Source: Cytobacillus pseudoceanisediminis (GTDB lineage: Bacteria; Bacillota; Bacilli; Bacillales; Cytobacillaceae). From it: a stretch of DNA of 64,000 nt. How positions within the stretch are numbered: position 1 is the stretch's first letter; every line of letters begins with the position of its first letter. The position numbers were made by a program, and so were the translations under genes. Location of the stretch: contig NZ_CP097349.1 of the NCBI RefSeq assembly GCF_023516215.1, forward strand, positions 2,604,001-2,668,000. Reading direction: 5' to 3'. A model generated the notes under the pieces. It made no database searches and was not told the DNA's origin. It saw only the letters and a list, made by a program, of their open reading frames with translations. Shown piece after piece: positions 1-64,000 of this stretch.

Positions 1-60
1 TCATGATAAATATTATGAAAATTGATATCATAACAGTAGAACTATTAAAGGAGCCTATAT

Positions 61-795
61 ATGAGACTTGATATTATTGGTGATATTCACGGCTGCTTTG
101 CTGAATTTAAAGAACTGACTTTGAAAATGGGCTATAGTTGGAAGAGGGGATTTCCTGTCCACCCTAGTAATAGAAAACTCGCCTTTGTTGGAGACTTAAC
201 AGACAGAGGACCAGAATCTCTGGCAGTCGTCGAATCAGTATATAACCTTGCCGCAAATGACCTGGCGTACTATGTCCCGGGCAATCATTGCAATAAACTA
301 TACCGCTACTTTCTAGGGAATAAAGTTCAAATTACACATGGCCTGGAAACCACAGCAGCTGAATACGAGCAGCTGGACCCGCAATCACAGATGGAAATTA
401 AACGTAAATTTATGGAATTATATGAAAGCGCACCGCTATACCATGTACTTGACAACAATAAACTGGTAATCGCCCATGCTGGAATTAAGGAAAGCTACAT
501 TGGGAAGCATTCATCCAAAGTTAAAACCTTTGTTCTTTACGGAGATATAACTGGAGAAAAAAATCCTGACGGGACCCCCGTGAGACGGGATTGGGCTAAA
601 CAGTATGAGGGTAAGCCAGCGGTCGTCTATGGGCATACTCCTGTAAAGGAAGTCAGGAAAATCAATAACACCTATAATATTGATACAGGTGCTGTTTTTG
701 GAAATAAATTAACCGCAATTAGATATCCGGAAATGGAATTAATGTCTGTCCAATCAGGCATGCCTTATGCAGAAGAGAAGTTTAGGAAGATTTAA
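61..795 (+). CDS. prpE: Bis(5'-nucleosyl)-tetraphosphatase PrpE
   Basis: A 244-residue metallophosphatase of the calcineurin-like (PrpE/ApaH-type) family. These enzymes hydrolyse diadenosine tetraphosphate symmetrically and belong to the PPP phosphatase fold; B. subtilis PrpE has been linked to spore germination. Visible metal-binding motifs, in order: GDIHG (residues 7-11), GDLTDRG (44-50), GNHC (about 74-77), AHAG (about 139) and GHTPV (about 197). The ATG follows an AAAGGAG ribosome site by 7 bases. It is convergent with the pseudouridine synthase gene, with which it shares a terminator hairpin. In B. subtilis prpE (yjbP) also sits next to yjbO, so synteny supports the name. Confidence 0.93.
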
Positions 796-797
796 TC

Positions 798-824
798 CAA
801 AAAGCCGGCAAATGCCGGCTTTTA
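798..824. terminator. Bidirectional terminator between prpE and rluD-type gene
   Basis: GCCGGCAAATGCCGGC hairpin flanked by A-runs on the left and T-runs on the right, placed between two convergent genes, so it can serve both strands. Confidence 0.85.
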
Positions 825-1705
825 CAATAGACAATTCATATCTTCTGGGAGCTCCTGTTCAAACATGAGGGTTCTGTGCAGAAAGGGATGATAGAAGGAA
901 AGGCTGCAGCAGTGCAGTGCCTGCCTCCTGATTAACTGTCTTGTGCCTCCATACAATTCATCACCTGCAAGAGGATAACCAAGCCATGCCAAATGGACTC
1001 TGATCTGATGAGTTCTGCCAGTTTCAAGCTTTAATTTTACATGTGTAAATTCTTTGCGCCGGCTGATTACCTGATAATGAGTACATGCATATTGTCCTGC
1101 CTCACTAACTTCCCGCTCAATAATACTGTCTTTTTTCTCGCAATCGGCTGTTCTATAGTACCCGCATCCCGGCTGATTGTCCCTTCTGCAAAGGCTTCAT
1201 ACGTCCGCTGGATTTTACGGAAGCGCTGCTGCTGGCTAAACAAATGATGCACGTGCCTGTGTTTCGCAATTAAAACCAAGCCAGAAGTATCTCGATCGAG
1301 TCGAGTCACGATATGCGCAGCAGACTTTAAGTCTATTCGCTGATAGTATCCAATCAGCCGATTAGCCAAACTTCCCGAAGGATGTTCTCTGGAAGGAATG
1401 GTACTCACACCTGCCGGTTTATTTACTATAAGAAGATAAGCATCTTCGTAAAGAATATCAAGGGGCAAGTCTTCCCCCTTCATACCTTTACTGGGAACTT
1501 CTTCAGGGAAACCAACCTGAAGAATATCTCCTTCCTTTAGTTCATAGCGGACATTGACTTCCTGATTGTTCACTTTAATGAAGCCCCCGGCAAATTTTAT
1601 GTCAGTGAGTGCAGTTTTAGAAATATCATTTTCTTTTAAAAATCCCCTGATTAACGAGCCCGCCTGCGGGGCAGTAATTTTCCATTGTAATTCAAAACGC
1701 GCCAT
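822..1705 (-). CDS. RluA-family 23S rRNA pseudouridine synthase (YjbO-like), frameshifted
   Basis: Repaired length about 294 residues, close to B. subtilis YjbO. An N-terminal S4-like RNA-binding part (about residues 15-75) is followed by the catalytic domain with the RLDRDTSG motif (about residue 137), whose first aspartate after RL is the catalytic nucleophile. The open frame breaks after IARKK, at the six-T run 1131-1136. One added base restores the frame with DSIIEREVSEAGQYACTHY and then the family's RTHQIRVHLAWLGYPLAGD block, ending at the stop at 822. The enzyme isomerises uridines in large-subunit rRNA. It lies 77 bp downstream of nadK on the same strand, as in B. subtilis yjbN-yjbO. 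The break is probably a base-calling deletion. Confidence 0.85.
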
Positions 1706-1782
1706 GAGCTATAGGCTCCTGTTCTGTTAGAAGTAACGGGCTTATTAAAATAAGCGATTCTAAATACTGCAGGGTTTCTTTT

Positions 1783-2577
1783 TCAATCAGCAACAAAGGA
1801 ATCGTGTACCCTTTTCCAGAATGGGAATGGCCTGAACCTGGCAAAACGGATTTTTTCATCCGCCACTCTGAATTGTATTGATTTTACATCTTTATGAAGA
1901 AGAGTCAAATGATCAATAGTAATTTGAAAATCCGGCTCGTTCACAGGCTTCAGCATGCATGTATGGTGTGCCGGCAGTACGAGCGGAGAGCCCACTGTAC
2001 GGAATACCTTGTTATTAATGGAAGCCATTTCAGCAAGCTGGATGGCAGGCAAGGAAGGATGCAGAATGGCACCCCCCAGCGCCTTATTATAAGCTGTACT
2101 CCCTGATGGAGTAGAAACACAAAGACCATCTCCCCGGAACCGTTCAAAATGCTGGCCGCGTATTTCCACATCCATTACTAATGTACCTTCCACCGCTTTG
2201 ACTGTCGATTCATTCAATGCAAGATAACGGGTTTCTTTGCCTCCATGCTGGTAGCGGATAATCACTTCCAGGAGCGGATATTCAATCACCTGATACGGGG
2301 TTTTGGCAATTGCAATGACAAGCTTTTCGATTTCCTCCGGAACCCAGTCTGCATAAAACCCGAGATGCCCTGTATGTATACCCACAAACGCGGTCTTGTC
2401 CAGACGGCTGCTGTATCGGTGAAAGGCATAAAGCAAGGTGCCATCCCCGCCTACCGATATGACTATATCAGGCTCTTCTTCATCATATGTAAGCTCGAAG
2501 TCCAATAAATAGGTTCTCATTTTGTGCATGAGTGTATTAGATTTTGAATCTCCTTTTGAGGTAATGGCAAATTTCAT
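1783..2577 (-). CDS. nadK: NAD kinase
   Basis: 264 residues, counted from the ATG at 2577 ([10 protein letters not shown], which matches the B. subtilis start). A TTG three codons upstream is possible but lies only one base from the AGGAG. ATP-dependent phosphorylation of NAD to NADP. The family's GGDGTLL motif is at about residues 44-50, the NE(S/C)T segment at about 120, and a [21 protein letters not shown] block follows. The C-terminal [12 protein letters not shown] tail is typical of the Bacillus paralogue (YjbN/NadF). It sits 25 bp downstream of the small alarmone synthetase gene, which suggests co-transcription. Confidence 0.95.
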
Positions 2578-2602
2578 CTTATCCAAGCTCCTCTTTTATA
2601 CG

Positions 2603-3241
2603 TTAGTTTTCTCCCTTTTGCTGTTTTTCCTTTTTCCTTGTAAAGAATGCCTGGGCATCCTGAATCTCACCGCGAATGAGTGACATTTCTTCATCAAGCC
2701 TGAAAGCAGCCTCTGCCGCTCTCTGGAGCCTCATCTGGATATCTTCAGGGAATTGGCCCTTATATTTATAATTTAAGGAATGTTCAACCGTGGCCCAGAA
2801 ATTCATGGCAAGCGTTCTAATTTGAATCTCTGCCAGGATTTTCTTCTCTCCTTTTATTGTCTGAACAGGATATCGGATCACGACATGGTAAGAGCGGTAA
2901 CCGCTTGCTTTTTTATGAGATATGTAATCTCTTTCTTCAACTATTTCAAAATCATTTCTTTGTCTTAATAGTTCAACCACTCTCTTAATATCATCTACAA
3001 ATTGGCACATCATTCTAACACCGGCAATATCCTGCATTTCAGATTCCAATTTGTCGAGAGGAATGCCTTTTTGGTTTGCCTTATCAAGAATGCTTGCAAT
3101 AGGCTTTACCCTCCCAGTAACAAATTCAATCGGGGAATGAGTAGAATCCATTTCAAATTGGCTTCTCATGCCTTTTAGCTTTATTTTTAATTCTTCGACG
3201 GCCTGTTTATATGGCGCCAAAAATAAATCCCAATGCTTCAC
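2603..3241 (-). CDS. relQ: Small alarmone synthetase RelQ (GTP pyrophosphokinase, YjbM)
   Basis: About 212 residues of the single-domain RelA/SpoT synthetase family. It makes (p)ppGpp by transferring pyrophosphate from ATP to GTP/GDP and has no hydrolase or TGS domain. Visible motifs: SPIEFVTGRVKPIASI, DIAGVRMMCQFVDDI, SGYRSYHVVIRYP and AEIQIRTLAMNFWATVEHSLNYKYK, all characteristic. I chose GTG at 3241, which gives the family length of about 211. The frame stays open upstream to 3280, but that stretch falls in a repeat element (GCGCAAGCGCC), and no good ribosome site precedes the chosen start. The true start is therefore uncertain. Confidence 0.9.
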   Translation of the reverse strand: MKHWDLFLAPYKQAVEELKIKLKGMRSQFEMDSTHSPIEFVTGRVKPIASILDKANQKGIPLDKLESEMQDIAGVRMMCQFVDDIKRVVELLRQRNDFEIVEERDYISHKKASGYRSYHVVIRYPVQTIKGEKKILAEIQIRTLAMNFWATVEHSLNYKYKGQFPEDIQMRLQRAAEAAFRLDEEMSLIRGEIQDAQAFFTRKKEKQQKGEN

Positions 3242-3263
3242 CTGCAACACCACCAAATATCCG

Positions 3264-3316
3264 AAGTTAGAAAAGCGCAAGCGCCTCGTTCACCCCCGAC
3301 TTCGAGAGGGGTAACA
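3264..3316. repeat. Dispersed GCGCAAGCGCC-type intergenic repeat, copy A
   Basis: Begins AGAAAAGCGCAAGCGCCT, identical over 18 bases to the element at 5307, then diverges into a short GC-rich segment with CCCCCGAC. It lies immediately upstream of, and partly inside, the longest possible frame of relQ. Confidence 0.65.
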
Positions 3317-3360
3317 CAGCCTATCTCTTTATCCAAGTTTTTCGTTATTGAAACATTTAA

Positions 3361-3726
3361 TTAAAATAAGTTCTCTACTTTTTCTACCATTTCATTTCCA
3401 TAATTGCTGTTCCCACGGATATTTTCTACTAAATCTCCTAATTCCTCATGAAAGCCTGCCAGTTCAATGCGAGCATGATTACGATCTGAAGCAAATACAC
3501 GCATCTGGCCATCCAGTGCCTTTTTTAGTTCCGGCCAGACTATTTCCGGAAGCGATATATATGTATAATCATCATTTTGTTCTGCTATGTAAATAAATGA
3601 AAGGTTGTCGGAATCAGCCAATATTTGCTGCATGGCAGTTAAGCCTGAGACTGTTCCAGCTTCTATCCCCAAAATTAATTCATTTTCAATCCATTCTGCA
3701 TTTACAACTGTAAGTTTCTGTTTCAT
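3361..3726 (-). CDS. yjbL: UPF0738 family protein YjbL
   Basis: 121 residues, acidic, no signal peptide or membrane segment. Length, composition and position (between yjbK and yjbM, opposite in strand to yjbK) match B. subtilis YjbL. No catalytic motif is visible and the function is unknown. A good AGGTAGA-type ribosome site precedes the ATG. The 220 bp between this gene and yjbK is divergent promoter DNA in which I see no clear operator. Confidence 0.8.
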   Translation of the reverse strand: MKQKLTVVNAEWIENELILGIEAGTVSGLTAMQQILADSDNLSFIYIAEQNDDYTYISLPEIVWPELKKALDGQMRVFASDRNHARIELAGFHEELGDLVENIRGNSNYGNEMVEKVENLF

Positions 3727-3949
3727 TTTTCTACCTCCATTGTCACTACCTATTCTATCGCAGATTTTATGGACAGTAAAACCCCTGATTCAATTTTCAC
3801 TGCCCACAGTCCTGCACCCCGAAAGTTCAGTTAAACATGCAAACTCCCCTGATGACTTTATCACAATAATAAAAAAAACTTCAAAGATTGAAGTCCATGC
3901 TGATTAAGGAGATAATACAGGAAATTACTTATAGCTGAGGTGTAGTGGC

Positions 3950-4540
3950 TTGTCTAACAAAAATATTGAAATTGAATTTAAAAACATGGTCAACAGAGAA
4001 GAATTTTCCTCATTAATAGATTTTTTTAATATAAGAAGCGAGGATTTTTCCGAACAGGAGAATCATTACTTCGATACACCGGATTTTTTATTGAAGGCTA
4101 AAGGAAGTGCCTTAAGGATTAGGGAGAAAAACGGCTCATTTGAATTGACTCTTAAACAGCCTCACCCTGAAGGGCTATTGGAAACCAATGAGAATCTTAC
4201 TGAGTCCGAAGCTGCAGAGATGATCCGGACTGGGAAAATCCCGGCTGAGCTGATAATAAGATCCATAAAAGAGCTGGGCATAGAGACAGATAAACTTCAA
4301 TACTTTGGCACTCTCGCAACAAAACGTGCCGAAAAGGAATACATGAAAGGATTGGCTGTTCTTGATCACAGCCGATATTTAAATAAGGAAGATTTTGAGT
4401 TAGAATATGAAGTGGATAACAGGAATGAAGGTGAATTGACATTTCTTAATTTGCTCAAACAGCTTAACATTCCTGTCAGGAAGACCGAAAATAAAATTAA
4501 GAGGTTTTATAACGAAAAATACAGACAGCAAAAGGATTAA
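3950..4540 (+). CDS. yjbK: CYTH domain triphosphatase-like protein YjbK
   Basis: 196 residues. The CYTH (CyaB/thiamine triphosphatase) signature EIEFKN (E7-x-E9-x-K11) opens the protein, followed by the alternating basic and acidic strands of the triphosphate tunnel (ALRIREKNGSFELTLKQP, then ELEYEVDN and KTENKIKRF). Family members bind triphosphorylated substrates with divalent metal; inorganic triphosphatase is the likeliest activity, by family. The start is TTG preceded by GAGGTG. It is followed 33 bp later by yjbJ on the same strand, as in B. subtilis. Confidence 0.88.
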   Translation: MSNKNIEIEFKNMVNREEFSSLIDFFNIRSEDFSEQENHYFDTPDFLLKAKGSALRIREKNGSFELTLKQPHPEGLLETNENLTESEAAEMIRTGKIPAELIIRSIKELGIETDKLQYFGTLATKRAEKEYMKGLAVLDHSRYLNKEDFELEYEVDNRNEGELTFLNLLKQLNIPVRKTENKIKRFYNEKYRQQKD

Positions 4541-4573
4541 CAGAAGTACACCTTTTGCCAAGGAGCAATACTA

Positions 4574-5214
4574 ATGAACGTAAATCAGTTAAAAATATTA
4601 ATGGAGCTGCAGGCACTGCAAGGTTTTAATAGTTCTACGCAAACGAATACTTCAAACCCTCTGTTTCAAGAGCTATTGGCCGGGTTAGTTACGGAAAGTC
4701 CCGGTTCATCACATCAAGTCACAGGAGGACTAGGAGCAATTGCGTCTCTGGAACCTTATATTAGTTCTTTACAAACAGATACCCTTGCAGCTGCAGCTCT
4801 TCCACCCCTTAAACTAACCAAATTTGCCGAAACTTCCAAAAGTGATTTTGATGATTTGATTCAAAAAGCCTCAGATTTGTTTAATGTACCTGTTAACCTG
4901 ATTAAGTCAGTCATTAAACAGGAATCAAATTTTAATCCGAATGCAGTCAGCCATGCAGGTGCTTCCGGGCTTATGCAGCTGATGCCCGATACAGCCAAGG
5001 GGCTTGGCGTTGAAAATATCTTCGACCCTGAAGAGAACATTTTTGCCGGAGTCAAATATTTACGGCAAATGATGGACAGGTATGGTGAAAATGTTGAACT
5101 TGCACTGGCTGCCTATAATGCCGGACCTGGAAATGTAGATAAATACGGGGGAGTCCCCCTTTTAGAGAAACACTGAATTACATAAAGAAAGTGACCTCTT
5201 CCTTTATGGCTTAA
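4574..5214 (+). CDS. yjbJ: Lytic transglycosylase YjbJ, frameshifted near the 3' end
   Basis: Repaired length 213 residues. The C-terminal half is an SLT (lysozyme-like) domain: catalytic Glu in KQESNFNPNA (about residue 117), then GASGLMQLMPDTA, NIFAGVKYLRQM and LALAAYNAGPGNV. The N-terminal 90 residues are low-complexity, with no recognisable signal peptide. The uncorrected frame ends early at 5176 after GGVPLLEKH. Adding one base in the C-run at 5155-5160 restores GGVPPFRETLNYIKKV, the conserved family end. It cleaves peptidoglycan glycan strands to 1,6-anhydro-muropeptides. Confidence 0.87.
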
Positions 5215-5224
5215 GGCTAATTTC

Positions 5225-5253
5225 CGCCGCCCGAATTTACCGGGCGGCTTTTT
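5225..5253 (+). terminator. Terminator after yjbJ
   Basis: Stem CCGCCCG/CGGGCGG with a 7-base loop, followed by CTTTTTC. Confidence 0.85.
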
Positions 5254-5305
5254 CATATCCTTTTCTGTGAATGTTTCGGATTGACGGCATGTGCTTAATC
5301 CATAC

Positions 5306-5502
5306 TATAAGAAAAGCGCAAGCGCCTTGCCCATGAAGGAACGCAGACTAAGAACGCCACGTTCTACCAAAAGCTACTGCTTTCAGTCATACGATTATCG
5401 CTGCCACAGCTTACCTGTCCTGTGGCAACGTCTGCATGACCCCCATCCTGGGTGCCTCACCTCGAGGTGGCAGGCTGATTGCTCCAGACAGTTATCTGCT
5501 TA
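5306..5502. repeat. Dispersed GCGCAAGCGCC-type intergenic repeat, copy B (long form)
   Basis: Opens with AGAAAAGCGCAAGCGCCTTG and closes with CACCTCGAGGTGGCAGGCTG. Copy C at about 7483 (inverted) has the same head and tail but lacks the roughly 125 bases between them. The rest of the 5215-5675 gap is AT-rich leader for the haemoglobin gene. Confidence 0.65.
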
Positions 5503-5675
5503 AGAATTTAACATTTTCTTTTTAAAAAAAGAATCAAAGAGCGGGCGAAAGGGCTCAGTAAGCTATTTGTTTGAGATATAAATCCCTCATTGATAGAATA
5601 TAAAGAGATCACATCACTCAATATTAAATAGGAAGTTTTTTTCAAACGAATTAACTCATAAAAGGAGTTTTAAAT

Positions 5676-6080
5676 ATGGCCGAGAAAATGCACACTCCCT
5701 TCGACGCTATTGGTGAGGAAAGGCTTCACCAGCTAATTGACGCTTTTTACCGGCGCGTAGGACAACATCCTGATCTCGTTCCTATTTTTCCAGATGACCT
5801 GACAGAGACAGCCAGAATACAAAAGCAGTTTATGACCCAGTATTTAGGGGGACCTCCTTTATATACTTCAGAACACGGACATCCGATGCTTCGTGCTCGG
5901 CACATGCCTTTTCCCATAACGGAAACACGGGCAAAGGCCTGGCTTTCATGCATGAATGAAGCAATGGACGAAATTAGGCTGGATGGGCGCTTGAGGGAAG
6001 ACTTTTTTGCAAGGCTTGTGCTCACAGCCCAGCATATGATCAATACACCTGAAAACGGCGTGAAAGGTGAAAGCTCGTGA
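5676..6080 (+). CDS. yjbI: Group II truncated haemoglobin (YjbI)
   Basis: 134 residues of the 2-on-2 haemoglobin fold (trHbO type). A short A-helix region is followed by FYRRVGQHPDLVPIFPDD, a phenylalanine/tyrosine-rich B-C region, the PLYTSEHGHPMLRARH segment containing the proximal histidine (about residue 76), and the conserved tryptophan AKAWLSCMNEAM. Preceded by AAAGGAG. Its stop overlaps the GTG start of spxH by 4 bp (GTGA), so the two are translationally coupled, matching the yjbIH operon of B. subtilis. Oxygen/peroxide or nitric-oxide chemistry is plausible by family. Confidence 0.9.
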   Translation: MAEKMHTPFDAIGEERLHQLIDAFYRRVGQHPDLVPIFPDDLTETARIQKQFMTQYLGGPPLYTSEHGHPMLRARHMPFPITETRAKAWLSCMNEAMDEIRLDGRLREDFFARLVLTAQHMINTPENGVKGESS

Positions 6081-6951
6081 ATAAGCCAGAATCGAATGCA
6101 AACAAGCTTACATCTCCACATTGCCACGGCAGTGAAAAAAGCCAATAGAAGTCTATATGTTTGTTGATCCCCTTTGCCCAGAATGCTGGGCTTTAGAGCC
6201 AATTTTAAAAAAGCTCCTGATTGAATATGGCCGCTATTTTTCCATAAAGCACGTATTAAGCGGCAGGCTGGCAACGTTAAATATGGGTAAAAGGCAAAAC
6301 TACGAAAACATTGCTGATTTGTGGGAGAAAACAGCAAGCCGCTCTGGAATGTCCTGTGACGGGAACGTCTGGTTCGAAAATCCGATTTCTTCTCCCCACC
6401 TGGCTTCAGTTGCCATTAAAGCCGCTGAATTGCAAGGGAGAAAAGCAGGCATCAGATTTTTACGCAAGCTTCAGGAGGTCTTATTTCTTGAAAAGCAGAA
6501 TGTGTCTAATTTTGAAGTATTAAAGGATTGTGCTAAGGAAGTCGGCCTGGATGTCGTAGAATTTGTTTCTGATATTCATTCAGATAGTGCAGCAAAGGCT
6601 TTCCAATGTGATTTAAAAATCACTTCTGAAATGGATGTTCAAGAAATACCCACTCTTGTCTTTTTTAATGAAAATATAGAAGATGAAGGCATCAAAGTCA
6701 CCGGTTATTATCCCTATGAAATTTATGAACAGATTTTGGAGGAAATGCTTCCTGCTAAACCTGAGCGTGCTGCTTTGCCGCCACTGGAATATTTCTTAAA
6801 ATACTTTAAGCTAGTGGCCAGCAAGGAAATCTCCGTTGTATATAATATGTCAGACAGCGAAGTAAACAGGGAAATGAAAAAGCTTCAGCTAAAGCAAATA
6901 GCTGAATATGTACCTGCAAAATACGGTAATTTCTGGAGATATTCAGGGTAA
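6077..6951 (+). CDS. spxH: ClpXP adaptor SpxH (YjbH), frameshifted near the 5' end
   Basis: Repaired length 291 residues. SpxH delivers Spx to ClpXP and has a DsbA-like thioredoxin fold; here DPLCPECW carries the CxxC pair. From the GTG at 6077, the N-terminal part ([20 protein letters not shown]) keeps the His/Cys-rich segment of the family, then stops at a TAG. One added A in the six-A run 6135-6140 continues it as [13 protein letters not shown] shorter frame starting at the ATG at 6157 would lose the His/Cys tail. Its substrate gene spx lies 5 kb away in the same window. Confidence 0.88.
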
Positions 6952-6954
6952 TGT

Positions 6955-6986
6955 AAAGCTGTGCAAAATGCACAGCTTTATTTTTA
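6955..6986 (+). terminator. Terminator after yjbI-spxH
   Basis: AAAGCTGTGC hairpin with a 5-base loop followed by TTTATTTTTAT. The next 260 bases hold only AT-rich leader sequence before the small membrane protein gene. Confidence 0.85.
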
Positions 6987-7252
6987 TTCAATGAAAAAAC
7001 CATGCATTTCATACGCACGGCCTTTTCGGGTTTTATACGAACAAAGGGGATGGGAGAAATTTTTCACGTCACAAACAAAAGGGGTAAATGTTTGTATGTG
7101 ATCAACTTCACATCTGTAATATATCATGAGGTAACAGAAAATGACAATAAGTTTGTGCCTTATTTCACAATATTGTCAAAATCAAGTCATGACTGTCTGG
7201 ACAACCGCATAAAATAATAGGGATGAAATCTTGCCAAGGAGGAGAATGCAAT

Positions 7253-7426
7253 ATGAAAAAACTGCCTGTATTATTGATGCTGATGCTCATCTTGCTCTCC
7301 TTTATTTTAAATATTTTCGGATTGATGAAGCTTATCCCCATTTTCATCACTTCACCTATTCTTTTTATTTCTCTCCTGATTCTATTTTTATATTTGAATG
7401 ACCGAAGACGATTTAAGGGATTTTGA
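7253..7426 (+). CDS. Small two-helix membrane protein
   Basis: 57 residues from the ATG at 7253, placed 9 bases after AAGGAGGAG. Almost entirely hydrophobic: KKLPVLLMLMLILLSFILNI is a first helix, a PIFITSPILFISLLILFLYL second helix follows, and the protein ends in a basic tail DRRRFKGF. It has its own terminator, so it is a single-gene unit. I do not recognise the family; no functional inference is justified beyond membrane localisation. An in-frame extension upstream to 7223 is less likely because the ribosome site falls inside it. Confidence 0.65.
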   Translation: MKKLPVLLMLMLILLSFILNIFGLMKLIPIFITSPILFISLLILFLYLNDRRRFKGF

Positions 7427-7437
7427 ACAATACTTAA

Positions 7438-7468
7438 AAGGTGCCAGACAAACGCCTGGCACCTTTTT
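7438..7468 (+). terminator. Terminator after small membrane protein gene
   Basis: GGTGCCAG/CTGGCACC stem, loop of 8, then TTTTT. Confidence 0.88.
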
Positions 7469-7482
7469 ATGAACTGCTTCTT

Positions 7483-7532
7483 AGCACGCAGCCTGCCCCT
7501 CGAGGTGCCTGGGGCAAGGCACTTTCGCTTAA
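7483..7532. repeat. Dispersed intergenic repeat, copy C (short form, inverted)
   Basis: On the minus strand it reads AAGCGAAAGTGCCTTGCC and then the CACCTCGAGG-GGCAGGCTG motif, the same head and tail as copy B. It abuts the stop codon of pepF. Confidence 0.55.
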
Positions 7533-9345
7533 GAAAGCAAGCTTTCCATTTCGTTAAGCTTTTCCTCGAATACTTTGCAGGCATCTTCAATCGGCTTGCT
7601 GCTCGTCATATCAACACCAGCTTTCTTTAGCACCTCTATTGGATAATCTGAGCTGCCGGATTTCAGGAATTCAATGTATCTGTCAACTGCAGGCTGACCT
7701 TCCTGAAGAATTTGCTTGCTTAATGCAGTTGCCGCACTGAAGCCTGTTGCATACTGATAAACATAATAATTATAGTAGAAATGCGGGATTCTGGACCATT
7801 CCAGGCCGATTTCTTCATCAATAACGATGTCTTCTTCCCCAAAATACTTCTTATTGAGCTCATAATATTCTTTTGTCAATGAATCTGCGGTTAAAGCTTC
7901 ATTGTTTTGCGCCTTTTTATGGATGAGATGTTCAAACTCTGCAAACATTGTCTGGCGGAAAACAGTTCCCCTAAAGCCTTCAAGATAATGATTCAGAAGA
8001 TACAAACGCTTCTTATCATCATCTATTGTTTTGAGCAGATAATCATTTAAGAGGGCTTCATTACATGTGGATGCAACCTCTGCAACAAAAATTGAATAAT
8101 TTCCATATGGATATGGCTGATATTTTCTTGTGTAATAGCTGTGAACAGAATGCCCAAACTCGTGAGCAAGGGTAAATAGATTGTTTACATTGTCCTGCCA
8201 GTTCATCAGTATATATGGATTTGTGCCATATGTTCCCGATGAATAGGCACCGCTTCTTTTGCCCTTATTCTCATGAACATCTACCCAGCGATTTTCAAAG
8301 CCCTCTTTTAGAATATTTAAGTAGTCCCCACCAAGCGGCTTCAGTCCTTTTAAGATTAGATCTTTTGCTTCTTTGTATGGGATTTCCATTTTTACTTCCT
8401 TCACCAAAGGAGTGTAAAGATCATACATATGAAGCTCCTCGACCCCAAGAACCTTTTTACGGAGTTTGACATATCGGTGAAGTAAGTGCAGGTTATCGTT
8501 AATGGTGTTGACTAAATTTTCATAAACACTTTCAGGAATATTGTTCGCAGCAAGAGCAGCATGTCGTGCAGATTCATAATTGCGGATCTTTGCATTGAAA
8601 TTATCCTTTTTAATATTTCCGCTTAGAGTGCTTGCGAAAGTATTGCGGAACTTCCCATAAGTCTCATATACCGCTTTGAATGCATCATGACGGACACGCT
8701 GCTCATCACTTTCGAGAAAACGGATGAATCTTCCATGAGTAATTTCAACATCTTCGCCATTTTCATCCTTAATGGACGGAAACTCCAAATCAGCATTATT
8801 CAGCATGCCAAATGTATTGCTTGAAGCCCCAAGCACCTCGGAAGCCTGGGCAAGGAGGGATTCCTGCTCAGCAGATAATACATGAGGCCTTTGGAGATTA
8901 ATTTCCTCAAGGGAGTGTTTATATAAATTCAGCTCCGTTTTTCCTCTAAAAAACCTGCAATCTTCGCTTCATCCTCAGCAAGCAATTCAGGAACAATATA
9001 CGCGAGAACACTTGCAGCTTCTGAATATAAATTTTTAATTTTGTCATCCATGCTCTGATAAAATGAGTTTGTTGTATCCTGGTCATAACGCATATGGGCA
9101 TATGTATAAAGCTTCCCAAGGCGCGAGAGTATATGATCCTGAAACTGCAGCGCTTCATATAATGTTTCAGCACTTTCCCCAAGCCTGCCTTGATACTTGC
9201 CTGCATTAGGGATTAGCTTTTGCACTTCATTATATTCCTTGTCCCAATCTTCATCAGAAGGAAAAATATCCTCCAAACGCCAGGTATCTTCTGGTGAAAT
9301 CTCATTCCTTGCCGGCAGTTTCTTCACAGTAGTCTCATTAGCCAT
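7529..9345 (-). CDS. pepF: Oligoendopeptidase F (M3B family), frameshifted
   Basis: Repaired length about 605 residues, the usual PepF size. Zinc metallopeptidase that hydrolyses oligopeptides in the cytoplasm. The HEXXH zinc motif appears as LAHEFGHSVHSYY in the C-terminal half, with the downstream glutamate in VAEVASTCNEALL. The first 138 residues are in one frame and end at EEKRS. Adding one base to the five-T run 8938-8942 gives EEKTELNLYKHSLEE and joins the two parts. Same position as B. subtilis yjbG, downstream of coiA. Start ATG at 9345 after AATGGAGGATGA. Confidence 0.9.
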
Positions 9346-9466
9346 TCATTCATCCTCCATTCAATAGTCCCATTACACTATCTTCTCTTTCAAGAAACAA
9401 ATTCCTTCTTTTCAAATAGCGAATGTGCAAATCCTAGATTATTTTATGTTAAATAGATCATTTTCA

Positions 9467-10655
9467 TTAATTGACCTGCAAAGTGCTTTGCGTGATACTC
9501 CTATAAAAATCCTCCTCTCTTTGGAGAAGACAGAAGCAATTATCAGGCTCTCCACATGACGCAGTTCTTTTATATAGACCGTTTCCTGTCTGTTTAACAA
9601 TGTTGAGGTTAATAAGGATATCCAGATATTCTTTAACTGCCAAGACTTCGGATCCGGTTTGAATGAGTGGAATAGACCTGACCCTAATATCATTATTCTT
9701 TACCCTATTGCGAAAGGCTGCAACCATCCGATCATGAGAAAAAGGTCTTTCTTTGCCGATGACATCCATGTACAAGTAGGTTTGCCACTGTATGGGCGGC
9801 GTCTCTATAAAAGGAGAATGACGGACAGGAAGGCCGATTTCAGGTGGGAGTGAAGCAGGAGCAATTGAGCGGGAGTATAAATCCTGAAGAAAGATATTTT
9901 TATAAGCACTGCTACTTTGAGCCAGGAAATTCTTTACTTTTCGAATTTCCTTTTTCCATTCACTTATGTTAAATTCATTTTTAAAATACGGATCAAATAA
10001 AAAATCTGGATCAGCATGGAAGATTGTTTTCACATCGTAATGCGCATAGGCATTTCTGACAGTTAGGGGATGGATTTGGCTGACATTGATAAAGGAATTT
10101 GTATTGGGGCAAAATGAAGGGATTACCCATTTGCCAGAAGGGGTTTGCCGAAGAAAAAAGTACTGGAAGCCAGATAAAGAAATTTTTGTTTTCCCAATGC
10201 GCTTAATATTTTTTCCTGCAAGTATCCATATTGGAACTATACCTGACTGAAAATATGCTTCTGACCGTTTTTTAAATAACTCCTCTGAGATGATTGAACA
10301 TTGATATTCAAGAGCATAATTTACACCTTCATAATGGACACCTATATCTGGCCGCTGGCAAATGTCCGGATAGTATGGCTCCAGAATTGGATCTAACCCT
10401 TTTTCTTTAGCCATTGAAACAAAAGCAGCTTTCCAGAAATATGGTATTCAGACTCCCTTTCATAGCTTTCTGGACATTCAGAACCCTTTTTGTGGCTAAA
10501 ATGCGGGATTCTCTTATTACCGATCTTCATAATTACTTCCTCTTTGCATTCTGGGCAAAAAAAGTGTGCTTTTCCCTATACTGTTGTAAATCCGGGATAC
10601 TCTGTGAACCTAAAAGACTTATTTGAATCCCTTTCTCTGTTGCAGCAACTAACAA
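9467..10655 (-). CDS. coiA: Competence protein CoiA (YjbF-like), two frameshifts
   Basis: CoiA acts in genetic competence, downstream of DNA uptake; it has an N-terminal zinc-finger-like region and a nuclease-like core. The longest intact frame starts at 10414 and lacks the N-terminus. Upstream DNA supplies it: a TTG at 10655 after AAAGGAG encodes LLVAATEKGIQISLLGS. The frame then needs one base in the seven-A run 10557-10563, which gives the CPEC pair and KIGNKRIPHFSHKKGSECPE, and one base in the five-T run 10400-10404, which gives LLFQWLKKKGLDPILE. Repaired length 396 residues, compared with about 373 in B. subtilis. The core shows GVHYEGVNYALEYQCS (PD-(D/E)xK-like). Confidence 0.82.
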
Positions 10656-10806
10656 ATGATCATCTCCTTTCTATGCTAAATGTTCTTTATTAAATTGCTA
10701 AATTCCTTTATAACACTGAAATTCTTTTTGAGATTTTTTGTGCAGCCAAATGCCTATGTTCATCGCTGCAATAAAACAGTGTCAGACACGAACGCTTAAA
10801 CAAATT

Positions 10807-10838
10807 AAAGCCGATTTCAAAAATGAAATCGGCTTTGC
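10807..10838 (-). terminator. Terminator after mecA
   Basis: AAAGCCGATTTCA/TGAAATCGGCTTT stem just downstream of the mecA stop, with A-run polarity giving a U-tract on the minus strand. The 10656-10806 stretch otherwise holds the coiA leader and no gene. Confidence 0.8.
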
Positions 10839-10842
10839 TTTA

Positions 10843-11505
10843 CTATTTAAAGTGTTTTCTAAGATTTTCAAAAACATCATTTTCTATAATCAATTTACCG
10901 TACTCCATTACACGGTGAATAGTTGTGCTCGTTTCGTGCCCGTACTCCAGAAGAATGCTTAGCATATTATCTATGTCATCCTCTTCAAAAAGCTCTTCAG
11001 GGAACTCTGCGAATAAATAATACTTCCCCTCAAAGGAATATAACTTTGTAGTAATGGAATCAAGAATTGACCGCTTTGATAATGAAATAACGTCTTCAAA
11101 ATCTTTAAATGATAATAAGAACTCAAGATCGCCTTCATATCCAGGCTCATCTTCATCGGATTTACGGAAATGATGATCGAGCATTTCCTCAATATGTTCA
11201 TCCACAGGCAAATCTTTCACTTTTTCATCCGGGACAGGAAGTTCAAACTTCTGACCATCCTTTGAAAGCTGGGCCTTTGTTACAAGAACCTCCAGACCCT
11301 TATCCAATGCCTGAACCTGAATCCATAAAGGTCCTTCAACAAGAAATTCTTCCTCCTGATGGACTTCATCCATCATTTCCCAAAAGAGTTCCTCACTCCG
11401 CTCACGATTGTACCAAATCTCTTCACGGTCAAAGCCTCTTTCTTCTATATCAAGATAAGAAATATAAAATTTAACTGTATGATCATTAATACGTTCGATT
11501 TCCAT
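10843..11505 (-). CDS. mecA: Adaptor protein MecA
   Basis: 220 residues. MecA targets ComK (and other proteins) to the ClpC-ClpP protease and so sets competence. N-terminal domain MEIERINDHTVKFYISYLDIEERGFDREEIWYN is the substrate-binding part; an acidic linker lies around residues 95-125 (KVKDLPVDEHIEEM...KSDEDEPG); the C-terminal ClpC-binding domain contains LYSFEGKYYLFAEFPEELFEE. Lies between spx and coiA, as in B. subtilis. Transcribed alone: a terminator follows it, and about 415 bp separate it from spx. Confidence 0.95.
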   Translation of the reverse strand: MEIERINDHTVKFYISYLDIEERGFDREEIWYNRERSEELFWEMMDEVHQEEEFLVEGPLWIQVQALDKGLEVLVTKAQLSKDGQKFELPVPDEKVKDLPVDEHIEEMLDHHFRKSDEDEPGYEGDLEFLLSFKDFEDVISLSKRSILDSITTKLYSFEGKYYLFAEFPEELFEEDDIDNMLSILLEYGHETSTTIHRVMEYGKLIIENDVFENLRKHFK

Positions 11506-11580
11506 GCAGCAACTCTCCCTTCTGGCTATGATTGAAGGGACTAAATACCCCAGCAGTCATGTGTTATCCATTTACCCGTA

Positions 11581-11592
11581 AACCAATTGGTT
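11581..11592. promoter_or_regulatory. Perfect 12-bp palindrome upstream of mecA
   Basis: AACCAATTGGTT, about 76 bp upstream of the mecA start in the mecA-spx gap. It could be an operator. No matching regulator is known to me, and a 12-bp palindrome can arise by chance. Confidence 0.3.
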
Positions 11593-11802
11593 AATCCCCG
11601 ATTTAATTGAAGGTAAACTGTATTTTGTACCTTGTACTTTTATTTTATGACAAATTGAGCATAAAGGGAATTAAAAAGTCGTATGTTTAGAAAAACCGTT
11701 AAATGCCTATATTGTCGCAAGGTTTCATTCTTATCTAATCTGACTGTAACTATATATTCTCTTATTATATCCATTTTCCTTGTTCTTTTTCACATAACAG
11801 AC

Positions 11803-11842
11803 AAAAAGACCTTCTTCTGTTAACAGAAAGAAGGCCTCTTAA
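11803..11842 (-). terminator. Terminator after spx
   Basis: On the minus strand, GGCCTTCTTTCTGTTAACAG pairs with its complement AGAAGAAGGTC, followed by a TTTTTG tract; about 80 bp past the spx stop. Confidence 0.8.
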
Positions 11843-11919
11843 TTATAAGTATAATTGAGTGAGTTTGTTCATTAACAATCTGGTCTTGAGCTGATGTTCA
11901 GTTTTAAATCAAACCAGTT

Positions 11920-12315
11920 TTAGTTAACCATGCGCTGTGCTTCTCGCAACTGGTAGGTCCGAACTTTTCTTGGAAGGAAACGTCTTATTTCGTCTTCATT
12001 ATATCCAACCTGCAAACGTTTTTCATCAAGAATGATCGGACGGCGAAGCAGCCCAGGGTTTTCCTTGATCAACTCAAATAAGTCTTGGAGAGGCATTGAT
12101 TCAAGGTTTACATCAAGCTTTTGAAATGTCTTTGAGCGAGTAGAAATAATTTCATCGGTTCCATCTTCAGTCATGCGCAGAATTTCTTTAATTTCATCAA
12201 TTGATAGCGGTTCTGAAAAGATATTTCTTTCTTTATAGGCAATCTCATGTTCTTCTAACCATGACTTAGCTTTCCTGCAAGATGTACAACTTGGTGAAGT
12301 GTATAATGTGACCAT
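11920..12315 (-). CDS. spx: Transcriptional regulator Spx
   Basis: 131 residues of the ArsC/Spx family. The redox switch C10-T-S-C13 is intact ([16 protein letters not shown]). The conserved [23 protein letters not shown] block (about residues 90-112) includes the arginine that contacts RNA polymerase. Spx binds the alpha subunit C-terminal domain and redirects transcription under thiol stress; its level is set by ClpXP through SpxH, encoded at 6077. Unlike B. subtilis, where yjbC-spx forms an operon, a terminator separates yjbC from spx here. The 430-bp AT-rich leader must therefore carry the promoter(s). Confidence 0.96.
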
Positions 12316-12388
12316 TTTACAAATTCACACTCCTTAAATTAGACATATATGAAACAATCTGAGATTTATATTTGTTTAATCAAATATT

Positions 12389-12404
12389 TCTAGAGTCTTC
12401 TAGA
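12389..12404. promoter_or_regulatory. Palindrome in the spx leader
   Basis: TCTAGAGTCTTCTAGA, two identical TCTAGA arms with a 4-base spacer, 74 bp upstream of the spx ATG. In B. subtilis the spx promoters are controlled by PerR and YodB, so an operator is expected in this gap. This dyad is a candidate, unassigned. The rest of 12316-12752 is AT-rich with no gene. Confidence 0.35.
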
Positions 12405-12752
12405 TTAAAATTACTTTAATCAAGGAATTTATATTATTTATTATACACCAAACAATATCTATTTGGTATAACTTTTTATAAATATGATAAAAGTATTAAA
12501 CATTTATTAAACAAATTGATTAAGAATTAGAATCTACTTAATAAGACGAATGAACAAGCAAAAAGTTTCATTTTTTTATATATTTTTTGCTATAATTTCT
12601 TCCATAAAGCTTCTTAAGCATTTAGCTCAAGGGAATTTTATGTATTAAATTCTTTTATTTATACTAAATTATTCTATATTTACCCATATGAATTTTGATT
12701 AAACCTAAAATAGATAATATTATTTTCTCAATTAATAAATGAAAATGAAAAC

Positions 12753-12786
12753 ACAGCCATTTACAAAAATGGCTGTGTTTTCCCAA
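12753..12786 (-). terminator. Terminator after yjbC
   Basis: AAAACACAGCCATTT/AAATGGCTGTGTTTT stem with a short ACAA loop, placed directly after the yjbC stop at 12790. Confidence 0.85.
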
Positions 12787-12789
12787 TTC

Positions 12790-13365
12790 TTAAAGATCCT
12801 CCAATACATCCGTCCCATTTTTATTTTCCTCAAAGGTCAGGACCTCTTCTACAGGCTGATAGGACTTCCCATAGAAATGTGCATCTCTGTATGTGTGTAT
12901 CATTTCATATGTTTTCTTCATGGCTTCATAAATCATTTCTTCACTTTCATTCTCAGGAGACCAATATAGAATTTCCATTGAATTGATTTCATTGGTTGCA
13001 AGAGACCGGCGGCTGTATCCAATTGATTGCGCATGCTCAAACCCTTCTCTTTTATAGAACCGAAGGCGCTTTTCTGTATCCGTGTCTTCATAATCAACCG
13101 GCTCAACTTCCAAAATGATCGGCTTGCCTTTATCCTTCAGCTTTTGAAGTAATTTATGGCCAAGTCCCTGTCCTCTGGATTCCTTCGAAACAAACAAATA
13201 ATCAATAAACACAAAGTTATCCAGTTCCACATACATAAGAACATGGTATGGACCTTCGTCTTTATGATAAATGTCTGACCGTTCCTTTAATAAGGTTTCC
13301 ATGTGTTCTCTGGATTTCATTTCTTCAATAGGGAAATATTGATTCAGTTTTTCATACCAATGCAT
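12790..13365 (-). CDS. yjbC: GNAT-family acetyltransferase YjbC
   Basis: 191 residues from the ATG at 13365 (MHWYEKLNQYFP), which follows AAAGGAGAAG; this matches the B. subtilis length of 192. The frame is open upstream, but without ribosome site or homology. The acetyl-CoA binding segment is FVSKESRGQGLGHKLLQKLKDKG (R/Q-x-x-G-x-G/A motif). Substrate unknown. In B. subtilis it is co-transcribed with spx under stress promoters; here it is separated from spx by a terminator. Confidence 0.88.
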   Translation of the reverse strand: MHWYEKLNQYFPIEEMKSREHMETLLKERSDIYHKDEGPYHVLMYVELDNFVFIDYLFVSKESRGQGLGHKLLQKLKDKGKPIILEVEPVDYEDTDTEKRLRFYKREGFEHAQSIGYSRRSLATNEINSMEILYWSPENESEEMIYEAMKKTYEMIHTYRDAHFYGKSYQPVEEVLTFEENKNGTDVLEDL

Positions 13366-13613
13366 GGATCTTCTCCTTTTTTTGCTCACAAACGATAAAC
13401 CGTTAATAGAGCATGAATATTTATTCCAGCATGATAAGCTCCCAGCTTTCCTTTCCACTCACTTCTAAGTTTAAGCCTTATATACTATTTCCAATCAGAT
13501 AAAGTATTTGTGGAATTACCCCTTTTAATACTGGAAAATTTCGAATAAAATAAGATTAGGGATGTTTATACACTAATCACAGGAAACTGTGAAAAGAAAG
13601 ATGGAGGTTTATC

Positions 13614-13802
13614 ATGGTTGGTTACATAACTGATTTAACAATTGTTGCGCTGCTCATAATTGGATTTACTGCCTTATTAGGTGTACTAACTAATGGTATT
13701 GGAGAAAAGGTATTTGGCGGTAAAAATAAATCCGAATTCGTGGATCAATCTGCAAGGGTGCAGACTGGATGGAAAAGCGTAGGCGGAAAGAAAAAGCGGT
13801 AA
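13614..13802 (+). CDS. Small single-pass membrane protein
   Basis: 62 residues. One hydrophobic helix (LTIVALLIIGFTALLGVL, about residues 8-25) is followed by a basic, glycine-rich soluble tail ending in GGKKKR. The ATG follows AGATGGAGG. Family not recognised. It is convergent with the glycoside hydrolase-like gene and shares its terminator. Confidence 0.65.
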   Translation: MVGYITDLTIVALLIIGFTALLGVLTNGIGEKVFGGKNKSEFVDQSARVQTGWKSVGGKKKR

Positions 13803-13873
13803 CCTATGCCTCTATACTATGATACCGTATTCAAGATTGGTGTCAAATGATATGTAACTTAATTAATTGATAA

Positions 13874-13920
13874 ACAAAGCCAGAAGGAGGCCAAAAAAAT
13901 CGGCCTCTTTCTGGCTTTTA
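13874..13920. terminator. Bidirectional terminator
   Basis: AAGCCAGAAGGAGGCC/GGCCTCTTTCTGGCTT stem with an A-rich loop, between convergent genes. Confidence 0.88.
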
Positions 13921-15121
13921 TGGTGTATAATCCACTTTTGGTGTATACGAATTACCCGCATTCCATAAAAGGAATTCATTAATTCCCTGTTCGTTCAGTG
14001 CCTTTATTTGAGCTTCAACCTCGGCCCTTCCATACTTCTTATAATTTCCGGCTCCTAAATATGATGCAGTAAAATCCTGCAGCCACGGTCTTGAAACAGG
14101 TGGACTATCCAACTCTTCCAACTTCCTATTCTCAAGTTTTGCATATTCAGAAACCAGCTTATAAGGTTCCAGATCTGGTTTGGCAAGTCCGAAATAGGAA
14201 GTCCAGTGGCTTGGATAAATCATAGAAGAAATTACGTCTACATGTTCTGAGATTTTAGAAAAATTCTGACCAATTCCCGGAGCTTCAGGAAGGGTAGCCG
14301 TGTAGCCAAAAATATCAACCGATACCTTTACTCCATATGGCTCAAGCTGCTTCCTTGCATACTCAACAAAGTCTGTAACCGCGCTTACACGCTTTTGAAC
14401 ATTTTCAATCTTAAGATCTTCATATTCACCCATACTGTATTTCAAAGAGCTGTCGCGGTGTTCAAAGCCTTCAGGAAACCGGACATAATCAAATTGAATT
14501 TCCTGAAATCCCATTTTTGCAGCTTCAATTGCAATTCCCACATTGTAATCCCAAACTTCTTTTAAAAATGGATTTACAAATGATTCACCTCTGCCATTCT
14601 TCCATACTGTATTTCCTTCTTTATAAGACCATTCCGGCTTTTTATTTGCAAGAACAGAATCTTTGAATACAACTACCCGGGCAATCGGATAAATTTGCTT
14701 CTCTTCCATGACTTTCATGATTTTTTTGTATCCTTTATGTAAGGTTTTCCAATCTCTTTATATGGTGAGCTGTCTTCAGGAATATAAGTAAGATTTCCCC
14801 AATCATCCTTAATATCGATTACCATCGCATTCAAATCGGTATCTTCCATCAATTTCACCAAGGTATTAAACTTTGTGCCGCCTGCAGAATGTCCGGTGAC
14901 ATATATCCCCCTAACAGCATCAGGATATTGAAAATGATAGCCGGAATCAAATTGGAATCGGCTTATTTTTTCTGGCAATGCCTTTACAAGCGAAACATGT
15001 TCCCTTTGCGGGTTTCGGCCTGGTTCCTGGTGTTCCTGTTCTTTTGCCTCCCCGGCTGGGCAGAAATGAATAGACCTGATACTAACATTAAGGCAGCAGC
15101 TAAATGTACTGGCTTTTTCAA
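13918..15121 (-). CDS. Putative secreted glycoside hydrolase (DUF4015 family), two frameshifts
   Basis: Repaired length about 401 residues. The start is TTG at 15121 after AAAGGGGG, encoding a signal peptide (KKPVHLAAALMLVSGLFISA). The body has TIM-barrel features of the DUF4015 putative glycoside hydrolases: VRGIYVTGHSAGG, AMVIDIKDDWGNLTY, FQEIQFDYVRFPEG, VSVDIFGYTA, DVISSMIYPSHW and FLLWNAGN. The carboxylates in FDYVRFP and the first strand are the likely active site, by analogy with alpha-amylase-like barrels. Frames are rejoined by one base in the four-C run 15050-15053 and one in the seven-T run 14721-14727. Substrate unknown; exported and probably cell-wall or spore-coat associated. Confidence 0.75.
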
Positions 15122-15486
15122 ATGTGTGATGCCCCCTTTATTTAAGTTCTGCTTGTTGTTACCCATTATAAAATTATTTCAATGAATTAAGAACTATCTA
15201 TATACTAAATTATCTTAATAACTGTTCTTTAAACCAATAATATTTAAAAAATATTAAAATACAGTATAGTTAAATGAATTGACGGAAAAATATAAATAAT
15301 CGAAAATTCTAATAGTAATATTCTAGAAAATGTTGTATTATATACTAAAGCTTACGTTAGCGAATAAACGTGTTAAAGAGATATTTCCAATATCTACATA
15401 TATGACTGAGCCATTTACATCTTGGTAACTCCTTTTTACTAAAAAAAGGATTAACATAAGTTTAGCAAACACTGACTTTTCCAGGA

Positions 15487-15520
15487 TGTAAAAAACGATC
15501 TCAGTTGAGATCGTTTTTTG
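15487..15520. terminator. Terminator of the opp operon
   Basis: AAACGATCTCA/TGAGATCGTTT stem with T-runs on both sides, adjoining the oppF stop. The 15122-15486 gap upstream is AT-rich promoter DNA of the hydrolase gene, with no further feature seen. Confidence 0.85.
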
Positions 15521-16455
15521 TTATTTGGCATATTGAGCTTTTAATTCGTTATACTCTTTTTCAGAACAGTAAACAAAATGTCCCGGAGTAATTTCACGCA
15601 TTTCCAGCTTATCATTGTCAGCATAATTGTGAACTGCTGTATCATATGATTTTCTTCTGCGGGAACGTTCCGTTTCCGGATCCGGAAGCGGAATAGCTGA
15701 CAGCAGTGATTGAGTGTAAGGGTGCATCGGGTTTTTATATAAATCTTCTGCTGGCGCAAGCTCTACCAGTTTACCGAAATACATTACACCAATACGATCA
15801 CTGATGTACTTAACCATCGATAAGTCATGAGCGATAAACAAGTATGTCAATCCTTTTTCACGCTGCAGTTTTTTCATAAGGTTTACTACCTGAGCCTGGA
15901 TAGAAACGTCCAATGCAGAAATTGGCTCATCGGCAATAATGAAATCAGGGTCAACCGCAAGCGCGCGGGCAATCCCGATACGCTGTCTCTGTCCGCCAGA
16001 GAATTCATGAGGGTAACGGTTAGCATGCTCTTTGTTCAGACCAACTGTTTCCAAAAGCTCATAAACCCGCTCCATACGTTCCTTTTTGCTCTTTGCCAAA
16101 CCGTGAATATCGATGCCTTCAGCAATAATATCGGCAACAGTCATACGCGGATTTAAGGAAGCATAAGGATCCTGGAAAATCATTTGCATTTTCCGGTTAA
16201 ACTTTTTAGTTCTTTTGCAGACTTTTTACCATGAACATCTTCACCTTCAAAAAGAACTTGACCGTCTGTTGCATCGTATAATCTGATAATGGTTCGACCA
16301 GTAGTTGATTTACCGCAGCCAGATTCACCTACAAGTCCAAGGGTCTCTCCCTTATAAATATCAAAAGTAATTCCATCAACTGCTTTCACCATATTGGGAC
16401 GGCCTACATTAAAATGCTGTTTTAAATTTTTAATTTCGAGCAATTTTTCTGCCAT
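15521..16455 (-). CDS. oppF: Oligopeptide ABC transporter ATP-binding protein OppF, frameshifted
   Basis: Repaired length 311 residues. Walker [11 protein letters not shown]-loop [12 protein letters not shown], signature SGGQRQR and Walker B DFIIADEP are all present, plus the LxIAHDLS switch. The frame breaks after EL in KKSAKEL. One added base in the five-T run 16203-16207 restores [14 protein letters not shown]. Last gene of oppABCDF; it pairs with OppD to energise peptide import. Spacing to oppD is 2 bp. Confidence 0.92.
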
Positions 16456-16457
16456 TA

Positions 16458-17524
16458 TTATTTTCCCTCCTTCACTAATACAGGCTTTTCAAATGTGGAG
16501 GATAATTGGCGCATACGTCTTTTTACTGCTTCCGGCGGCTCAACCTGTGGAGCATCCGGGTGAAGAAGCCAGGTTTTTGCAAAATGTGTTTCTGAAATCT
16601 GGAACATCGGCGGCTCTTCTTCAAAGTCAATTGCAAGTGCATATTGATTTCTGGCGGCAAATGCGTCTCCCTTTGGTGGATTTGTCAGATCCGGAGGAGT
16701 TCCAGGTATCGCAGCTAATTCAGCTTTATCATCATTTTCTAAGCTTGGCATTGATGCCAGCAATCCCCATGTATAAGGATGACGAGGGTCATAGAAAATT
16801 TCATCCACAGTGCCCATTTCAACAATCTGGCCAGCATACATTACAGCTACACGGTCCGCAACATTTGCAACAACACCCAGGTCGTGCGTGATAAAGATAA
16901 TGGATGTATCCATTTTATTTTGAAGATCTTTCATAAGCTCCAGGATTTGCGCCTGAATAGTAACGTCAAGAGCAGTTGTCGGCTCATCAGCGATAAGCAG
17001 CTTTGGATTGGCTGCAAGAGCAATCGCAATCATTGCACGCTGTCTCATACCGCCGGAGAATTCATGAGGATATTGATTAACTCTTTTCTCAGGCATCGGA
17101 ATACCAACAAGTCTCAGTAATTCAATTGCTCTGTTTTTGCCATCAGTCTTCGTCATATTTTGATGTTTAATCAGCACTTCCATTATCTGATTTCCAACTC
17201 TCATCGTTGGATTCAATGACGTCATCGGATCCTGGAAAATCATACTGATTTCCTTGCCGCGGATTTTTCCATTTGTTTTTCTGTTTTTGGTACGATGTCT
17301 TCACCATTTAACAGGATTTGCCCGCCTGAAATTCGGCCTGGCGGCATAGGTATTAACTTCATAATAGACTGGGAAGTAACACTTTTGCCTGAACCTGATT
17401 CACCAACAATCGCAAGCGTCTCTCCCTTATGAAGGTCAAAGCTGACTCCCCGGACTGCTTTTACTGTACCTCCATATGTTTGGAATGAGACTTCTAAATT
17501 TTTTACTTCAAGTAATTTTTCCAT
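16458..17524 (-). CDS. oppD: Oligopeptide ABC transporter ATP-binding protein OppD, frameshifted
   Basis: Repaired length 355 residues. Walker [11 protein letters not shown]-loop [13 protein letters not shown], signature SGGMRQR, Walker B KLLIADEP and H-switch [10 protein letters not shown]. Adding one base to the five-T run 17264-17268 restores [15 protein letters not shown] between the two halves. OppD normally carries a C-terminal cysteine-rich Fe-S loop (C-x4-7-C). In this copy the tail [26 protein letters not shown] has no cysteines, so the cluster-binding motif seen in the app counterpart ([14 protein letters not shown]) is missing. Confidence 0.92.
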
Positions 17525-17536
17525 GTTCTCACTCCT

Positions 17537-18451
17537 TTATTTACGCATTCTTGGATCTAGTGCATCACGCAGGCCATCGCCAACTACGTTAAAAGCAAAA
17601 ATCGTTAAACAGATAAACGTAGCAGGGAAGAATAAGCGCCATGGGTAGTAACGCATAGCCGGCAATCCATCATTGGCCATTGTTCCCCAGCTCGCTATAG
17701 GCGGTGTTAAACCAAGTCCAATAAAGCTTAAGAATGCTTCAGTAAAAATAGCAGAAGGGATCGTTAGCGTCATTGTGACTAGTATAGGTCCCATTGAATT
17801 TGGAATTAAGTGTTTGCCCATAATTCTGCTTGTATTTGCACCAAGTGTTTTGGCTGCCAGTACATATTCCTGATTTTTAAGAGATAACACCTGACCGCGT
17901 ACAATACGGGACATATTGATCCATCCTGTAATAGACATTGCAATGATCATAGTAGACAATCCCTGTCCAAGCACAACCATTAACAAGATTACTAATAATA
18001 AGTACGGTACACCATATAAAATATCGGCAAAGCGCATCATACCCTCGTCTGTGCGTCCGCCCTTATAACCGGCAATACCGCCCCAAAGCACACCAATAAT
18101 TAAATCAATTACAGCTGCAGCAACTCCAATGAAGATGGAAATTCGTGCACCTTCCCATGTACGGGCAAATACATCACGGCCAAGATCATCTGTACCAAAC
18201 CAATGTTCAGAAGAAGGCGGCTGGTTCTTGTTGCTCAGATCATTTGATGCATAATCATATGGAGTCATATATGGTCCAAAGATTGCCATGAAGATTAGCA
18301 GTCCTAATAATACTAATCCAAACAGGGCAAGCTTGTTTTTTCGAAATCGAATAAATACATCTTTCCAGAAAGAAAGACTGGGTTTTGAAATTTTTTCAGC
18401 TTCACCAAGCTGTGTTCCGACTAATTTGAACTTATCTTTCGAAATCTGCAT
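17537..18451 (-). CDS. oppC: Oligopeptide ABC transporter permease OppC
   Basis: 304 residues. An N-terminal cytoplasmic extension, one TM (LALFGLVLLGLLIFMAIFG), then a large external loop with EHWFGTDDLGRDVFAR, then the BPD transporter domain with about five further helices. The EAA loop region is seen as AAKTLGANTSRIMGKHLIPNSMGPI. Forms the channel with OppB. Two bases separate it from oppB. Confidence 0.93.
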   Translation of the reverse strand: MQISKDKFKLVGTQLGEAEKISKPSLSFWKDVFIRFRKNKLALFGLVLLGLLIFMAIFGPYMTPYDYASNDLSNKNQPPSSEHWFGTDDLGRDVFARTWEGARISIFIGVAAAVIDLIIGVLWGGIAGYKGGRTDEGMMRFADILYGVPYLLLVILLMVVLGQGLSTMIIAMSITGWINMSRIVRGQVLSLKNQEYVLAAKTLGANTSRIMGKHLIPNSMGPILVTMTLTIPSAIFTEAFLSFIGLGLTPPIASWGTMANDGLPAMRYYPWRLFFPATFICLTIFAFNVVGDGLRDALDPRMRK

Positions 18452-18453
18452 AA

Positions 18454-19389
18454 TTACTCTCCTTTCTTCCCGCCAGCAAGTTTGATGCGTGGGTCGATGA
18501 TTCCGTATGCAATGTCAACAAGGAGAATAGATACAAGCAACAGAATACTGTAGAAAACTGTTACACCCATAATTACCGTATAGTCACGATTGTTGATACT
18601 TGTTACAAAGTGTGCACCAAGTCCAGGAATACCGAAGATTCTTTCAATAACGAAACTTCCAGTTAAAATACCTGCCGTTAATGGTCCCATATAAGTTACA
18701 ACAGGCAATAGTGCATTACGGATCGTATGTTTTACTGTAATTACTCCCCTGCTTAAACCTTTTGATTTAGCAGTCTTAATATAATCATTCGCCAGAACTT
18801 CAAGCATACTGGAACGAGTTAACCGGGCTATAAATGCCATCGGTGTGGAAGCCAGTGCAACGGCTGGAAGAACGCTGTGCATAAATGATTCCCATCGTGC
18901 TACAGGGAAAATACCCATTTTTATTGCCAGGAAATATTGCAGGAATGATGCCATGATAAAGGAAGGAACAGAGATACCTAATACAGCAACAATCATCGCT
19001 GTGTAATCCGGCCATCTATTGTGTTTTAATGCCGCAATGATTCCTAATAGAACTCCTACTGCAACGGCGATAAAAATGGCTTCCATTCCGAGAAGAAATG
19101 AAACAGGGAAACCTTCATTAATCAGGTCGTTTACAGTTTGGCTTTTATATTTAAATGATGGTCCAAAATCCCAGTTGACAATTCGAACGAGATACTCCCA
19201 ATACTGTGCATACCATGGCTTGTCCAGCCCAAAGTGGGCATTCAGGTTTGCTTCAATTTCGGGAGGAAGTTTTTTCTCAGATGCAAAAGGGTTTCCGGGT
19301 GCAATGCGCATGAAGAAAAACGTTGCTGTAACAATCATCCAAAGAGACAGAAGCATGTACACCAAGCGTTTTCCAATATATTTCGCCAT
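18454..19389 (-). CDS. oppB: Oligopeptide ABC transporter permease OppB
   Basis: 311 residues from the ATG at 19389, 8 bases after GGAGGTG (a TTG two codons upstream is too near the ribosome site). Six TM helices, with the N-terminal OppB signature [18 protein letters not shown] and the EAA loop [19 protein letters not shown]. It is separated from oppA by a strong hairpin, which probably reduces its transcript level relative to the binding protein. Confidence 0.93.
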
Positions 19390-19429
19390 TGTCAAACACC
19401 TCCAATTTATTACAATGCCTTAATCAGAA

Positions 19430-19469
19430 ACGAAGGTATATGGGATTGAGCATCCCATATACCTTTCGT
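19430..19469 (-). promoter_or_regulatory. Intercistronic hairpin between oppA and oppB
   Basis: 17-bp stem ACGAAGGTATATGGGAT/ATCCCATATACCTTTCGT with a 5-base loop and no long U-tract, inside the operon. This is typical of partial termination or 3'-end protection that keeps the binding-protein mRNA more abundant than the downstream genes. Confidence 0.75.
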
Positions 19470-19484
19470 AAAGTTTAGCTATGT

Positions 19485-21131
19485 TTATTCGAAGTATGCC
19501 CACTTATATTGGACATCACCTAGACCGGATACTGCAACATCTTTAAGGTTCTCAGCCTGTACCCAGTTGTTAGTATAGAAATAGATTGGAGCTACTGGCA
19601 TATCTTCCATGAAGATTGCTTCAGCATCCTTCAATAACTGCTGGCGAGCTTCAGGGTCAGTTTCTGTTGCAGATTTAGCAAGCAGATCCTGGAACTCTTT
19701 GCTTTCCCATCCAGTATTGTTGTTACCGCCATCAGCGTCACGGTACATTTCTAAGAAGTTGATTGCATCGTTAAAGTCACCCAACCAGCCCATACGCGCT
19801 ACCTGGTAATCCATTTGGTTTACATTATCAAGGAATACATTCCACTCAGCGTTATCAAGTGTTACTTCTACGCCAAGGTTCTGCTTCCACATATCCTGGA
19901 TTGCCTGAGCAATCTTTTGGTGTGCCTCTGAAGTATTGTAAGAAAGAGTTACTGCTGGTAGTTCAGAAGCATCTTTCAATCCAAGCTCTTCAAGACCTTT
20001 TTGTAAATATTCTTTAGCTTTTTCTACATCGTTATCAGGGAAATAACCCTTTTCGTTTTCTTCAAACATTGAAGGTGGAACAATTGCCATTGCAGGAAGC
20101 TGTTCACCCTGAAGGATGTTATCAATAAGCTCCTGACGGTTGAGAGCATGTGCAAAAGCCTTACGGATATTGACATTATTAAATGGTTCTACAGTTGTAT
20201 TAAACTTGTAATTGTAAATACCTGCGATTGGCTGAGTAACTAAGCGGCCTTCGTCTTTAAGAGCCTGCATAGCGTCAGTTGGAAGGGCACCTGTTGGAGC
20301 TCCAGCCCAATCTAGTTCACCGTTGTCAAACATTGATAATTCAGTATTAGGATCATTGATCATGATCATTTCAATGCTGTCCAGCTTAACTGTTTCAGCA
20401 TCCCAGTATGTTTCGCTCTTTTCAAGAACGATCTTGTCACTGTGAGCCCATTCAACTAAATGGAAAGGACCGTTAGTAGTGAAATTTTCACCAGCGTCAG
20501 TTGCCCAATCTGGGTTGGCTTCAGCAATTTTGCTGTTGACTGGCAGATAAGTATAGAAAGCTGTTAATTCTTCAAAATATGGCGTTGGATTTACTAATTT
20601 AACTTCTAGTGTTTTCTCATCGATAGCTTTAACACCAACTGCATCCTTTTCACCTTTGCCTGTGTTGAATGCTTCAGCGCCTTCAAGGTAGTAAAGCTGG
20701 TATGCATAAGTTGAGTTGTTGGCAGGATCTAATGCCCATTTCCAAGCATATTCAAAGTCTTGAGCGATTACAGGATCGCCATTTGACCATTTCGCATCGC
20801 GAATTGTGAATGTATAAGTTTTTCCGTCTTCAGAAACTTTAATGTCTTCTGCCATTGCTTTTTCAGGCTTACCATCTTGATTGATGCGAGTAAGACCTTC
20901 TAACACGTTACGAAGTACAGTTCCAGAAGTCGAATCTTCTGCAAGTCCTGGATTTAATGATGGTGGTTCAGTGTTGATGTTTACTCTTAACTCCTGCGGT
21001 ACATCAGACTTTCCGCCGTCGTCTCCGCCTTTTTCGCCGCCGTTAGCATTGTCTCCGCCGCCGTTACATGCAGCAAGGAACATGCTTAGCACAAGCAGCA
21101 TGCTAAAAAAGATCGATAATCTTTTGTTCAC
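19485..21131 (-). CDS. oppA: Oligopeptide-binding lipoprotein OppA
   Basis: 548 residues (family SBP_bac_5). The lipoprotein signal ends in LSMFLAACNGGGD, with the lipid cysteine at about residue 22. The mature N-terminus is a low-complexity Gly/Asp/Asn linker. Typical body motifs: NTEPPSLNPGLAEDSTSG, KWSNGDPVIAQDFEYAWKWALDP and FNNVNIRKAFAHALNRQELID. Starts with GTG at 21131 after a GGGGGT ribosome site. First gene of the operon; captures extracellular peptides, and in relatives feeds Phr/CSF signalling peptides for competence and sporulation. Confidence 0.95.
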   Translation of the reverse strand: MNKRLSIFFSMLLVLSMFLAACNGGGDNANGGEKGGDDGGKSDVPQELRVNINTEPPSLNPGLAEDSTSGTVLRNVLEGLTRINQDGKPEKAMAEDIKVSEDGKTYTFTIRDAKWSNGDPVIAQDFEYAWKWALDPANNSTYAYQLYYLEGAEAFNTGKGEKDAVGVKAIDEKTLEVKLVNPTPYFEELTAFYTYLPVNSKIAEANPDWATDAGENFTTNGPFHLVEWAHSDKIVLEKSETYWDAETVKLDSIEMIMINDPNTELSMFDNGELDWAGAPTGALPTDAMQALKDEGRLVTQPIAGIYNYKFNTTVEPFNNVNIRKAFAHALNRQELIDNILQGEQLPAMAIVPPSMFEENEKGYFPDNDVEKAKEYLQKGLEELGLKDASELPAVTLSYNTSEAHQKIAQAIQDMWKQNLGVEVTLDNAEWNVFLDNVNQMDYQVARMGWLGDFNDAINFLEMYRDADGGNNNTGWESKEFQDLLAKSATETDPEARQQLLKDAEAIFMEDMPVAPIYFYTNNWVQAENLKDVAVSGLGDVQYKWAYFE

Positions 21132-21751
21132 GGTATAACCCCCTATTAAATTTCCTCAAACAATATCCTTACGCTTGCCTTTCACAAAAAACACAACTGT
21201 GCGCCCCAGATATATTGCTCAAATAGTCTGTTAATTCAATTTAAAAAATTTGCAGACTATTTAGAAGGCAACAAAAAAAGCAAGTTTATATTCTCTTAAA
21301 GATAGATTATCCTTATATTCTGATAATTCAGATTAAAAGGAGTAATCTATAAGATGTAAGCTATAAACTTACTCATTATGCACCATACTCTCGCTATCTG
21401 GAGTGATATAGTTTTGTTGTAAATGTAACAAAAACGTAAAGATTATGTTTGTTACGTTTATTATAAATAGTTTAAAAACTTATTGCAAGTGGCTCTTTGT
21501 ACATGCAATCCAATCGAGTATGACATTTTTCGTCAAAAAGTCTTATAAATTAAGAATTTTTGAGATTTAAAAAAATTTTTCTTTTTAAGATTTTTTGCTA
21601 TTTTAATAGGAATCATCACCCATATATTGTCAAATGCAGCCTTGAAATAGAGGCTATCGCTGACTTTTATTTTTCCCTTTATTAACTTGATTTTTGTATC
21701 CGGATAGTTTAACTTATTATATAATACAAATATAAATTAATTATCTTGTCG

Positions 21752-21996
21752 GCAATGAAAAAAGAGTAGTACATTTACTTAGGGTTTAACAGAGAGTCTG
21801 TGGCAGGTGCAAACAGGCAGCCCGGTAAATCGAATGGACTTTTGAGCTTCTGAATTTTTCAGGCGCTTCCCTGCGTTATCGGGGACCTATGCATTATTCT
21901 GCATAGGGCAGAGTGACTCAGTATTTGAGTAATTAGGGTGGCAACGCGGACCATTCGTCCCTATTTTAAAGGGATGAATGGTTCTTTTTTATGCTT
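21752..21996 (+). promoter_or_regulatory. T-box riboswitch (tryptophan) leader of trpS
   Basis: The hallmark AGGGTGGCAACGCGG is at 21935-21949. It is followed by the competing terminator GACCATTCGTCCCT/AGGGATGAATGGTTC with TTTTTT (21949-21990). Upstream is a long stem-I region in which a TGG (21835-21837) is the candidate specifier codon for tRNA-Trp. The antiterminator bulge reads UGGC, which would pair with an ACCA end and a G discriminator base, as expected for tRNA-Trp. Uncharged tRNA would favour readthrough into trpS. The upstream gap (21140-21750) is AT-rich and holds the divergent oppA promoter; no gene seen. Confidence 0.9.
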
Positions 21997-22063
21997 TTTT
22001 ATGCTTATAGCACAAAAATTCCCCTTCACCGCCTGTCAATTCATGATCTTTTAAGCCGATTAA

Positions 22064-23063
<1,000 letters not shown>

Positions 23064-23065
<2 letters not shown>

Positions 23066-23094
23066 AAAACAGCCTTTTGGCTGTTTTTTTATTT
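23064..23094. terminator. Bidirectional terminator trpS/yjbA
   Basis: AAAACAGCC TTTT GGCTGTTTT stem-loop with T-run, between convergent genes. Confidence 0.85.
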
Positions 23095-23097
23095 TTT

Positions 23098-23844
23098 CTA
23101 ATTCACTTTTGGACCATGCTCCATTTCCCACATCTTCTCAAAAAACGGCTGCCCTTTAATTAAATTTTCACAAAACTTCTCGTGTTTACCTGACCAGCCG
23201 TATTTACTTTCATCGTAAAGTTCATACCATGCCTCTTCAAAGTTCATTGACTGTATTTTCGAATAGCGTTCCGGGCTCCACTCCGTATACCAATAACGGA
23301 TCTCAGCATCATTTTTGGAAGAGTGAAGCTGATCCAGCGCCATAAACAGCAGCTGTTTAAGCTGTCTTTCTTTTCTCGTCAGGCCTGCCATCAAATCCGG
23401 AGATGGAGAAAGGATATGAAATTCCTTTAATGCTGTTTGATCATTAAACGAATAGGCTGCCGTTTCCTGATTTTCAAGCATTTCATATGCCAGCTGCTCC
23501 TGCCGCGGGATAAGTCTGCTTTTTCTGATAGGGATATTGTAGCCGATCGTATCGACTGCCAATATGCCTGTCCCGTCTGAAACAACAAAACAATACTCCA
23601 ATTGAATGCGTTCATGATTTTTCCTTAAGTAAGCTTTTTGATAAATATCGTCTAGCAGTTGTTGTGGCAGCTCAGAAAGATCATTTTCAATATAATTAAA
23701 AAGAACCGGGTCAATCTTTAACAGCGGAACCTGATCAAGCAGTTCTACGCCATCATCTTTTCTCCATTCATGAAAATGGCATACATTGTATCCATTCTCC
23801 TCTCCTTCAAACCAATTCACCCAAACATCATGAAGATACAACAT
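23098..23844 (-). CDS. yjbA: UPF0736 family protein YjbA
   Basis: 248 residues (B. subtilis YjbA is 249). Soluble, aromatic-rich; no signal peptide or enzyme motif visible. Segments such as [26 protein letters not shown] and [18 protein letters not shown] are typical of the family. Function unknown. Position between trpS and the app operon is conserved. Confidence 0.88.
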
Positions 23845-23979
23845 TTTTCAACCCCCACTTCAACAAACTATTTGTCACTCAGTATGGGCAGTAGGCCGTA
23901 AATTTATTCCTATATTGCACTCGCAATCCATTTTTTGTAATAAATTTTGTAATGACATTGCTGAATAAATACCTTCCCT

Positions 23980-24222
23980 TTATTCATTCACACTTGAATA
24001 AGGAAAATATATGCTTAAAGTTATAATAATAATACCGATCGGAAGCAAATAACATTCTGGACGCGAGATAATAAAATAGAGATATTCTTTGAAGGTATGT
24101 CCAGTTGTAAGCAAATTTAAATACCCTATTACACTGACTCCTCCTGAAACAGAAATCCCAAAACCAGTTAAAAGCCAAAATGCCCTAAATAACATTTTCT
24201 TTACTATATGCGTGAGTCCCAA
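23980..24222 (-). CDS. Hypothetical small membrane protein
   Basis: About 80 residues with two hydrophobic helices (FRAFWLLTGFGISVSGGVSVIGYLNLL and LLPIGIIIITLSIYF). The frame opens at TTG 24222. A better ribosome site and an ATG lie just upstream in another frame (24238, encoding AALRPFG), so a small indel may hide the true N-terminus MAALRPFG-LTHIVKK. Family not recognised. Confidence 0.5.
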   Translation of the reverse strand: MGLTHIVKKMLFRAFWLLTGFGISVSGGVSVIGYLNLLTTGHTFKEYLYFIISRPECYLLPIGIIIITLSIYFPYSSVNE

Positions 24223-24315
24223 AAGGTCTTAATGCTGCCATAATCTCACTCCCAGTCTTTTTTTACATGTATATGAAGGAAGCTGTTCGGATATGTACAA
24301 GCTATTAGCCTGAAA

Positions 24316-24347
24316 AACAAAAAAACGCCTGAAATAGGCGTTTCTTA
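24316..24347 (-). terminator. Terminator of the app operon
   Basis: AAACGCCT GAAAT AGGCGTTT stem with an A7 run giving U's on the minus strand, just after the appC stop. Confidence 0.85.
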
Positions 24348-24348
24348 A

Positions 24349-25269
24349 CTATCTGTTGGATTTAGGATTGAAGGCATCTTTTAAGCCTTCTCCAATGAAG
24401 TTGATCGATAGGATTGTAAATGTTAAAACCGCAGCTGGCGGAATCCATATCCACCACTTACTGGTTAAAACATCCGGACTTCTTGCTTCCTGAAGCATAT
24501 TCCCCCACGTAGGAATGTTGATCGGAACACCGAATCCCAAGAAGCTTAGGCCTGTTTCAGCTACAATCATCGCTGCCAGTGTAATGGTTGCCTGAACGAT
24601 AATGGTTGACATTACATTCGGCAGCAAGTGTTTAAAAATGGTCTTTGGTGCAGAGCATCCGATGGAAACCGCACTCATAATATATTCATTTTCCTTCTCA
24701 GCCATGACCTTGCTTCGCACAAGACGGGCAGTTCCTGTCCAGCTGAGTACACTTATTACGAATATAAGGGTTCCTGTACTTGATTCGATAAAAATTGATT
24801 TTAATACGATAACAAATAGCAGGAATGGGAAGTTCATCATAAAGTCTGTAAATCTCATTAGGGCATTATCGACCCAGCCGCCAAAATACCCCGCAGTAGC
24901 ACCAACAAGAGTACCAATAGTAATAACAGCTAGCGTGATAGAGAATGCAAGCAAGAGTGAAGTCTTGCCGCCGTGCAGAGTTCTGGCAAAGACGTCTCTG
25001 CCTGACTTGTCAGTGCCAAAGTAGTGTTCAGCAGATGGTTCTTTACTCATTTGTGTTAAATTGATCTTAGCTGTCTCCTCAACTGGCATAGTTAGCGGCT
25101 CAGCCAATATGGACATTGCACAGACCAGCAGCAGGAAGACCAGACTGACCATTGCTACTTTATTGCGCAAAAACTTGCGGCGGGCGAGAGCCCATGGTGA
25201 TTGACTCTTCGGAGGTTTAACAGGTTCTGCTAAACCTGGCGAAGTTTGCTGTGATATTGATGGTTCCAT
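24349..25269 (-). CDS. appC: Peptide ABC transporter permease AppC
   Basis: 306 residues, BPD transporter (DppC/OppC) type. Cytoplasmic proline-rich N-terminus, one TM, the EHYFGTDKSGRDVFARTLHG external loop, then five TMs with the EAA loop SAVSIGCSAPKTIFKHLLPNVM. Last gene of an operon in the B. subtilis app order D-F-A-B-C. Separated from appB by 12 bp. Confidence 0.9.
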   Translation of the reverse strand: MEPSISQQTSPGLAEPVKPPKSQSPWALARRKFLRNKVAMVSLVFLLLVCAMSILAEPLTMPVEETAKINLTQMSKEPSAEHYFGTDKSGRDVFARTLHGGKTSLLLAFSITLAVITIGTLVGATAGYFGGWVDNALMRFTDFMMNFPFLLFVIVLKSIFIESSTGTLIFVISVLSWTGTARLVRSKVMAEKENEYIMSAVSIGCSAPKTIFKHLLPNVMSTIIVQATITLAAMIVAETGLSFLGFGVPINIPTWGNMLQEARSPDVLTSKWWIWIPPAAVLTFTILSINFIGEGLKDAFNPKSNR

Positions 25270-25281
25270 ACTCCCACCTAC

Positions 25282-26247
25282 CTAACTTAAACGAATACGC
25301 GGATCTACTAGACCATATAGTAAATCTGCAACTAAATTTCCAATCAGGGTCAAAATAGTCAGCATCATGGCAATGGCCATCATGACAGAATAATCACGTG
25401 CATTAACTGATTCTACGAATAAATAACCGATGCCAGGGTATGTGAAAATGGTTTCTGTGATAATTGCCCCTCCAAAAAGATTGGCAATATCGAATCCAAG
25501 TAATGTAACAATAGGTATGATTGAGTTTCTTAGAATGTGCTTATTATAAATCGCAGATTCTTTCGTACCTTTAGCTCTTGCTGTACGAACATAATCCTTG
25601 CGAGAGCTTTCGATCATATCATTTCTCAAGAACTGTGTGTAAGCGGCTGTAGCCATGGCTCCCAGGACAATAGCCGGCAATACTGTATGTTTTGCTTTAC
25701 TTAAATAATATTCCAGTGTTCCCGCTTCTACCCCGCTGCCGATACTTCCACTGGCTGGAACCCATCCAAGATTGATGGCAAAAATATAAATGGCAACCAA
25801 AGCTGCAACAAAGCTGGGAATTGCAAGTGCTAGATAGTTAAAGGCTGATATTAAATAATCTCCCATGCTATAGGCAAATCGCCCAGAGTATCTTCCCATT
25901 AAAAAGGCTAATAAATAAGTAATTAAAAGAGCTGATATTCCTAAAATGATCGTGTTCGGCAAACGGTCACCAATTAATTCCATAACCGGGCGCTTATGAA
26001 CAAATGAATCTCCAAAATCTCCTTGGACCACACCACTCATCCAGCGGACATACTGCACAGGAATAGGATCATTCAATCCCATCTGCTCACGCATTTCTTC
26101 AATATACTCCGGATCTGAGTTTAATGGGTCAATTTTTCCAGATAGGGCATCACCAGGCATAAGCTTTGCGAGGGTGAAAACCACTACTGAGATAAGGAAA
26201 ATTATTGGAATCATACCTATGAGTCGTCGAATTGTGTACTGTAGCAT
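25282..26247 (-). CDS. appB: Peptide ABC transporter permease AppB
   Basis: 321 residues from the ATG at 26247 (MLQYTIRRLIGMIP), 8 bases after AAGGGG; the ATG two codons upstream is too close. OppB/DppB-type permease with six TMs. Conserved LMPGDAL and DPLNSDPEYIEEMREQMGLNDPIPVQYVRW external domain, and EAA loop YVRTARAKGTKESAIYNKH. Lies downstream of an intercistronic hairpin. Confidence 0.9.
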   Translation of the reverse strand: MLQYTIRRLIGMIPIIFLISVVVFTLAKLMPGDALSGKIDPLNSDPEYIEEMREQMGLNDPIPVQYVRWMSGVVQGDFGDSFVHKRPVMELIGDRLPNTIILGISALLITYLLAFLMGRYSGRFAYSMGDYLISAFNYLALAIPSFVAALVAIYIFAINLGWVPASGSIGSGVEAGTLEYYLSKAKHTVLPAIVLGAMATAAYTQFLRNDMIESSRKDYVRTARAKGTKESAIYNKHILRNSIIPIVTLLGFDIANLFGGAIITETIFTYPGIGYLFVESVNARDYSVMMAIAMMLTILTLIGNLVADLLYGLVDPRIRLS

Positions 26248-26291
26248 TTCCATTCCCCTTACCAAACAAAAATTTATTCGCTGGTTAAACT

Positions 26292-26329
26292 TGTATTCCT
26301 TGGGAGAACAAAATCCCCCAAGGAATACA
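26292..26329 (-). promoter_or_regulatory. Intercistronic hairpin between appA and appB
   Basis: 13-bp stem TGTATTCCTTGGG/CCCAAGGAATACA with a 12-base loop and no U-tract. Same position relative to the binding-protein gene as the hairpin after oppA, suggesting the same stoichiometry control. Confidence 0.7.
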
Positions 26330-26345
26330 GGTTCCTTTTACCCTA

Positions 26346-28076
26346 TTACTCTACAATGTGCCACTTGTGGAACTCATCAGTTCCAAATGGAGTTACTTTC
26401 ACTCCGCCAACACGCTTGTTGATCGCCCATGGATCTACACGCTGCTCGAAGAAAATGATCGGCAATTCTTCGTTAACAAGCTTTTGCCATTCGTTGTAGA
26501 CTTCCTGACGGTGTTCAGTTACATCTTTACTAGCATCTTCAGGGAAAGATACCCCTTTCTTGATTAGCTCATCAGACTTTTCACTGTACCATCTCCACAT
26601 GTTCCACTTGTCAGTAGATAACCAGATTCCAGCTGGATCTGGATCATTAGCAAGTCCCCAAGCACCCATGAATGTTTCAACAGATGGGTCATCTGCTTCA
26701 ATAGTGTCATAGAATAGGTTGAAATCTTTTAATGAACCGCCGTTTAGCTTAGCATTTAAGCCAACTTCCTGCCAGGATTGAAGGATGAATTGAGCACGGG
26801 CTTCTGAAGTTTCAGCGCCTGCCATTGCATCAAAATTAATTGTAAATGGCTTGCCTTCTGGATCTTCACGGAAGCCGTCGCCGTCTTTATCTACATAGCC
26901 TGCTTCGTCAAGTAATTTCTTTGCTTTCTCTGGATCATACTCATACTGATTGAGTTCTGAATCATCAATTTTTGCCCAAGATACTGATGGGAAAGGAGTG
27001 TTTAATGGTTTTCCTAATCCGTTTGCAAAGCCATCGATAAATGCCTGACGGTCAATTGCGTGTGCCATGGCATGGCGAAGGGATTTGTTCTGGAATTTCT
27101 TGTTATCAGAAACTACTACACCTTTTTTAGTGTCATAATGACCCCAGTCAAAAGCGATATAGCTGTAAGACATGGCATCTGCTTCTACTGGATTTACATT
27201 GTCAAGAGCTTTTATAGCTTCCCACTGATCTTTTGGAGCTTCAATAACATCGATTTCTCCGTTTTGCACTAAACCTTGCGCAAGAGAACCATCAATAATT
27301 TTGTAAACTACACCATCCAATTTAGCTGGTCCTTGCCAGTAATCATCAAAACGCTCAAATTCAATCATTTCACCAGGTACGATGTTTTTCACTTTAAAAG
27401 GCCCTACACCGATTGGAGTTTTACGGATTTGATCTGAGTCCGGAAGCTCTTTAGAAGAAATATCCCCGTAATGGTGCTTTGGCTCAGGATAAACCCAAAT
27501 ATTTTCCAATAAGTTAACAGAAGGCTCAGTTACTGTCACTTCAATTGTATAATCATCAACTACCTTGATCCCTTCAATTGACTCAGCTTTTCCGTCTTTA
27601 TATTCTTGAGCACCTTTGATCATTGCTACGTTAGCAAAACGTGCACCTTCATAAGTTGGATCAGCAATTAAATACCATGCAAATTCCATATCTTCTGCTG
27701 TTAATTCTTCACCATCATGCCATTTAACTCCTTGCTTAAGCTTGAAAGTTAATTTAGTATTGTCTTCAGATAACTCATAATCTGCCAGATTCGGTTCAGA
27801 TATAAGCTCATCATTTACTTTGAGCAAGCCTTCATGCATAAACTGAAGGGCATTGACATCATCTTCACCCTCGTAATAAGCATAAGATAAAACACCTTTA
27901 AATGGCTGAGTGTAACCGAATGTTACTGTTCCACCCTCTTGAGCTTCTCCTGATGCTTTCCCATCATCTTTTGGTTCCTTTTCAGTGCTGGCTTTCTCTC
28001 CGCCGCCAGAACATGCTGCCAGGAATACAGACATGACCAGCAGAAGTGATAGCAGCCAAAATGCTGATTTCTTCAT
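26346..28076 (-). CDS. appA: Peptide-binding lipoprotein AppA
   Basis: 576 residues from the ATG at 28076, 7 bases after GGGGG; an upstream in-frame start at 28106 lacks a ribosome site and would precede the signal peptide. Lipobox LLVMSVFLAACSGGG with the cysteine at about residue 22, then a Lys/Glu/Gly linker. SBP_bac_5 features: VKWHDGEELTAEDMEFAWYLIAD, FKNKSLRHAMAHAIDRQAFIDG-like segment and a DPDPAGIW stretch. In B. subtilis App imports longer oligopeptides; specificity here is inferred only. Confidence 0.9.
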   Translation of the reverse strand: MKKSAFWLLSLLLVMSVFLAACSGGGEKASTEKEPKDDGKASGEAQEGGTVTFGYTQPFKGVLSYAYYEGEDDVNALQFMHEGLLKVNDELISEPNLADYELSEDNTKLTFKLKQGVKWHDGEELTAEDMEFAWYLIADPTYEGARFANVAMIKGAQEYKDGKAESIEGIKVVDDYTIEVTVTEPSVNLLENIWVYPEPKHHYGDISSKELPDSDQIRKTPIGVGPFKVKNIVPGEMIEFERFDDYWQGPAKLDGVVYKIIDGSLAQGLVQNGEIDVIEAPKDQWEAIKALDNVNPVEADAMSYSYIAFDWGHYDTKKGVVVSDNKKFQNKSLRHAMAHAIDRQAFIDGFANGLGKPLNTPFPSVSWAKIDDSELNQYEYDPEKAKKLLDEAGYVDKDGDGFREDPEGKPFTINFDAMAGAETSEARAQFILQSWQEVGLNAKLNGGSLKDFNLFYDTIEADDPSVETFMGAWGLANDPDPAGIWLSTDKWNMWRWYSEKSDELIKKGVSFPEDASKDVTEHRQEVYNEWQKLVNEELPIIFFEQRVDPWAINKRVGGVKVTPFGTDEFHKWHIVE

Positions 28077-28110
28077 TAGTTTCCCCCGAAAAATATTTTT
28101 TGACAAAGCC

Positions 28111-29130
28111 TTATTTATATAAGTGACAAGCGACTCTATGCCCAGGCTTCACCTCCTTTAAGTGCGGTTTTACACTTTGGCACTCCGGCATTGCATGCGC
28201 GCAGCGCGGATGGAAGGTACATCCTTTTGGAGGATCAATCGGGCTTGGCACATCCCCCTCTAAAATAATTCTTTCCTTTTTCTTGCGCGGATCCGGTTCC
28301 GGGATCGCAGAGATTAGAGCTTGAGTATAAGGATGCAAAGGCTCTGCATAGAGGCTGTCCTTTTCAGCGACTTCTACAAGGCCACCAAGATACATAACCC
28401 CAATCCGGTCACTCATATGTTTAACTACACTCAAATCGTGGGCTATAAATAAGAAAGTAAGATCAAATTCATCCTGAAGCTCTTTCAGCAGATTCAATAC
28501 CTGAGATTGGACCGATACATCCAGGGCGGAAACAGGCTCATCCGCAATAATGAGCTTTGGTCTTAAAGCCAGTGCCCTTGCGATTCCGATACGCTGTCTT
28601 TGCCCGCCGGAAAACTCATGCGGGTATTTATAGTAAGCATCTTCAGGCAGCCCAACTTTCGCAAGAAGATCCATTACTTCCGGCTTAAGTTCTTTTTCGG
28701 ATTTGCTGTTATAGTTCCTGATGGGCTCTGACACAAGATGCCCAACCATCATCGTGGGATTTAATGATGCATAAGGATCCTGGAAAACCATCTGGAAGTC
28801 CTGGCGGATTTTCCTTAGACTGGTTCCTCTTACATTTGTGATATCCTGTCCGTCAAATATGATTTGTCCGTCTGTTGGTTCTAGAAGTCTGAGGATCGTT
28901 CTGCCTGCGGTTGATTTTCCGCAGCCTGATTCCCCCACCAGCCCCAGCGTCTCCCCTTTCTTAATTTCAAAGGAAATATCGTCGACAGCCTTAACGACCG
29001 CCACAGTCTTTCTAAGGATTCCGCCTTTTATTGGATAGTAAGTCTTTAAGTTCTTAACCTCTAAAAGCACTTCATTGCTGCTTTTATCCTTTTTTAAAAC
29101 AGCTGTGTTATTATGCTCTGTACTCATCAT
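28111..29130 (-). CDS. appF: Peptide ABC transporter ATP-binding protein AppF
   Basis: 339 residues. Walker [11 protein letters not shown]-loop [13 protein letters not shown], signature SGGQRQR, Walker B KLIIADEP, switch FIAHDLSVVKH, and C-terminal oligo_HPY zone with PIDPPKGCTFHPRCAHAMPEC (cysteine cluster). Start overlaps the appD stop by 4 bp. Confidence 0.92.
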   Translation of the reverse strand: MMSTEHNNTAVLKKDKSSNEVLLEVKNLKTYYPIKGGILRKTVAVVKAVDDISFEIKKGETLGLVGESGCGKSTAGRTILRLLEPTDGQIIFDGQDITNVRGTSLRKIRQDFQMVFQDPYASLNPTMMVGHLVSEPIRNYNSKSEKELKPEVMDLLAKVGLPEDAYYKYPHEFSGGQRQRIGIARALALRPKLIIADEPVSALDVSVQSQVLNLLKELQDEFDLTFLFIAHDLSVVKHMSDRIGVMYLGGLVEVAEKDSLYAEPLHPYTQALISAIPEPDPRKKKERIILEGDVPSPIDPPKGCTFHPRCAHAMPECQSVKPHLKEVKPGHRVACHLYK

Positions 29131-30151
29131 GCGTTCACCTCTTGTTTCGGCTGGCTTGTCTCGTAAAGCAGACAGGCAACCTCATGTCCTGCTTCATTTT
29201 CTGCCAATCGAGGTGTAACAGTCAGGCATTCAGGCATTGCCTTAGGGCAGCGCGCCGCAAATTTGCACCCTGTTTTAGGCATATTTTTTAATGAAGGCAC
29301 AATTCCTTTTATTGTGCTTAGCTTTTCCACTTCTTCATCCATTTTCGGAATAGCTCCCATCAGGAGCTGAGTATAAGGATGTTTTGGATTGTGAAATAAG
29401 GAATCTACATCAGTCCGTTCTGCTATCTTTCCTGCATACATAACAATGACCTCATCACACATCTCGGCCACAACACCCAGGTCATGAGTAATCAGAATGA
29501 CGGACATATCGTTGACTTCCTGGATTTCTTTTAAAAGCTCAAGAATTTGGGCTTGTACAGTAACATCCAGAGCAGTTGTCGGCTCATCGGCGATCAATAG
29601 CTTCGGCTGGCAGGCAATGGCGATGGCGATCATGACCCTTTGCCTCATACCTCCTGAAAGCTGATGCGGATATTCATCTACAATTTTTTCAGGCCTTGAA
29701 ATTCCCACACTTTTTAGAAGTGCGATACTCTTAAGCCGCGCTTCTTTTTGGAGATTTTCATATGATTGAATAATACTTCCTGCAGCTGGAACCCAATAGA
29801 AAAAACAGGATTTAAAGAAGTCATAGGCTCCTGGAAAATCATTGCGATGTCTTTTCCCCTGATTTTATTAATCTCTGAATCTGTCATCTTCTCCAAATGA
29901 ATACCCTCAAAGATGATTTCTCCATTTCGGATTTGGCCAATTCCTTTAGGCAGGAGCTTCATGACAGAGAGGCTCATTACAGATTTACCGCAGCCCGACT
30001 CTCCTACGATTCCAACTATTTGTCTAGGCTTAACTCTAAAAGAAACATTATCAACTGCATTATAGTATGTACCATCTATGGAAAAAGCCGTTTCTAAATT
30101 CTTCACCTCTAGTAATGGTGCGTCTTTATGTTGACGGGGATTTGCGCTCAT
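29127..30151 (-). CDS. appD: Peptide ABC transporter ATP-binding protein AppD, frameshifted
   Basis: Repaired length 341 residues. Walker [11 protein letters not shown]-loop [13 protein letters not shown], signature SGGMRQR, Walker B KLLIADEP, and C-terminal [14 protein letters not shown] with an intact cysteine motif. The frame breaks at HMKISKK. One added base in the five-T run 29745-29749 restores [31 protein letters not shown]. First gene of appDFABC. The 120 bp upstream is AT-rich leader. Confidence 0.9.
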
Positions 30152-30271
30152 AGGACACCTCTTACCTTTTCGAATTATTCTGTTAATTCATTCTATTTGT
30201 CTAAAATATTATTACAAAGTTATTACAATTGCAAGATTTTTTTAAAATTTGTCAAGATTCATTTTTCTCCA

Positions 30272-30304
30272 CTAAAAAAAAGCCCACATTTTAGGGCTTT
30301 AAAG
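30272..30304 (-). terminator. Terminator after yjaZ
   Basis: AAAGCCC...GGGCTTT stem with an A8 run, just past the repaired yjaZ stop at 30308. Confidence 0.8.
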
Positions 30305-30307
30305 CGA

Positions 30308-31094
30308 TTACGACTCCAGTTTATATAAAGTTTGATCCACAAAATATTCGGATGGCGCACTAAAAGATAGTTTTGTAGAAAAACTTTTTTCTCTCTAAAT
30401 CCCCTTACAATTTCGTAGCCAGCAGCATAACCAATTAATGGAGGGTAGGGTCTTTCACCATACAGTATCTTCTGATGAAGCCTCTCATTCTTTTTTAATT
30501 TCAGATGAGTTTTAATCAATTTATCCCAGAAATTCCTGATTTCATCTTTTGAGTATCTGCTGCACCAGGATCCTCTGAATTTCTTGCCACAGTGAATTTC
30601 TACCGCATGTTCGGCAAGCCCTTCCAATATGATGGAATCTAGCAGCGTAAATTCTTCAAGCGTTTTTTTCTGTGAGTTAATTCTGCAAGCATGGTGATAT
30701 TCATGCACAAATAAAGCCTCTATTTCGTCCTCTTCTATATCAGAAGGAAGAAACAGAAAGAGCATATTCGCAAATGAAACTCCCGATTTTCCGGAATGCC
30801 GCGAAAAAGGGCCTCCTCCTGCCGACGGGAATATATAAACATCAATATTAGGACCGCCCCACTTCTTCCTATACTTTAAGTATATTTTTTCTGCTAGATT
30901 CCATGTTTCTTTTTCTTTTAATTCCTTAAAATCATTCCTGCTGAACCGGTCAGGTTTATACATGCCGAAATCCATTAAGTATTCGTATATTTTTTTGGGG
31001 TTATGATCATTAAAGGGTCCTGTAAGTTTTTCACATATTTTAAGCGGTTCATTAAAACTTTCTTCGAGCCATAAATCTGTTTTGACTATCCCAT
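30308..31094 (-). CDS. yjaZ: DUF2268 putative Zn-dependent protease YjaZ, two frameshifts
   Basis: Repaired length 262 residues (B. subtilis about 261). The zinc motif HEYHH is in ALFVHEYHHACRINSQ, with the downstream ILEGLAEHAVE glutamate. The longest intact frame starts at 30975. The missing N-terminus is upstream: ATG 31094 after GGAGGTGGG, then one added base in the CCC run 31090-31092 gives MGIVKTDLWLEESFNEPLKI. At the 3' end one added base in the six-T run 30385-30390 gives REKKSFSTKLSFSAPSEYFVDQTLYKLES and the stop at 30308, in place of an off-frame tail. Follows fabF as in B. subtilis. Confidence 0.8.
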
Positions 31095-31163
31095 TTTCCC
31101 ACCTCCATTTATTCGATAGTTAATAAATTTTATGTATGCGGCAGCATTTTGTTCTTCAAAATA

Positions 31164-31207
31164 AAAAGCCGATTCAAAGGAGGTTCATCTTCCATTGAAT
31201 CGGCTCT
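31164..31207 (-). terminator. Terminator of fabH-fabF
   Basis: AGCCGATTCAA...TTGAATCGGCT stem with an A5 run giving U's on the minus strand, directly after the fabF stop. Confidence 0.85.
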
Positions 31208-31217
31208 GGTTTAGTTT

Positions 31218-32455
31218 TTATTCATATCTTTTAAAGACGATGGTTGCATTGTGGCCGCCAAAGCCAAGGGAATTGCTCATTGCAGCTGTTATTTCTTTTT
31301 CCCTTGCCTTATTTGGAACATAATCCAGATCACATTCAGGATCCGGGTTTTCAAGATTAATGGTCGGCGGCAGGATCCCTTCCTTCATAGCCAGAACTGT
31401 GAAAATGGCTTCAATTCCGCCTGCAGCTCCCAGAAGATGTCCCGTCATGGATTTAGTCGAGCTTACTGCCAATTTATAAGCATGCTCCCCGAACACCTCT
31501 TTTATTGCCAATGTTTCAAATTTATCATTATAATCTGTACTTGTACCATGGGCATTAATATAATCAATATCTTCCGGCTTTAAGCCGCCGTCTTCAATCG
31601 CCATTTTCATGGCTCTTGCTCCGCCTTCTCCGCCTGGAGCAGGTGCAGTGATATGATAAGCATCCCCGGTAGCGCCATAACCGACGATTTCAGCATAAAT
31701 TTTTGCGCCGCGGGCAAGTGCATGCTCCAATTCTTCAAGTACGACAATCCCTGCACCTTCTCCAATAACAAATCCATCACGATTTTGATCAAATGGACGG
31801 CTTGCTGTTTTTGGATCTGGATTGGTTGAAAGCGCAGTGTTGGCACAAAATCCAGCCACAGACATTTTTGTGATTGGCGCTTCTGCTCCCCGGAGATCAT
31901 CGCATCGGCATCGCCGCGCTGAATAACCTTAAAGGCATCGCCAATTGAGTTTGTACCAGTGGCACATGCAGTTACAGTGCAAGAGTTAAACCCTTTCGCC
32001 CCTAAGTAAATGGAGACCTGACCCGTTGCCATATCCGGAATCATCATTGGAACGAAGAAGGGGCTCACCCTTCTGTACCCGCGTTTCATAAATGTCTCAT
32101 ATTGATTTTCAAAAGTTTCCATACCGCCAATGCCTGAACCAATCCAAACACCGATCCGATGCGCATTTTCATCTGTGATCTGAAGGTTCGCATCCTTTAC
32201 AGCCATAAAGGCTGAAGCAACAGCATAGTGTGTGAAGCGGTCCATTTTTCTGGCATCTTTTTTGTCAATATATTCTTCGGGATTGAAATCCTTTACCTCA
32301 GCAGCTACCTTAGCCGGATATTCATCTGCATTTAATCTAGTCAGAGGACCAACACCCGAAACCCCTGATTTAATATTGTTCCATGTCGTCTCTGTATTAT
32401 TTCCAAGCGGTGTTACAGCTCCGATGCCTGTAACGACAACTCTTCTTTTATTCAT
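31218..32455 (-). CDS. fabF: 3-oxoacyl-ACP synthase II FabF, frameshifted
   Basis: Repaired length 412 residues. Condenses acyl-ACP with malonyl-ACP in chain elongation. The Cys-His-His triad is visible: TACATGTNS (Cys about 164), NAHGTST and [14 protein letters not shown]. The frame breaks at DADAMISGE. One base added to the four-C run 31888-31891 restores [24 protein letters not shown]. Because FabF is normally the only elongation condensing enzyme in this group and is essential, the break is most likely a sequencing artefact. Second gene after fabH, 48 bp apart. Confidence 0.94.
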
Positions 32456-32503
32456 TTTGATGCAGCTCCTTTTAAATTATCATCATATTTAAAATGAGGT
32501 ATC

Positions 32504-33436
32504 TTATCTTCCCCATCTCATCGCAATGGCTCCCCAAGTTAGCCCTCCGCCGAAGCCGACCATCACGAGCAAATCATCATCTTTAATTTTACCCGCTTCC
32601 AGTTCTTCCACCAATGCAATTGGAATAGATGAGGCAGAAGTATTTCCGTATTTATCCACTGTTTTCGACATCTTCTCAACCGGGAGTTCCAATCTTTGGC
32701 GGGAAGCTTCCATAATGCGGATATTCGCCTGATGAGGAATTAGGAAATCTACATCTTCTTTGGATAATCCAGCCTTATCAAGTACGTTGATGCAGCTTTC
32801 ACCCATTTGGCGAACCGCAAATTTGAACACTTCGCGTCCATTCATAATGATATATTCATCCTGATATAGGTGTTTTGCTCCTGTACCATCTGCACCTAAT
32901 TCAAAGGATAATATTCCTCTGCCATCTGAGACTGGCCCGATTACAGCTGCACCTGCTCCGTCTCCAAATAATACGGCTGTATTACGATCATTCCAGTCTG
33001 TAACTTTTGAAAGCTTTTCAACACCTACTACTAATACATGTTTGTATGTCCCTGTTTCAATAAACTGTTTTGCCGTTATGATACCATACATAAAACCTGC
33101 ACATGCAGCGCTAATATCCATTGCCGCCGCCTTGCTTGCTTTTAATCGTTCCTGAAGCATGCATGCAACAGATGGAAATGGATGATCCGGTGTAACCGTT
33201 GCAACTAAAATAAGATCTAAATCCTCTGCTTCAATGCCTGCATTTTCCAAGGCTTTAAGTGCTGACTCATAGGCCATATCAGATGTATCTATGCTATCGT
33301 CCGCTATTCTTCTTTCCTCAATTCCAGTCCTGGTCCGAATCCATTCATCAGAAGTATCAACTATTTTCTCCAAATCTGCATTTGTTACCACTTTTTCAGG
33401 AAGATATCTTCCGATTCCTATAATACCAGCATTCAT
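32504..33436 (-). CDS. fabH: 3-oxoacyl-ACP synthase III FabH
   Basis: 310 residues. Starts fatty-acid synthesis by condensing acetyl- or branched acyl-CoA with malonyl-ACP. Catalytic Cys in [12 protein letters not shown] (about residue 112), His in [11 protein letters not shown] (about 236), and the Asn-containing [15 protein letters not shown]. Position upstream of fabF and the FapR site make this the B. subtilis fabHA counterpart. Confidence 0.95.
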
Positions 33437-33500
33437 GGAGTCCCACTCCCTTTCATATTTACAAACCCATAAGCATTCTCTATTTTAATATTATTATCAA

Positions 33501-33529
33501 TTATTATGACTTGGTACTAATTTTATCAA
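33501..33529 (-). promoter_or_regulatory. fabH-fabF promoter with FapR operator
   Basis: Minus strand: -35 TTGATA (33529-33524), 17-bp spacer, -10 TAATAA (33506-33501). The spacer and -10 contain TTAGTACCAAGTCATAAT (33520-33503), a close match to the FapR operator (TTAGTACC-x-x-GT-x-x-TAAT). FapR is the malonyl-CoA-responsive repressor of fab genes, so this position would block RNA polymerase directly. Confidence 0.82.
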
Positions 33530-33651
33530 AAGTATATATAATAACGCAACACTTTTTACCGTCCTTTACTTATTACTGCACAAATGTCTATACCCAGTTA
33601 ACTTTTCTTCATATGCTGTTGTATAGGCATCTGAAAGGAGGAGAATGACAT

Positions 33652-34035
33652 ATGTTTGATAAGGATGATAAAGTCAAAAAAAATACAGAAGACCCTTTAA
33701 GCCATTTTCTTTTTGGTGATAGAGTAAGAAGACATGAGTCAGATGAAGTTGAAAAAGAATTCGAAAAAAGTGAAGAAGCTCAGGGAAAAGGTGACTGGCT
33801 TTTTGGGGACAGGAGCAGTAATGCACATGAAGCCGATGAATGGCTGCTTGGCGGAAGAAGCAGAAAAAGCGATGAAAAGGAAGATCCCCCTAATGAAAAC
33901 GGAAAAAATATCCTGAATAACATCAACTTTGAGGAACTAATGGGCAACATTGATACACTCATGACTTCTGCTCATCAGTTAAAGCCATTGCTGAAAAAAG
34001 CAGGGCCTTTGCTGGAGATGTTTTTGAAGAAGTAG
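33652..34035 (+). CDS. Hypothetical charged protein with FGDR-type repeats
   Basis: 127 residues, divergent from fabH. Three spaced short repeats: HFLFGDR (about 20-26), DWLFGDR (about 49-55) and EWLLGGR (about 63-69), in a very charged, probably disordered N-terminal part. A C-terminal amphipathic, hydrophobic segment (MTSAHQLKPLLKKAGPLLEMFLKK) could associate with membrane or a partner. Ribosome site AAAGGAGGAG. Position suggests the unrelated-looking yjzB slot of B. subtilis, but I cannot assign a family. Confidence 0.7.
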   Translation: MFDKDDKVKKNTEDPLSHFLFGDRVRRHESDEVEKEFEKSEEAQGKGDWLFGDRSSNAHEADEWLLGGRSRKSDEKEDPPNENGKNILNNINFEELMGNIDTLMTSAHQLKPLLKKAGPLLEMFLKK

Positions 34036-34045
34036 GGGCAGGGGG

Positions 34046-35008
34046 CTATTCTGGATTATTTTCTATATAAACCCTGGACTTTGTGACACCTTTGTTTTTG
34101 AGATTCATTGAAGATAAAAATTTATAGGTCATGTGCCTGGATTTAATATTGAGGAACTCGCGGCAATCCGTATTCGATATTTGATCGTTAATAAGAAGGA
34201 AATAGTCATAGATAGCTTGTCGATGAGCAGTGTTGGATATATTTTGACATATAGAGCAATGCCACTTCCGATTTCTCCTTATAATATTAAAGGAGTTGCA
34301 AGAGTTACACTGAACCCCTCGAATTAATTCTTTCTCCGCTATTCCATATATTTCGAGAATTTTCTTATTGGATGGGGTATGTTTTAAAAGAAGTTTTTTA
34401 TTAATTTCTTTTATCTGATGGGGGTAAAGTAATTGTTTTTGATAGTGATTTTTGGCTTCCAGCAGCCTGTCTATTATTTTCTCGGCATGGATTACTGTGT
34501 TTAAAATATCTCTATTTTCCTTCTCGGTTTTTATATAGGTTAATGGATTAGCCATTACTACAAAATGTTCAATAGGTACGACTGGCAGTTTTTCATTTTG
34601 CATCCAATCTATGAACTGTGCTGCTTGCCGCTTTACCTGTGAAATAGGATTAGGGATAACCAGTTCTTTTTCAGCGTGTTTTTGAATCACTTGATCAGAA
34701 AGAGGTTCAAAGTACAAAGTACCGGTATAATTCTTCACTTCAATAATAGCTGTAAAAAAGGGAGTTATTAGAAGGGTATCGATTTGAAAGGCAGTGTGGT
34801 TTTTAAAACGGAGATCATTATATACTTTAAATTCATTTGGAAGAAAACCTAAAAAGTAATCAAGCTGCCTTTCTCCTTTATATCCACTAATTCGATTTCG
34901 GTTATCTTTTTCAATTTCATGCCTCTTACGATGAAATTCGGGCAGTCTCCGCAATAATGCTTCATTTTGCAGAATTCTTCTTGGAATAGTTCTTGGCTTC
35001 ATTATCAT
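34046..35008 (-). CDS. NERD domain protein with C-terminal zinc ribbon
   Basis: 320 residues from the ATG at 35008 after AAAGGAGGTAATGTA. The nuclease-related domain (about residues 40-150) shows GYKGERQLDYFLGFLP, an internal AFQIDTLLITPFFTAIIEVKNYTG and QVKRQAAQF; the IDTL...IEVKN pattern matches the PD-(D/E)xK-like core. The C-terminus carries CNSCNSFNIIRRNRKWHCSICQN, two CxxC pairs that would bind one zinc. A DNA-processing role is inferred from domain homology only. Not present in the syntenic B. subtilis interval; its 5' region is the phased tandem-repeat array. Confidence 0.82.
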   Translation of the reverse strand: MIMKPRTIPRRILQNEALLRRLPEFHRKRHEIEKDNRNRISGYKGERQLDYFLGFLPNEFKVYNDLRFKNHTAFQIDTLLITPFFTAIIEVKNYTGTLYFEPLSDQVIQKHAEKELVIPNPISQVKRQAAQFIDWMQNEKLPVVPIEHFVVMANPLTYIKTEKENRDILNTVIHAEKIIDRLLEAKNHYQKQLLYPHQIKEINKKLLLKHTPSNKKILEIYGIAEKELIRGVQCNSCNSFNIIRRNRKWHCSICQNISNTAHRQAIYDYFLLINDQISNTDCREFLNIKSRHMTYKFLSSMNLKNKGVTKSRVYIENNPE

Positions 35009-35112
35009 TACATTACCTCCTTTAGTTTTCTCAGTTAAAATTCGCAATAGATAAGTAAATTCCCTTTTTGATTTTTGAATGTTATGTAATATTTTTGTCT
35101 CTCGAAATCTAA

Positions 35113-35890
35113 TTGCTTCGTTATTCTATTGATTTGCGCAAATACTTTTATCATTATTTAGGTTTTTTGCGTCTTCCTCTTGTTTATATGCGCCCTCGGG
35201 ACCTAATTGCAGCGTAATTTACTTTAATTGCGCTGTTCTTTTTCTTTATTGCTCCGTTATATAAGTCATTTGCGTCTTCCTCTTACTTTTTTGCGCCCTC
35301 GGGACCTAATTGCGGCGTAATTTACTTTAATTGCGCTGTTCTTTTTCTTTATTGCGCCGTTATATAAGTCATTTGCGTCTTCCTCTTACTTTTTTGCGCC
35401 CTCGGGACCTAATTGCGGCGTAATTTACTTTAATTGCGCTGTTCTTTTTCTTTATTGCTCCGTTATTTAAGTCATTTGCATCTTCCTCTTACTTTTTTGC
35501 GCCCTCGGGACCTAATTGCAGCGTAATTTACTTTAATTGTGCTGTTCTTTTTCTTTATTGCTCCGTTATTTAAGTCATTTGCGTCTTCCTCTTACTTTTT
35601 GCGCCCTCGGGACCTAATTGCGGCGTAATTTACTTTAATTGCGCTGTTCTTTTTCTTTATTGCTCCGTTATTTAAGTCATTTGCGTCTTCCTCTTACTTT
35701 TTTGCGCCCTCGGGACCTAATTGCGGCGTAATTTACTTTAATTGCGCTGTTCATTTACTCCTTTGCTCCATCTTCTATGATATTTGCGTTTCCTCTGGCT
35801 TAATTGTGCTCTCAAAACCTGATTGCGGCCTTAATTACTTTATTTGCGCTGTTCTTCATCTTTATTGCGCCATTATATTAGTCATTTGCT
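35113..35890. repeat. Tandem 103-bp repeat built from TTGC-headed ~21-bp submonomers
   Basis: Six near-identical 103-bp units: their CGCCCTCGGGACCTAATTG core starts at 35191, 35294, 35397, 35500, 35602 and 35705. Each unit consists of five blocks that begin TTGC and are 21, 21, 21, 19 and 21 bp long. The TTGC phase continues beyond the units, for example 35113, 35134 and then 35823, 35844, 35865, 35886, giving about 37 heads. The unit length is not divisible by 3, and no open frame runs through it. It fills the gap between the NERD gene start and the comZ terminator. Function unknown. Confidence 0.93.
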
Positions 35891-35952
35891 CCCTCAGCTA
35901 ACCTCTTGGTGTCATTTTTACAATCATTAAAATCCCGCAGAGATAAGATCCC

Positions 35953-35981
35953 AAACAAAAAACCAGCCTAAAGGCTGGTTC
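35953..35981 (-). terminator. Terminator after comZ
   Basis: AACCAGCC TAAA GGCTGGTT stem with an A6 run giving a U-tract on the minus strand; it overlaps the comZ stop. Confidence 0.88.
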
Positions 35982-36177
35982 ACTCACTCTCTTTCAAAGC
36001 ATCCGCTTTACCCATTTCGTAGGCTTCGTTCATGACTTTGGTGAATAGGTTCATGAATGGCTGGATCATTTCCATGGATAGTTCAATGCCTGCTTCGTCA
36101 AGCTGCTGTTTGGCTTCTGGCAGGTATTTCATGGCGATTTGCATGAATTCCATATTTTTTTCGTTTAGCTGCATCAT
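35980..36177 (-). CDS. comZ: Late competence repressor ComZ
   Basis: 65 residues (B. subtilis 63). Begins MQLNEKNMEFMQIAMKYLPEAKQQLDEAGIE and contains a leucine/methionine-rich helical pattern, as in ComZ, which negatively regulates comG expression. Preceded by GGAGGTACTAC. Downstream of med by 23 bp, as in the B. subtilis med-comZ operon. Confidence 0.88.
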   Translation of the reverse strand: MMQLNEKNMEFMQIAMKYLPEAKQQLDEAGIELSMEMIQPFMNLFTKVMNEAYEMGKADALKESE

Positions 36178-36200
36178 GTAGTACCTCCTATGTATAAAAA

Positions 36201-37157
36201 TTACTCGTTGGGCAGTTTGCCTGTTTTTTTGTAATTCTCAATGGCAGCGTTTAGTTCTTTTTTGAATTCTTCGTCGACGTCAGGGCTGAATTTCCCAAGT
36301 GAAATAACTTCATCCTCGAAATCAAAGGTTAGATTTCCTGATTCCAATTCGCCTTCGTTGAATTTTTTTGCCACTAGTTCATACAAAACATCGACATGCT
36401 GAACCGTACTGGTCAGGACGACTGATTCACCCAGATCAGCCTGGTCGGAAATATAGCCGATGGCGTAGAGCCCTTCCTCTTTTAGTTTCTCGATGACAGG
36501 AACATTATACCCATCTCCAGCTGGATAGACAACATCTGTCTTATTGGCAATCATTTTGTCCAAGAGAGCTATGGCTTTATTATCATTGTCCCAGTTGCCG
36601 ACATATTGGATTTGCACGTTTATACCTTCATCAATTTCGCTTACACCTTGATAAAAACCTTCTACCTCCGGCTGCCATTCAAAAGCTGCGAGTATTCCTA
36701 TGTTATTGGTTTTCGTCATATGGCCAGCAACCATGCCGCCAAAGAATCCCATTGCATAGGCTTCAAAATTCAAGCTGGTGGTGTTGTCATTTTTGGCATC
36801 GCCATTAAAGCTGACAAAATGAATGTCAGGGTATTTTTTTGAAATGTTATTAAAGTATGCCGCGTATTCATTGCCATGTCCAAAAATCAGGTTTACACCT
36901 TTTTGATCAAACTCTTTAACAGCTCTTTCAACAACCATCTCAGAATTCATGCCCTCTTTATAATAAACCTCCACATTATAATGGGATTGAATCTTTAACA
37001 TGCCTTTATAGCCTTTCGTCCCCCATACCTGATCATTGACGGTATCGGGCACTAATAATCCAGCTTTTTCAAGTTTTCCTGTAGACATCGATTGTCCGCA
37101 GGAGGCCAATAAAAGAAGGCACAAAAGAAGGATCCCGAATTTCACTAATGTCTTATG
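36201..37157 (-). CDS. med: Positive regulator of comK, Med (BMP-family lipoprotein)
   Basis: 318 residues from the ATG at 37157; the GTG 33 bases upstream lacks a ribosome site and would extend past the signal peptide. Lipobox LLCLLLLASCGQS with the cysteine at about residue 20. The periplasmic-binding BMP/Med fold follows, with LVPDTVNDQVWGTKGYKGM, LIFGHGNEYAAYF, DIHFVSFNG and DVVYPAGDGYNVPVIEKLK. In B. subtilis Med stimulates comK expression and has a processed N-terminal DNA-binding form; that is family knowledge, not visible here. Confidence 0.9.
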   Translation of the reverse strand, partial: HKTLVKFGILLLCLLLLASCGQSMSTGKLEKAGLLVPDTVNDQVWGTKGYKGMLKIQSHYNVEVYYKEGMNSEMVVERAVKEFDQKGVNLIFGHGNEYAAYFNNISKKYPDIHFVSFNGDAKNDNTTSLNFEAYAMGFFGGMVAGHMTKTNNIGILAAFEWQPEVEGFYQGVSEIDEGINVQIQYVGNWDNDNKAIALLDKMIANKTDVVYPAGDGYNVPVIEKLKEEGLYAIGYISDQADLGESVVLTSTVQHVDVLYELVAKKFNEGELESGNLTFDFEDEVISLGKFSPDVDEEFKKELNAAIENYKKTGKLPNE

Positions 37158-37277
37158 CATCTCCTCTTTCTCCGCCTCTCTGTCTTTCACTTCATACTAA
37201 TGGTATGACCGGTTTATTTTACCAGACTAATTCAATTCTACCTTGTCTGTATGTTAATTGAAAAGTTTTTTTCTAGT

Positions 37278-38111
37278 TTACAAACCATCCGGGATCTCTA
37301 TAGAAAGAATATGGCTTCTTTGCTTCTCAAGACCTTCGGAGTATTTCACGGAACACACAATCGCTTTTTCAATTACTTTTCCTTTTGCCAGATCGGGACT
37401 GTCCCAATTATTATTATAGTCAAGTGAAAGGTAATCTGCACATTTTTGCCAATGCCCAGTGACGCTGCTCATTAAAAGGCAGGATTCTCCTAAAAGCTTA
37501 TCTGAACAATTCGATAAGAAACAGATAAGATCCTCAATGAAAATAGCGTCATGTATCCATTCCCTTTCATTTATCTTTACTCGTTTTATATTAGCAAGAG
37601 CCTGGTGAAAACTAAATTCCTTTGGCTGCCAGGGACCGTATATAACAGGCAGGTAAAAGCATGAAACTGAAATATTGTTTTCTCTAAGGATGTCAATAGC
37701 ATCTTCCAAGCGGCTGTGTGTTCTGCTGATGTCTTTAAGCCACTGAATAGGGAGAAGGAATGCAATTTTCACTTGCAGGTCCTTGAATTCATCCAAATTT
37801 TTTATAAGAAATTCCTCAATAAGCTCCTTCTCCCTTAAAGAGGCAAGCTCATTCTTTATATATAAATCGTATATATCTATAAAAATTACATCATTTTTTA
37901 CTATTTCTCTTTTAGAATTAATCCATGATGAATAGTTTTTTTCATAGAAGTTGGCATTCCGTCCGATTGCCAGGCGTTTTTCGTTGATTAAAGCATCTTC
38001 TTTTTCCTTATTATAATGAATTCCATCTATCTCACAGCCCTGTTCAAGCAGGTGCTTGCACAGACTGAATCCTATAAATTCAAACGTCCCTACTATTACT
38101 GCCCTGTCCAT
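37278..38111 (-). CDS. yjaV: NAD-dependent epimerase-like protein YjaV
   Basis: 277 residues. The Rossmann-like start AVIVGTFEFIGFSLCKHLLEQGCEIDGI resembles the SDR/epimerase dinucleotide site, but the GxxGxxG glycines are degenerate (GTFEFIG). CFYLPVIYGPWQPKEF resembles the extended SDR substrate region. No YxxxK catalytic pair is obvious, so it may not be an active dehydrogenase. B. subtilis YjaV (269 residues) sits at the same place, upstream of med. Function unknown. Confidence 0.8.
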   Translation of the reverse strand: MDRAVIVGTFEFIGFSLCKHLLEQGCEIDGIHYNKEKEDALINEKRLAIGRNANFYEKNYSSWINSKREIVKNDVIFIDIYDLYIKNELASLREKELIEEFLIKNLDEFKDLQVKIAFLLPIQWLKDISRTHSRLEDAIDILRENNISVSCFYLPVIYGPWQPKEFSFHQALANIKRVKINEREWIHDAIFIEDLICFLSNCSDKLLGESCLLMSSVTGHWQKCADYLSLDYNNNWDSPDLAKGKVIEKAIVCSVKYSEGLEKQRSHILSIEIPDGL

Positions 38112-38192
38112 TTTCAGTCCTCCTTAGAAGCATATTAATGTATACTATGCTTCAGGGATTGTCTTTATTTCTTTGCGGAATGGCAGCTGTTT

Positions 38193-38948
38193 TTATAGAA
38201 CTTTTTCATATTTTCTAAAGAAGTTAGTCATTTGAGAAGACATTCGCTGTTTTTTATCTGGAAGGGTATAAAACACAGAGATAGGGCTATTTTCATTTTC
38301 CCATTGTATTGATCGTTTCTTTAAATAATCTGATTGCTTGTAAGCTCTTCCGCCCGCCAGTACCTGAATGATTCTGACTGGCACTTTAAGGCCCGTTGTA
38401 AGGTTTTTTTCATGCCTGCTGAGCAGATCCGCTATTTTATCCGATTCTATTTCATATGAAACTGCCAGTTCTTTTAATAGTTTCTTGTAAAAAAACTTAT
38501 GCTCTTTTTCCTGCTCGAGATGGTGCTTTAGTGAAAGGATGGGATTGATTAATACAGCTGAACGGATTAAATCGCTCATTTCATGCAATAATCTAAGGGC
38601 TACCAATGCTCCCATGCCCTCAGCAATAATATGGATCTTTTCGTTAATAATTTCCGTTCGCAGAATATGTTCATACAAGCATTTAGCCTTATCAACAGCC
38701 TGGTCGTTCCCCCAGTGCCTCCCGTAAAGATTTGAATAAAAAATCGTATAGCCATCTTCCCTGAGCTTCTTAATTAATGAATATTTCCCTTCATTTTGAG
38801 TCCAAAAACTGCAGTTTCTGTCAACAAAGTGCCGATCATCCCCAATAATCAGGATACCGAAACCACTAGGTTTATCTGGGTAATGAATCATGCACCATTC
38901 TGTATCCAGCTGGAAGTTCCGGCTTTCCATAGTAAAACTCCTTTGCAA
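38193..38948 (-). CDS. yjaU: Alpha/beta hydrolase-like protein YjaU
   Basis: 251 residues (B. subtilis 252). Alpha/beta hydrolase topology: strand GFGILIIGDDRHFVDRN and the elbow region IHIIAEGMGALVALRLLHE, where the usual GxSxG reads AEGMGA, so the nucleophile serine is replaced. No clear catalytic triad; a non-enzymatic role is possible. Transcribed with yjaV and med by position. Confidence 0.78.
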   Translation of the reverse strand: MQRSFTMESRNFQLDTEWCMIHYPDKPSGFGILIIGDDRHFVDRNCSFWTQNEGKYSLIKKLREDGYTIFYSNLYGRHWGNDQAVDKAKCLYEHILRTEIINEKIHIIAEGMGALVALRLLHEMSDLIRSAVLINPILSLKHHLEQEKEHKFFYKKLLKELAVSYEIESDKIADLLSRHEKNLTTGLKVPVRIIQVLAGGRAYKQSDYLKKRSIQWENENSPISVFYTLPDKKQRMSSQMTNFFRKYEKVL

Positions 38949-39144
38949 GTTTGTTCATAATAATGTATGTGAGTAAAATTAAAATGAATGGGGGATTTGC
39001 CTAGTTTTAGACAAGTTCAATATGAAGCAGGCTGTATCCAATCAGAGAGTTGAAAAGTACATGTATAGGATGTAAAAATAAATTTATTTCTTTAATAGCT
39101 TATGCTAATATGAAAAGGGATTAATTATGTTAGAGGTGAAATAG

Positions 39145-39336
39145 ATGAGATTCTTTTGGACATTCTTCTGGACTTTCCTTCTTGTTCAAATGTTAACGTA
39201 CGTAGTTTCTTCAATGCTAGGAGCGCCATACGATTTTGTAACCGGCTCCATTCTGGCGGTTGGGACAAGTGTTTTAATTTTTGTTGTCGCTTCCATCATT
39301 CCTGAAGGTCCTGTTGAGAAAGAAGGACTTCATTAA
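39145..39336 (+). CDS. yjzD: Small membrane protein YjzD (DUF2929)
   Basis: 63 residues (B. subtilis 61). Two hydrophobic helices: FFWTFFWTFLLVQMLTYVVSSML and FVTGSILAVGTSVLIFVVASII, with a short acidic tail. ATG after AGAGGTGA. Divergent from yjaU; convergent with clpB. Confidence 0.8.
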   Translation: MRFFWTFFWTFLLVQMLTYVVSSMLGAPYDFVTGSILAVGTSVLIFVVASIIPEGPVEKEGLH

Positions 39337-39355
39337 TCTGCTGCTTATGCAGGAA

Positions 39356-39398
39356 ATGAAAAGAGTCATCCTGATTGATTCAGGATGATTCTTTTCAT
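39356..39398. terminator. Bidirectional terminator yjzD/clpB
   Basis: GAAAAGAGTCATCCTGA/TCAGGATGATTCTTTTC stem between convergent genes. Confidence 0.88.
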
Positions 39399-39405
39399 TT
39401 GTTCC

Positions 39406-42002
39406 CTATTTTACCAGCAGTTCCATTTTGCCGTTATCTGCGGATATGACAACTTCACTGTAATCCTTAATTTCACCTGCGATTATTTTGCGGGCGAGTG
39501 CTGTTTCAACGTTCCTTTGGATAAAGCGCTTGAGCGGCCTGGCTCCATAGACGGGATCAAATCCGTTTTCTGCAATATATTCTTTGGCATTATCATTTAT
39601 ACTCAACTTAATATGCTGATCGGATAATCTTGCTTGAAGCTGAGTAATTAATTTTAAAACGATACTCTTTATTTCATTAAGAACCAAAGGCTTAAACAGA
39701 ATAATTTCGTCCACTCTGTTCAGAAACTCTGGACGGAAATGGCTCCGCAGCTGTCCAAGGACAGTTTCTCTTGTTTCTTCAGATATATCTTCTTCACCAG
39801 AAGAACGTTCCAAAAGAAAATGGGAGCCGATATTGGAAGTCATAATGATAACCGTATTTTTAAAATCAACCGTACGGCCCTGTGAGTCAGTGATTCTTCC
39901 ATCATCAAGCATCTGCAGAAGGATATTGAATACTTCAGGATGGGCTTTTTCAATTTCATCAAGCAGGATTACTGAGTATGGCTTCCTTCTGACAGCTTCT
40001 GTCAGCTGACCGCCTTCCTCATATCCTACATACCCCGGAGGAGCACCAATCAATCTTGATACAGCATGTTTTTCCATATATTCGGACATATCAATTCGGA
40101 TTATTTGTTCTTCACTATCGAATAGTGACTGTGCAAGTGCCTTTGCCAATTCTGTCTTTCCTACCCCAGTAGGGCCCAGGAAGATGAAGGAGCCAATAGG
40201 GCGGTTAGGATCTTTAATTCCTGCCCTTGCCCTAAGGACAGCATCTGACACAAGCTGGACAGCTTCATCCTGGCCAATCACTCTTTCGTGAAGAATGCTT
40301 TCAAGACGAAGCAGCTTTTCGCGTTCTCCTTCAACAAGTTTAACTACTGGAATACCTGTCCACCTTGCCACAATGCCGGCAATTTCTTCTTCTGTTACTT
40401 CCTCTCTCAGCAGCCTTTCCCCTTGATTCTCGTTAACAGCACTTTCAAGATCTTTCAACTCCCTTTCCAAAGAAGGGATTCTTCCATGGCGCAGTTCTGC
40501 AGCTTTATTCAAGTCATAATTATTTTCTGCTTCTTCCAGTTCACGGCGTATTTTCTCAAGCTGCTCCCGTTTTTCCTGAACTTTCTGGATTCCTTCTTTT
40601 TCAAGCTGCCATTTTGCTTTCATGCTGTTAGCCTGGTCTTTTAATTCAGCCAGTTCCTTTTGCAGGTCTGCAAGCCTCTGCTTGCTTCCTTCATCACTCT
40701 CTTTTCGTAAAGCTGCTTCTTCTATCTCAAGCTGCATGACTCTTCTTGTAACTTCATCCAACTCCGATGGCATTGAATCGATTTCCGTCCTGATCATGGC
40801 ACAAGCTTCGTCAACCAGGTCAATCGCTTTATCAGGAAGGAACCGGTCAGTAATATATCTGTCTGACAAGGTTGCGGCAGCCACTATAGCCCGATCGTGG
40901 ATATTGACTCCATGATGGATTTCAAAGCGCTCCTTCAGCCCTCTGAGAATTGAGATTGTATCCTCTACATCCGGCTCCTGCACTAATACCTGCTGAAAAC
41001 GCCGTTCCAGGGCTGGATCCTTTTCGATATATTTGCGGTGTTCCTCAAGAGTGGTAGCTCCTATACAGTGCAATTCACCTCTTGCAAGCATAGGCTTCAG
41101 CATATTCCCTGCATCCATTGCTCCTTCTGTCTTGCCCGCTCCAACAATGGTATGAAGTTCATCAATAAAAAGAAGAATTCTGCCTTCGCTTTTCTTAACC
41201 TCATTTAATACAGCTTTCAGTCTTTCCTCGAATTCCCCCGGAATTTGGCTCCAGCAATTAAAGCGCTCATATCAAGGGCAAAAATGGTTTTATCCTTAAG
41301 GCCCTCAGGCACATCTTTACGTACTATTCTTTGTGCCAATCCTTCGACAATAGCTGTCTTTCCTACCCCAGGTTCGCCTATTAAAACTGGATTATTTTTG
41401 GTTTTCCTTGAAAGGATGCGAATGACATGCCTGATTTCACTATCCCGGCCAATTACAGGATCAACTTTCCCCTGTTTCACCTCTGCAACAAGATCTCTTC
41501 CATATTTTTTTAAAGCCTCATATGTTGATTCCGGATTTTGCGATGTCACCCTCTGATTCCCCCTAATCTCCTTAATCGCCTGCTCCACTTTTTCTTTATT
41601 GATTCCGTAAGCCTTTAAAACTGCTGCCGTTTCGGTTTCCGCTGCTGCAGCAGCCATGAAAACATGCTCAACTGACATGAATTCATCCTGATAGATCTTC
41701 ATATAATTTTCTGCTTCCGCCAGCAGCCGCTGCAGTTTACCGGATATATACAATTTTCCTTGATCCATTCCTGAACCGGACACCTGCGGTTTTTTCCTCA
41801 GTGCTTCCTTCATTTTATTATTAAAAGAATTAGCCGGAATCTGCATTTTTGACAGTAATAATGATATCAGGCTGTTTTCCTGTCCCGTTAAAGCCAGGAA
41901 TAAATGTGCTTCATCCACTTCCTGATGCTGCTCGCGTATTGCTATGGACTGTGCATTTAATAACCCTTCCTGAAGCCGCTCTGTCATCCGATTTAAATCC
42001 AC
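39406..42002 (-). CDS. clpB: ATP-dependent chaperone ClpB, frameshifted
   Basis: Repaired length 865 residues, the usual ClpB length. N-terminal Clp repeat domain (1-150), first AAA+ module with [13 protein letters not shown] (about 205), a long coiled-coil middle domain (about 405-525, [18 protein letters not shown] and following) that identifies ClpB rather than ClpC, second AAA+ module with [14 protein letters not shown] (about 600) and [19 protein letters not shown]. One base added in the five-C run 41235-41239 restores [17 protein letters not shown]. Start GTG 42002 after AGGAGGTTGCACA. Disaggregase working with DnaK. B. subtilis lacks clpB; here it is inserted between yjzC and yjzD and under CtsR control. 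Confidence 0.94.
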
Positions 42003-42016
42003 TGTGCAACCTCCTA

Positions 42017-42070
42017 TTTGACCTTTTTTGACCTTTAATTTTATTATAATCCAATCTTTTCATATGTAAA
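42017..42070 (-). promoter_or_regulatory. clpB promoter with CtsR operator
   Basis: Minus strand: -35 TTTACA (42070-42065), 16-bp spacer, -10 TATAAT (42048-42043), then the exact CtsR heptad repeat GGTCAAA-AAA-GGTCAAA at 42033-42017, just downstream of the expected start of transcription and before the ribosome site. CtsR represses class III heat-shock (clp) genes. Confidence 0.92.
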
Positions 42071-42094
42071 GTTTCCAGCAGTTTATTCTCAGTC

Positions 42095-42124
42095 TAAAAA
42101 GCCATCCGCAATTGGGATGGCTAC
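42095..42124 (-). terminator. Terminator after yjzC
   Basis: AGCCATCC GCAATT GGGATGGCT stem with an A5 run giving U's on the minus strand. Confidence 0.8.
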
Positions 42125-42167
42125 TTTGTTTATACTATTTCCCCATCTTCTTTATCATTAATCAAAA

Positions 42168-42347
42168 TCAAGGCTTTCTTTTATACGTCCAAAGCCGGTT
42201 ATGATTGGATGTTTCCGGAAATTGATCCCCAGCTCTCATTTTAAGCATTTGAGGATTATTGACGTTACTTCCCGTTTCGCCAATTTCTATATAAATTCCA
42301 TTATTAGGCGCTTTCTGGCCAGGCTTGAATTGTCTGTTTTGCCCCAT
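42168..42347 (-). CDS. yjzC: YjzC-like small protein
   Basis: 59 residues from the ATG at 42347, 8 bases after AAAGGAGG. MGQNRQFKPGQKAPNNGIYIEIGETG is characteristic of YjzC, a short basic protein of unknown function found next to argF in Bacillus. Upstream in-frame extension is open but crosses the ribosome site. Confidence 0.82.
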   Translation of the reverse strand: MGQNRQFKPGQKAPNNGIYIEIGETGSNVNNPQMLKMRAGDQFPETSNHNRLWTYKRKP

Positions 42348-42518
42348 GCTGAATACCTCCTTTAATCGTAAATCACTTATTATTATTTCCACTCTTGCAT
42401 CTCTCATGAGGGAAACTATTGGCATCGCACAAAAGCAATGAAAAGGATATCACTTTACTCTGATGCCTTTTTTATAGTTAAATGGGTGGTATGAGATTTG
42501 ATTATGGAGGATTTACTT

Positions 42519-43331
42519 GTGACTGATTTTCTAACATTGCTTAAATACTTGTTTTTGGGATTATTTCAGGGATTTACAGAGCCTATTCCCATTTCATCGA
42601 GCGGGCATCTGGAGATTGCCCAGCATTTTTTCGGGCTTGACATCAAAGGCCTTAGCTTTGCCCTCCTTGTAAATACAGCCTCATTATTAGCTGTGCTGCT
42701 TATATACAGGGAAGATATTATGAGACTCATCCGAAACGGCCTTGCATACATTACAACCAAAGATAAACAGGCGGAATCAGACTTTCGATTTATCATTTAC
42801 TTGATTATTGGAACCATTCCTGCAGGTGTCATCGGCATTTTGCTCGAGGATTTTATCGATATGCACCTTGCAAATATAAAAACAGTTGGGATTACTCTTA
42901 TCGTGACAGGACTTGCACTGTGGCTGATCCGCAATTTACGCGGACGGAAAAATGATGCTGAATTATCTTATAAGGATGCAATTATTGTAGGACTTGCACA
43001 GGCAGTTGCCCTGATACCGGGAATCAGCCGTTCCGGTGCCACTATTGTAGCGGCAATGGGGCTGGGGATGAAACAGGAAACAGCTCTAAGGTTCTCTTTC
43101 CTTTTATATATCCCGGTAAGCGCCGGCGGAATGATTCTTGGTTTTAATGACATTTTTACGGATCCCAATTTATCTGAATATGCGATTCCCTATACAATTG
43201 CCTTTGTTGCTTCACTAGTTGCATCTTACTTCTCTTTAAAATGGTTTATGAATATTATGGCTAAAGGAAACCTGAAGTATTTTGCGATTTATTGTTTTAT
43301 TGTTGGACCGCTGGTTTATTTCCTATCTTAA
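42519..43331 (+). CDS. uppP: Undecaprenyl-diphosphate phosphatase UppP (BacA family)
   Basis: 270 residues from the GTG at 42519, 8 bases after GGAGG. Integral membrane enzyme that regenerates undecaprenyl phosphate for cell-wall synthesis. The two BacA motifs are visible: [18 protein letters not shown] (active-site Glu and Ser, about residues 16-33) and [17 protein letters not shown] (about 163-179, with the catalytic Arg/Ser region). About eight hydrophobic helices. It is inserted between yjzC and argF relative to B. subtilis and reads against the arginine operon. Confidence 0.9.
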
Positions 43332-43332
43332 T

Positions 43333-43371
43333 GAAAAAGCCTTCTCTGTGCTGAGAAGGCTTTTTCATTAT
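43333..43371. terminator. Bidirectional terminator uppP/argF
   Basis: GAAAAAGCCTTCTC/GAGAAGGCTTTTTC stem with TGTGCT loop; lies between convergent genes and ends the arginine operon. Confidence 0.9.
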
Positions 43372-44324
43372 AATATCTCTGAAAGAATGGCTTTTTGAAC
43401 ATGAAGCCTGTTCCCAGCCTGCTGAAAGACAGCGGAATTATTTCCATCAATGACCTCCACTGTAACTTCCTCACCGCGATGGGCAGGCAGGCAATGCAAA
43501 AAGACGTAATCTTTTTTGGCTTTTTGGACAAGATATTCATTAACCTGATAATCAGCAAAGTCTTTCAGCCTCTGTTCATTCTCATCTTCCTGTCCCATGC
43601 TCGTCCAGACATCTGTATAGATGGCATCGGCATTAGCAACCGCTTCTTCAGGGTTAGATGTTATCTTTACCTTTGAACCGCTTTGTTCGGCAAACTCTTG
43701 TGATTGCTGGAGAACAAAATTATCTGGCTCATACCCTATAGGACAGGCAATCGTGATATTTACCCCCATCTTGGCAGAAGCAATCATTAAAGAATGGGCC
43801 ACATTATTGCCATCGCCTACATATACCAGGTTTTGGCCTTTTAACTCCCCATTTTTCTCTTCAATTGTAAGGAGATCGGCAAGAGCCTGGCACGGATGAT
43901 AAAGATCGGTCAAGCCGTTAATGACCGGAATGTCCGCATGATGAGCCAGTTCCTGGATCTTTGCATGGGAGAATGTGCGGATCATAATCGCATCAACATA
44001 CTGTGAAAGCACTTTAGCTGTATCCGCAATGCTTTCTCCTCTTCCAAGCTGCAGGTCCTGGCTGTTTAAATATAAGGCATGGCCCCCAAGCTGCAGCATA
44101 CCTGCTTCAAAGGAAACTCTTGTGCGTGTAGATGACTTTTCAAAAATCATGCCAAGAATTTTGCCTTTTAGGATGGGAGTTTCTGCACCCTGCAGATGAG
44201 CTTCTTTTAATTGCTTTGCTTTTTCCAGCAGCCCCTTAATTTCCTCTGATGAAAAGTCTGCAAGTGTTAGAAAATCTTTTCCTTTTATATTTATACCCTT
44301 ATCCGCAGCCTGAATTGAAATCAT
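43368..44324 (-). CDS. argF: Ornithine carbamoyltransferase
   Basis: 318 residues. Carbamoyl-phosphate binding STRTRVSFE (about residues 63-71), HPCQ (carbamoyl/ornithine), the ornithine loop DVWTSMGQE and [11 protein letters not shown]. Converts ornithine plus carbamoyl phosphate to citrulline. ATG overlaps the carB stop by 4 bp; last gene of argCJBD-carAB-argF. Confidence 0.97.
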
Positions 44325-47300
44325 AAGACGCCCACTTCCTTTTCTCCAGTATTATTTTTAATGCCCTGCCAATCTTCAATGGATTTAACATCCCAATCGC
44401 CTGCAGACATTGATTTTAATAATGCAATAAGCGTTTCTTTTTCACTGAAAGTCAAAATTCTGTTTTTGGTTCCCATTTCTCTCATTCTCTTATCTTCTTC
44501 ACTTATGCCAGGATTATATAAGGCGAAGGTTTCCTGGACATTCCAATCCATATTGCCTTGAGTCAGAAAAACAGGTACTACTTTAGCCTTATTAATATAA
44601 TGAGTTAGTTCTTCTGTTTCTGGAGAGTTTGCAATTACGACACATTTGCCTTTAGCATCATTTAAACCAGCATGGAAAGACTTTCTGATTGCCGCCTCAA
44701 AATTTGGTGCGAGTGAAATGGCCTCTCCTGTTGATTTCATTTCAGGACCTACTTTGCTGTCCAATCCCTTTAAAGCATAATTAGAGAAAACCGGGAATTT
44801 CACACATACAAATGGGAGTTTTGCAGCATCCGGAATTTCATCTTTCGACAAACTATATTTCCCAAGCAATATTTTTGTCGCAATCCCCACTAGCTGTACG
44901 CCTGTTACCTTGCTGATAATTGGTACAGTTCTGCTTGCACGAGGGTTTATTTCAAGAATAAATACTTCTTCGCCGTTAACGATATACTGAATATTCATGA
45001 GTCCTTTATACCGGAGCTTTTGCACAATGGCTTTTGCAAAGGCTAGCATTTTATTCTGGACATTTTCTGAAAGATTTTGCGGCGGGAGAACGGACATGCT
45101 GTCGCCAGAGTGAACACCCGTTTTTTCAATATGCTCCATAATTGCAGGTGCACAGATATGATTTCCGTCTGCTGCCAGATCAAGCTCAGCTTCTGAAGCA
45201 TGCACGAATTGATCAATTAAAATCGGATAAGGGACATCACCTTTCGCTAAATAACCCTCCAGCTCAGATGATGAAGAAATACGTTCCATCCCTCTCCCTC
45301 CTATAACATAGGATGGGCGGACAAGAATCGGGAATCCAATGTTTTCGGCTGCTTCTTTTAGCTCTTCTTCTGAGTGGACAACATCACCTTTTATCCGCGG
45401 AATATTCAAATCATCCAGCAGCTGATAAAATAGCTTCCGGTCCTCTAATGCATCTATGGTATTTGAGTCAGTTCCAAGCAGGGTAACACCATAACTTTCA
45501 AGTGCGGATGCCAGATTCAGAGCTGTCTGCCCGCCAAGCTGCACAATGACTTCTGAAATCCCTTCTGCTTCAATAACATTTAAGATATCCTCAAGAATTA
45601 GCGGTTCAAAATAAAGCCTGTCAGCGGTTGTATAATCCGTACTTACCGTTTCAGGGTTATTATTGATCATGATTGTCTCAACGCCTTCATCCCTCAGAGC
45701 AAATACTCCCTGAACGGAGCAATAATCAAATTCAATGCCCTGGCCAATTCTGATGGGGCCGCTTCCAATAATCAGGACTTTCCTCTTATCACTCTTTACT
45801 TGTTCATTTTCGCCAAAATAACTGGAGTAATAATAATTAGATTGTGCTTCAAATTCAGCTGCGCATGTGTCAACCATTTTATAGGCAGGCAGAATGCCAG
45901 CCTTTTTGCGTTTGTCCCTGACTGCTTTTTCCGAAACTTTCCATTCCAATGCAAGAAACTTATCACTAAAGCCCTTTTCCTTAAATAGCTGCAGCTCTTC
46001 TTTTGTTGCTTCATCAAGTGTTAAAGCAGAGATTTGCCTTTCCAGCTTTACCATTTCATTGAGTATATTGAGATAGAAATAATCAATTTTTGTGATAGAG
46101 TGTAAAGCTTGCAATGAGTAATTTCTCCGGAGTAATTCAATTACGGTAAAGAATCTTTCATCAGTCTGCTTTAACAGCAGTTCCTCAAGTGAGGTAACCG
46201 ATTTAGCTGATAAGCCAGGTGATTTCAAATCATTCACCTTCACTTCAAGTGAATGGATTGCCTTTAAGAGAGCCCGTTCGAGATTCCGGTCAATCCCCAT
46301 TACTTCTCCGGTTGCTTTCATCTGCGTTCCGAGTTTGCGGTCCGCAGAAGGAAATTTATCAAATGGCCATTTTGGAAACTTAACGATGACATAATCCAGG
46401 GCTGGTTCAAAGCTTGCAAAAGTATCTCCTGTTACAGGGTTGATAATTTCCGATAAGGTATACCCGACGGCAAGCTTTGCAGCCATTCTGGCAATTGGAT
46501 AGCCTGTTGCTTTGGAAGCAAGGGCAGATGACCTGCTGACTCGAGGATTGACTTCAATTAGGTAATAATTCTTGCTATGAGGATCAAGGGCAAACTGAAT
46601 GTTGCACCCTCCAATAATGCCAAGCTCGGATATGATCTTGATAGAAGCTGTTCTCAGCATCTGATACTCATCATCTGTTAAGGTTTGTGAAGGTGCGACA
46701 ACAATTGAGTCACCGGTATGAACTCCTACAGGATCAATGTTTTCCATATTGCATATAGTGATGCACGTATTCTGTGAATCCCGCATGACCTCGTATTCTA
46801 CTTCCTTAAATCCTGCTATGCTTTTTTCAACCAGGCATTGGCTGATCGCACTCTCTTTTAAACCGCCCTGCACCAAAGATGTCAGTTCATCAAAATCTCC
46901 TGCTATACCTCCTCCTGTTCCGCCAAGAGTATAAGCTGGACGGACGATAATAGGAAATCCAATTTCGCGGGCAAATTGGATGGCTTCATTTACTTCATGG
47001 ACAATGATGCTTTCGGGAACAGGTTCGTTAAGCTCGTTCATCAGCTTACGAAAAGCTTCCCGGTCTTCGCCTTTCTTAATGGATTCAATGCTGCTGCCCA
47101 AAAGCTTCACTCCATAATGTTCAAGCACACCTGATTCACTCAGTTTAAAAGCAAGATTTAAACCTGTCTGGCCTCCCAGTGTGGCAAGCAGGCCATCGGG
47201 ACGTTCTATCTTTATAATCTTCTCAAGGCTGTCAGCTGTCATCGGCTCAAAGTAGACTTTGTCTGCAAAAGCTTTGTCAGACATAATGGTAGCCGGATTG

Positions 47301-47446
47301 TTATTAACAAGGATAACCTTATAGCCTTCTTCCTTTAATGCTGCGCAGGCCTGTGTTCCTGCGTAGTCAAATTCTGCTGCCTGCCCGATGACAATCGGGC
47401 CGGAGCCGATTACTAATATGGATTGGATGCTGGTGTCTTTAGGCAT
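44321..47446 (-). CDS. carB: Carbamoyl-phosphate synthase large chain (arginine-specific)
   Basis: 1041 residues, full length. Two homologous ATP-grasp halves: carboxyphosphate half with [14 protein letters not shown] and carbamate half with [18 protein letters not shown]. Paired [19 protein letters not shown] and [19 protein letters not shown] at about 13 and 556, and a C-terminal MGS-like domain. Its location in the arginine operon marks it as the arginine-regulated isozyme. An 8-bp overlap with carA couples the subunits. Confidence 0.96.
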
Positions 47447-48518
47447 AAGCGAAAACTCTCCTATTCTCCTCTTGAATCATGTTCATAAACTCATCAAAAA
47501 TATAATCACCATCCGCAGGTCCCGGATGGGCTTCCGGATGGAATTGGACCGTATGGATTGGCAGGACCTTATGCATTAGTCCCTCAATTGACTGGTCATG
47601 CAGGTTTACATAGCGGGTTTTAAACCCGGTATCTTTTATGCTTTCTTCATCAACCACATAGCTATGATTTTGTGATGACATAAATACTGTGCCCTTCTTC
47701 ATGTCCGCAATCGGGTGGTTGGCACCCCTATGGCCGAAGGACAGTTTTTTTGTGTTGCCGCCAAATGCTAAAGCAGCCAGTTGGTGGCCAAGACAAATTC
47801 CCAATGCCGGATACTGCTCCAGCACCTTTTTTAATTCCGGAAGGATGCTTTTTAATTCTTTAGGATCTCCAGGCCCGTTTGAAAGCACTACACCGTCTGG
47901 ATTTAGTTTTTTAATCTGTTCAAAGCTTGTATTGTAAGGAACAGATGTAACCTTGCACGCTCTTTTCAGCAATGAATCCACAATTGATTTTTTAGCGCCA
48001 AAATCGATGACAACTATATGAATGCTTCCCTCTCCACAGCACTCCATTGTTTGCGAAGATACTTTGCAAACTTTTTTATCCTTTCGAAGCAGCAATCCGC
48101 CGGGGGCAGTTTCCGAAGAAGACATTTTTGCCGGCATGCTTCCTTCTGAACGGATTTTCTTTACAATTGATCGGGTATCCATATGCCCTAATAATGGAAT
48201 ATTCCATTTCTGAAGGTATTCCTGAAGCGAATAAGCCGATTTGTAATGCGAAGGATTTCTGCTTCCTTCATAAACAATAACCCCTGCCACATGAGGTTTC
48301 TTACTCTCAAAATCAGACTCATTTATTCCGTAATTTCCGATTAAAGGATAGGTAAACACAATAATTTGGTCCTTATAAGAGGGATCTGTCAATACTTCCT
48401 GGTAGCCTGTCATTCCTGTAAAAAAAACGATTTCCCCTTCTACATCCTTTTCAGGCTGATCCGTCAGCCATTGGCCTTTATAGGAATGGCCGCTATTTAA
48501 ATGAAGGTATCCTTCCAT
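47439..48518 (-). CDS. carA: Carbamoyl-phosphate synthase small chain (arginine-specific)
   Basis: 359 residues from the ATG at 48518 (MEGYLHLNSG). N-terminal CPSase small-chain domain (FFTGMTGYQEVLTDPSYKDQIIVFTYPLIGNYG), then class I glutaminase with nucleophile Cys in PALGICLGHQLAALAFGG and the His/Glu pair in VQFHPEAHPGP. Supplies ammonia to CarB from glutamine. Between argD and carB. Confidence 0.95.
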   Translation of the reverse strand: MEGYLHLNSGHSYKGQWLTDQPEKDVEGEIVFFTGMTGYQEVLTDPSYKDQIIVFTYPLIGNYGINESDFESKKPHVAGVIVYEGSRNPSHYKSAYSLQEYLQKWNIPLLGHMDTRSIVKKIRSEGSMPAKMSSSETAPGGLLLRKDKKVCKVSSQTMECCGEGSIHIVVIDFGAKKSIVDSLLKRACKVTSVPYNTSFEQIKKLNPDGVVLSNGPGDPKELKSILPELKKVLEQYPALGICLGHQLAALAFGGNTKKLSFGHRGANHPIADMKKGTVFMSSQNHSYVVDEESIKDTGFKTRYVNLHDQSIEGLMHKVLPIHTVQFHPEAHPGPADGDYIFDEFMNMIQEENRRVFAYA

Positions 48519-48595
48519 TATCAACACCCCAAAGCTATCTGTATATTTATATAACCTAGTTAATTTTTATTCATACACTTGAAAAATAATACAGC

Positions 48596-49751
48596 TTAAA
48601 CAGCTGATTTTGAAAATTCCTTTAGTGTGGATTGCAGAATTTGCACCGCTTCATCTATTTCAGATTTTGATGCTGTCAGCGGAGGCAGCAGCCGCAAAAC
48701 ATTTTCCCCAGCAGGCAATGCAAGCAAGCAATTGGCTCTTAATTCCTTTAACAAAGATGGAAGGGGGATATCTAATTCAATACCGACCATTAAACCAAGA
48801 TAGCGAATCTCCTTAACAGCTTCAATCTGTTCAAGCGATTCAGCCAATTTGTCAGCAAGATATGCACTCTTATCCTGAACGCCTTGTAAAAAATCATCAT
48901 CAAATATTGTCTTCATTGTAGCAATAGCTGCTGCAATGCTGATCGGGTTCCCGCCGAATGTTGATCCATGGCTTCCTGGTCCAAATACTTCTTCCAATGC
49001 TTTTTTCCAATCACTGCGCCTATTGGCAATCCGCTTCCCAGGCCTTTAGCTGCGGTTACGATATCGGGCGTAAGGTCAAAATGCTGAAATCCAAAGGCTT
49101 TACCCGTTCTGCCAATGCCGGTCTGAATTTCATCTACAATCAGGAGCGCCCCATATTCTTTGCAAAGCTGCTCAGTTTTTGTAAGAAACTCCTGATTCCC
49201 AATGTGAATCCCGCCTTCACCCTGTACAATTTCCAGCATTACAGCCGCTGTTTCCGCGTCAATCTCTTCCTCCAATGCATTAATATCATTAAAAGGAACA
49301 TACTTAAAAGTCTCAAGCATGGAACCATAGCCTTTTTTAATTTTTTCCTGGCCCGTTGCAGCCATTGTGGCAAAGGTTCTCCCGTGGAATGATTGCTGAA
49401 AAGTAATGATTTTTTCCTTCCCGAAGCTTTTCTTGCAAGCTTAATCGCTGCTTCATTTGCTTCTGCTCCGCTGTTGGCAAAGAATACAAGGTCCATGCCC
49501 GCAGCTTCAGAGAGAGTCTTTGCTGCAGCCTCCTGCTGATCCTGTATATATAAATTGGAAACATGCCAGAATTTATTCAGCTGTTCATTGATTGATTTTT
49601 GTACAGCTGCTGGACGGTGACCAAGATTGCAGACTCCAATCCCTGAGGTGAAGTCCAAATAGCGCTTCTTATTTTTATCAAAAAGATAACTTCCTTCTGC
49701 TTTTTCCGGCTCCACTTCCCACCGGGCATACGTTGGAAATAGATTACTCAA
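48596..49751 (-). CDS. argD: Acetylornithine aminotransferase ArgD, two frameshifts
   Basis: Repaired length 385 residues. Class III PLP aminotransferase: [19 protein letters not shown] (phosphate site), [20 protein letters not shown], and the PLP lysine in [20 protein letters not shown]. The start is TTG 49751 after AGGAGG, overlapping the argB stop by 4 bases; family homology begins there ([11 protein letters not shown]). Adding one base at CCC 49420-49422 gives [27 protein letters not shown]. Adding one at the six-T run 49001-49006 gives [23 protein letters not shown]. Both breaks look like base-call errors. Confidence 0.92.
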
Positions 49752-50521
49752 GTTAAGACCTCCTTCTTGGCAGATATATTCGTACCGTTCCATATGCCTT
49801 CCTCATAAAACTTTTCTTTTCCTGATACAATCATTACGCTATTTAGCCCTTTGCTGATTAGGTTCAAGGCAGAGGTAACCTTTGGAATCATTCCGCCTGT
49901 AATTTTTTTATCGTTAATATGCTGTTCAATTTCATCCGCGTCAAGCTGAGGAGAGAGGTTGCCGTCAATGGATATTCCCTTTACATCCGTTACAAAGATG
50001 CAATGTTCAGCTTTAATGGCATTGGCAACGGCTGCCGCCGCATAGTCGGCATTGATATTCAATTTCATCCCGCCTTCTGCAGCTGCAATAGGAGTAATGA
50101 CAGGGACCAGGTCTTCATTAAATAACATTTCCAGTACCGACTGATTAACTGCCGTTATTTCACCAACCAGTCCAAGCTCATCCTGATTGATAAATTCTGC
50201 CTTTAGCAACCCCGCATCACTGCCATTTACGCCAAACCCTCTCAATCCATGCAGTTCGATCATTGAGGTAAGCTTGCGGTTGGATTGTCCTGACAAGACC
50301 ATCTCTGCTACCTCCAGAACTTCCGGAGTCGTTTTTCTTAGCCCATTGACAAATTCATGAGGGATATTAAAAAGTTCCAGCATGCTGTTAATTGCCGGCC
50401 CTCCACCGTGAACAAAAACAATCTGGTATTCTTCCTTCTTCAACTCTAAAAGACTATCAAAGAAAGCATCTCCCAGCTCTTCCATTACACTGCCTCCGCA
50501 CTTAATGACAATACTTTTCAA
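49748..50521 (-). CDS. argB: Acetylglutamate kinase
   Basis: 257 residues, amino-acid kinase family. KCGGSVMEELGDAF (phosphate loop), VHGGGPAINSMLELF, RKLTSMIELHGL and NINADYAAAAVANAIKAEH are the conserved acetylglutamate and ATP sites. Phosphorylates N-acetylglutamate. It lacks the N-terminal helix associated with arginine-sensitive hexameric forms, as in other ArgJ-containing species. Confidence 0.96.
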   Translation of the reverse strand: MKSIVIKCGGSVMEELGDAFFDSLLELKKEEYQIVFVHGGGPAINSMLELFNIPHEFVNGLRKTTPEVLEVAEMVLSGQSNRKLTSMIELHGLRGFGVNGSDAGLLKAEFINQDELGLVGEITAVNQSVLEMLFNEDLVPVITPIAAAEGGMKLNINADYAAAAVANAIKAEHCIFVTDVKGISIDGNLSPQLDADEIEQHINDKKITGGMIPKVTSALNLISKGLNSVMIVSGKEKFYEEGIWNGTNISAKKEVLT

Positions 50522-50533
50522 ATGGCATCCCCC

Positions 50534-51763
50534 TCAGGTACGATAGCTTGCATTGATTTTGACATAATCATAGGATAAGTCACATCCCCAGGCCTTCCCT
50601 TTGCCTGCTCCCTGGTGAAGATTCACAGTAATCTGAATGGCGGCATTTGATAAGTACTCTTTTGCTTCTTCTTCAGAAAATGCCAGTGGAACACTATTTT
50701 TCAGCATGACTATAGGTCCGATTGCGATATCTACCGAAGACGGATCAATAGCTGGCTGGCTCTGTCCGATTGCCCCGATAATTCTGCCCCAATTGGCATC
50801 CGCTCCATATATAGCAGTCTTAACAAGGTTCGAGCCGACAATCTGTTTAGCAATCATTCTGGCATCGTCATCCGACTTTGTCCCTGATACCTCCACTTCT
50901 ATCAGCTTTGTTGCTCCCTCACCATCTTTTGCAATCTGTTTGGCAAGACTTTCACTCGTTTGAGAAAGCATCTGTATAAATACATCCCAATCTGGATGGT
51001 TCGGCGAAAGTTTATTTATACCGCTGGTTCCATTGGCCATGACCAATACCATATCATTTGTTGAGGTATCTCCATCAACGGTTATCTGATTGAATGTTCG
51101 ATCGGTAACCTGTTTCAATGCAAATTGCAAATCTCCGCAGTCTATATTTGCATCTGTTGTGATAAACGCAAGCATGGTTGCCATATTGGGATGAATCATT
51201 CCAGACCCCTTTGCCGAGCCGCCCATTGTAACGGTTTTCCCATCGATTACTGCCGAATAGCAGCACTTCTTCATCACTAAATCCGTTGTTAATATAGCTG
51301 TTTGAAAATCCTCTGAGTGTAATGCCTCATTGCCTGGCTTCAGCATCTTAATGCCCTCTTCTATCTTATCCATCTGCATATATTCTCCAATGACACCAGT
51401 AGAGGCAACCGCCACATGCTGTTCCTTTAAATTGAATTTATCTGCAGCTGATTTTCTCATTTGATAAGCATCCTTTAGCCCCTGGTCCCCTGTACAGGCA
51501 TTGGCACATGCACTATTTACTATAACAGCCTGAATGAGGCCTTCTGCTGCAATGCTTTCCTGAGTAACTTTTAAAGGGGCAGCCTGAAAATGGCTTGTTG
51601 TATAGACAGCTGCACATTGTGCAGGAGTATCGCTTAATATAATTCCCAGGTCCTTTTTTGAATAGCGCAGCCCTGCATGGACGCCAGCTGCGGTAAAGCC
51701 TTTCGGTGTTATGATGCTTCCTGTCGGCAGTTCGGTTACTTCAGTTTGAGATACTAATTGCAT
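50534..51763 (-). CDS. argJ: Glutamate N-acetyltransferase/amino-acid acetyltransferase ArgJ
   Basis: 409 residues. The self-cleavage site is in KGSGMIHPNMATMLAFITTD, with cleavage before the Thr of ATML giving alpha and beta chains. VDGDTSTNDMVLVMANG and the C-terminal YDYVKINASYRT are typical. Recycles the acetyl group between ornithine and glutamate. 13 bp from both neighbours. Confidence 0.96.
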   Translation of the reverse strand: MQLVSQTEVTELPTGSIITPKGFTAAGVHAGLRYSKKDLGIILSDTPAQCAAVYTTSHFQAAPLKVTQESIAAEGLIQAVIVNSACANACTGDQGLKDAYQMRKSAADKFNLKEQHVAVASTGVIGEYMQMDKIEEGIKMLKPGNEALHSEDFQTAILTTDLVMKKCCYSAVIDGKTVTMGGSAKGSGMIHPNMATMLAFITTDANIDCGDLQFALKQVTDRTFNQITVDGDTSTNDMVLVMANGTSGINKLSPNHPDWDVFIQMLSQTSESLAKQIAKDGEGATKLIEVEVSGTKSDDDARMIAKQIVGSNLVKTAIYGADANWGRIIGAIGQSQPAIDPSSVDIAIGPIVMLKNSVPLAFSEEEAKEYLSNAAIQITVNLHQGAGKGKAWGCDLSYDYVKINASYRT

Positions 51764-51776
51764 TTATCTTTCCTCC

Positions 51777-52808
51777 TTATGGATAGAGCGGTACAAATCC
51801 GAGACCTGCTTTTTCATCCAATTTGCTCATAATATTGGCATTTTGTACAGCCTGCCCGGCTGCTCCCTTCATTAAATTATCAATCACTGAAACTATTGTC
51901 AGTCTGCCCGTTCTGGAATCCACATGAACACCTATATCGCAAAAATTAGAGCCTGCCACCTCTTTTACGGAAGGGAAAGAATTTTCAGGACGAATTCGAA
52001 TAAACGGCTGTTTTTCATAAACTGATTGATAAAGTTCAAGAATTTGAGAAGAAGTGTATTCTTTTGTCAGCTGAACATAGCTGGTTGTCATAATGCCTCT
52101 TGTGATAGGAAGAAGATGGGTCGTGAATGTAATCGGCTTTAGAGCGGAATTCCATTTCATCAGCTGCTGTTCGATCTCAGGTGTATGCTGGTGCTGGTTT
52201 ACCTTATAAACACGCAGGTTTTCATTAGCTTCTGCATAGCTTGTTGATCTTGAAAGCGCCCTTCCTGCCCCTGACACACCGGACTTTGCATCGACCACAA
52301 TGCTATCGGGCTTTATTAAATTTTCTTTTACAACTGGTGCAAGACTTAACAGAGCAGCTGTTGGATAGCACCCAGGATTAGATATGATTTCTGCGGAAGC
52401 TATTTCGTCATGATGCCACTCAGGAAGCCCATATACTGCTTTTTCTACCAGAGATTCGTTAGCAGGAGTGTGTTTATACCACTCCAGATAGGCTTGAGCT
52501 GGGATTCGAAGATCACCGGAAAGGTCAATTACCTTTATATTCTTGCCTGAAAAATTTTCAGCAAGTTTCCCTGATACTCCAGATGGTGTTGCCAGAAAAA
52601 CAATATCAGACTGGTCTGCTATTTGAGCTGGATCAATCCCCTGTAAGTTCTTGTCAATGATTTCATATAGATGGGGATATTCATTCCAAATGGGCAGATC
52701 TTCTTTCGTTGAATGAATCGATTTAATATTAAATTCTGGATGCTGTTTAAGGATACGGAGCAATTCCGCACCCCCATATCCGGTTGTTCCGATGATTGAA
52801 ACGTTCAT
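51777..52808 (-). CDS. argC: N-acetyl-gamma-glutamyl-phosphate reductase
   Basis: 343 residues from the ATG at 52808 (MNVSIIGTTGYGGAELLRIL) after GGAAGGAGCAATT. NADP-binding GTTGYGG (residues 7-13), catalytic Cys in ISNPGCYPTAALLSLAP (about 147), active-site His in FTTHLLPITRGI. First gene of the arginine operon. Confidence 0.96.
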   Translation of the reverse strand: MNVSIIGTTGYGGAELLRILKQHPEFNIKSIHSTKEDLPIWNEYPHLYEIIDKNLQGIDPAQIADQSDIVFLATPSGVSGKLAENFSGKNIKVIDLSGDLRIPAQAYLEWYKHTPANESLVEKAVYGLPEWHHDEIASAEIISNPGCYPTAALLSLAPVVKENLIKPDSIVVDAKSGVSGAGRALSRSTSYAEANENLRVYKVNQHQHTPEIEQQLMKWNSALKPITFTTHLLPITRGIMTTSYVQLTKEYTSSQILELYQSVYEKQPFIRIRPENSFPSVKEVAGSNFCDIGVHVDSRTGRLTIVSVIDNLMKGAAGQAVQNANIMSKLDEKAGLGFVPLYP

Positions 52809-52830
52809 AATTGCTCCTTCCACACTTAAT

Positions 52831-52854
52831 TGTATATTTAATCATTTATATACA
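52831..52854. promoter_or_regulatory. Candidate ArgR/AhrC operator upstream of argC
   Basis: Imperfect 24-bp dyad TGTATATTTAATCATTTATATACA, 23 bp before the argC start and downstream of its promoter. A second AT-rich ATTCATAAATATGTAT element overlaps on the upstream side. ARG boxes are AT-rich imperfect palindromes with TGAAT/ATTCA arms; position fits repression, sequence match is moderate. Confidence 0.55.
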
Positions 52855-52878
52855 TATTTATGAATTTATGTTTCTCTT

Positions 52879-52907
52879 ATTATAGAAACTGAAAGAAAAA
52901 ATTGCAA
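52879..52907 (-). promoter_or_regulatory. argC operon promoter
   Basis: Minus strand TTGCAA (52907-52902), exactly 17 bp, TATAAT (52884-52879): near-consensus SigA promoter about 70 bp upstream of argC. Confidence 0.85.
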
Positions 52908-52977
52908 CCTATTTTACTGAAGTTTTAAAGATTTCTAATATTTATTTATACTCAGCACAGCTATTTCTGGATAAATT

Positions 52978-53007
52978 AAAAAACCGGCCTGGTCAGGCCG
53001 GTCTTTA
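52978..53007 (-). terminator. Terminator after ywiC-like gene
   Basis: AAACCGGCCT GG TCAGGCCGGTCTTT stem, overlapping the stop codon, with an A-run giving U's on the minus strand. Confidence 0.85.
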
Positions 53008-53724
53008 ATTATGAATGGCAAGTAATAACATGAAAAAGAATATGGCTGCATTCGCAATTTCATATATCCCAATTTTTTTAGGTGTAAATGATTTCCCATA
53101 AAATGTAATGGACCGAAAAAGGCTGGGAAGAAACGCTGCAGATACAATCCATCCACCTGCCAGCAGCCAGAGGATCGGTACCGCAGCATGAAAGATCCAC
53201 GAAATCCATTTGAAGGAAATGTTTTTCTTTTCCCTGATCATTGATTTTACATAGAAGGTGCTTCCGGCAAAAAATGAAATGGAAGCTGCAAATACTGTCC
53301 AGGCCAGCGGTGTAATTTCCCCATGCGGCAAATAGCTGCTCGCAAGGCCTGCTATGGAAAAGGCACTAATGGCACTAAAGTCGTTACCCAATGCCCTATC
53401 TCTGTTATTAGACGAATAGCGTGCATTAATGATAAAAAAAGGAATCATAAGAAGTCCAAATATGATAATCGACGGCCTTGCCAGTAAAGGGAATAATAGC
53501 AGTAAAATAGCCGGAACCAAATAAATAATAGCCCACTTTGCATAAAAAGCCATCCTTTTTCTTTTAAATAGAAGAAGGCCAGGATAAGTAGCCAGATATA
53601 ATAATATCCATCCTAAAAAAAACGGGATATGAGACCAAATAATATCAGATGCCGCCGCCCCGAGCCAAAATGGCAGGATCAGCATTGCCCAGGCTCCATG
53701 CTGTTTTGGCATAAATAACTTCAT
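53005..53724 (-). CDS. YwiC-like integral membrane protein
   Basis: 239 residues from the ATG at 53724, 8 bases after GGGGAGG. About seven hydrophobic helices. The opening FMPKQHGAWAMLILPFWLG is characteristic of the YwiC-like family, encoded next to fnr/nar genes in Bacillus. NARYSSNNRDRALGNDF lies in a central loop; the pattern recalls UbiA-type prenyltransferase membrane folds, but this is only a resemblance. It has its own Fnr-type promoter. Function unknown. Confidence 0.8.
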   Translation of the reverse strand: MKLFMPKQHGAWAMLILPFWLGAAASDIIWSHIPFFLGWILLYLATYPGLLLFKRKRMAFYAKWAIIYLVPAILLLLFPLLARPSIIIFGLLMIPFFIINARYSSNNRDRALGNDFSAISAFSIAGLASSYLPHGEITPLAWTVFAASISFFAGSTFYVKSMIREKKNISFKWISWIFHAAVPILWLLAGGWIVSAAFLPSLFRSITFYGKSFTPKKIGIYEIANAAIFFFMLLLAIHN

Positions 53725-53755
53725 CCATAATACCTCCCCGCTGCTTTCTGCCAAT

Positions 53756-53798
53756 AATATATAATTTTCCGCGTAAATAATAAGTGAAGATTATCACT
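53756..53798 (-). promoter_or_regulatory. Fnr-type promoter of ywiC-like gene
   Basis: Dyad AGTGA-AGATTA-TCACT at 53783-53798, centre 53790.5. The -10 (minus strand TATATT, 53761-53756) has its centre 32 bp downstream, which places the dyad at about -41.5. Confidence 0.78.
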
Positions 53799-53841
53799 GG
53801 TAAACAAATCGCCACAAAACGTTCAACTTTTAGAGAATTAT

Positions 53842-53875
53842 TAAAAACAGCTCCAAAAAAATGGACTGTTTTGTT
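53842..53875 (-). terminator. Terminator after moeA-mobB
   Basis: AAAACAGCTCC/GGACTGTTTT stem with an A-rich loop, just after the mobB stop. Confidence 0.75.
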
Positions 53876-53880
53876 TAATT

Positions 53881-54423
53881 TTATTTCTTTTTCTTACTTT
53901 CGCTCACTAAATACTCAATAATCCACTCAGTGCCTTTGGGATCACGGATGCTGAAAAACGGAGTTTCCAAATCTGCAGCCTTGTGCTTAATCACTTTATC
54001 TTCCCAGCAGAAGAGTGCACAGATATTTGTCAGTTCCTCTATAAGGTACCTATCTTCATCACTTCTGAGCATGAGTGCTTTAGGGTATGAAGCCTTTTTA
54101 TGACCTTCAATAAGCACTACATCAGGCTGCAGCTGCACGGCAATATTAATTTGCTCCTCCAGGCTCCAGCTTTTCTTCTCAGCTTGTAAAAGCAGTCTGC
54201 CGCCACCCTCAACAATTGAAGCGTCTGCTCCTGATTCAATATGATTGCTGGAATCCTTTCCTTCTGGGGTTTCGGGTTTGCCTCCATGACCATGATGCTT
54301 AATGGTAACGACAGAAAGGCCCTTCCCTTTTAATCCGGAAATTATTTTGTTAACCAATGTTGTTTTTCCACTGTTTTGATAGCCGGATACCTGAAAAATA
54401 ACAGGTTCCTTTACCATGGCCAT
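53881..54423 (-). CDS. mobB: Molybdopterin-guanine dinucleotide biosynthesis protein MobB
   Basis: 180 residues. P-loop GYQNSGKTTLVNKII (residues about 14-28), then VVTIKHHGHGG, KDSSNHIESGADASIVEGGGR and DVVLIEGHKKASYPK, all typical of the MobB GTPase. It assists attachment of GMP to molybdopterin for bis-MGD enzymes such as nitrate reductase. The start overlaps moeA by 13 bp, so the two are an operon. Confidence 0.93.
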   Translation of the reverse strand: MAMVKEPVIFQVSGYQNSGKTTLVNKIISGLKGKGLSVVTIKHHGHGGKPETPEGKDSSNHIESGADASIVEGGGRLLLQAEKKSWSLEEQINIAVQLQPDVVLIEGHKKASYPKALMLRSDEDRYLIEELTNICALFCWEDKVIKHKAADLETPFFSIRDPKGTEWIIEYLVSESKKKK

Positions 54424-55676
54424 TCGCTTCCTTCATGGTCCTCAAGCAATAGCACCTCAACAATGTCGCCCATGCCATAGCCTCTAGTTCCGCCGGGCAG
54501 AATCATTAGTGAATTCGCGCCGGCGAGACTCATCACAATGTTTGATTTATCCACTCCGCTTGGCGCCGCAACCAGTCTGCCTCCTGAATAATTCACAGCT
54601 GTCCGGACAAATCGTGTAAATGGATTTGCTTTTGGAAACTCAGCCACGAGCTCTGCAGTTTCTTTTCTTAAATGCGGCTTCTCAGAGAACAGCATTTTCC
54701 GGATAATCGGTCTTGCAAAAAGCTCAAATCCGACATAGCAGGCAGAAGGATTTCCGGAAAGTCCAAACAAAAGCTTCCCTTCATGCTGGGCAACTGTAGT
54801 CACACTTCCGGGCCGCATCGCAACTTTATTGAAAAGGACCTCTGCCCCAAGCTTTTCGTAAATGCCCGGCAGATAATCAAAATCGCCTACAGATACACCG
54901 CCAGTAGTAATCAGTATATCCACGCTGTTCAATGCTTCTTTCACAGCATCGAAACATGTATCAAATTCATCAGGGAGCTTTCCATAATAAATAACTTCCG
55001 CCCCAGCCCTTTCAATTTGGGCTGTAATCATATGGGCATTGCTGTTTCTGATTTTCCCTGGCTGCAGCGGTTCGTGTACTTCCAATAGCTCTGTGCCTGT
55101 TGCAAATAATCCGATAACAGGCTTCTTTGCAACCGGTACTTCGGCATAGCCAAAGGTAGCAAGAATAGCCTGAATTCCCGGGTTGATTTTTGTCCCCTTC
55201 TTGACCAGTGAATCTCCTTTTTTCGCATCTTCGCCCTTGAAGGAAACATTGTCTCCACTATTATAGGAGCGTTTAATGGACATAAAATTCTTACCGTCTT
55301 CTTCATATGCTTTTGCCAGCTCGAGCATTACTACGGCATCACATTCTTCAGGCATTTGCGCACCAGTCATAATTCTCACAGCCTGGAATGGACCAATGTT
55401 TTTGGAAGTTACATGCCCTGCGCCAATATGATCTACTACCTCAAATACTGCGGGATTTTCCATTGAAGCTTCCTTTGTATCTGCTGAACGAACAGCAAAT
55501 CCATCATATGGTGATCGGTCAAAATGAGGGACATCATGGGTCGCTTTTAAGTCTTCTGCAAGAAAACGACCGTTGCTTTCATTAATGGATATGTATTCTG
55601 CACTTCCTTTTAATTGATAGGCCATGATTTTTTTTACTGCTTCCCCAACAGGAATGGGAGTTCTTTTTTCCAGCAT
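54411..55676 (-). CDS. moeA: Molybdopterin molybdotransferase MoeA
   Basis: 421 residues, the usual length. Domain signatures: HFDRSPYDGFAVRSADT, GAGHVTSKNIGPFQAVRIMTGA, GDNVSFKGEDAKKGD, and the catalytic MoCF domain with LITTGGVSVGDFDYL and LLFGLSGNPSACYVGFELF. Inserts molybdate into adenylyl-molybdopterin. Transcribed with mobB from an Fnr-type promoter. Confidence 0.95.
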   Translation of the reverse strand: MLEKRTPIPVGEAVKKIMAYQLKGSAEYISINESNGRFLAEDLKATHDVPHFDRSPYDGFAVRSADTKEASMENPAVFEVVDHIGAGHVTSKNIGPFQAVRIMTGAQMPEECDAVVMLELAKAYEEDGKNFMSIKRSYNSGDNVSFKGEDAKKGDSLVKKGTKINPGIQAILATFGYAEVPVAKKPVIGLFATGTELLEVHEPLQPGKIRNSNAHMITAQIERAGAEVIYYGKLPDEFDTCFDAVKEALNSVDILITTGGVSVGDFDYLPGIYEKLGAEVLFNKVAMRPGSVTTVAQHEGKLLFGLSGNPSACYVGFELFARPIIRKMLFSEKPHLRKETAELVAEFPKANPFTRFVRTAVNYSGGRLVAAPSGVDKSNIVMSLAGANSLMILPGGTRGYGMGDIVEVLLLEDHEGSEWPW

Positions 55677-55723
55677 TATATCAGCTCCTATGTACTTTTC
55701 TTAACGCTTTTTCTATTTCAATT

Positions 55724-55766
55724 ATTATAAACGTACATGAAAACTTATAACATGACAATCATCACA
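55724..55766 (-). promoter_or_regulatory. Fnr-type promoter of moeA-mobB
   Basis: Dyad on the minus strand TGTGA-TGATTG-TCATG (55766-55751), centre 55758.5. -10 TATAAT (55729-55724) centred 32 bp downstream. One half-site is perfect and the other weak. Confidence 0.68.
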
Positions 55767-55857
55767 CTTTCAGTTTCATATGTGCATGGTTTTACCCAAA
55801 GGCCGTTTTCGTAAGGTTTGTTGCTTTTTCTATATTATTTACTGAGTTGATTGTAGT

Positions 55858-56064
55858 GGAAGGTGCGAGATCCTCGAAAATGCACTCGCATTTTCTTCGT
55901 GCGGTGTTTACTCAAGGGAGCTTACTCAATGTCCTGCGGGAGTAGCGGGACAGGTGAGACCCCGCAGACGCGGAGCGTTGAGGAGGCTCACCGCCCGCCC
56001 CGCGGAAAGCGAGCAGCCTGGAGCGGAAATCAACGGACAACATTGATAGGCAAAGAACAACAAT
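55858..56064. repeat. GC-rich structured intergenic repeat
   Basis: A roughly 200-bp island that is clearly GC-rich against an AT-rich surround. CTGCGGGAGTAGCGGGACAG, GTGAGACCCCGCAG and AGGCTCACCGCC form nested inverted repeats (CTGCGGG/CCCGCAG and GGTGAG/CTCACC). The sequence family is one I know as recurring between genes in many Bacillus genomes. Its open frame on the plus strand is not a gene. Confidence 0.7.
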
Positions 56065-56111
56065 TTATGCGAAAATAGCCTACCCAAAAAACTTTATAAA
56101 AAGCCTGCAAG

Positions 56112-56154
56112 TGTGATGCCCGTCACCAAATTAAAAAGGAAATTCGTTTATTCT
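56112..56154 (+). promoter_or_regulatory. Fnr-type promoter of the ric gene
   Basis: Dyad TGTGA-TGCCCG-TCACC at 56112-56127, centre 56119.5; -10 TATTCT at 56149-56154, centre 32 bp downstream. The ATG lies 36 bp past the -10. Confidence 0.82.
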
Positions 56155-56189
56155 TTAGATAGTTCACAAGATAGAAGGAGGAAAATTCA

Positions 56190-56882
56190 ATGACCATACA
56201 TCTTACAGAAGACCGTCTGGTAAAAGATATTGTAAATGAATTTCCAAAGACAAGTGATGTTTTTAAACGTCATCGCATTGATTTTTGCTGCGGTGGAAAT
56301 ATTCCGCTGGTGCGTGCAGTTTCTGATCAGTCTGCAGATATGGAGGTTCTGATAAAAGAACTGAACGAGGTTATTCAGAAGGAAAACCAAACCGATGATT
56401 TAGAGGTTTGGACAGACAGTGCATCAGAAGACATTATTGAACATGTGATCAATCGATATCATCGTCCTCTTGAGGAGGAACTATCGCTATTAAGCCCGTA
56501 TGTAACAAAGGTTTCAAGAGTCCATGGAGAAAGCCATGAGGAGCTTTTAAAAGTCCACCAATTATTCTTTGAGCTGAAGCATGAGCTTCTTGAACATACT
56601 TCTAAAGAGGAAGAGTCAGTTTTTCCAATGCTCCTGAAGCTTGAAGATCCTCAGGTTGAAAATCGCAAAGAAATCATCAGCTATATCCGGGAGCTTGAGA
56701 AAGAGCATGATCATGCAGGTTCAATTTTAAAGGAATTAAGAGAAATTACATCTGATTATACTCCACCTTCAGATGCATGCGGATCGTACCGTCTAGTGTA
56801 TAAGCGGCTGGAAGATCTGGAAAGCCAAACCTTCATGCATGTTCACCTTGAGAATAACATTCTTTTTCCAAGATATTTATAA
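56190..56882 (+). CDS. Iron-sulfur cluster repair di-iron protein (RIC/ScdA/YtfE)
   Basis: 230 residues. N-terminal ScdA-N (DUF542) domain with FPKTSDVFKRHRIDFCCGGN, including the Cys pair. Then a haemerythrin-like di-iron four-helix domain whose ligands lie in VINRYHRPLEEEL, VHGESHEEL, ELKHELLEHTSKEEESVFP, LEKEHDHAGSIL and FMHVHLENNILFPRYL. Repairs Fe-S clusters damaged by nitric oxide or oxidative stress. Its Fnr-type promoter and the Moco gene neighbours fit nitrate/nitrite respiration. Confidence 0.93.
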   Translation: MTIHLTEDRLVKDIVNEFPKTSDVFKRHRIDFCCGGNIPLVRAVSDQSADMEVLIKELNEVIQKENQTDDLEVWTDSASEDIIEHVINRYHRPLEEELSLLSPYVTKVSRVHGESHEELLKVHQLFFELKHELLEHTSKEEESVFPMLLKLEDPQVENRKEIISYIRELEKEHDHAGSILKELREITSDYTPPSDACGSYRLVYKRLEDLESQTFMHVHLENNILFPRYL

Positions 56883-56889
56883 ACATTAC

Positions 56890-56922
56890 GATCTGCAGCC
56901 AATAACGGCTGCAGTTTTTTTG
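56890..56922 (+). terminator. Terminator after ric
   Basis: CTGCAGCC AATAAC GGCTGCAG followed by TTTTTTT. Confidence 0.88.
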
Positions 56923-56994
56923 CAGTCTGAACGACAAAATAAAAAGCCTGCCCGCCTATGTCCATTTCTCGTGACAAAGCAAAGCATGCTTTTT

Positions 56995-58009
56995 TTATCC
57001 TCCAATATAGGACATTTCAATTTTTTCCTGCTGGCAATGGTCTCTTCAGTCCGTTCGTCTGAATATCTGTCTTTTCTGCCGTTCCAAATATTAACAATCC
57101 GATCAGTAATTTCTTCATCCGTGGCGCCTTTTCTCATAAATCCCTTCAGATCATGTCCTTCTCCATTAAATAGGCATGTAAAAATTTGGCCGTTTGCTGA
57201 CAATCTTGAACGTGTGCAGCTTGAACAGAAAGATTCAGAAACAGATGTAATAAACCCAACATCTACATCAGTATCCTTATAACGGTATCGCTTGGCAACC
57301 TCTCCGAAATAATCCGGATCTACCGGTTCCAATAAATAATGTTCCTTTAAAATGTCATAAATTTCTTTTTTGGTAACAACCTCGTCCATCTTCCAGCCGT
57401 TTGTACTGCCGACATCCATGTATTCAATAAAGCGGAGCTGTAAGCCGTTATCTTTGCAGAACTTAGCCATCGGGACAATTTCAGAATCATTCAGGCCTTT
57501 TTTAACAACCATATTAAGCTTGACGCCAAGCCCTGCTTCTTTTGCTGCCTCGATTCCTTTAAGAACTGGTTTGACACCCACATTGCGTCCGTTTATTTTT
57601 CCAAACAGCTCATCATCCAAACTGTCCAGACTGATGTTAACCCTCACCAGCCCTGCTTCCTTTAAATCTTTCGCATGTTTGGGCAGCAATACACCATTTG
57701 TGGTAAGACCTATATCTTTTAAGCCCTCAATGTCTGAAAGCATTTTTACAAGTTTAGGCATATCCTTTCTCATAAGAGGTTCTCCGCCTGTTAACCTGAT
57801 CTTCTCCACACCAAGGCTTACAAAAATTTTAGCCAGCCGTTCAATTTCTTCATAGCTCAGAAGTTCATTTTTGGAAGGAAAGCGAAATCCGGGCCGAAGA
57901 CTTCTGCCGGCATGCAGTATTGACAGCGGAAATTACAGCGGTCAATGACAGAAATACGAAGATCTCTTAAAGGTCTATTCAATTTATCTTTAACGATTGT
58001 TTTAGCCAT
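56995..58009 (-). CDS. moaA: GTP 3',8-cyclase MoaA, two frameshifts
   Basis: Repaired length 338 residues. Radical SAM enzyme of the first Moco step. The N-terminal [17 protein letters not shown] gives the CxxxCxxC [4Fe-4S] motif, in the frame upstream of 57868. Adding one base to the five-T run there gives [23 protein letters not shown] and joins [11 protein letters not shown]. The C-terminal cluster Cys are in [23 protein letters not shown]. Adding one base in the six-T run 57021-57026 converts an off-frame tail into [12 protein letters not shown], the usual GG end, with the stop at 56995. Start ATG 58009, with a GGAG site. Confidence 0.92.
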
Positions 58010-58295
58010 TTCGTTCAACTCCATATAAAGAGTGACTTAAATAAGCTTTCTATACAGATGTATATTTTAGCCTTTCCCTTAAAATAACAGAAATAACCCG
58101 GTATCTCAAATTAAGGGCTTCTACTATTAGAACATACAATCGTTTCAATGTTAATAGGGAATTGTTTATATAATAACAAAGACACACCATTTCAATAGAA
58201 AATGCCACAATAAAGACACAAAAGCCGGCAATGTTTTCACTATACAAATGATATTATTGTGAAAAAAGACAGTTGTTTTATGAAGGAGGATTAAT

Positions 58296-58968
58296 ATGGC
58301 TCGCACAGCCATTAAACCGACACATTCCATAGAGATTAAAGAGCTTCTTCATTTTGCAGACCGGCGTATGAAAACCTCCAAAGGGGCTTACATTTTTCAG
58401 GAAGGTATGGATGCTGCTGAACTTTATATTATACTTTCAGGCAAGATACAAATCAGCAAGATAACAGCTGATGGCAGAGAACTTACCTTCAGGTTATGCG
58501 GAGAAAATGAAATTATTGGCGAGCTTACCCTATTTACCAGTAACCCTAAATATTTAAGTAGCTGTGATAAAAAAAGATGTCCTGGAAAAGGAGATATTTA
58601 ATAATAGCACATTGGCTTATGAATTTATGAAATGGATGAGCGACCACTTTCGTAATACTCAGACCAAATTTAGAGATCTCGTCCTTAACGGAAAAAAAGG
58701 TGCCCTGTATTCAACCCTTATCAGAATGACTAACAGCTATGGCATAAAAGTTAAGGATGGCATACTCATTGATCTGCCCCTTACGAATCAAGATCTTGGG
58801 AATTTCTGCGGCACATCCAGGGAAAGCACCAACCGGATACTGGGTGAACTGAAAAAAGACAGCATCATTACCATTCTAAATGGAAAAATCACAGTCAAAG
58901 ATCTTCAATATTTAAAAAATGAAATAGGCTGTGAAAACTGCCCTGCCGTATATTGCAGCATCGAGTAG
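58296..58968 (+). pseudogene. fnr: Crp/Fnr-family regulator Fnr, disrupted by a ~26-bp deletion
   Basis: Anaerobic activator of the Bacillus Fnr type. The cNMP-binding-like domain (AYIFQEGMDAAELYIILSGKIQ, ENEIIGELTLFTSNPKY) is in one frame to about 58559. The HTH domain (TNQDLGNFCGTSRESTNRILGELKKD) and the C-terminal cluster cysteines (GCENCPAVYC) continue in another from about 58561. Compared with B. subtilis Fnr, about 8-9 residues (AKVLEDGEV region) are absent at the join. The shift is 2 mod 3, consistent with a 26-nt loss. No homopolymer is involved, unlike the other breaks in the window. ATG after AAGGAGG. Either a real null allele or an assembly fault. Confidence 0.8.
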
Positions 58969-58997
58969 GAGTGCATCCAAACGGCACTCCCTTTCTT
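58966..58997. terminator. Terminator between fnr and radical SAM gene
   Basis: GGAGTGC ATCCAAAC GGCACTCC stem followed by CTTTCTTTT; the two genes converge. Confidence 0.75.
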
Positions 58998-60125
58998 TTA
59001 TGATTTTGCCGCTTTCTTTCTAAGTGCCTTTGGAATATAAACACAAAACGGCTCGCTTTCCATATAATCCCCTGTCATGGCAAATGCCCGTGACCTGGAT
59101 CCCCCGCATACATAACGGAACTCGCATTGTCCGCATTTCCCTTTATATTTATCAGGATTTCTGAGGTCTTTAAAAATTGGCGATTCCCTGTATATTTCAG
59201 CAAGTGGCTGTTCCCTTACATTCCCTGCTTTAACAGGCAGAAGCCCGCTAGGATAAACATCCCCAATATGTGAAATGAAAACAAATCCATTTCCGTCATT
59301 CACACCTTTAGGAGCCCTGCCTAAACCATCTATAGAACCCGTTAGCCCTTGCTGTGTAAGTGCATCGAGATATTGAATGTCCTCATTCTGAGCCTTCGCT
59401 TCCTTCATTTTTTGCTGAATGACCACTCGGCGGTAATGCTGGGCAGCTGTTGTCTTGATATCGAAAGTAACTTTTTTGCTTAAGTTATACAGCCATGTAA
59501 ATACCATCTCATGTTCAACCGGAGAAATCATATCTGTTTCCTGCCCTCTCCCTGTTGGGACGAGGAAGAACACACTCCAAAGAACACATTTGAGTTCTTC
59601 TACAACTTTAGCCATTTCCTCAAGATAATCGATATTATAACGCGAAATAACTGTATTAATCTGGACTGGAATTTCAAGCTCGTGCAAATATTTAATCCTT
59701 TCGATCGTTAAATCAAAGGAACCGGCAGTACCTCTAAAATGGTCATGGATTTCCGCTTTTGGCCCATCAAGGCTGAAAGCCCATCGAGCTAAGCCGACCT
59801 CTTTGGCTTTTTCAATAGCTTCTTTTGTTACATTCGGTGTCGCACTGGGCGTCATTGACACACGCACGCCTTTTTTTACAGCATATTCGGCAATGTCGAA
59901 TACATCCTGCCTCATTAATGGATCACCACCCGTAAAAACAAGCATAGGGTTGTTCATTTCCTTGATTTGGTCAATCAAATACTTCCCTTCATCAAAGGAA
60001 AGCTCTCGCGGATCTCTCCTGTATTGCGCTTCCGCACGGCAATGCAGACATTTTAGCTGGCATGCCCTTGTTAATTCCCATATCACAATAAAAGGGTCTT
60101 TATTAAAATCTCTATCAAATCCCAT
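58998..60125 (-). CDS. Radical SAM/SPASM domain protein (TIGR04053-like)
   Basis: 375 residues from the ATG at 60125, 8 bases after TAAGGAGG; an in-frame ATG at 60170 lacks a ribosome site. Radical SAM cluster motif CQLKCLHC in WELTRACQLKCLHCRAEAQ, glycine-rich VFTGGDPLMRQD, and a C-terminal SPASM/twitch segment CGQCEFRYVCGG...ESEPFC that would bind an auxiliary Fe-S cluster. Resembles the haem-modifying NirJ/AhbC/AhbD group and the TIGR04053 family. Substrate unknown. An Fnr-type promoter and the Moco/NO neighbours suggest an anaerobic cofactor or haem role. Confidence 0.82.
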   Translation of the reverse strand: MGFDRDFNKDPFIVIWELTRACQLKCLHCRAEAQYRRDPRELSFDEGKYLIDQIKEMNNPMLVFTGGDPLMRQDVFDIAEYAVKKGVRVSMTPSATPNVTKEAIEKAKEVGLARWAFSLDGPKAEIHDHFRGTAGSFDLTIERIKYLHELEIPVQINTVISRYNIDYLEEMAKVVEELKCVLWSVFFLVPTGRGQETDMISPVEHEMVFTWLYNLSKKVTFDIKTTAAQHYRRVVIQQKMKEAKAQNEDIQYLDALTQQGLTGSIDGLGRAPKGVNDGNGFVFISHIGDVYPSGLLPVKAGNVREQPLAEIYRESPIFKDLRNPDKYKGKCGQCEFRYVCGGSRSRAFAMTGDYMESEPFCVYIPKALRKKAAKS

Positions 60126-60193
60126 TTGAGATGCCTCCTTAACAGCCACAGGTCCTGGATGTTTCATCAACGCAATTTTGTCTTTCCATCGTT

Positions 60194-60236
60194 AGTATAG
60201 GATAATCGGCATGTTAAATAAGTGAACTACCTCACA
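60194..60236 (-). promoter_or_regulatory. Fnr-type promoter of radical SAM gene
   Basis: Dyad on the minus strand TGTGA-GGTAGT-TCACT (60236-60221), centre 60228.5; -10 TATACT (60199-60194) centred 32 bp downstream. Confidence 0.82.
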
Positions 60237-60296
60237 TACAATGCTCATTTTCAAAGAATTTACAGAGATGTGTTCAAAGGAATTAAAGCAAGGGCA

Positions 60297-60333
60297 TAAA
60301 AAAACAGCAGGAAAATAATCCTGCTGTTTTTAA
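60297..60333. terminator. Terminator after yitW
   Basis: AAAACAGCAGG/CCTGCTGTTTT stem with flanking A- and T-runs just after the yitW stop. Confidence 0.85.
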
Positions 60334-60342
60334 GATTCAATC

Positions 60343-60651
60343 TTATTGTACGCCAAGTGCAATTTTTGCATAGCGGGACATTCTGTCTTTAGACCAAGGC
60401 GGGTTCCAGACAATGTTCACTTCAGTGTCCTTTACTTCGGGAATATCAGCCAATGCTGACTTTACTTGCTCAACAATTGTTCCTGCCAAAGGACACCCCA
60501 TGGAAGTAAGAGTCATATCTACCACGGCTTTACCTTCCTCTTCCATTTTCACATCATATACTAAGCCTAAGTTCACAATATCTATCCCCAGCTCCGGGTC
60601 AACAACAAGTTCAAGTGCACCCATGATGCTGTCTTTTAAATCCTGGTCCAT
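60343..60651 (-). CDS. yitW: Metal-sulfur cluster assembly factor YitW (DUF59/MIP18 family)
   Basis: 102 residues. ELVVDPELGIDIVNLGLVYDV is the DUF59 signature, and TLTSMGCPLAG holds the conserved Cys implicated in Fe-S assembly (SufT/YitW type). Also WNPPWSKDRMSRYAKIALG. It helps Fe-S cluster maturation of client proteins. Its neighbour in B. subtilis is yitV, as here. Confidence 0.9.
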   Translation of the reverse strand: MDQDLKDSIMGALELVVDPELGIDIVNLGLVYDVKMEEEGKAVVDMTLTSMGCPLAGTIVEQVKSALADIPEVKDTEVNIVWNPPWSKDRMSRYAKIALGVQ

Positions 60652-60724
60652 TTCTGCAGCACTCCTTCATTATTTACTTTATCTATATCTTAACAAATAT
60701 TTAAATGAATTGAAAAAATGTTGG

Positions 60725-61492
60725 TTATAGATGTTCCCCAAACCATTTAACCGTTTCCAGCAGCCCTTCCCTGCTTACTTTGTGCCCCGCCTGTTCATCT
60801 GATATAAACATGAGGTTTTCAGGTGAGTCACTATATAAGGGCTGGATGGTCTCATAAAATTGGTATGTATAGGAATAAGGCACAACCGGGTCTTTTTTGC
60901 CATGCCAGAACATAAGCGGCCTTCCTCCAAGTTTTTCAGGCTGAAGACTTAGATCCCGCTCCCTTAAGGTCCCCAGCAGATCTGCTAGTTCTTCGCTTGA
61001 AAGCGGAATTTTAATATTATTCTTCTTCAATTCATCCAGCTGAAGCTGAGCAAATTTTTCATAATACGGCATACCCATAAGGCTTACTGCAGCTTTGACC
61101 CACTCATACTGGGTCAAGGCGCCCAAAGTGACTATTCCTCCCATGGAGGTGCCCACAAGCCCTATTCTTCCCTTGTCGATCAGATCTGCATCCTCATAGA
61201 CATCCCTGATTATGTTCAATTCCGCAATTGTATTTAGAACAATATCCCATAGCCTGAAATTTAAATCGCTGCCTGATAAACCTTCAGATCTTTCCCCATG
61301 AAGCAAGGTGTCTGGAAGCACCACCCTGAACCCTTTTTCAGCTAGCAGATAGGCATAATGCAGATTATGTTCTTTGGCACTCGTAAAGCCATGAACGAAA
61401 ATAATAAAAGGCAAGCGTTCCCCTTTTACTTCCTGTCTGGCCAGTTCAAGAACAGGAATTTCTTTGATATGCTTATGTTCAATAACAACCAC
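60725..61492 (-). CDS. yitV: Alpha/beta hydrolase esterase YitV
   Basis: 255 residues. FIIFVHGFTSAKEHNLHYAYLLAEKGFRVVLPD is the oxyanion-hole strand; nucleophile elbow GTSMGG (GxSxG, about residue 115); late Asp in HGKKDPVVPYS and His in EQAGHKVSREG complete the triad. Substrate unknown. Lies 73 bp upstream of yitW and divergent from yitU. Confidence 0.88.
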   Translation of the reverse strand: MVVIEHKHIKEIPVLELARQEVKGERLPFIIFVHGFTSAKEHNLHYAYLLAEKGFRVVLPDTLLHGERSEGLSGSDLNFRLWDIVLNTIAELNIIRDVYEDADLIDKGRIGLVGTSMGGIVTLGALTQYEWVKAAVSLMGMPYYEKFAQLQLDELKKNNIKIPLSSEELADLLGTLRERDLSLQPEKLGGRPLMFWHGKKDPVVPYSYTYQFYETIQPLYSDSPENLMFISDEQAGHKVSREGLLETVKWFGEHL

Positions 61493-61771
61493 AGTTCTTC
61501 CTCCTAAATCTGTTAGGGCACAAGTGAATTTTTTTACAAAATTATAATAATATTGATAACATATATGTATAAAATGATTTTGTAAAAGCTTACGCTCTTG
61601 TTTTGATGTAAATTCTTTCTATATTTTCAGTTTAACATGTAGACTTTTTTTTCCAAAACCTTTACACTTAAAAGAAAAGCGGGGCATACTTCAAGATAAG
61701 CAATTGGCTGCAGTGCGTAAACTGCAGTTAAATTCTTATAAAAAAGTGCTGAGCGCTTAGAAGGAGATCTT

Positions 61772-62590
61772 ATGGCAGAAAAACATTTAATTGCACTGGA
61801 CCTTGATGGAACATTATTAAAAGATGACAAAACCATCTCAGCTAAAACTAAAATGATTATTCAAAAGGCACGCGAACAAGGACATGAAGTGATGATTGCC
61901 ACCGGAAGGCCATTTCGCTCCAGCGAAATTTATTATCGTGAAATGGGATTGACTACGCCAATTGTCAATTTCAATGGTGCTTACATACATCATCCTAAAG
62001 ATCATAATTGGGGAGTTTATCATACACCTCTGCAAATGGACGTTGCAAAGGAAATTGTAGAAGCCGTTAATAGCTATACAGTGCATAATATTGTAGCAGA
62101 AGTTATAGATGATGTTTACCTGCATTACCATGATGAAAAGCTTCTGGATATCTTCGGTTTTGGCGATCCCAAAATTACGACTGGAGATTTACGCAATTAT
62201 CTTAATGATAATCCGACAAGCATGCTGATCCACACAGATGAAGAACATGTAAAAACAATTAGAGCCCATCTTTCCGAAGTCCATGCCGAAGTGATTGATC
62301 ACCGTCGCTGGGCGGCTCCATGGCATGTCATTGAAATCGTAAAAACAGGGCTGAATAAAGCTGTTGGCCTCCAAAAAGCAGCTGATTACTTCCAAATACC
62401 GCCTGAGCGGATCATAGCTTTCGGTGATGAAGACAATGATCTTGAAATGCTTGAATATGCAGGCTACGGGATTGCCATGGGCAATGCTATTGACCAGGTG
62501 AAAAATATTGCCAATGAAGTCACCTTAACCAACGAGGAGGATGGAATCGGAATCTATTTAAATGAATTATTAAACCTTAAAGCACTATAA
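61772..62590 (+). CDS. yitU: Cof-type HAD phosphatase YitU
   Basis: 272 residues. HAD motif I ALDLDGTLLKDD (residues 8-19), motif II ATGRPF, motif III lysine in VKTGLNKAVGLQKA and motif IV AFGDEDNDLEML. The C2-type cap (about 85-190) identifies the Cof/IIB subfamily, which acts on sugar or cofactor phosphates. B. subtilis YitU is reported to act on a riboflavin precursor phosphate. AGAAGGAG ribosome site. The 280-bp gap upstream holds divergent promoters only. Confidence 0.9.
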   Translation: MAEKHLIALDLDGTLLKDDKTISAKTKMIIQKAREQGHEVMIATGRPFRSSEIYYREMGLTTPIVNFNGAYIHHPKDHNWGVYHTPLQMDVAKEIVEAVNSYTVHNIVAEVIDDVYLHYHDEKLLDIFGFGDPKITTGDLRNYLNDNPTSMLIHTDEEHVKTIRAHLSEVHAEVIDHRRWAAPWHVIEIVKTGLNKAVGLQKAADYFQIPPERIIAFGDEDNDLEMLEYAGYGIAMGNAIDQVKNIANEVTLTNEEDGIGIYLNELLNLKAL

Positions 62591-62718
62591 GCAAATGACC
62601 AAAAGAAATTTAATGGCAACCAGTCCTTTAAATTCCCTTTTTAAATCATTCCTATAGAGCATACTAAAGGATGGAGCAGCACAATGCTGCTTTAAACTCT
62701 TTCATGGAGGGGATTCGA

Positions 62719-62871
62719 ATGGGTAAACGTAATAAATCAAAACGCTTCGTACAACAGGGTGTTGATACTGTTAGTAAGCATGATGAACGTATCCCGTACC
62801 ACATGACCTATGCAGAGGCGGAAGCCCAAAAATTAGCTAATGTGAAAGAATCATCCCTCGGAGGAATATAA
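62719..62871 (+). CDS. Small basic protein, possibly spore-related
   Basis: 50 residues from the ATG at 62719 after GGAGGGG. GKRNKSKRFVQQGVDTVSKHDERIPYHMTYAEAEAQKLANVKESSLGG: a basic head, then an acidic/alanine-rich tail. Composition recalls small acid-soluble or coat-associated Bacillus proteins, but I do not recognise the family. Two bases before the next gene, so they are probably co-expressed. Confidence 0.6.
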   Translation: MGKRNKSKRFVQQGVDTVSKHDERIPYHMTYAEAEAQKLANVKESSLGGI

Positions 62872-62873
62872 CG

Positions 62874-63059
62874 ATGGGAAACAGATTATTTCAGGAAGCC
62901 AGAAAATATGTGGAAATAGCTAAAAGTTCTGCAGGCGAAGAAACTGTTTCCCGTGCGAAAAATGCTTTAAGTTCCGCGTTTGCCAATTCCACGGCGGCTG
63001 AACAGGCACAGCTGCGGGAGATGCAGCAGGAGCTTGAGCAATATTCGCAGAATCGCTAA
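62874..63059 (+). CDS. DUF3813 family small protein
   Basis: 61 residues, predicted all-helical: GNRLFQEARKYVEIAKSSAGEETVSRAKNALSSAFANSTAAEQAQLREMQQELEQYSQNR has Ala/Glu/Gln heptads like the DUF3813 family found next to yitU. No enzyme motif. GGAGG precedes the ATG inside the end of the upstream gene. Confidence 0.7.
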   Translation: MGNRLFQEARKYVEIAKSSAGEETVSRAKNALSSAFANSTAAEQAQLREMQQELEQYSQNR

Positions 63060-63099
63060 AAGAAGCTGGCAGCCTCGATGGCTGCCAGCTTCTTTTACC
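63060..63099. terminator. Bidirectional terminator
   Basis: AAGAAGCTGGCAGCC/GGCTGCCAGCTTCTT, a 15-bp perfect stem with a short TCGAT loop and T-run, between convergent genes. Confidence 0.92.
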
Positions 63100-63850
63100 T
63101 CCTTTCCAGGATAACAGGAAAGGGATTTATAATATGTCCGTCATTATGGCTTTTTTCATATAAATGCAAAATCACTGATCCGTTTTCAGGCAATTTATCA
63201 GCAGGAATGCTTACTTTTATATTATAGTTCTCCCAGTTATTTGAAAGAGCTGATACTCCCTTTTCAGGCAGCAGTTCATTATGGCCATCTTCAACTGTAT
63301 ACCATAGCTTTCCGTTTTTTGGACGCCCTTCAATTGATACTGAATATAAGCCATTCTCTCCAGTAACCTTAACATGGCGAAAGGCAGGATTTTGTCCTGG
63401 GATATAGACAGAGGCTTCTGATTCCGCTTTGGTCTCCAGTTCTTTGCCATTTAAGTTTGATGCCAAAAGCCTGGCTTTTACAATGTACTCCCCTTCCTTT
63501 ACTCTTTTGCCATTGTGCCGATAATCCCACTGCTCTTTCCACACCTTGAATTCATCCGGTTTGACGGCAATGGTCTGTATAGCTTGTAAAAATGCTTTAC
63601 CTTCTGAAGAGGAATATACCATTTCGCCATTTTGATTTAATATATTTACTTCGTAAAATTGGGAAGTCCTAAACTCAAAGCTTAGCGGGTAATTGGCAGT
63701 ATTCCTCAGAAGCAATTCTATCTCCATTGTTTCCGTTCCTGCTTGAGGCATTACTTTAAAATCAAATGGCATTTCCTTTTTAGAAGCTTCAAAACTTTGC
63801 AAAGGCATAGTGAAGATAATCAGAGCAGCAGCAGTCAAAAGCCGAAGCAT
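63095..63850 (-). CDS. Secreted BsuPI-domain protein
   Basis: 251 residues. A signal peptide (RLLTAAALIIFTMPLQSFEA) is followed by a BsuPI (intracellular proteinase inhibitor) beta-sandwich (about 30-130: MEIELLLRNTANYPLSFEFRTSQFYEVNILNQNGE...WDYRHNG...GEYIVKARL). A second beta-rich region (about 150-250: FRHVKVTGENGLYSVSIEGRP...LHLYEKSHNDG) resembles an Ig-like domain. The classical B. subtilis Ipi is cytoplasmic and about half this length. A protease-inhibitor or envelope-binding role outside the cell is inferred only. Position matches ipi near yitT-yitU. Confidence 0.78.
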   Translation of the reverse strand: MLRLLTAAALIIFTMPLQSFEASKKEMPFDFKVMPQAGTETMEIELLLRNTANYPLSFEFRTSQFYEVNILNQNGEMVYSSSEGKAFLQAIQTIAVKPDEFKVWKEQWDYRHNGKRVKEGEYIVKARLLASNLNGKELETKAESEASVYIPGQNPAFRHVKVTGENGLYSVSIEGRPKNGKLWYTVEDGHNELLPEKGVSALSNNWENYNIKVSIPADKLPENGSVILHLYEKSHNDGHIINPFPVILERR

Positions 63851-63869
63851 CCTTCATCCCTCCATTCAT

Positions 63870-64000
63870 TTAATCCCTGCGGAAGAAACCATAAACACCA
63901 GCGGTTTGGACAATATTTGTAAAGGCATTCGGATCTACTTCTTTAATAATTCTTTCAAGGTCGAATAACTCATAACGGGTGATGACAATCATCATCATTT
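63870..64000 (-). CDS. yitT: YitT family membrane protein, C-terminal fragment
   Basis: Runs off the right edge. The visible 43 residues (MMMIVITRYELFDLERIIKEVDPNAFTNIVQTAGVYGFFRRD) are the end of the cytoplasmic DUF2179 domain of YitT-type transporters, preceded in the full protein by six TMs outside the window. Synteny with yitU supports the name. Confidence 0.82.
   Translation of the reverse strand, partial: MMMIVITRYELFDLERIIKEVDPNAFTNIVQTAGVYGFFRRD

Follow-up and report, generated by a model that had tools for sequence, protein, structure and literature searches.

Introduction

Plasmids offer a known case of direct repeats, the iterons, that are spaced by about two helical turns and adjoin the gene of their own binding protein, a winged-helix Rep initiator. 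Phased direct repeats beside the gene of a binding protein also make up the ParR/parC centromeres, ParR being a ribbon-helix-helix protein, and homing endonuclease genes lie inside or beside the target of the nuclease they encode and undergo gain and decay. Closest in form to the locus considered here are the tandem repeats of constant size (20-21 nt) of Bacillus (Subirana and Messeguer 2021, PMC8161180), for which the available sections of that paper suggest nucleoid proteins or small RNAs and give no partner protein or gene.

Here we analyse a 64,000-nt stretch of the Cytobacillus pseudoceanisediminis chromosome (contig NZ_CP097349.1, positions 2,604,001 to 2,668,000; hereafter the window), which carries an array of at least four regular 20-21 nt repeats, variable with a short signal and non-coding, as are the repeats in the available part of PMC8161180. 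The arrays reported below share with those repeats, as far as the available text describes them, their size, variable sequence, short conserved signal, non-coding position and patchy occurrence by species, and the signal given there for B. weihaiensis, TCGCGG, resembles our CGCGG-ATA heads; they differ from that account in being tied to one gene family and in having a head plan and a rule that links a residue to a base. In the open-licence literature, part of it available at full text, we found no paper that links NERD genes to 20-21 nt repeats.

The constant feature of these loci is not the word TTGC that marks the window array, but the pairing of an array with an adjacent gene of the longer NERD plan, which we call NERD-A (a PD-(D/E)XK-like NERD domain, a zinc ribbon and a C-terminal winged helix). 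The gene that adjoins the repeats is nuclease-like and its predicted DNA-reading helix tracks one repeat letter, which suggests that the neighbouring protein binds them; judging from sequence, we consider it likely that the array is the binding tract of that protein, a predicted cognate relation. The repeats described in 2021 without known function, constant in size and variable in sequence (PMC8161180, available sections), would thereby acquire a named candidate partner.

Results

A phased array and a NERD-A gene lie behind comZ

A preliminary description of the window had reported a 103-bp tandem array, non-coding and 5' of a NERD gene, with about 37 TTGC heads on one face of the DNA. Tandem Repeats Finder (TRF) bore out the array (Table 1), its seven unit starts being spaced by 103, 103, 103, 103, 102 and 103 bp. 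The reported extent stood and the head count did not: there are 35 exact copies of TTGC between 35113 and 35886, with steps of 21 bp in 24 of 34 cases and 19 bp in five, and a mean of ~20.5 bp. The longest unbroken chain of TTGC at 19-22 bp comprises 16 heads, compared to a maximum of 4 among 1000 dinucleotide shuffles. The best-fitting head period was 20.51 bp (Rayleigh R 0.89), and at an exact turn of 10.5 bp R was only 0.25, because the 19-bp steps lower the mean. Neighbouring heads are therefore in phase, as had been claimed, but it is the actual helical repeat that decides whether a single face extends over 770 bp.

As described, the NERD gene has the array on its 5' side, and no ORF of at least 60 aa is listed inside the array. 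It has no Rfam match; elsewhere in the window, a T-box leader (21746-21965, +), a RsaE/RoxS sRNA (6993-7111, -) and a Bacillaceae-1 RNA (5332-5454, +) scored above the Rfam gathering thresholds. A second array of the 103-bp unit lies 1.27 Mb away on the same chromosome (1371404-1372035; 82-86% identity over full units), and both arrays are also present in another genome of the genus (G005), which makes an assembly artefact of one unit, a concern raised beforehand, unlikely. This second array (L009, ~1371.4-1372.0 kb) overlaps the 3' end of a predicted gene and has similar neighbours in G005.

Table 1. Features of the array locus, in window positions
Feature	Position	Strand	Remarks
Convergent flanking gene	33652..34035	+	127 aa, without a Pfam match; next gene after comZ in most genomes where NERD was not found
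NERD-A gene	34046..35008	-	320 aa, directly 3' of the array, same strand; putative start codon
C-terminal winged-helix domain (predicted)	34055..34231	-	~residues 260-318
Predicted recognition helix	34109..34138	-	H291-300; family-wide co-variation of residue 291 with head base -1
Zinc-ribbon-like cysteines	34247..34309	-	C234, C237, C251, C254; invariant among 9 aligned proteins
NERD domain PF08378	34553..34888	-	Residues 41-152; Pfam 72.6 bits (cut-off 22.1); alignment A1
Phased head array	35113..35906	-	TTGC on +, equal to GCGCAATAAAG-type heads on - (NERD gene strand); ~20.5 bp apart
Regular 103-bp higher-order units	35166..35889	-	Five heads each; TRF period 103, 7.0 copies, 90% matches
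Terminator-like site of comZ	35960..35981	-	Edge of the swapped array and NERD stretch
comZ	35980..36177	-	Conserved anchor gene; match in 36/36 genus genomes

The predicted NERD domain of the adjoining protein contains D77, E90 and K92, which we take to be the PD-(D/E)XK residues of a putative nuclease. In an AF2 model, residue 291 opens helix 291-300 of the winged helix. A Foldseek search gave no match at E <= 0.001, and the VIA Z was always below 8. NERD was the sole Pfam family over its cut-off, so that no Rep replication initiator was recognized in the protein. The NERD domain is shared with the defence proteins BREX PglW and MADS6, to which the window protein gave weak and partial matches (14 bits for PglW; 27.1 bits for MADS6, cut-off 460), far from a full-length assignment.

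In its layout the locus resembles plasmid iterons and Rep, with direct repeats about two turns apart adjoining a winged-helix gene whose product is predicted to bind, and likewise ParR/parC, with phased direct repeats beside the gene of a predicted binding protein. Unlike iterons, it is chromosomal, its protein has a nuclease-like domain, its relatives carry many head-word alleles and two queries of plasmid records gave no match; unlike ParR/parC, it has a winged-helix and zinc-ribbon protein and many loci per chromosome. The presence of arrays at so many loci also speaks against the earlier suggestion that the array is one unique site, for instance a partition centre.

Array and gene change together at the comZ locus

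We read 30 comZ loci from the 36 genus genomes with a comZ match, and called an array clear when its best 4-mer chain had at least five members. Such an array follows the comZ terminator in 8 of the 30 genomes, and in all eight a NERD gene, intact or broken, adjoins it. The heads are of the GCAA type in the window genome (G000) and in G005, and of other types, mostly CGCGC at an equal step, in G458, G024, G006, G032, G010 and G004. TTGC as a universal signal, which the preliminary description had taken as the conserved feature, was therefore abandoned; other alleles and loci use CGCGC, CGCAC, CGCGG, GACCG, GGACA and further words. Array length also differs between genomes, a point that had been proposed for checking.

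The same locus records decay. NERD is broken or a relic in G032, G005, G010, G004, G009, G011 and G030; in G009, NERD fragments accompany an array that by eye is decayed, and in G030 and G011 just short NERD remnants are left. Neither array nor NERD was found at the comZ locus in 19 of the 30 genomes, among them G002, which is cut by a contig end.

One comparison is between two strains of one species. Identity between G458 and the window is 99.3% as far as the T-run in the comZ terminator; past that point stand another array, with CGCGC heads and the same phasing, and another NERD gene (69% at the DNA level). The array and NERD stretch of G458 is 90% identical to that of G032, and the window array and NERD match G005 at 88-92%. 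The two strains thus differ in array and NERD as one stretch, and array and gene therefore change together. Of the refuting condition named earlier, related genomes that carry the unit without conserved TTGC spacing, half came true: related loci keep the spacing and swap the head word along with the gene. Searched at the DNA level for CGCGC arrays that stand alone, G458 yielded none outside comZ, G010 yielded some and G009 a single weak one. Right after the comZ terminator, G002 (L272) and G017 (L285) carry other DNA, with ends that by eye look like those of group II introns, so that insertions may be frequent at this position.

Phased arrays usually accompany NERD-A genes across the order

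The window genome has ten NERD matches, five of which share the NERD-A plan (at 2638, 4513, 659, 4911 and 1472 kb); the gene at 1472 kb is broken, that at 4911 kb is shortened, and the winged helix is seen where the frame reaches. A phased array, found by script or by eye, stands beside each of the five, upstream of four and downstream of one, with differing heads. None was seen beside four of the five other NERD matches, and the fifth is a broken fragment at ~4760 kb (L256); a phased array of the CCGGCCAA type lies ~570 bp downstream of it, with a terminator-like hairpin after the array.

A profile of nine NERD-A proteins (A1) matched 72 of 80 genomes at E <= 1e-15. Among the 150 matches listed we picked 100 NERD-A loci, keeping orthologs and leaving out the comZ alleles, the own-genome loci, rows with stops and some further copies, and scored an array wherever any identical 5-mer formed a chain of at least four at steps of 19-22 bp within 1 kb. 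A phased array was present in 82 of these 100 loci, picked among the matches listed, compared to 0 of 300 shuffles, and was below threshold or absent in the other 18. Among 400 background 1-kb windows of the own genome two qualified, one of them being the NERD-A array at 658 kb. The spacing is specific: steps of 14-17, 16-19, 23-26, 26-29 and 30-33 bp gave 0 of 100 loci each, the half step (9-12) gave 6 and the double step (40-43) 21, compared to 79 of 100 for 19-22 bp counted alike. When proteins were clustered at 60% identity, the first member had an array in 44 of 54 clusters; with a 50% limit this held for 17 of 24. The preliminary description had named the NERD gene as a location alone; it is the likely partner of the array.

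Repeat bodies that vary, units that are near-identical in places and array lengths that differ between genomes would all suit plain satellite DNA that drifted beside NERD genes with no functional link. This enrichment (82 of 100 loci vs 2 of 400 background windows) is at odds with such drift, as are the matched flanks of nine double-flanked loci and the residue-base link described below, and a non-functional cause would require a shared insertion bias; we regard it as very improbable.

Arrays stand on both flanks of the gene in 10 of the 100 loci. In nine of these pairs the two arrays match, with similarities of 0.72-0.96 and the same orientation, where the best cross-locus pair reached 0.63; the tenth pair is inverted, with a similarity of 0.58. 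The same head on either side of the gene would fit a selfish, homing-type element, in which NERD-A would cut arrays that lack the gene and be copied into them by repair, so that the gene would sit within its own target and later decay. As with homing endonucleases, a nuclease-like gene lies inside or beside its presumed target and shows gain and decay. The broken or relic genes at comZ, the 19 of 30 genomes where none was found (one cut by the contig end), the whole-stretch difference between strains of one species, the many gene-less arrays as possible targets and the 1-13 profile matches per matching genome, the weaker of which may include other NERD types, fit as well. Here, however, the target is an array that is still intact beside the gene and the cleavage is putative; flanking arrays keep many intact heads, and self-cutting would need protection. 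Two NERD-A queries of 72,556 plasmid records gave no match, and one query of phage records gave one weak match. A homing-type element is possible, though we hold it to be doubtful.

Head words share a plan and an orientation

Heads are specific to their locus, for example CGCAC-ATAAA, TGCAA-ATAGA, CGCGG-ATATAT, GACCG-ATATA, GGACA-ATA, GGCTC-ATA and CGCTC-GTAAA, and follow a common plan of ~5 variable bases and ATAAA or the like. The anchor score used to align them partly favours the ATAAA half, which raw unanchored consensuses show too. The view put forward earlier, that selection acts on head and spacing and not on the bodies, is supported by a spacing common to arrays with unrelated head words.

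Within 1 kb, arrays lie upstream of the gene in 63 of the 100 loci and downstream in 37, and inside the NERD coding region in none. Their occurrence peaks within 300 bp upstream (58/100) and within 300 bp downstream (25/99), and farther than 900 bp upstream the count is 0 or 1 of 98; a further rise at 600-1200 bp downstream (13 and 10 of 99) is probably due for the most part to orthologs of a single locus. Where the stronger array is upstream, its ATAAA half faces the gene in 59 of 65 loci; where it is downstream, 8 of 15 are inverted.

The concentration of arrays within 300 bp upstream, their ATAAA half aimed at the gene and a last head 75-125 bp ahead of the assumed start (40 of 65 loci) raise the idea of an autoregulatory operator, the array being a multi-site operator of the NERD-A promoter. 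Promoter-like matches, however, are no commoner between array and start (4 of 40) than inside the gene (8 of 40), and an operator leaves unexplained the arrays of tens of heads, those that stand solely downstream (14 of 79 loci) and those that stand alone; we judge it unlikely. A nuclease-like gene preceded by repeats on its own strand could also recall a type III toxin-antitoxin-like pair, in which the array would yield a repeat RNA able to neutralise NERD. The downstream-only and inverted arrays argue against this, as do the head that tracks a predicted DNA-reading helix and the lack of an Rfam match at the array, and a simple scan of the window locus found no terminator-like site on the gene strand between array and NERD. 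Such a pair seems to us highly implausible.

A predicted recognition helix tracks one base of the head

To relate protein to head, four loci were added to the 100; 80 of the resulting 104 had an array (at most 600 bp upstream or 500 bp downstream) and encoded no fewer than 290 aa. L076 was dropped at this step, as was the G458 comZ allele, the latter because words of C and G alone were filtered out (a filter later relaxed). The anchored test used 71 of the 80 loci, six with inverted upstream anchors and three with low anchor scores being dropped and three loci having been shifted two bases by hand, and dereplication at 60% left 37 non-redundant loci.

In these 37 loci, residue 291 paired with base -1 (the base before ATAAA) topped all 1734 column-position pairs (z 8.4). 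Base -1 is C in 7 of 8 loci with R291 and in 1 of 29 without it (Fisher 6e-6). By residue, the bases found were C7 A1 for R, A5 for I, A1 for V, G5 for E, G5 A1 for A, G4 C1 for S, G4 A2 for P and T1 for K. In a leave-one-out test, residue 291 gave the right base in 30 of 35 cases, the next column in 21 of 31, and the median accuracy was 0.44. The observed maximum was reached, family-wise, by 2 of 150 permutations at 60% dereplication and by 0 of 150 at 70%; at 50% (N=24) the link was not significant, residue 291 ranking second and 11 of 150 permutations reaching the top score.

The residue classes derive from the data they describe, and independent evidence comes from proteins outside the fit. 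L090 of Ureibacillus acetophenoni, at most 33% identical to the loci used, has I291 and A (TCGCAA-ATAAA), in agreement with the classes. So do the comZ alleles of G458, G024 and G006, with R291 and C (CCGCGC-G.AAA), which form one related group, 58-59% identical to the window protein, and a broken NERD at L065, with V291 by eye and A in its TGCAA-ATAAA array. The window is the exception: with R291, its best head register gives A, and C comes from the third-ranked register alone.

Other parts of the protein also track the head. Over pairs below 60% identity (71 loci), columns 292, 293 and 295 lead the head association, followed by 246 in the zinc ribbon and 309 in the wing (0, 1, 2, 0 and 1 of 20,000 permutations, respectively), and below 50% identity columns 107 and 109 of the NERD domain lead, above the helix columns. 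As whole domains, the zinc ribbon tracked the head best (0 of 400 permutations) and the NERD domain next (1 and 29 of 400), and the winged helix did so weakly (14 of 400 for pairs below 60% identity, 288 of 400 below 45%). A global Mantel test of unanchored head similarity against the winged helix found no link (Mantel partial 99/500).

Together, the shared spacing and the head base that co-varies with the predicted recognition helix favour the phased protein-binding platform proposed at the outset. If the array is the binding tract of its neighbour, the C-terminal winged helix and the zinc ribbon would read the variable bases and the ATAAA half, with each head bound by a single protomer and neighbouring protomers two helical turns apart; they would then line up along the array, with the nuclease-like NERD domain beside the DNA. 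More speculatively, array and gene might form a self-propagating or self-regulating pair, with gain, allele swap and gene decay, and the nuclease might act on its own repeats or be held by them. We further lean towards a wider reading, in which the 20-21 nt satellites of Bacillales are cognate tracts of one diversifying family of NERD, zinc-ribbon and winged-helix proteins, with an allele-specific head word and a simple residue-to-base code. In this reading the spread, exchange and decay of a gene go hand in hand with those of its tract, and the two make up a chromosomal gene-satellite system of a kind not described before. If true, a multi-copy chromosomal nuclease-like family has been overlooked, each member with its own DNA word and a specificity code that is partly readable.

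Arrays dispersed in the genome, the order and beyond

Many arrays stand alone, without an adjoining NERD-A gene. In the own genome, TTGCN{16,18}TTGCN{16,18}TTGC had 94 matches compared to 0 for the reversed pattern; these fall at ~20 loci if scattered single matches are left out, many of which have different bodies. Read on the opposite strand, many of the arrays have GCAAATA[A/G] every 20-21 bp. In ~10 of 17 stretches inspected by eye, a terminator-like hairpin lies just ahead of the array. An antisense pausing motif (TTATTTGC, which we take to resemble the NusG pause motif) and gyrase or BIME-like 3' elements were dropped as main readings after the link to NERD was found, and are possible readings of the stand-alone arrays. 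RemA-type wrapping was also set aside, the RemA footprints being 7-bp protections with 3-bp gaps in the available part of PMC8481266. Beside one stand-alone array, a coding tandem repeat occurs in an open frame (L061, ~4548-4892), where a basic peptide (VPPRRKS...) recurs, and L070 (4059-4842) holds a 123-124 bp higher-order array with TTGCGC heads that, unlike most of the arrays tabulated, lies on the same strand as both its neighbours.

Some arrays gather around their gene. Sites of the TGCAAATAG type lie at 4482, 4496, 4511, 4513, 4637 and 4653 kb, surrounding the cognate NERD-A gene at 4513 kb, so that six of the eight are within 172 kb, the others being at 3078 and 3314 kb; those at 4511 and 4513 kb flank the gene and both point at it. 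This clustering and the dispersal of arrays could speak for a role in nucleoid or chromosome-domain architecture, with NERD-A at dispersed arrays bridging or constraining DNA, and nucleoid proteins, none of them named, are proposed for 20-21 nt repeats in the available text of PMC8161180. For two other heads, however, a search of ~80 kb around the gene showed no further array, in a test so insensitive that for one of them the exact word failed to find the array beside the gene itself; occurrence is patchy and the gene is often broken. An architectural role is, in our estimate, improbable.

The patchiness is seen in the three-head GCAAATA pattern, which 9 of the 249 order genomes carry (6 of 106 genera), and which in a phylum sample is present in 1 of 398 genomes, the own genome. 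The TTGC-triple pattern is abundant in many genus genomes, and other genera mostly have 3-33 matches, some with equal control counts. Net TTGC triples had a median of 124 in 15 genus genomes with a GCAA-type NERD-A and of 17.5 in 20 others (Mann-Whitney p 5e-6), with the counts including gene-side arrays and the label being incomplete, since it was set by hand from fetched loci and partly by orthology. In a scan of named genomes, which gave at least 120 stretches, 53 of 80 among the matches listed were by title from Bacillales, including Cytobacillus, Neobacillus, Gottfriedia, Ureibacillus and Metabacillus.

Viral sequences contain the three-head GCAAATA pattern in 42 stretches. A viral origin was rejected, the 14 viral stretches that fit a NERD-A peptide pattern having yielded no confirmed relative. 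The companion class of 52-nt repeats described in the available sections of PMC8161180 may have a partner gene of its own. In another genus, G037 carries 21-bp TTGCTCCCCGCGCTTGGGCCG-type repeats at two places (C2, 139755-139989, and C13, 34538).
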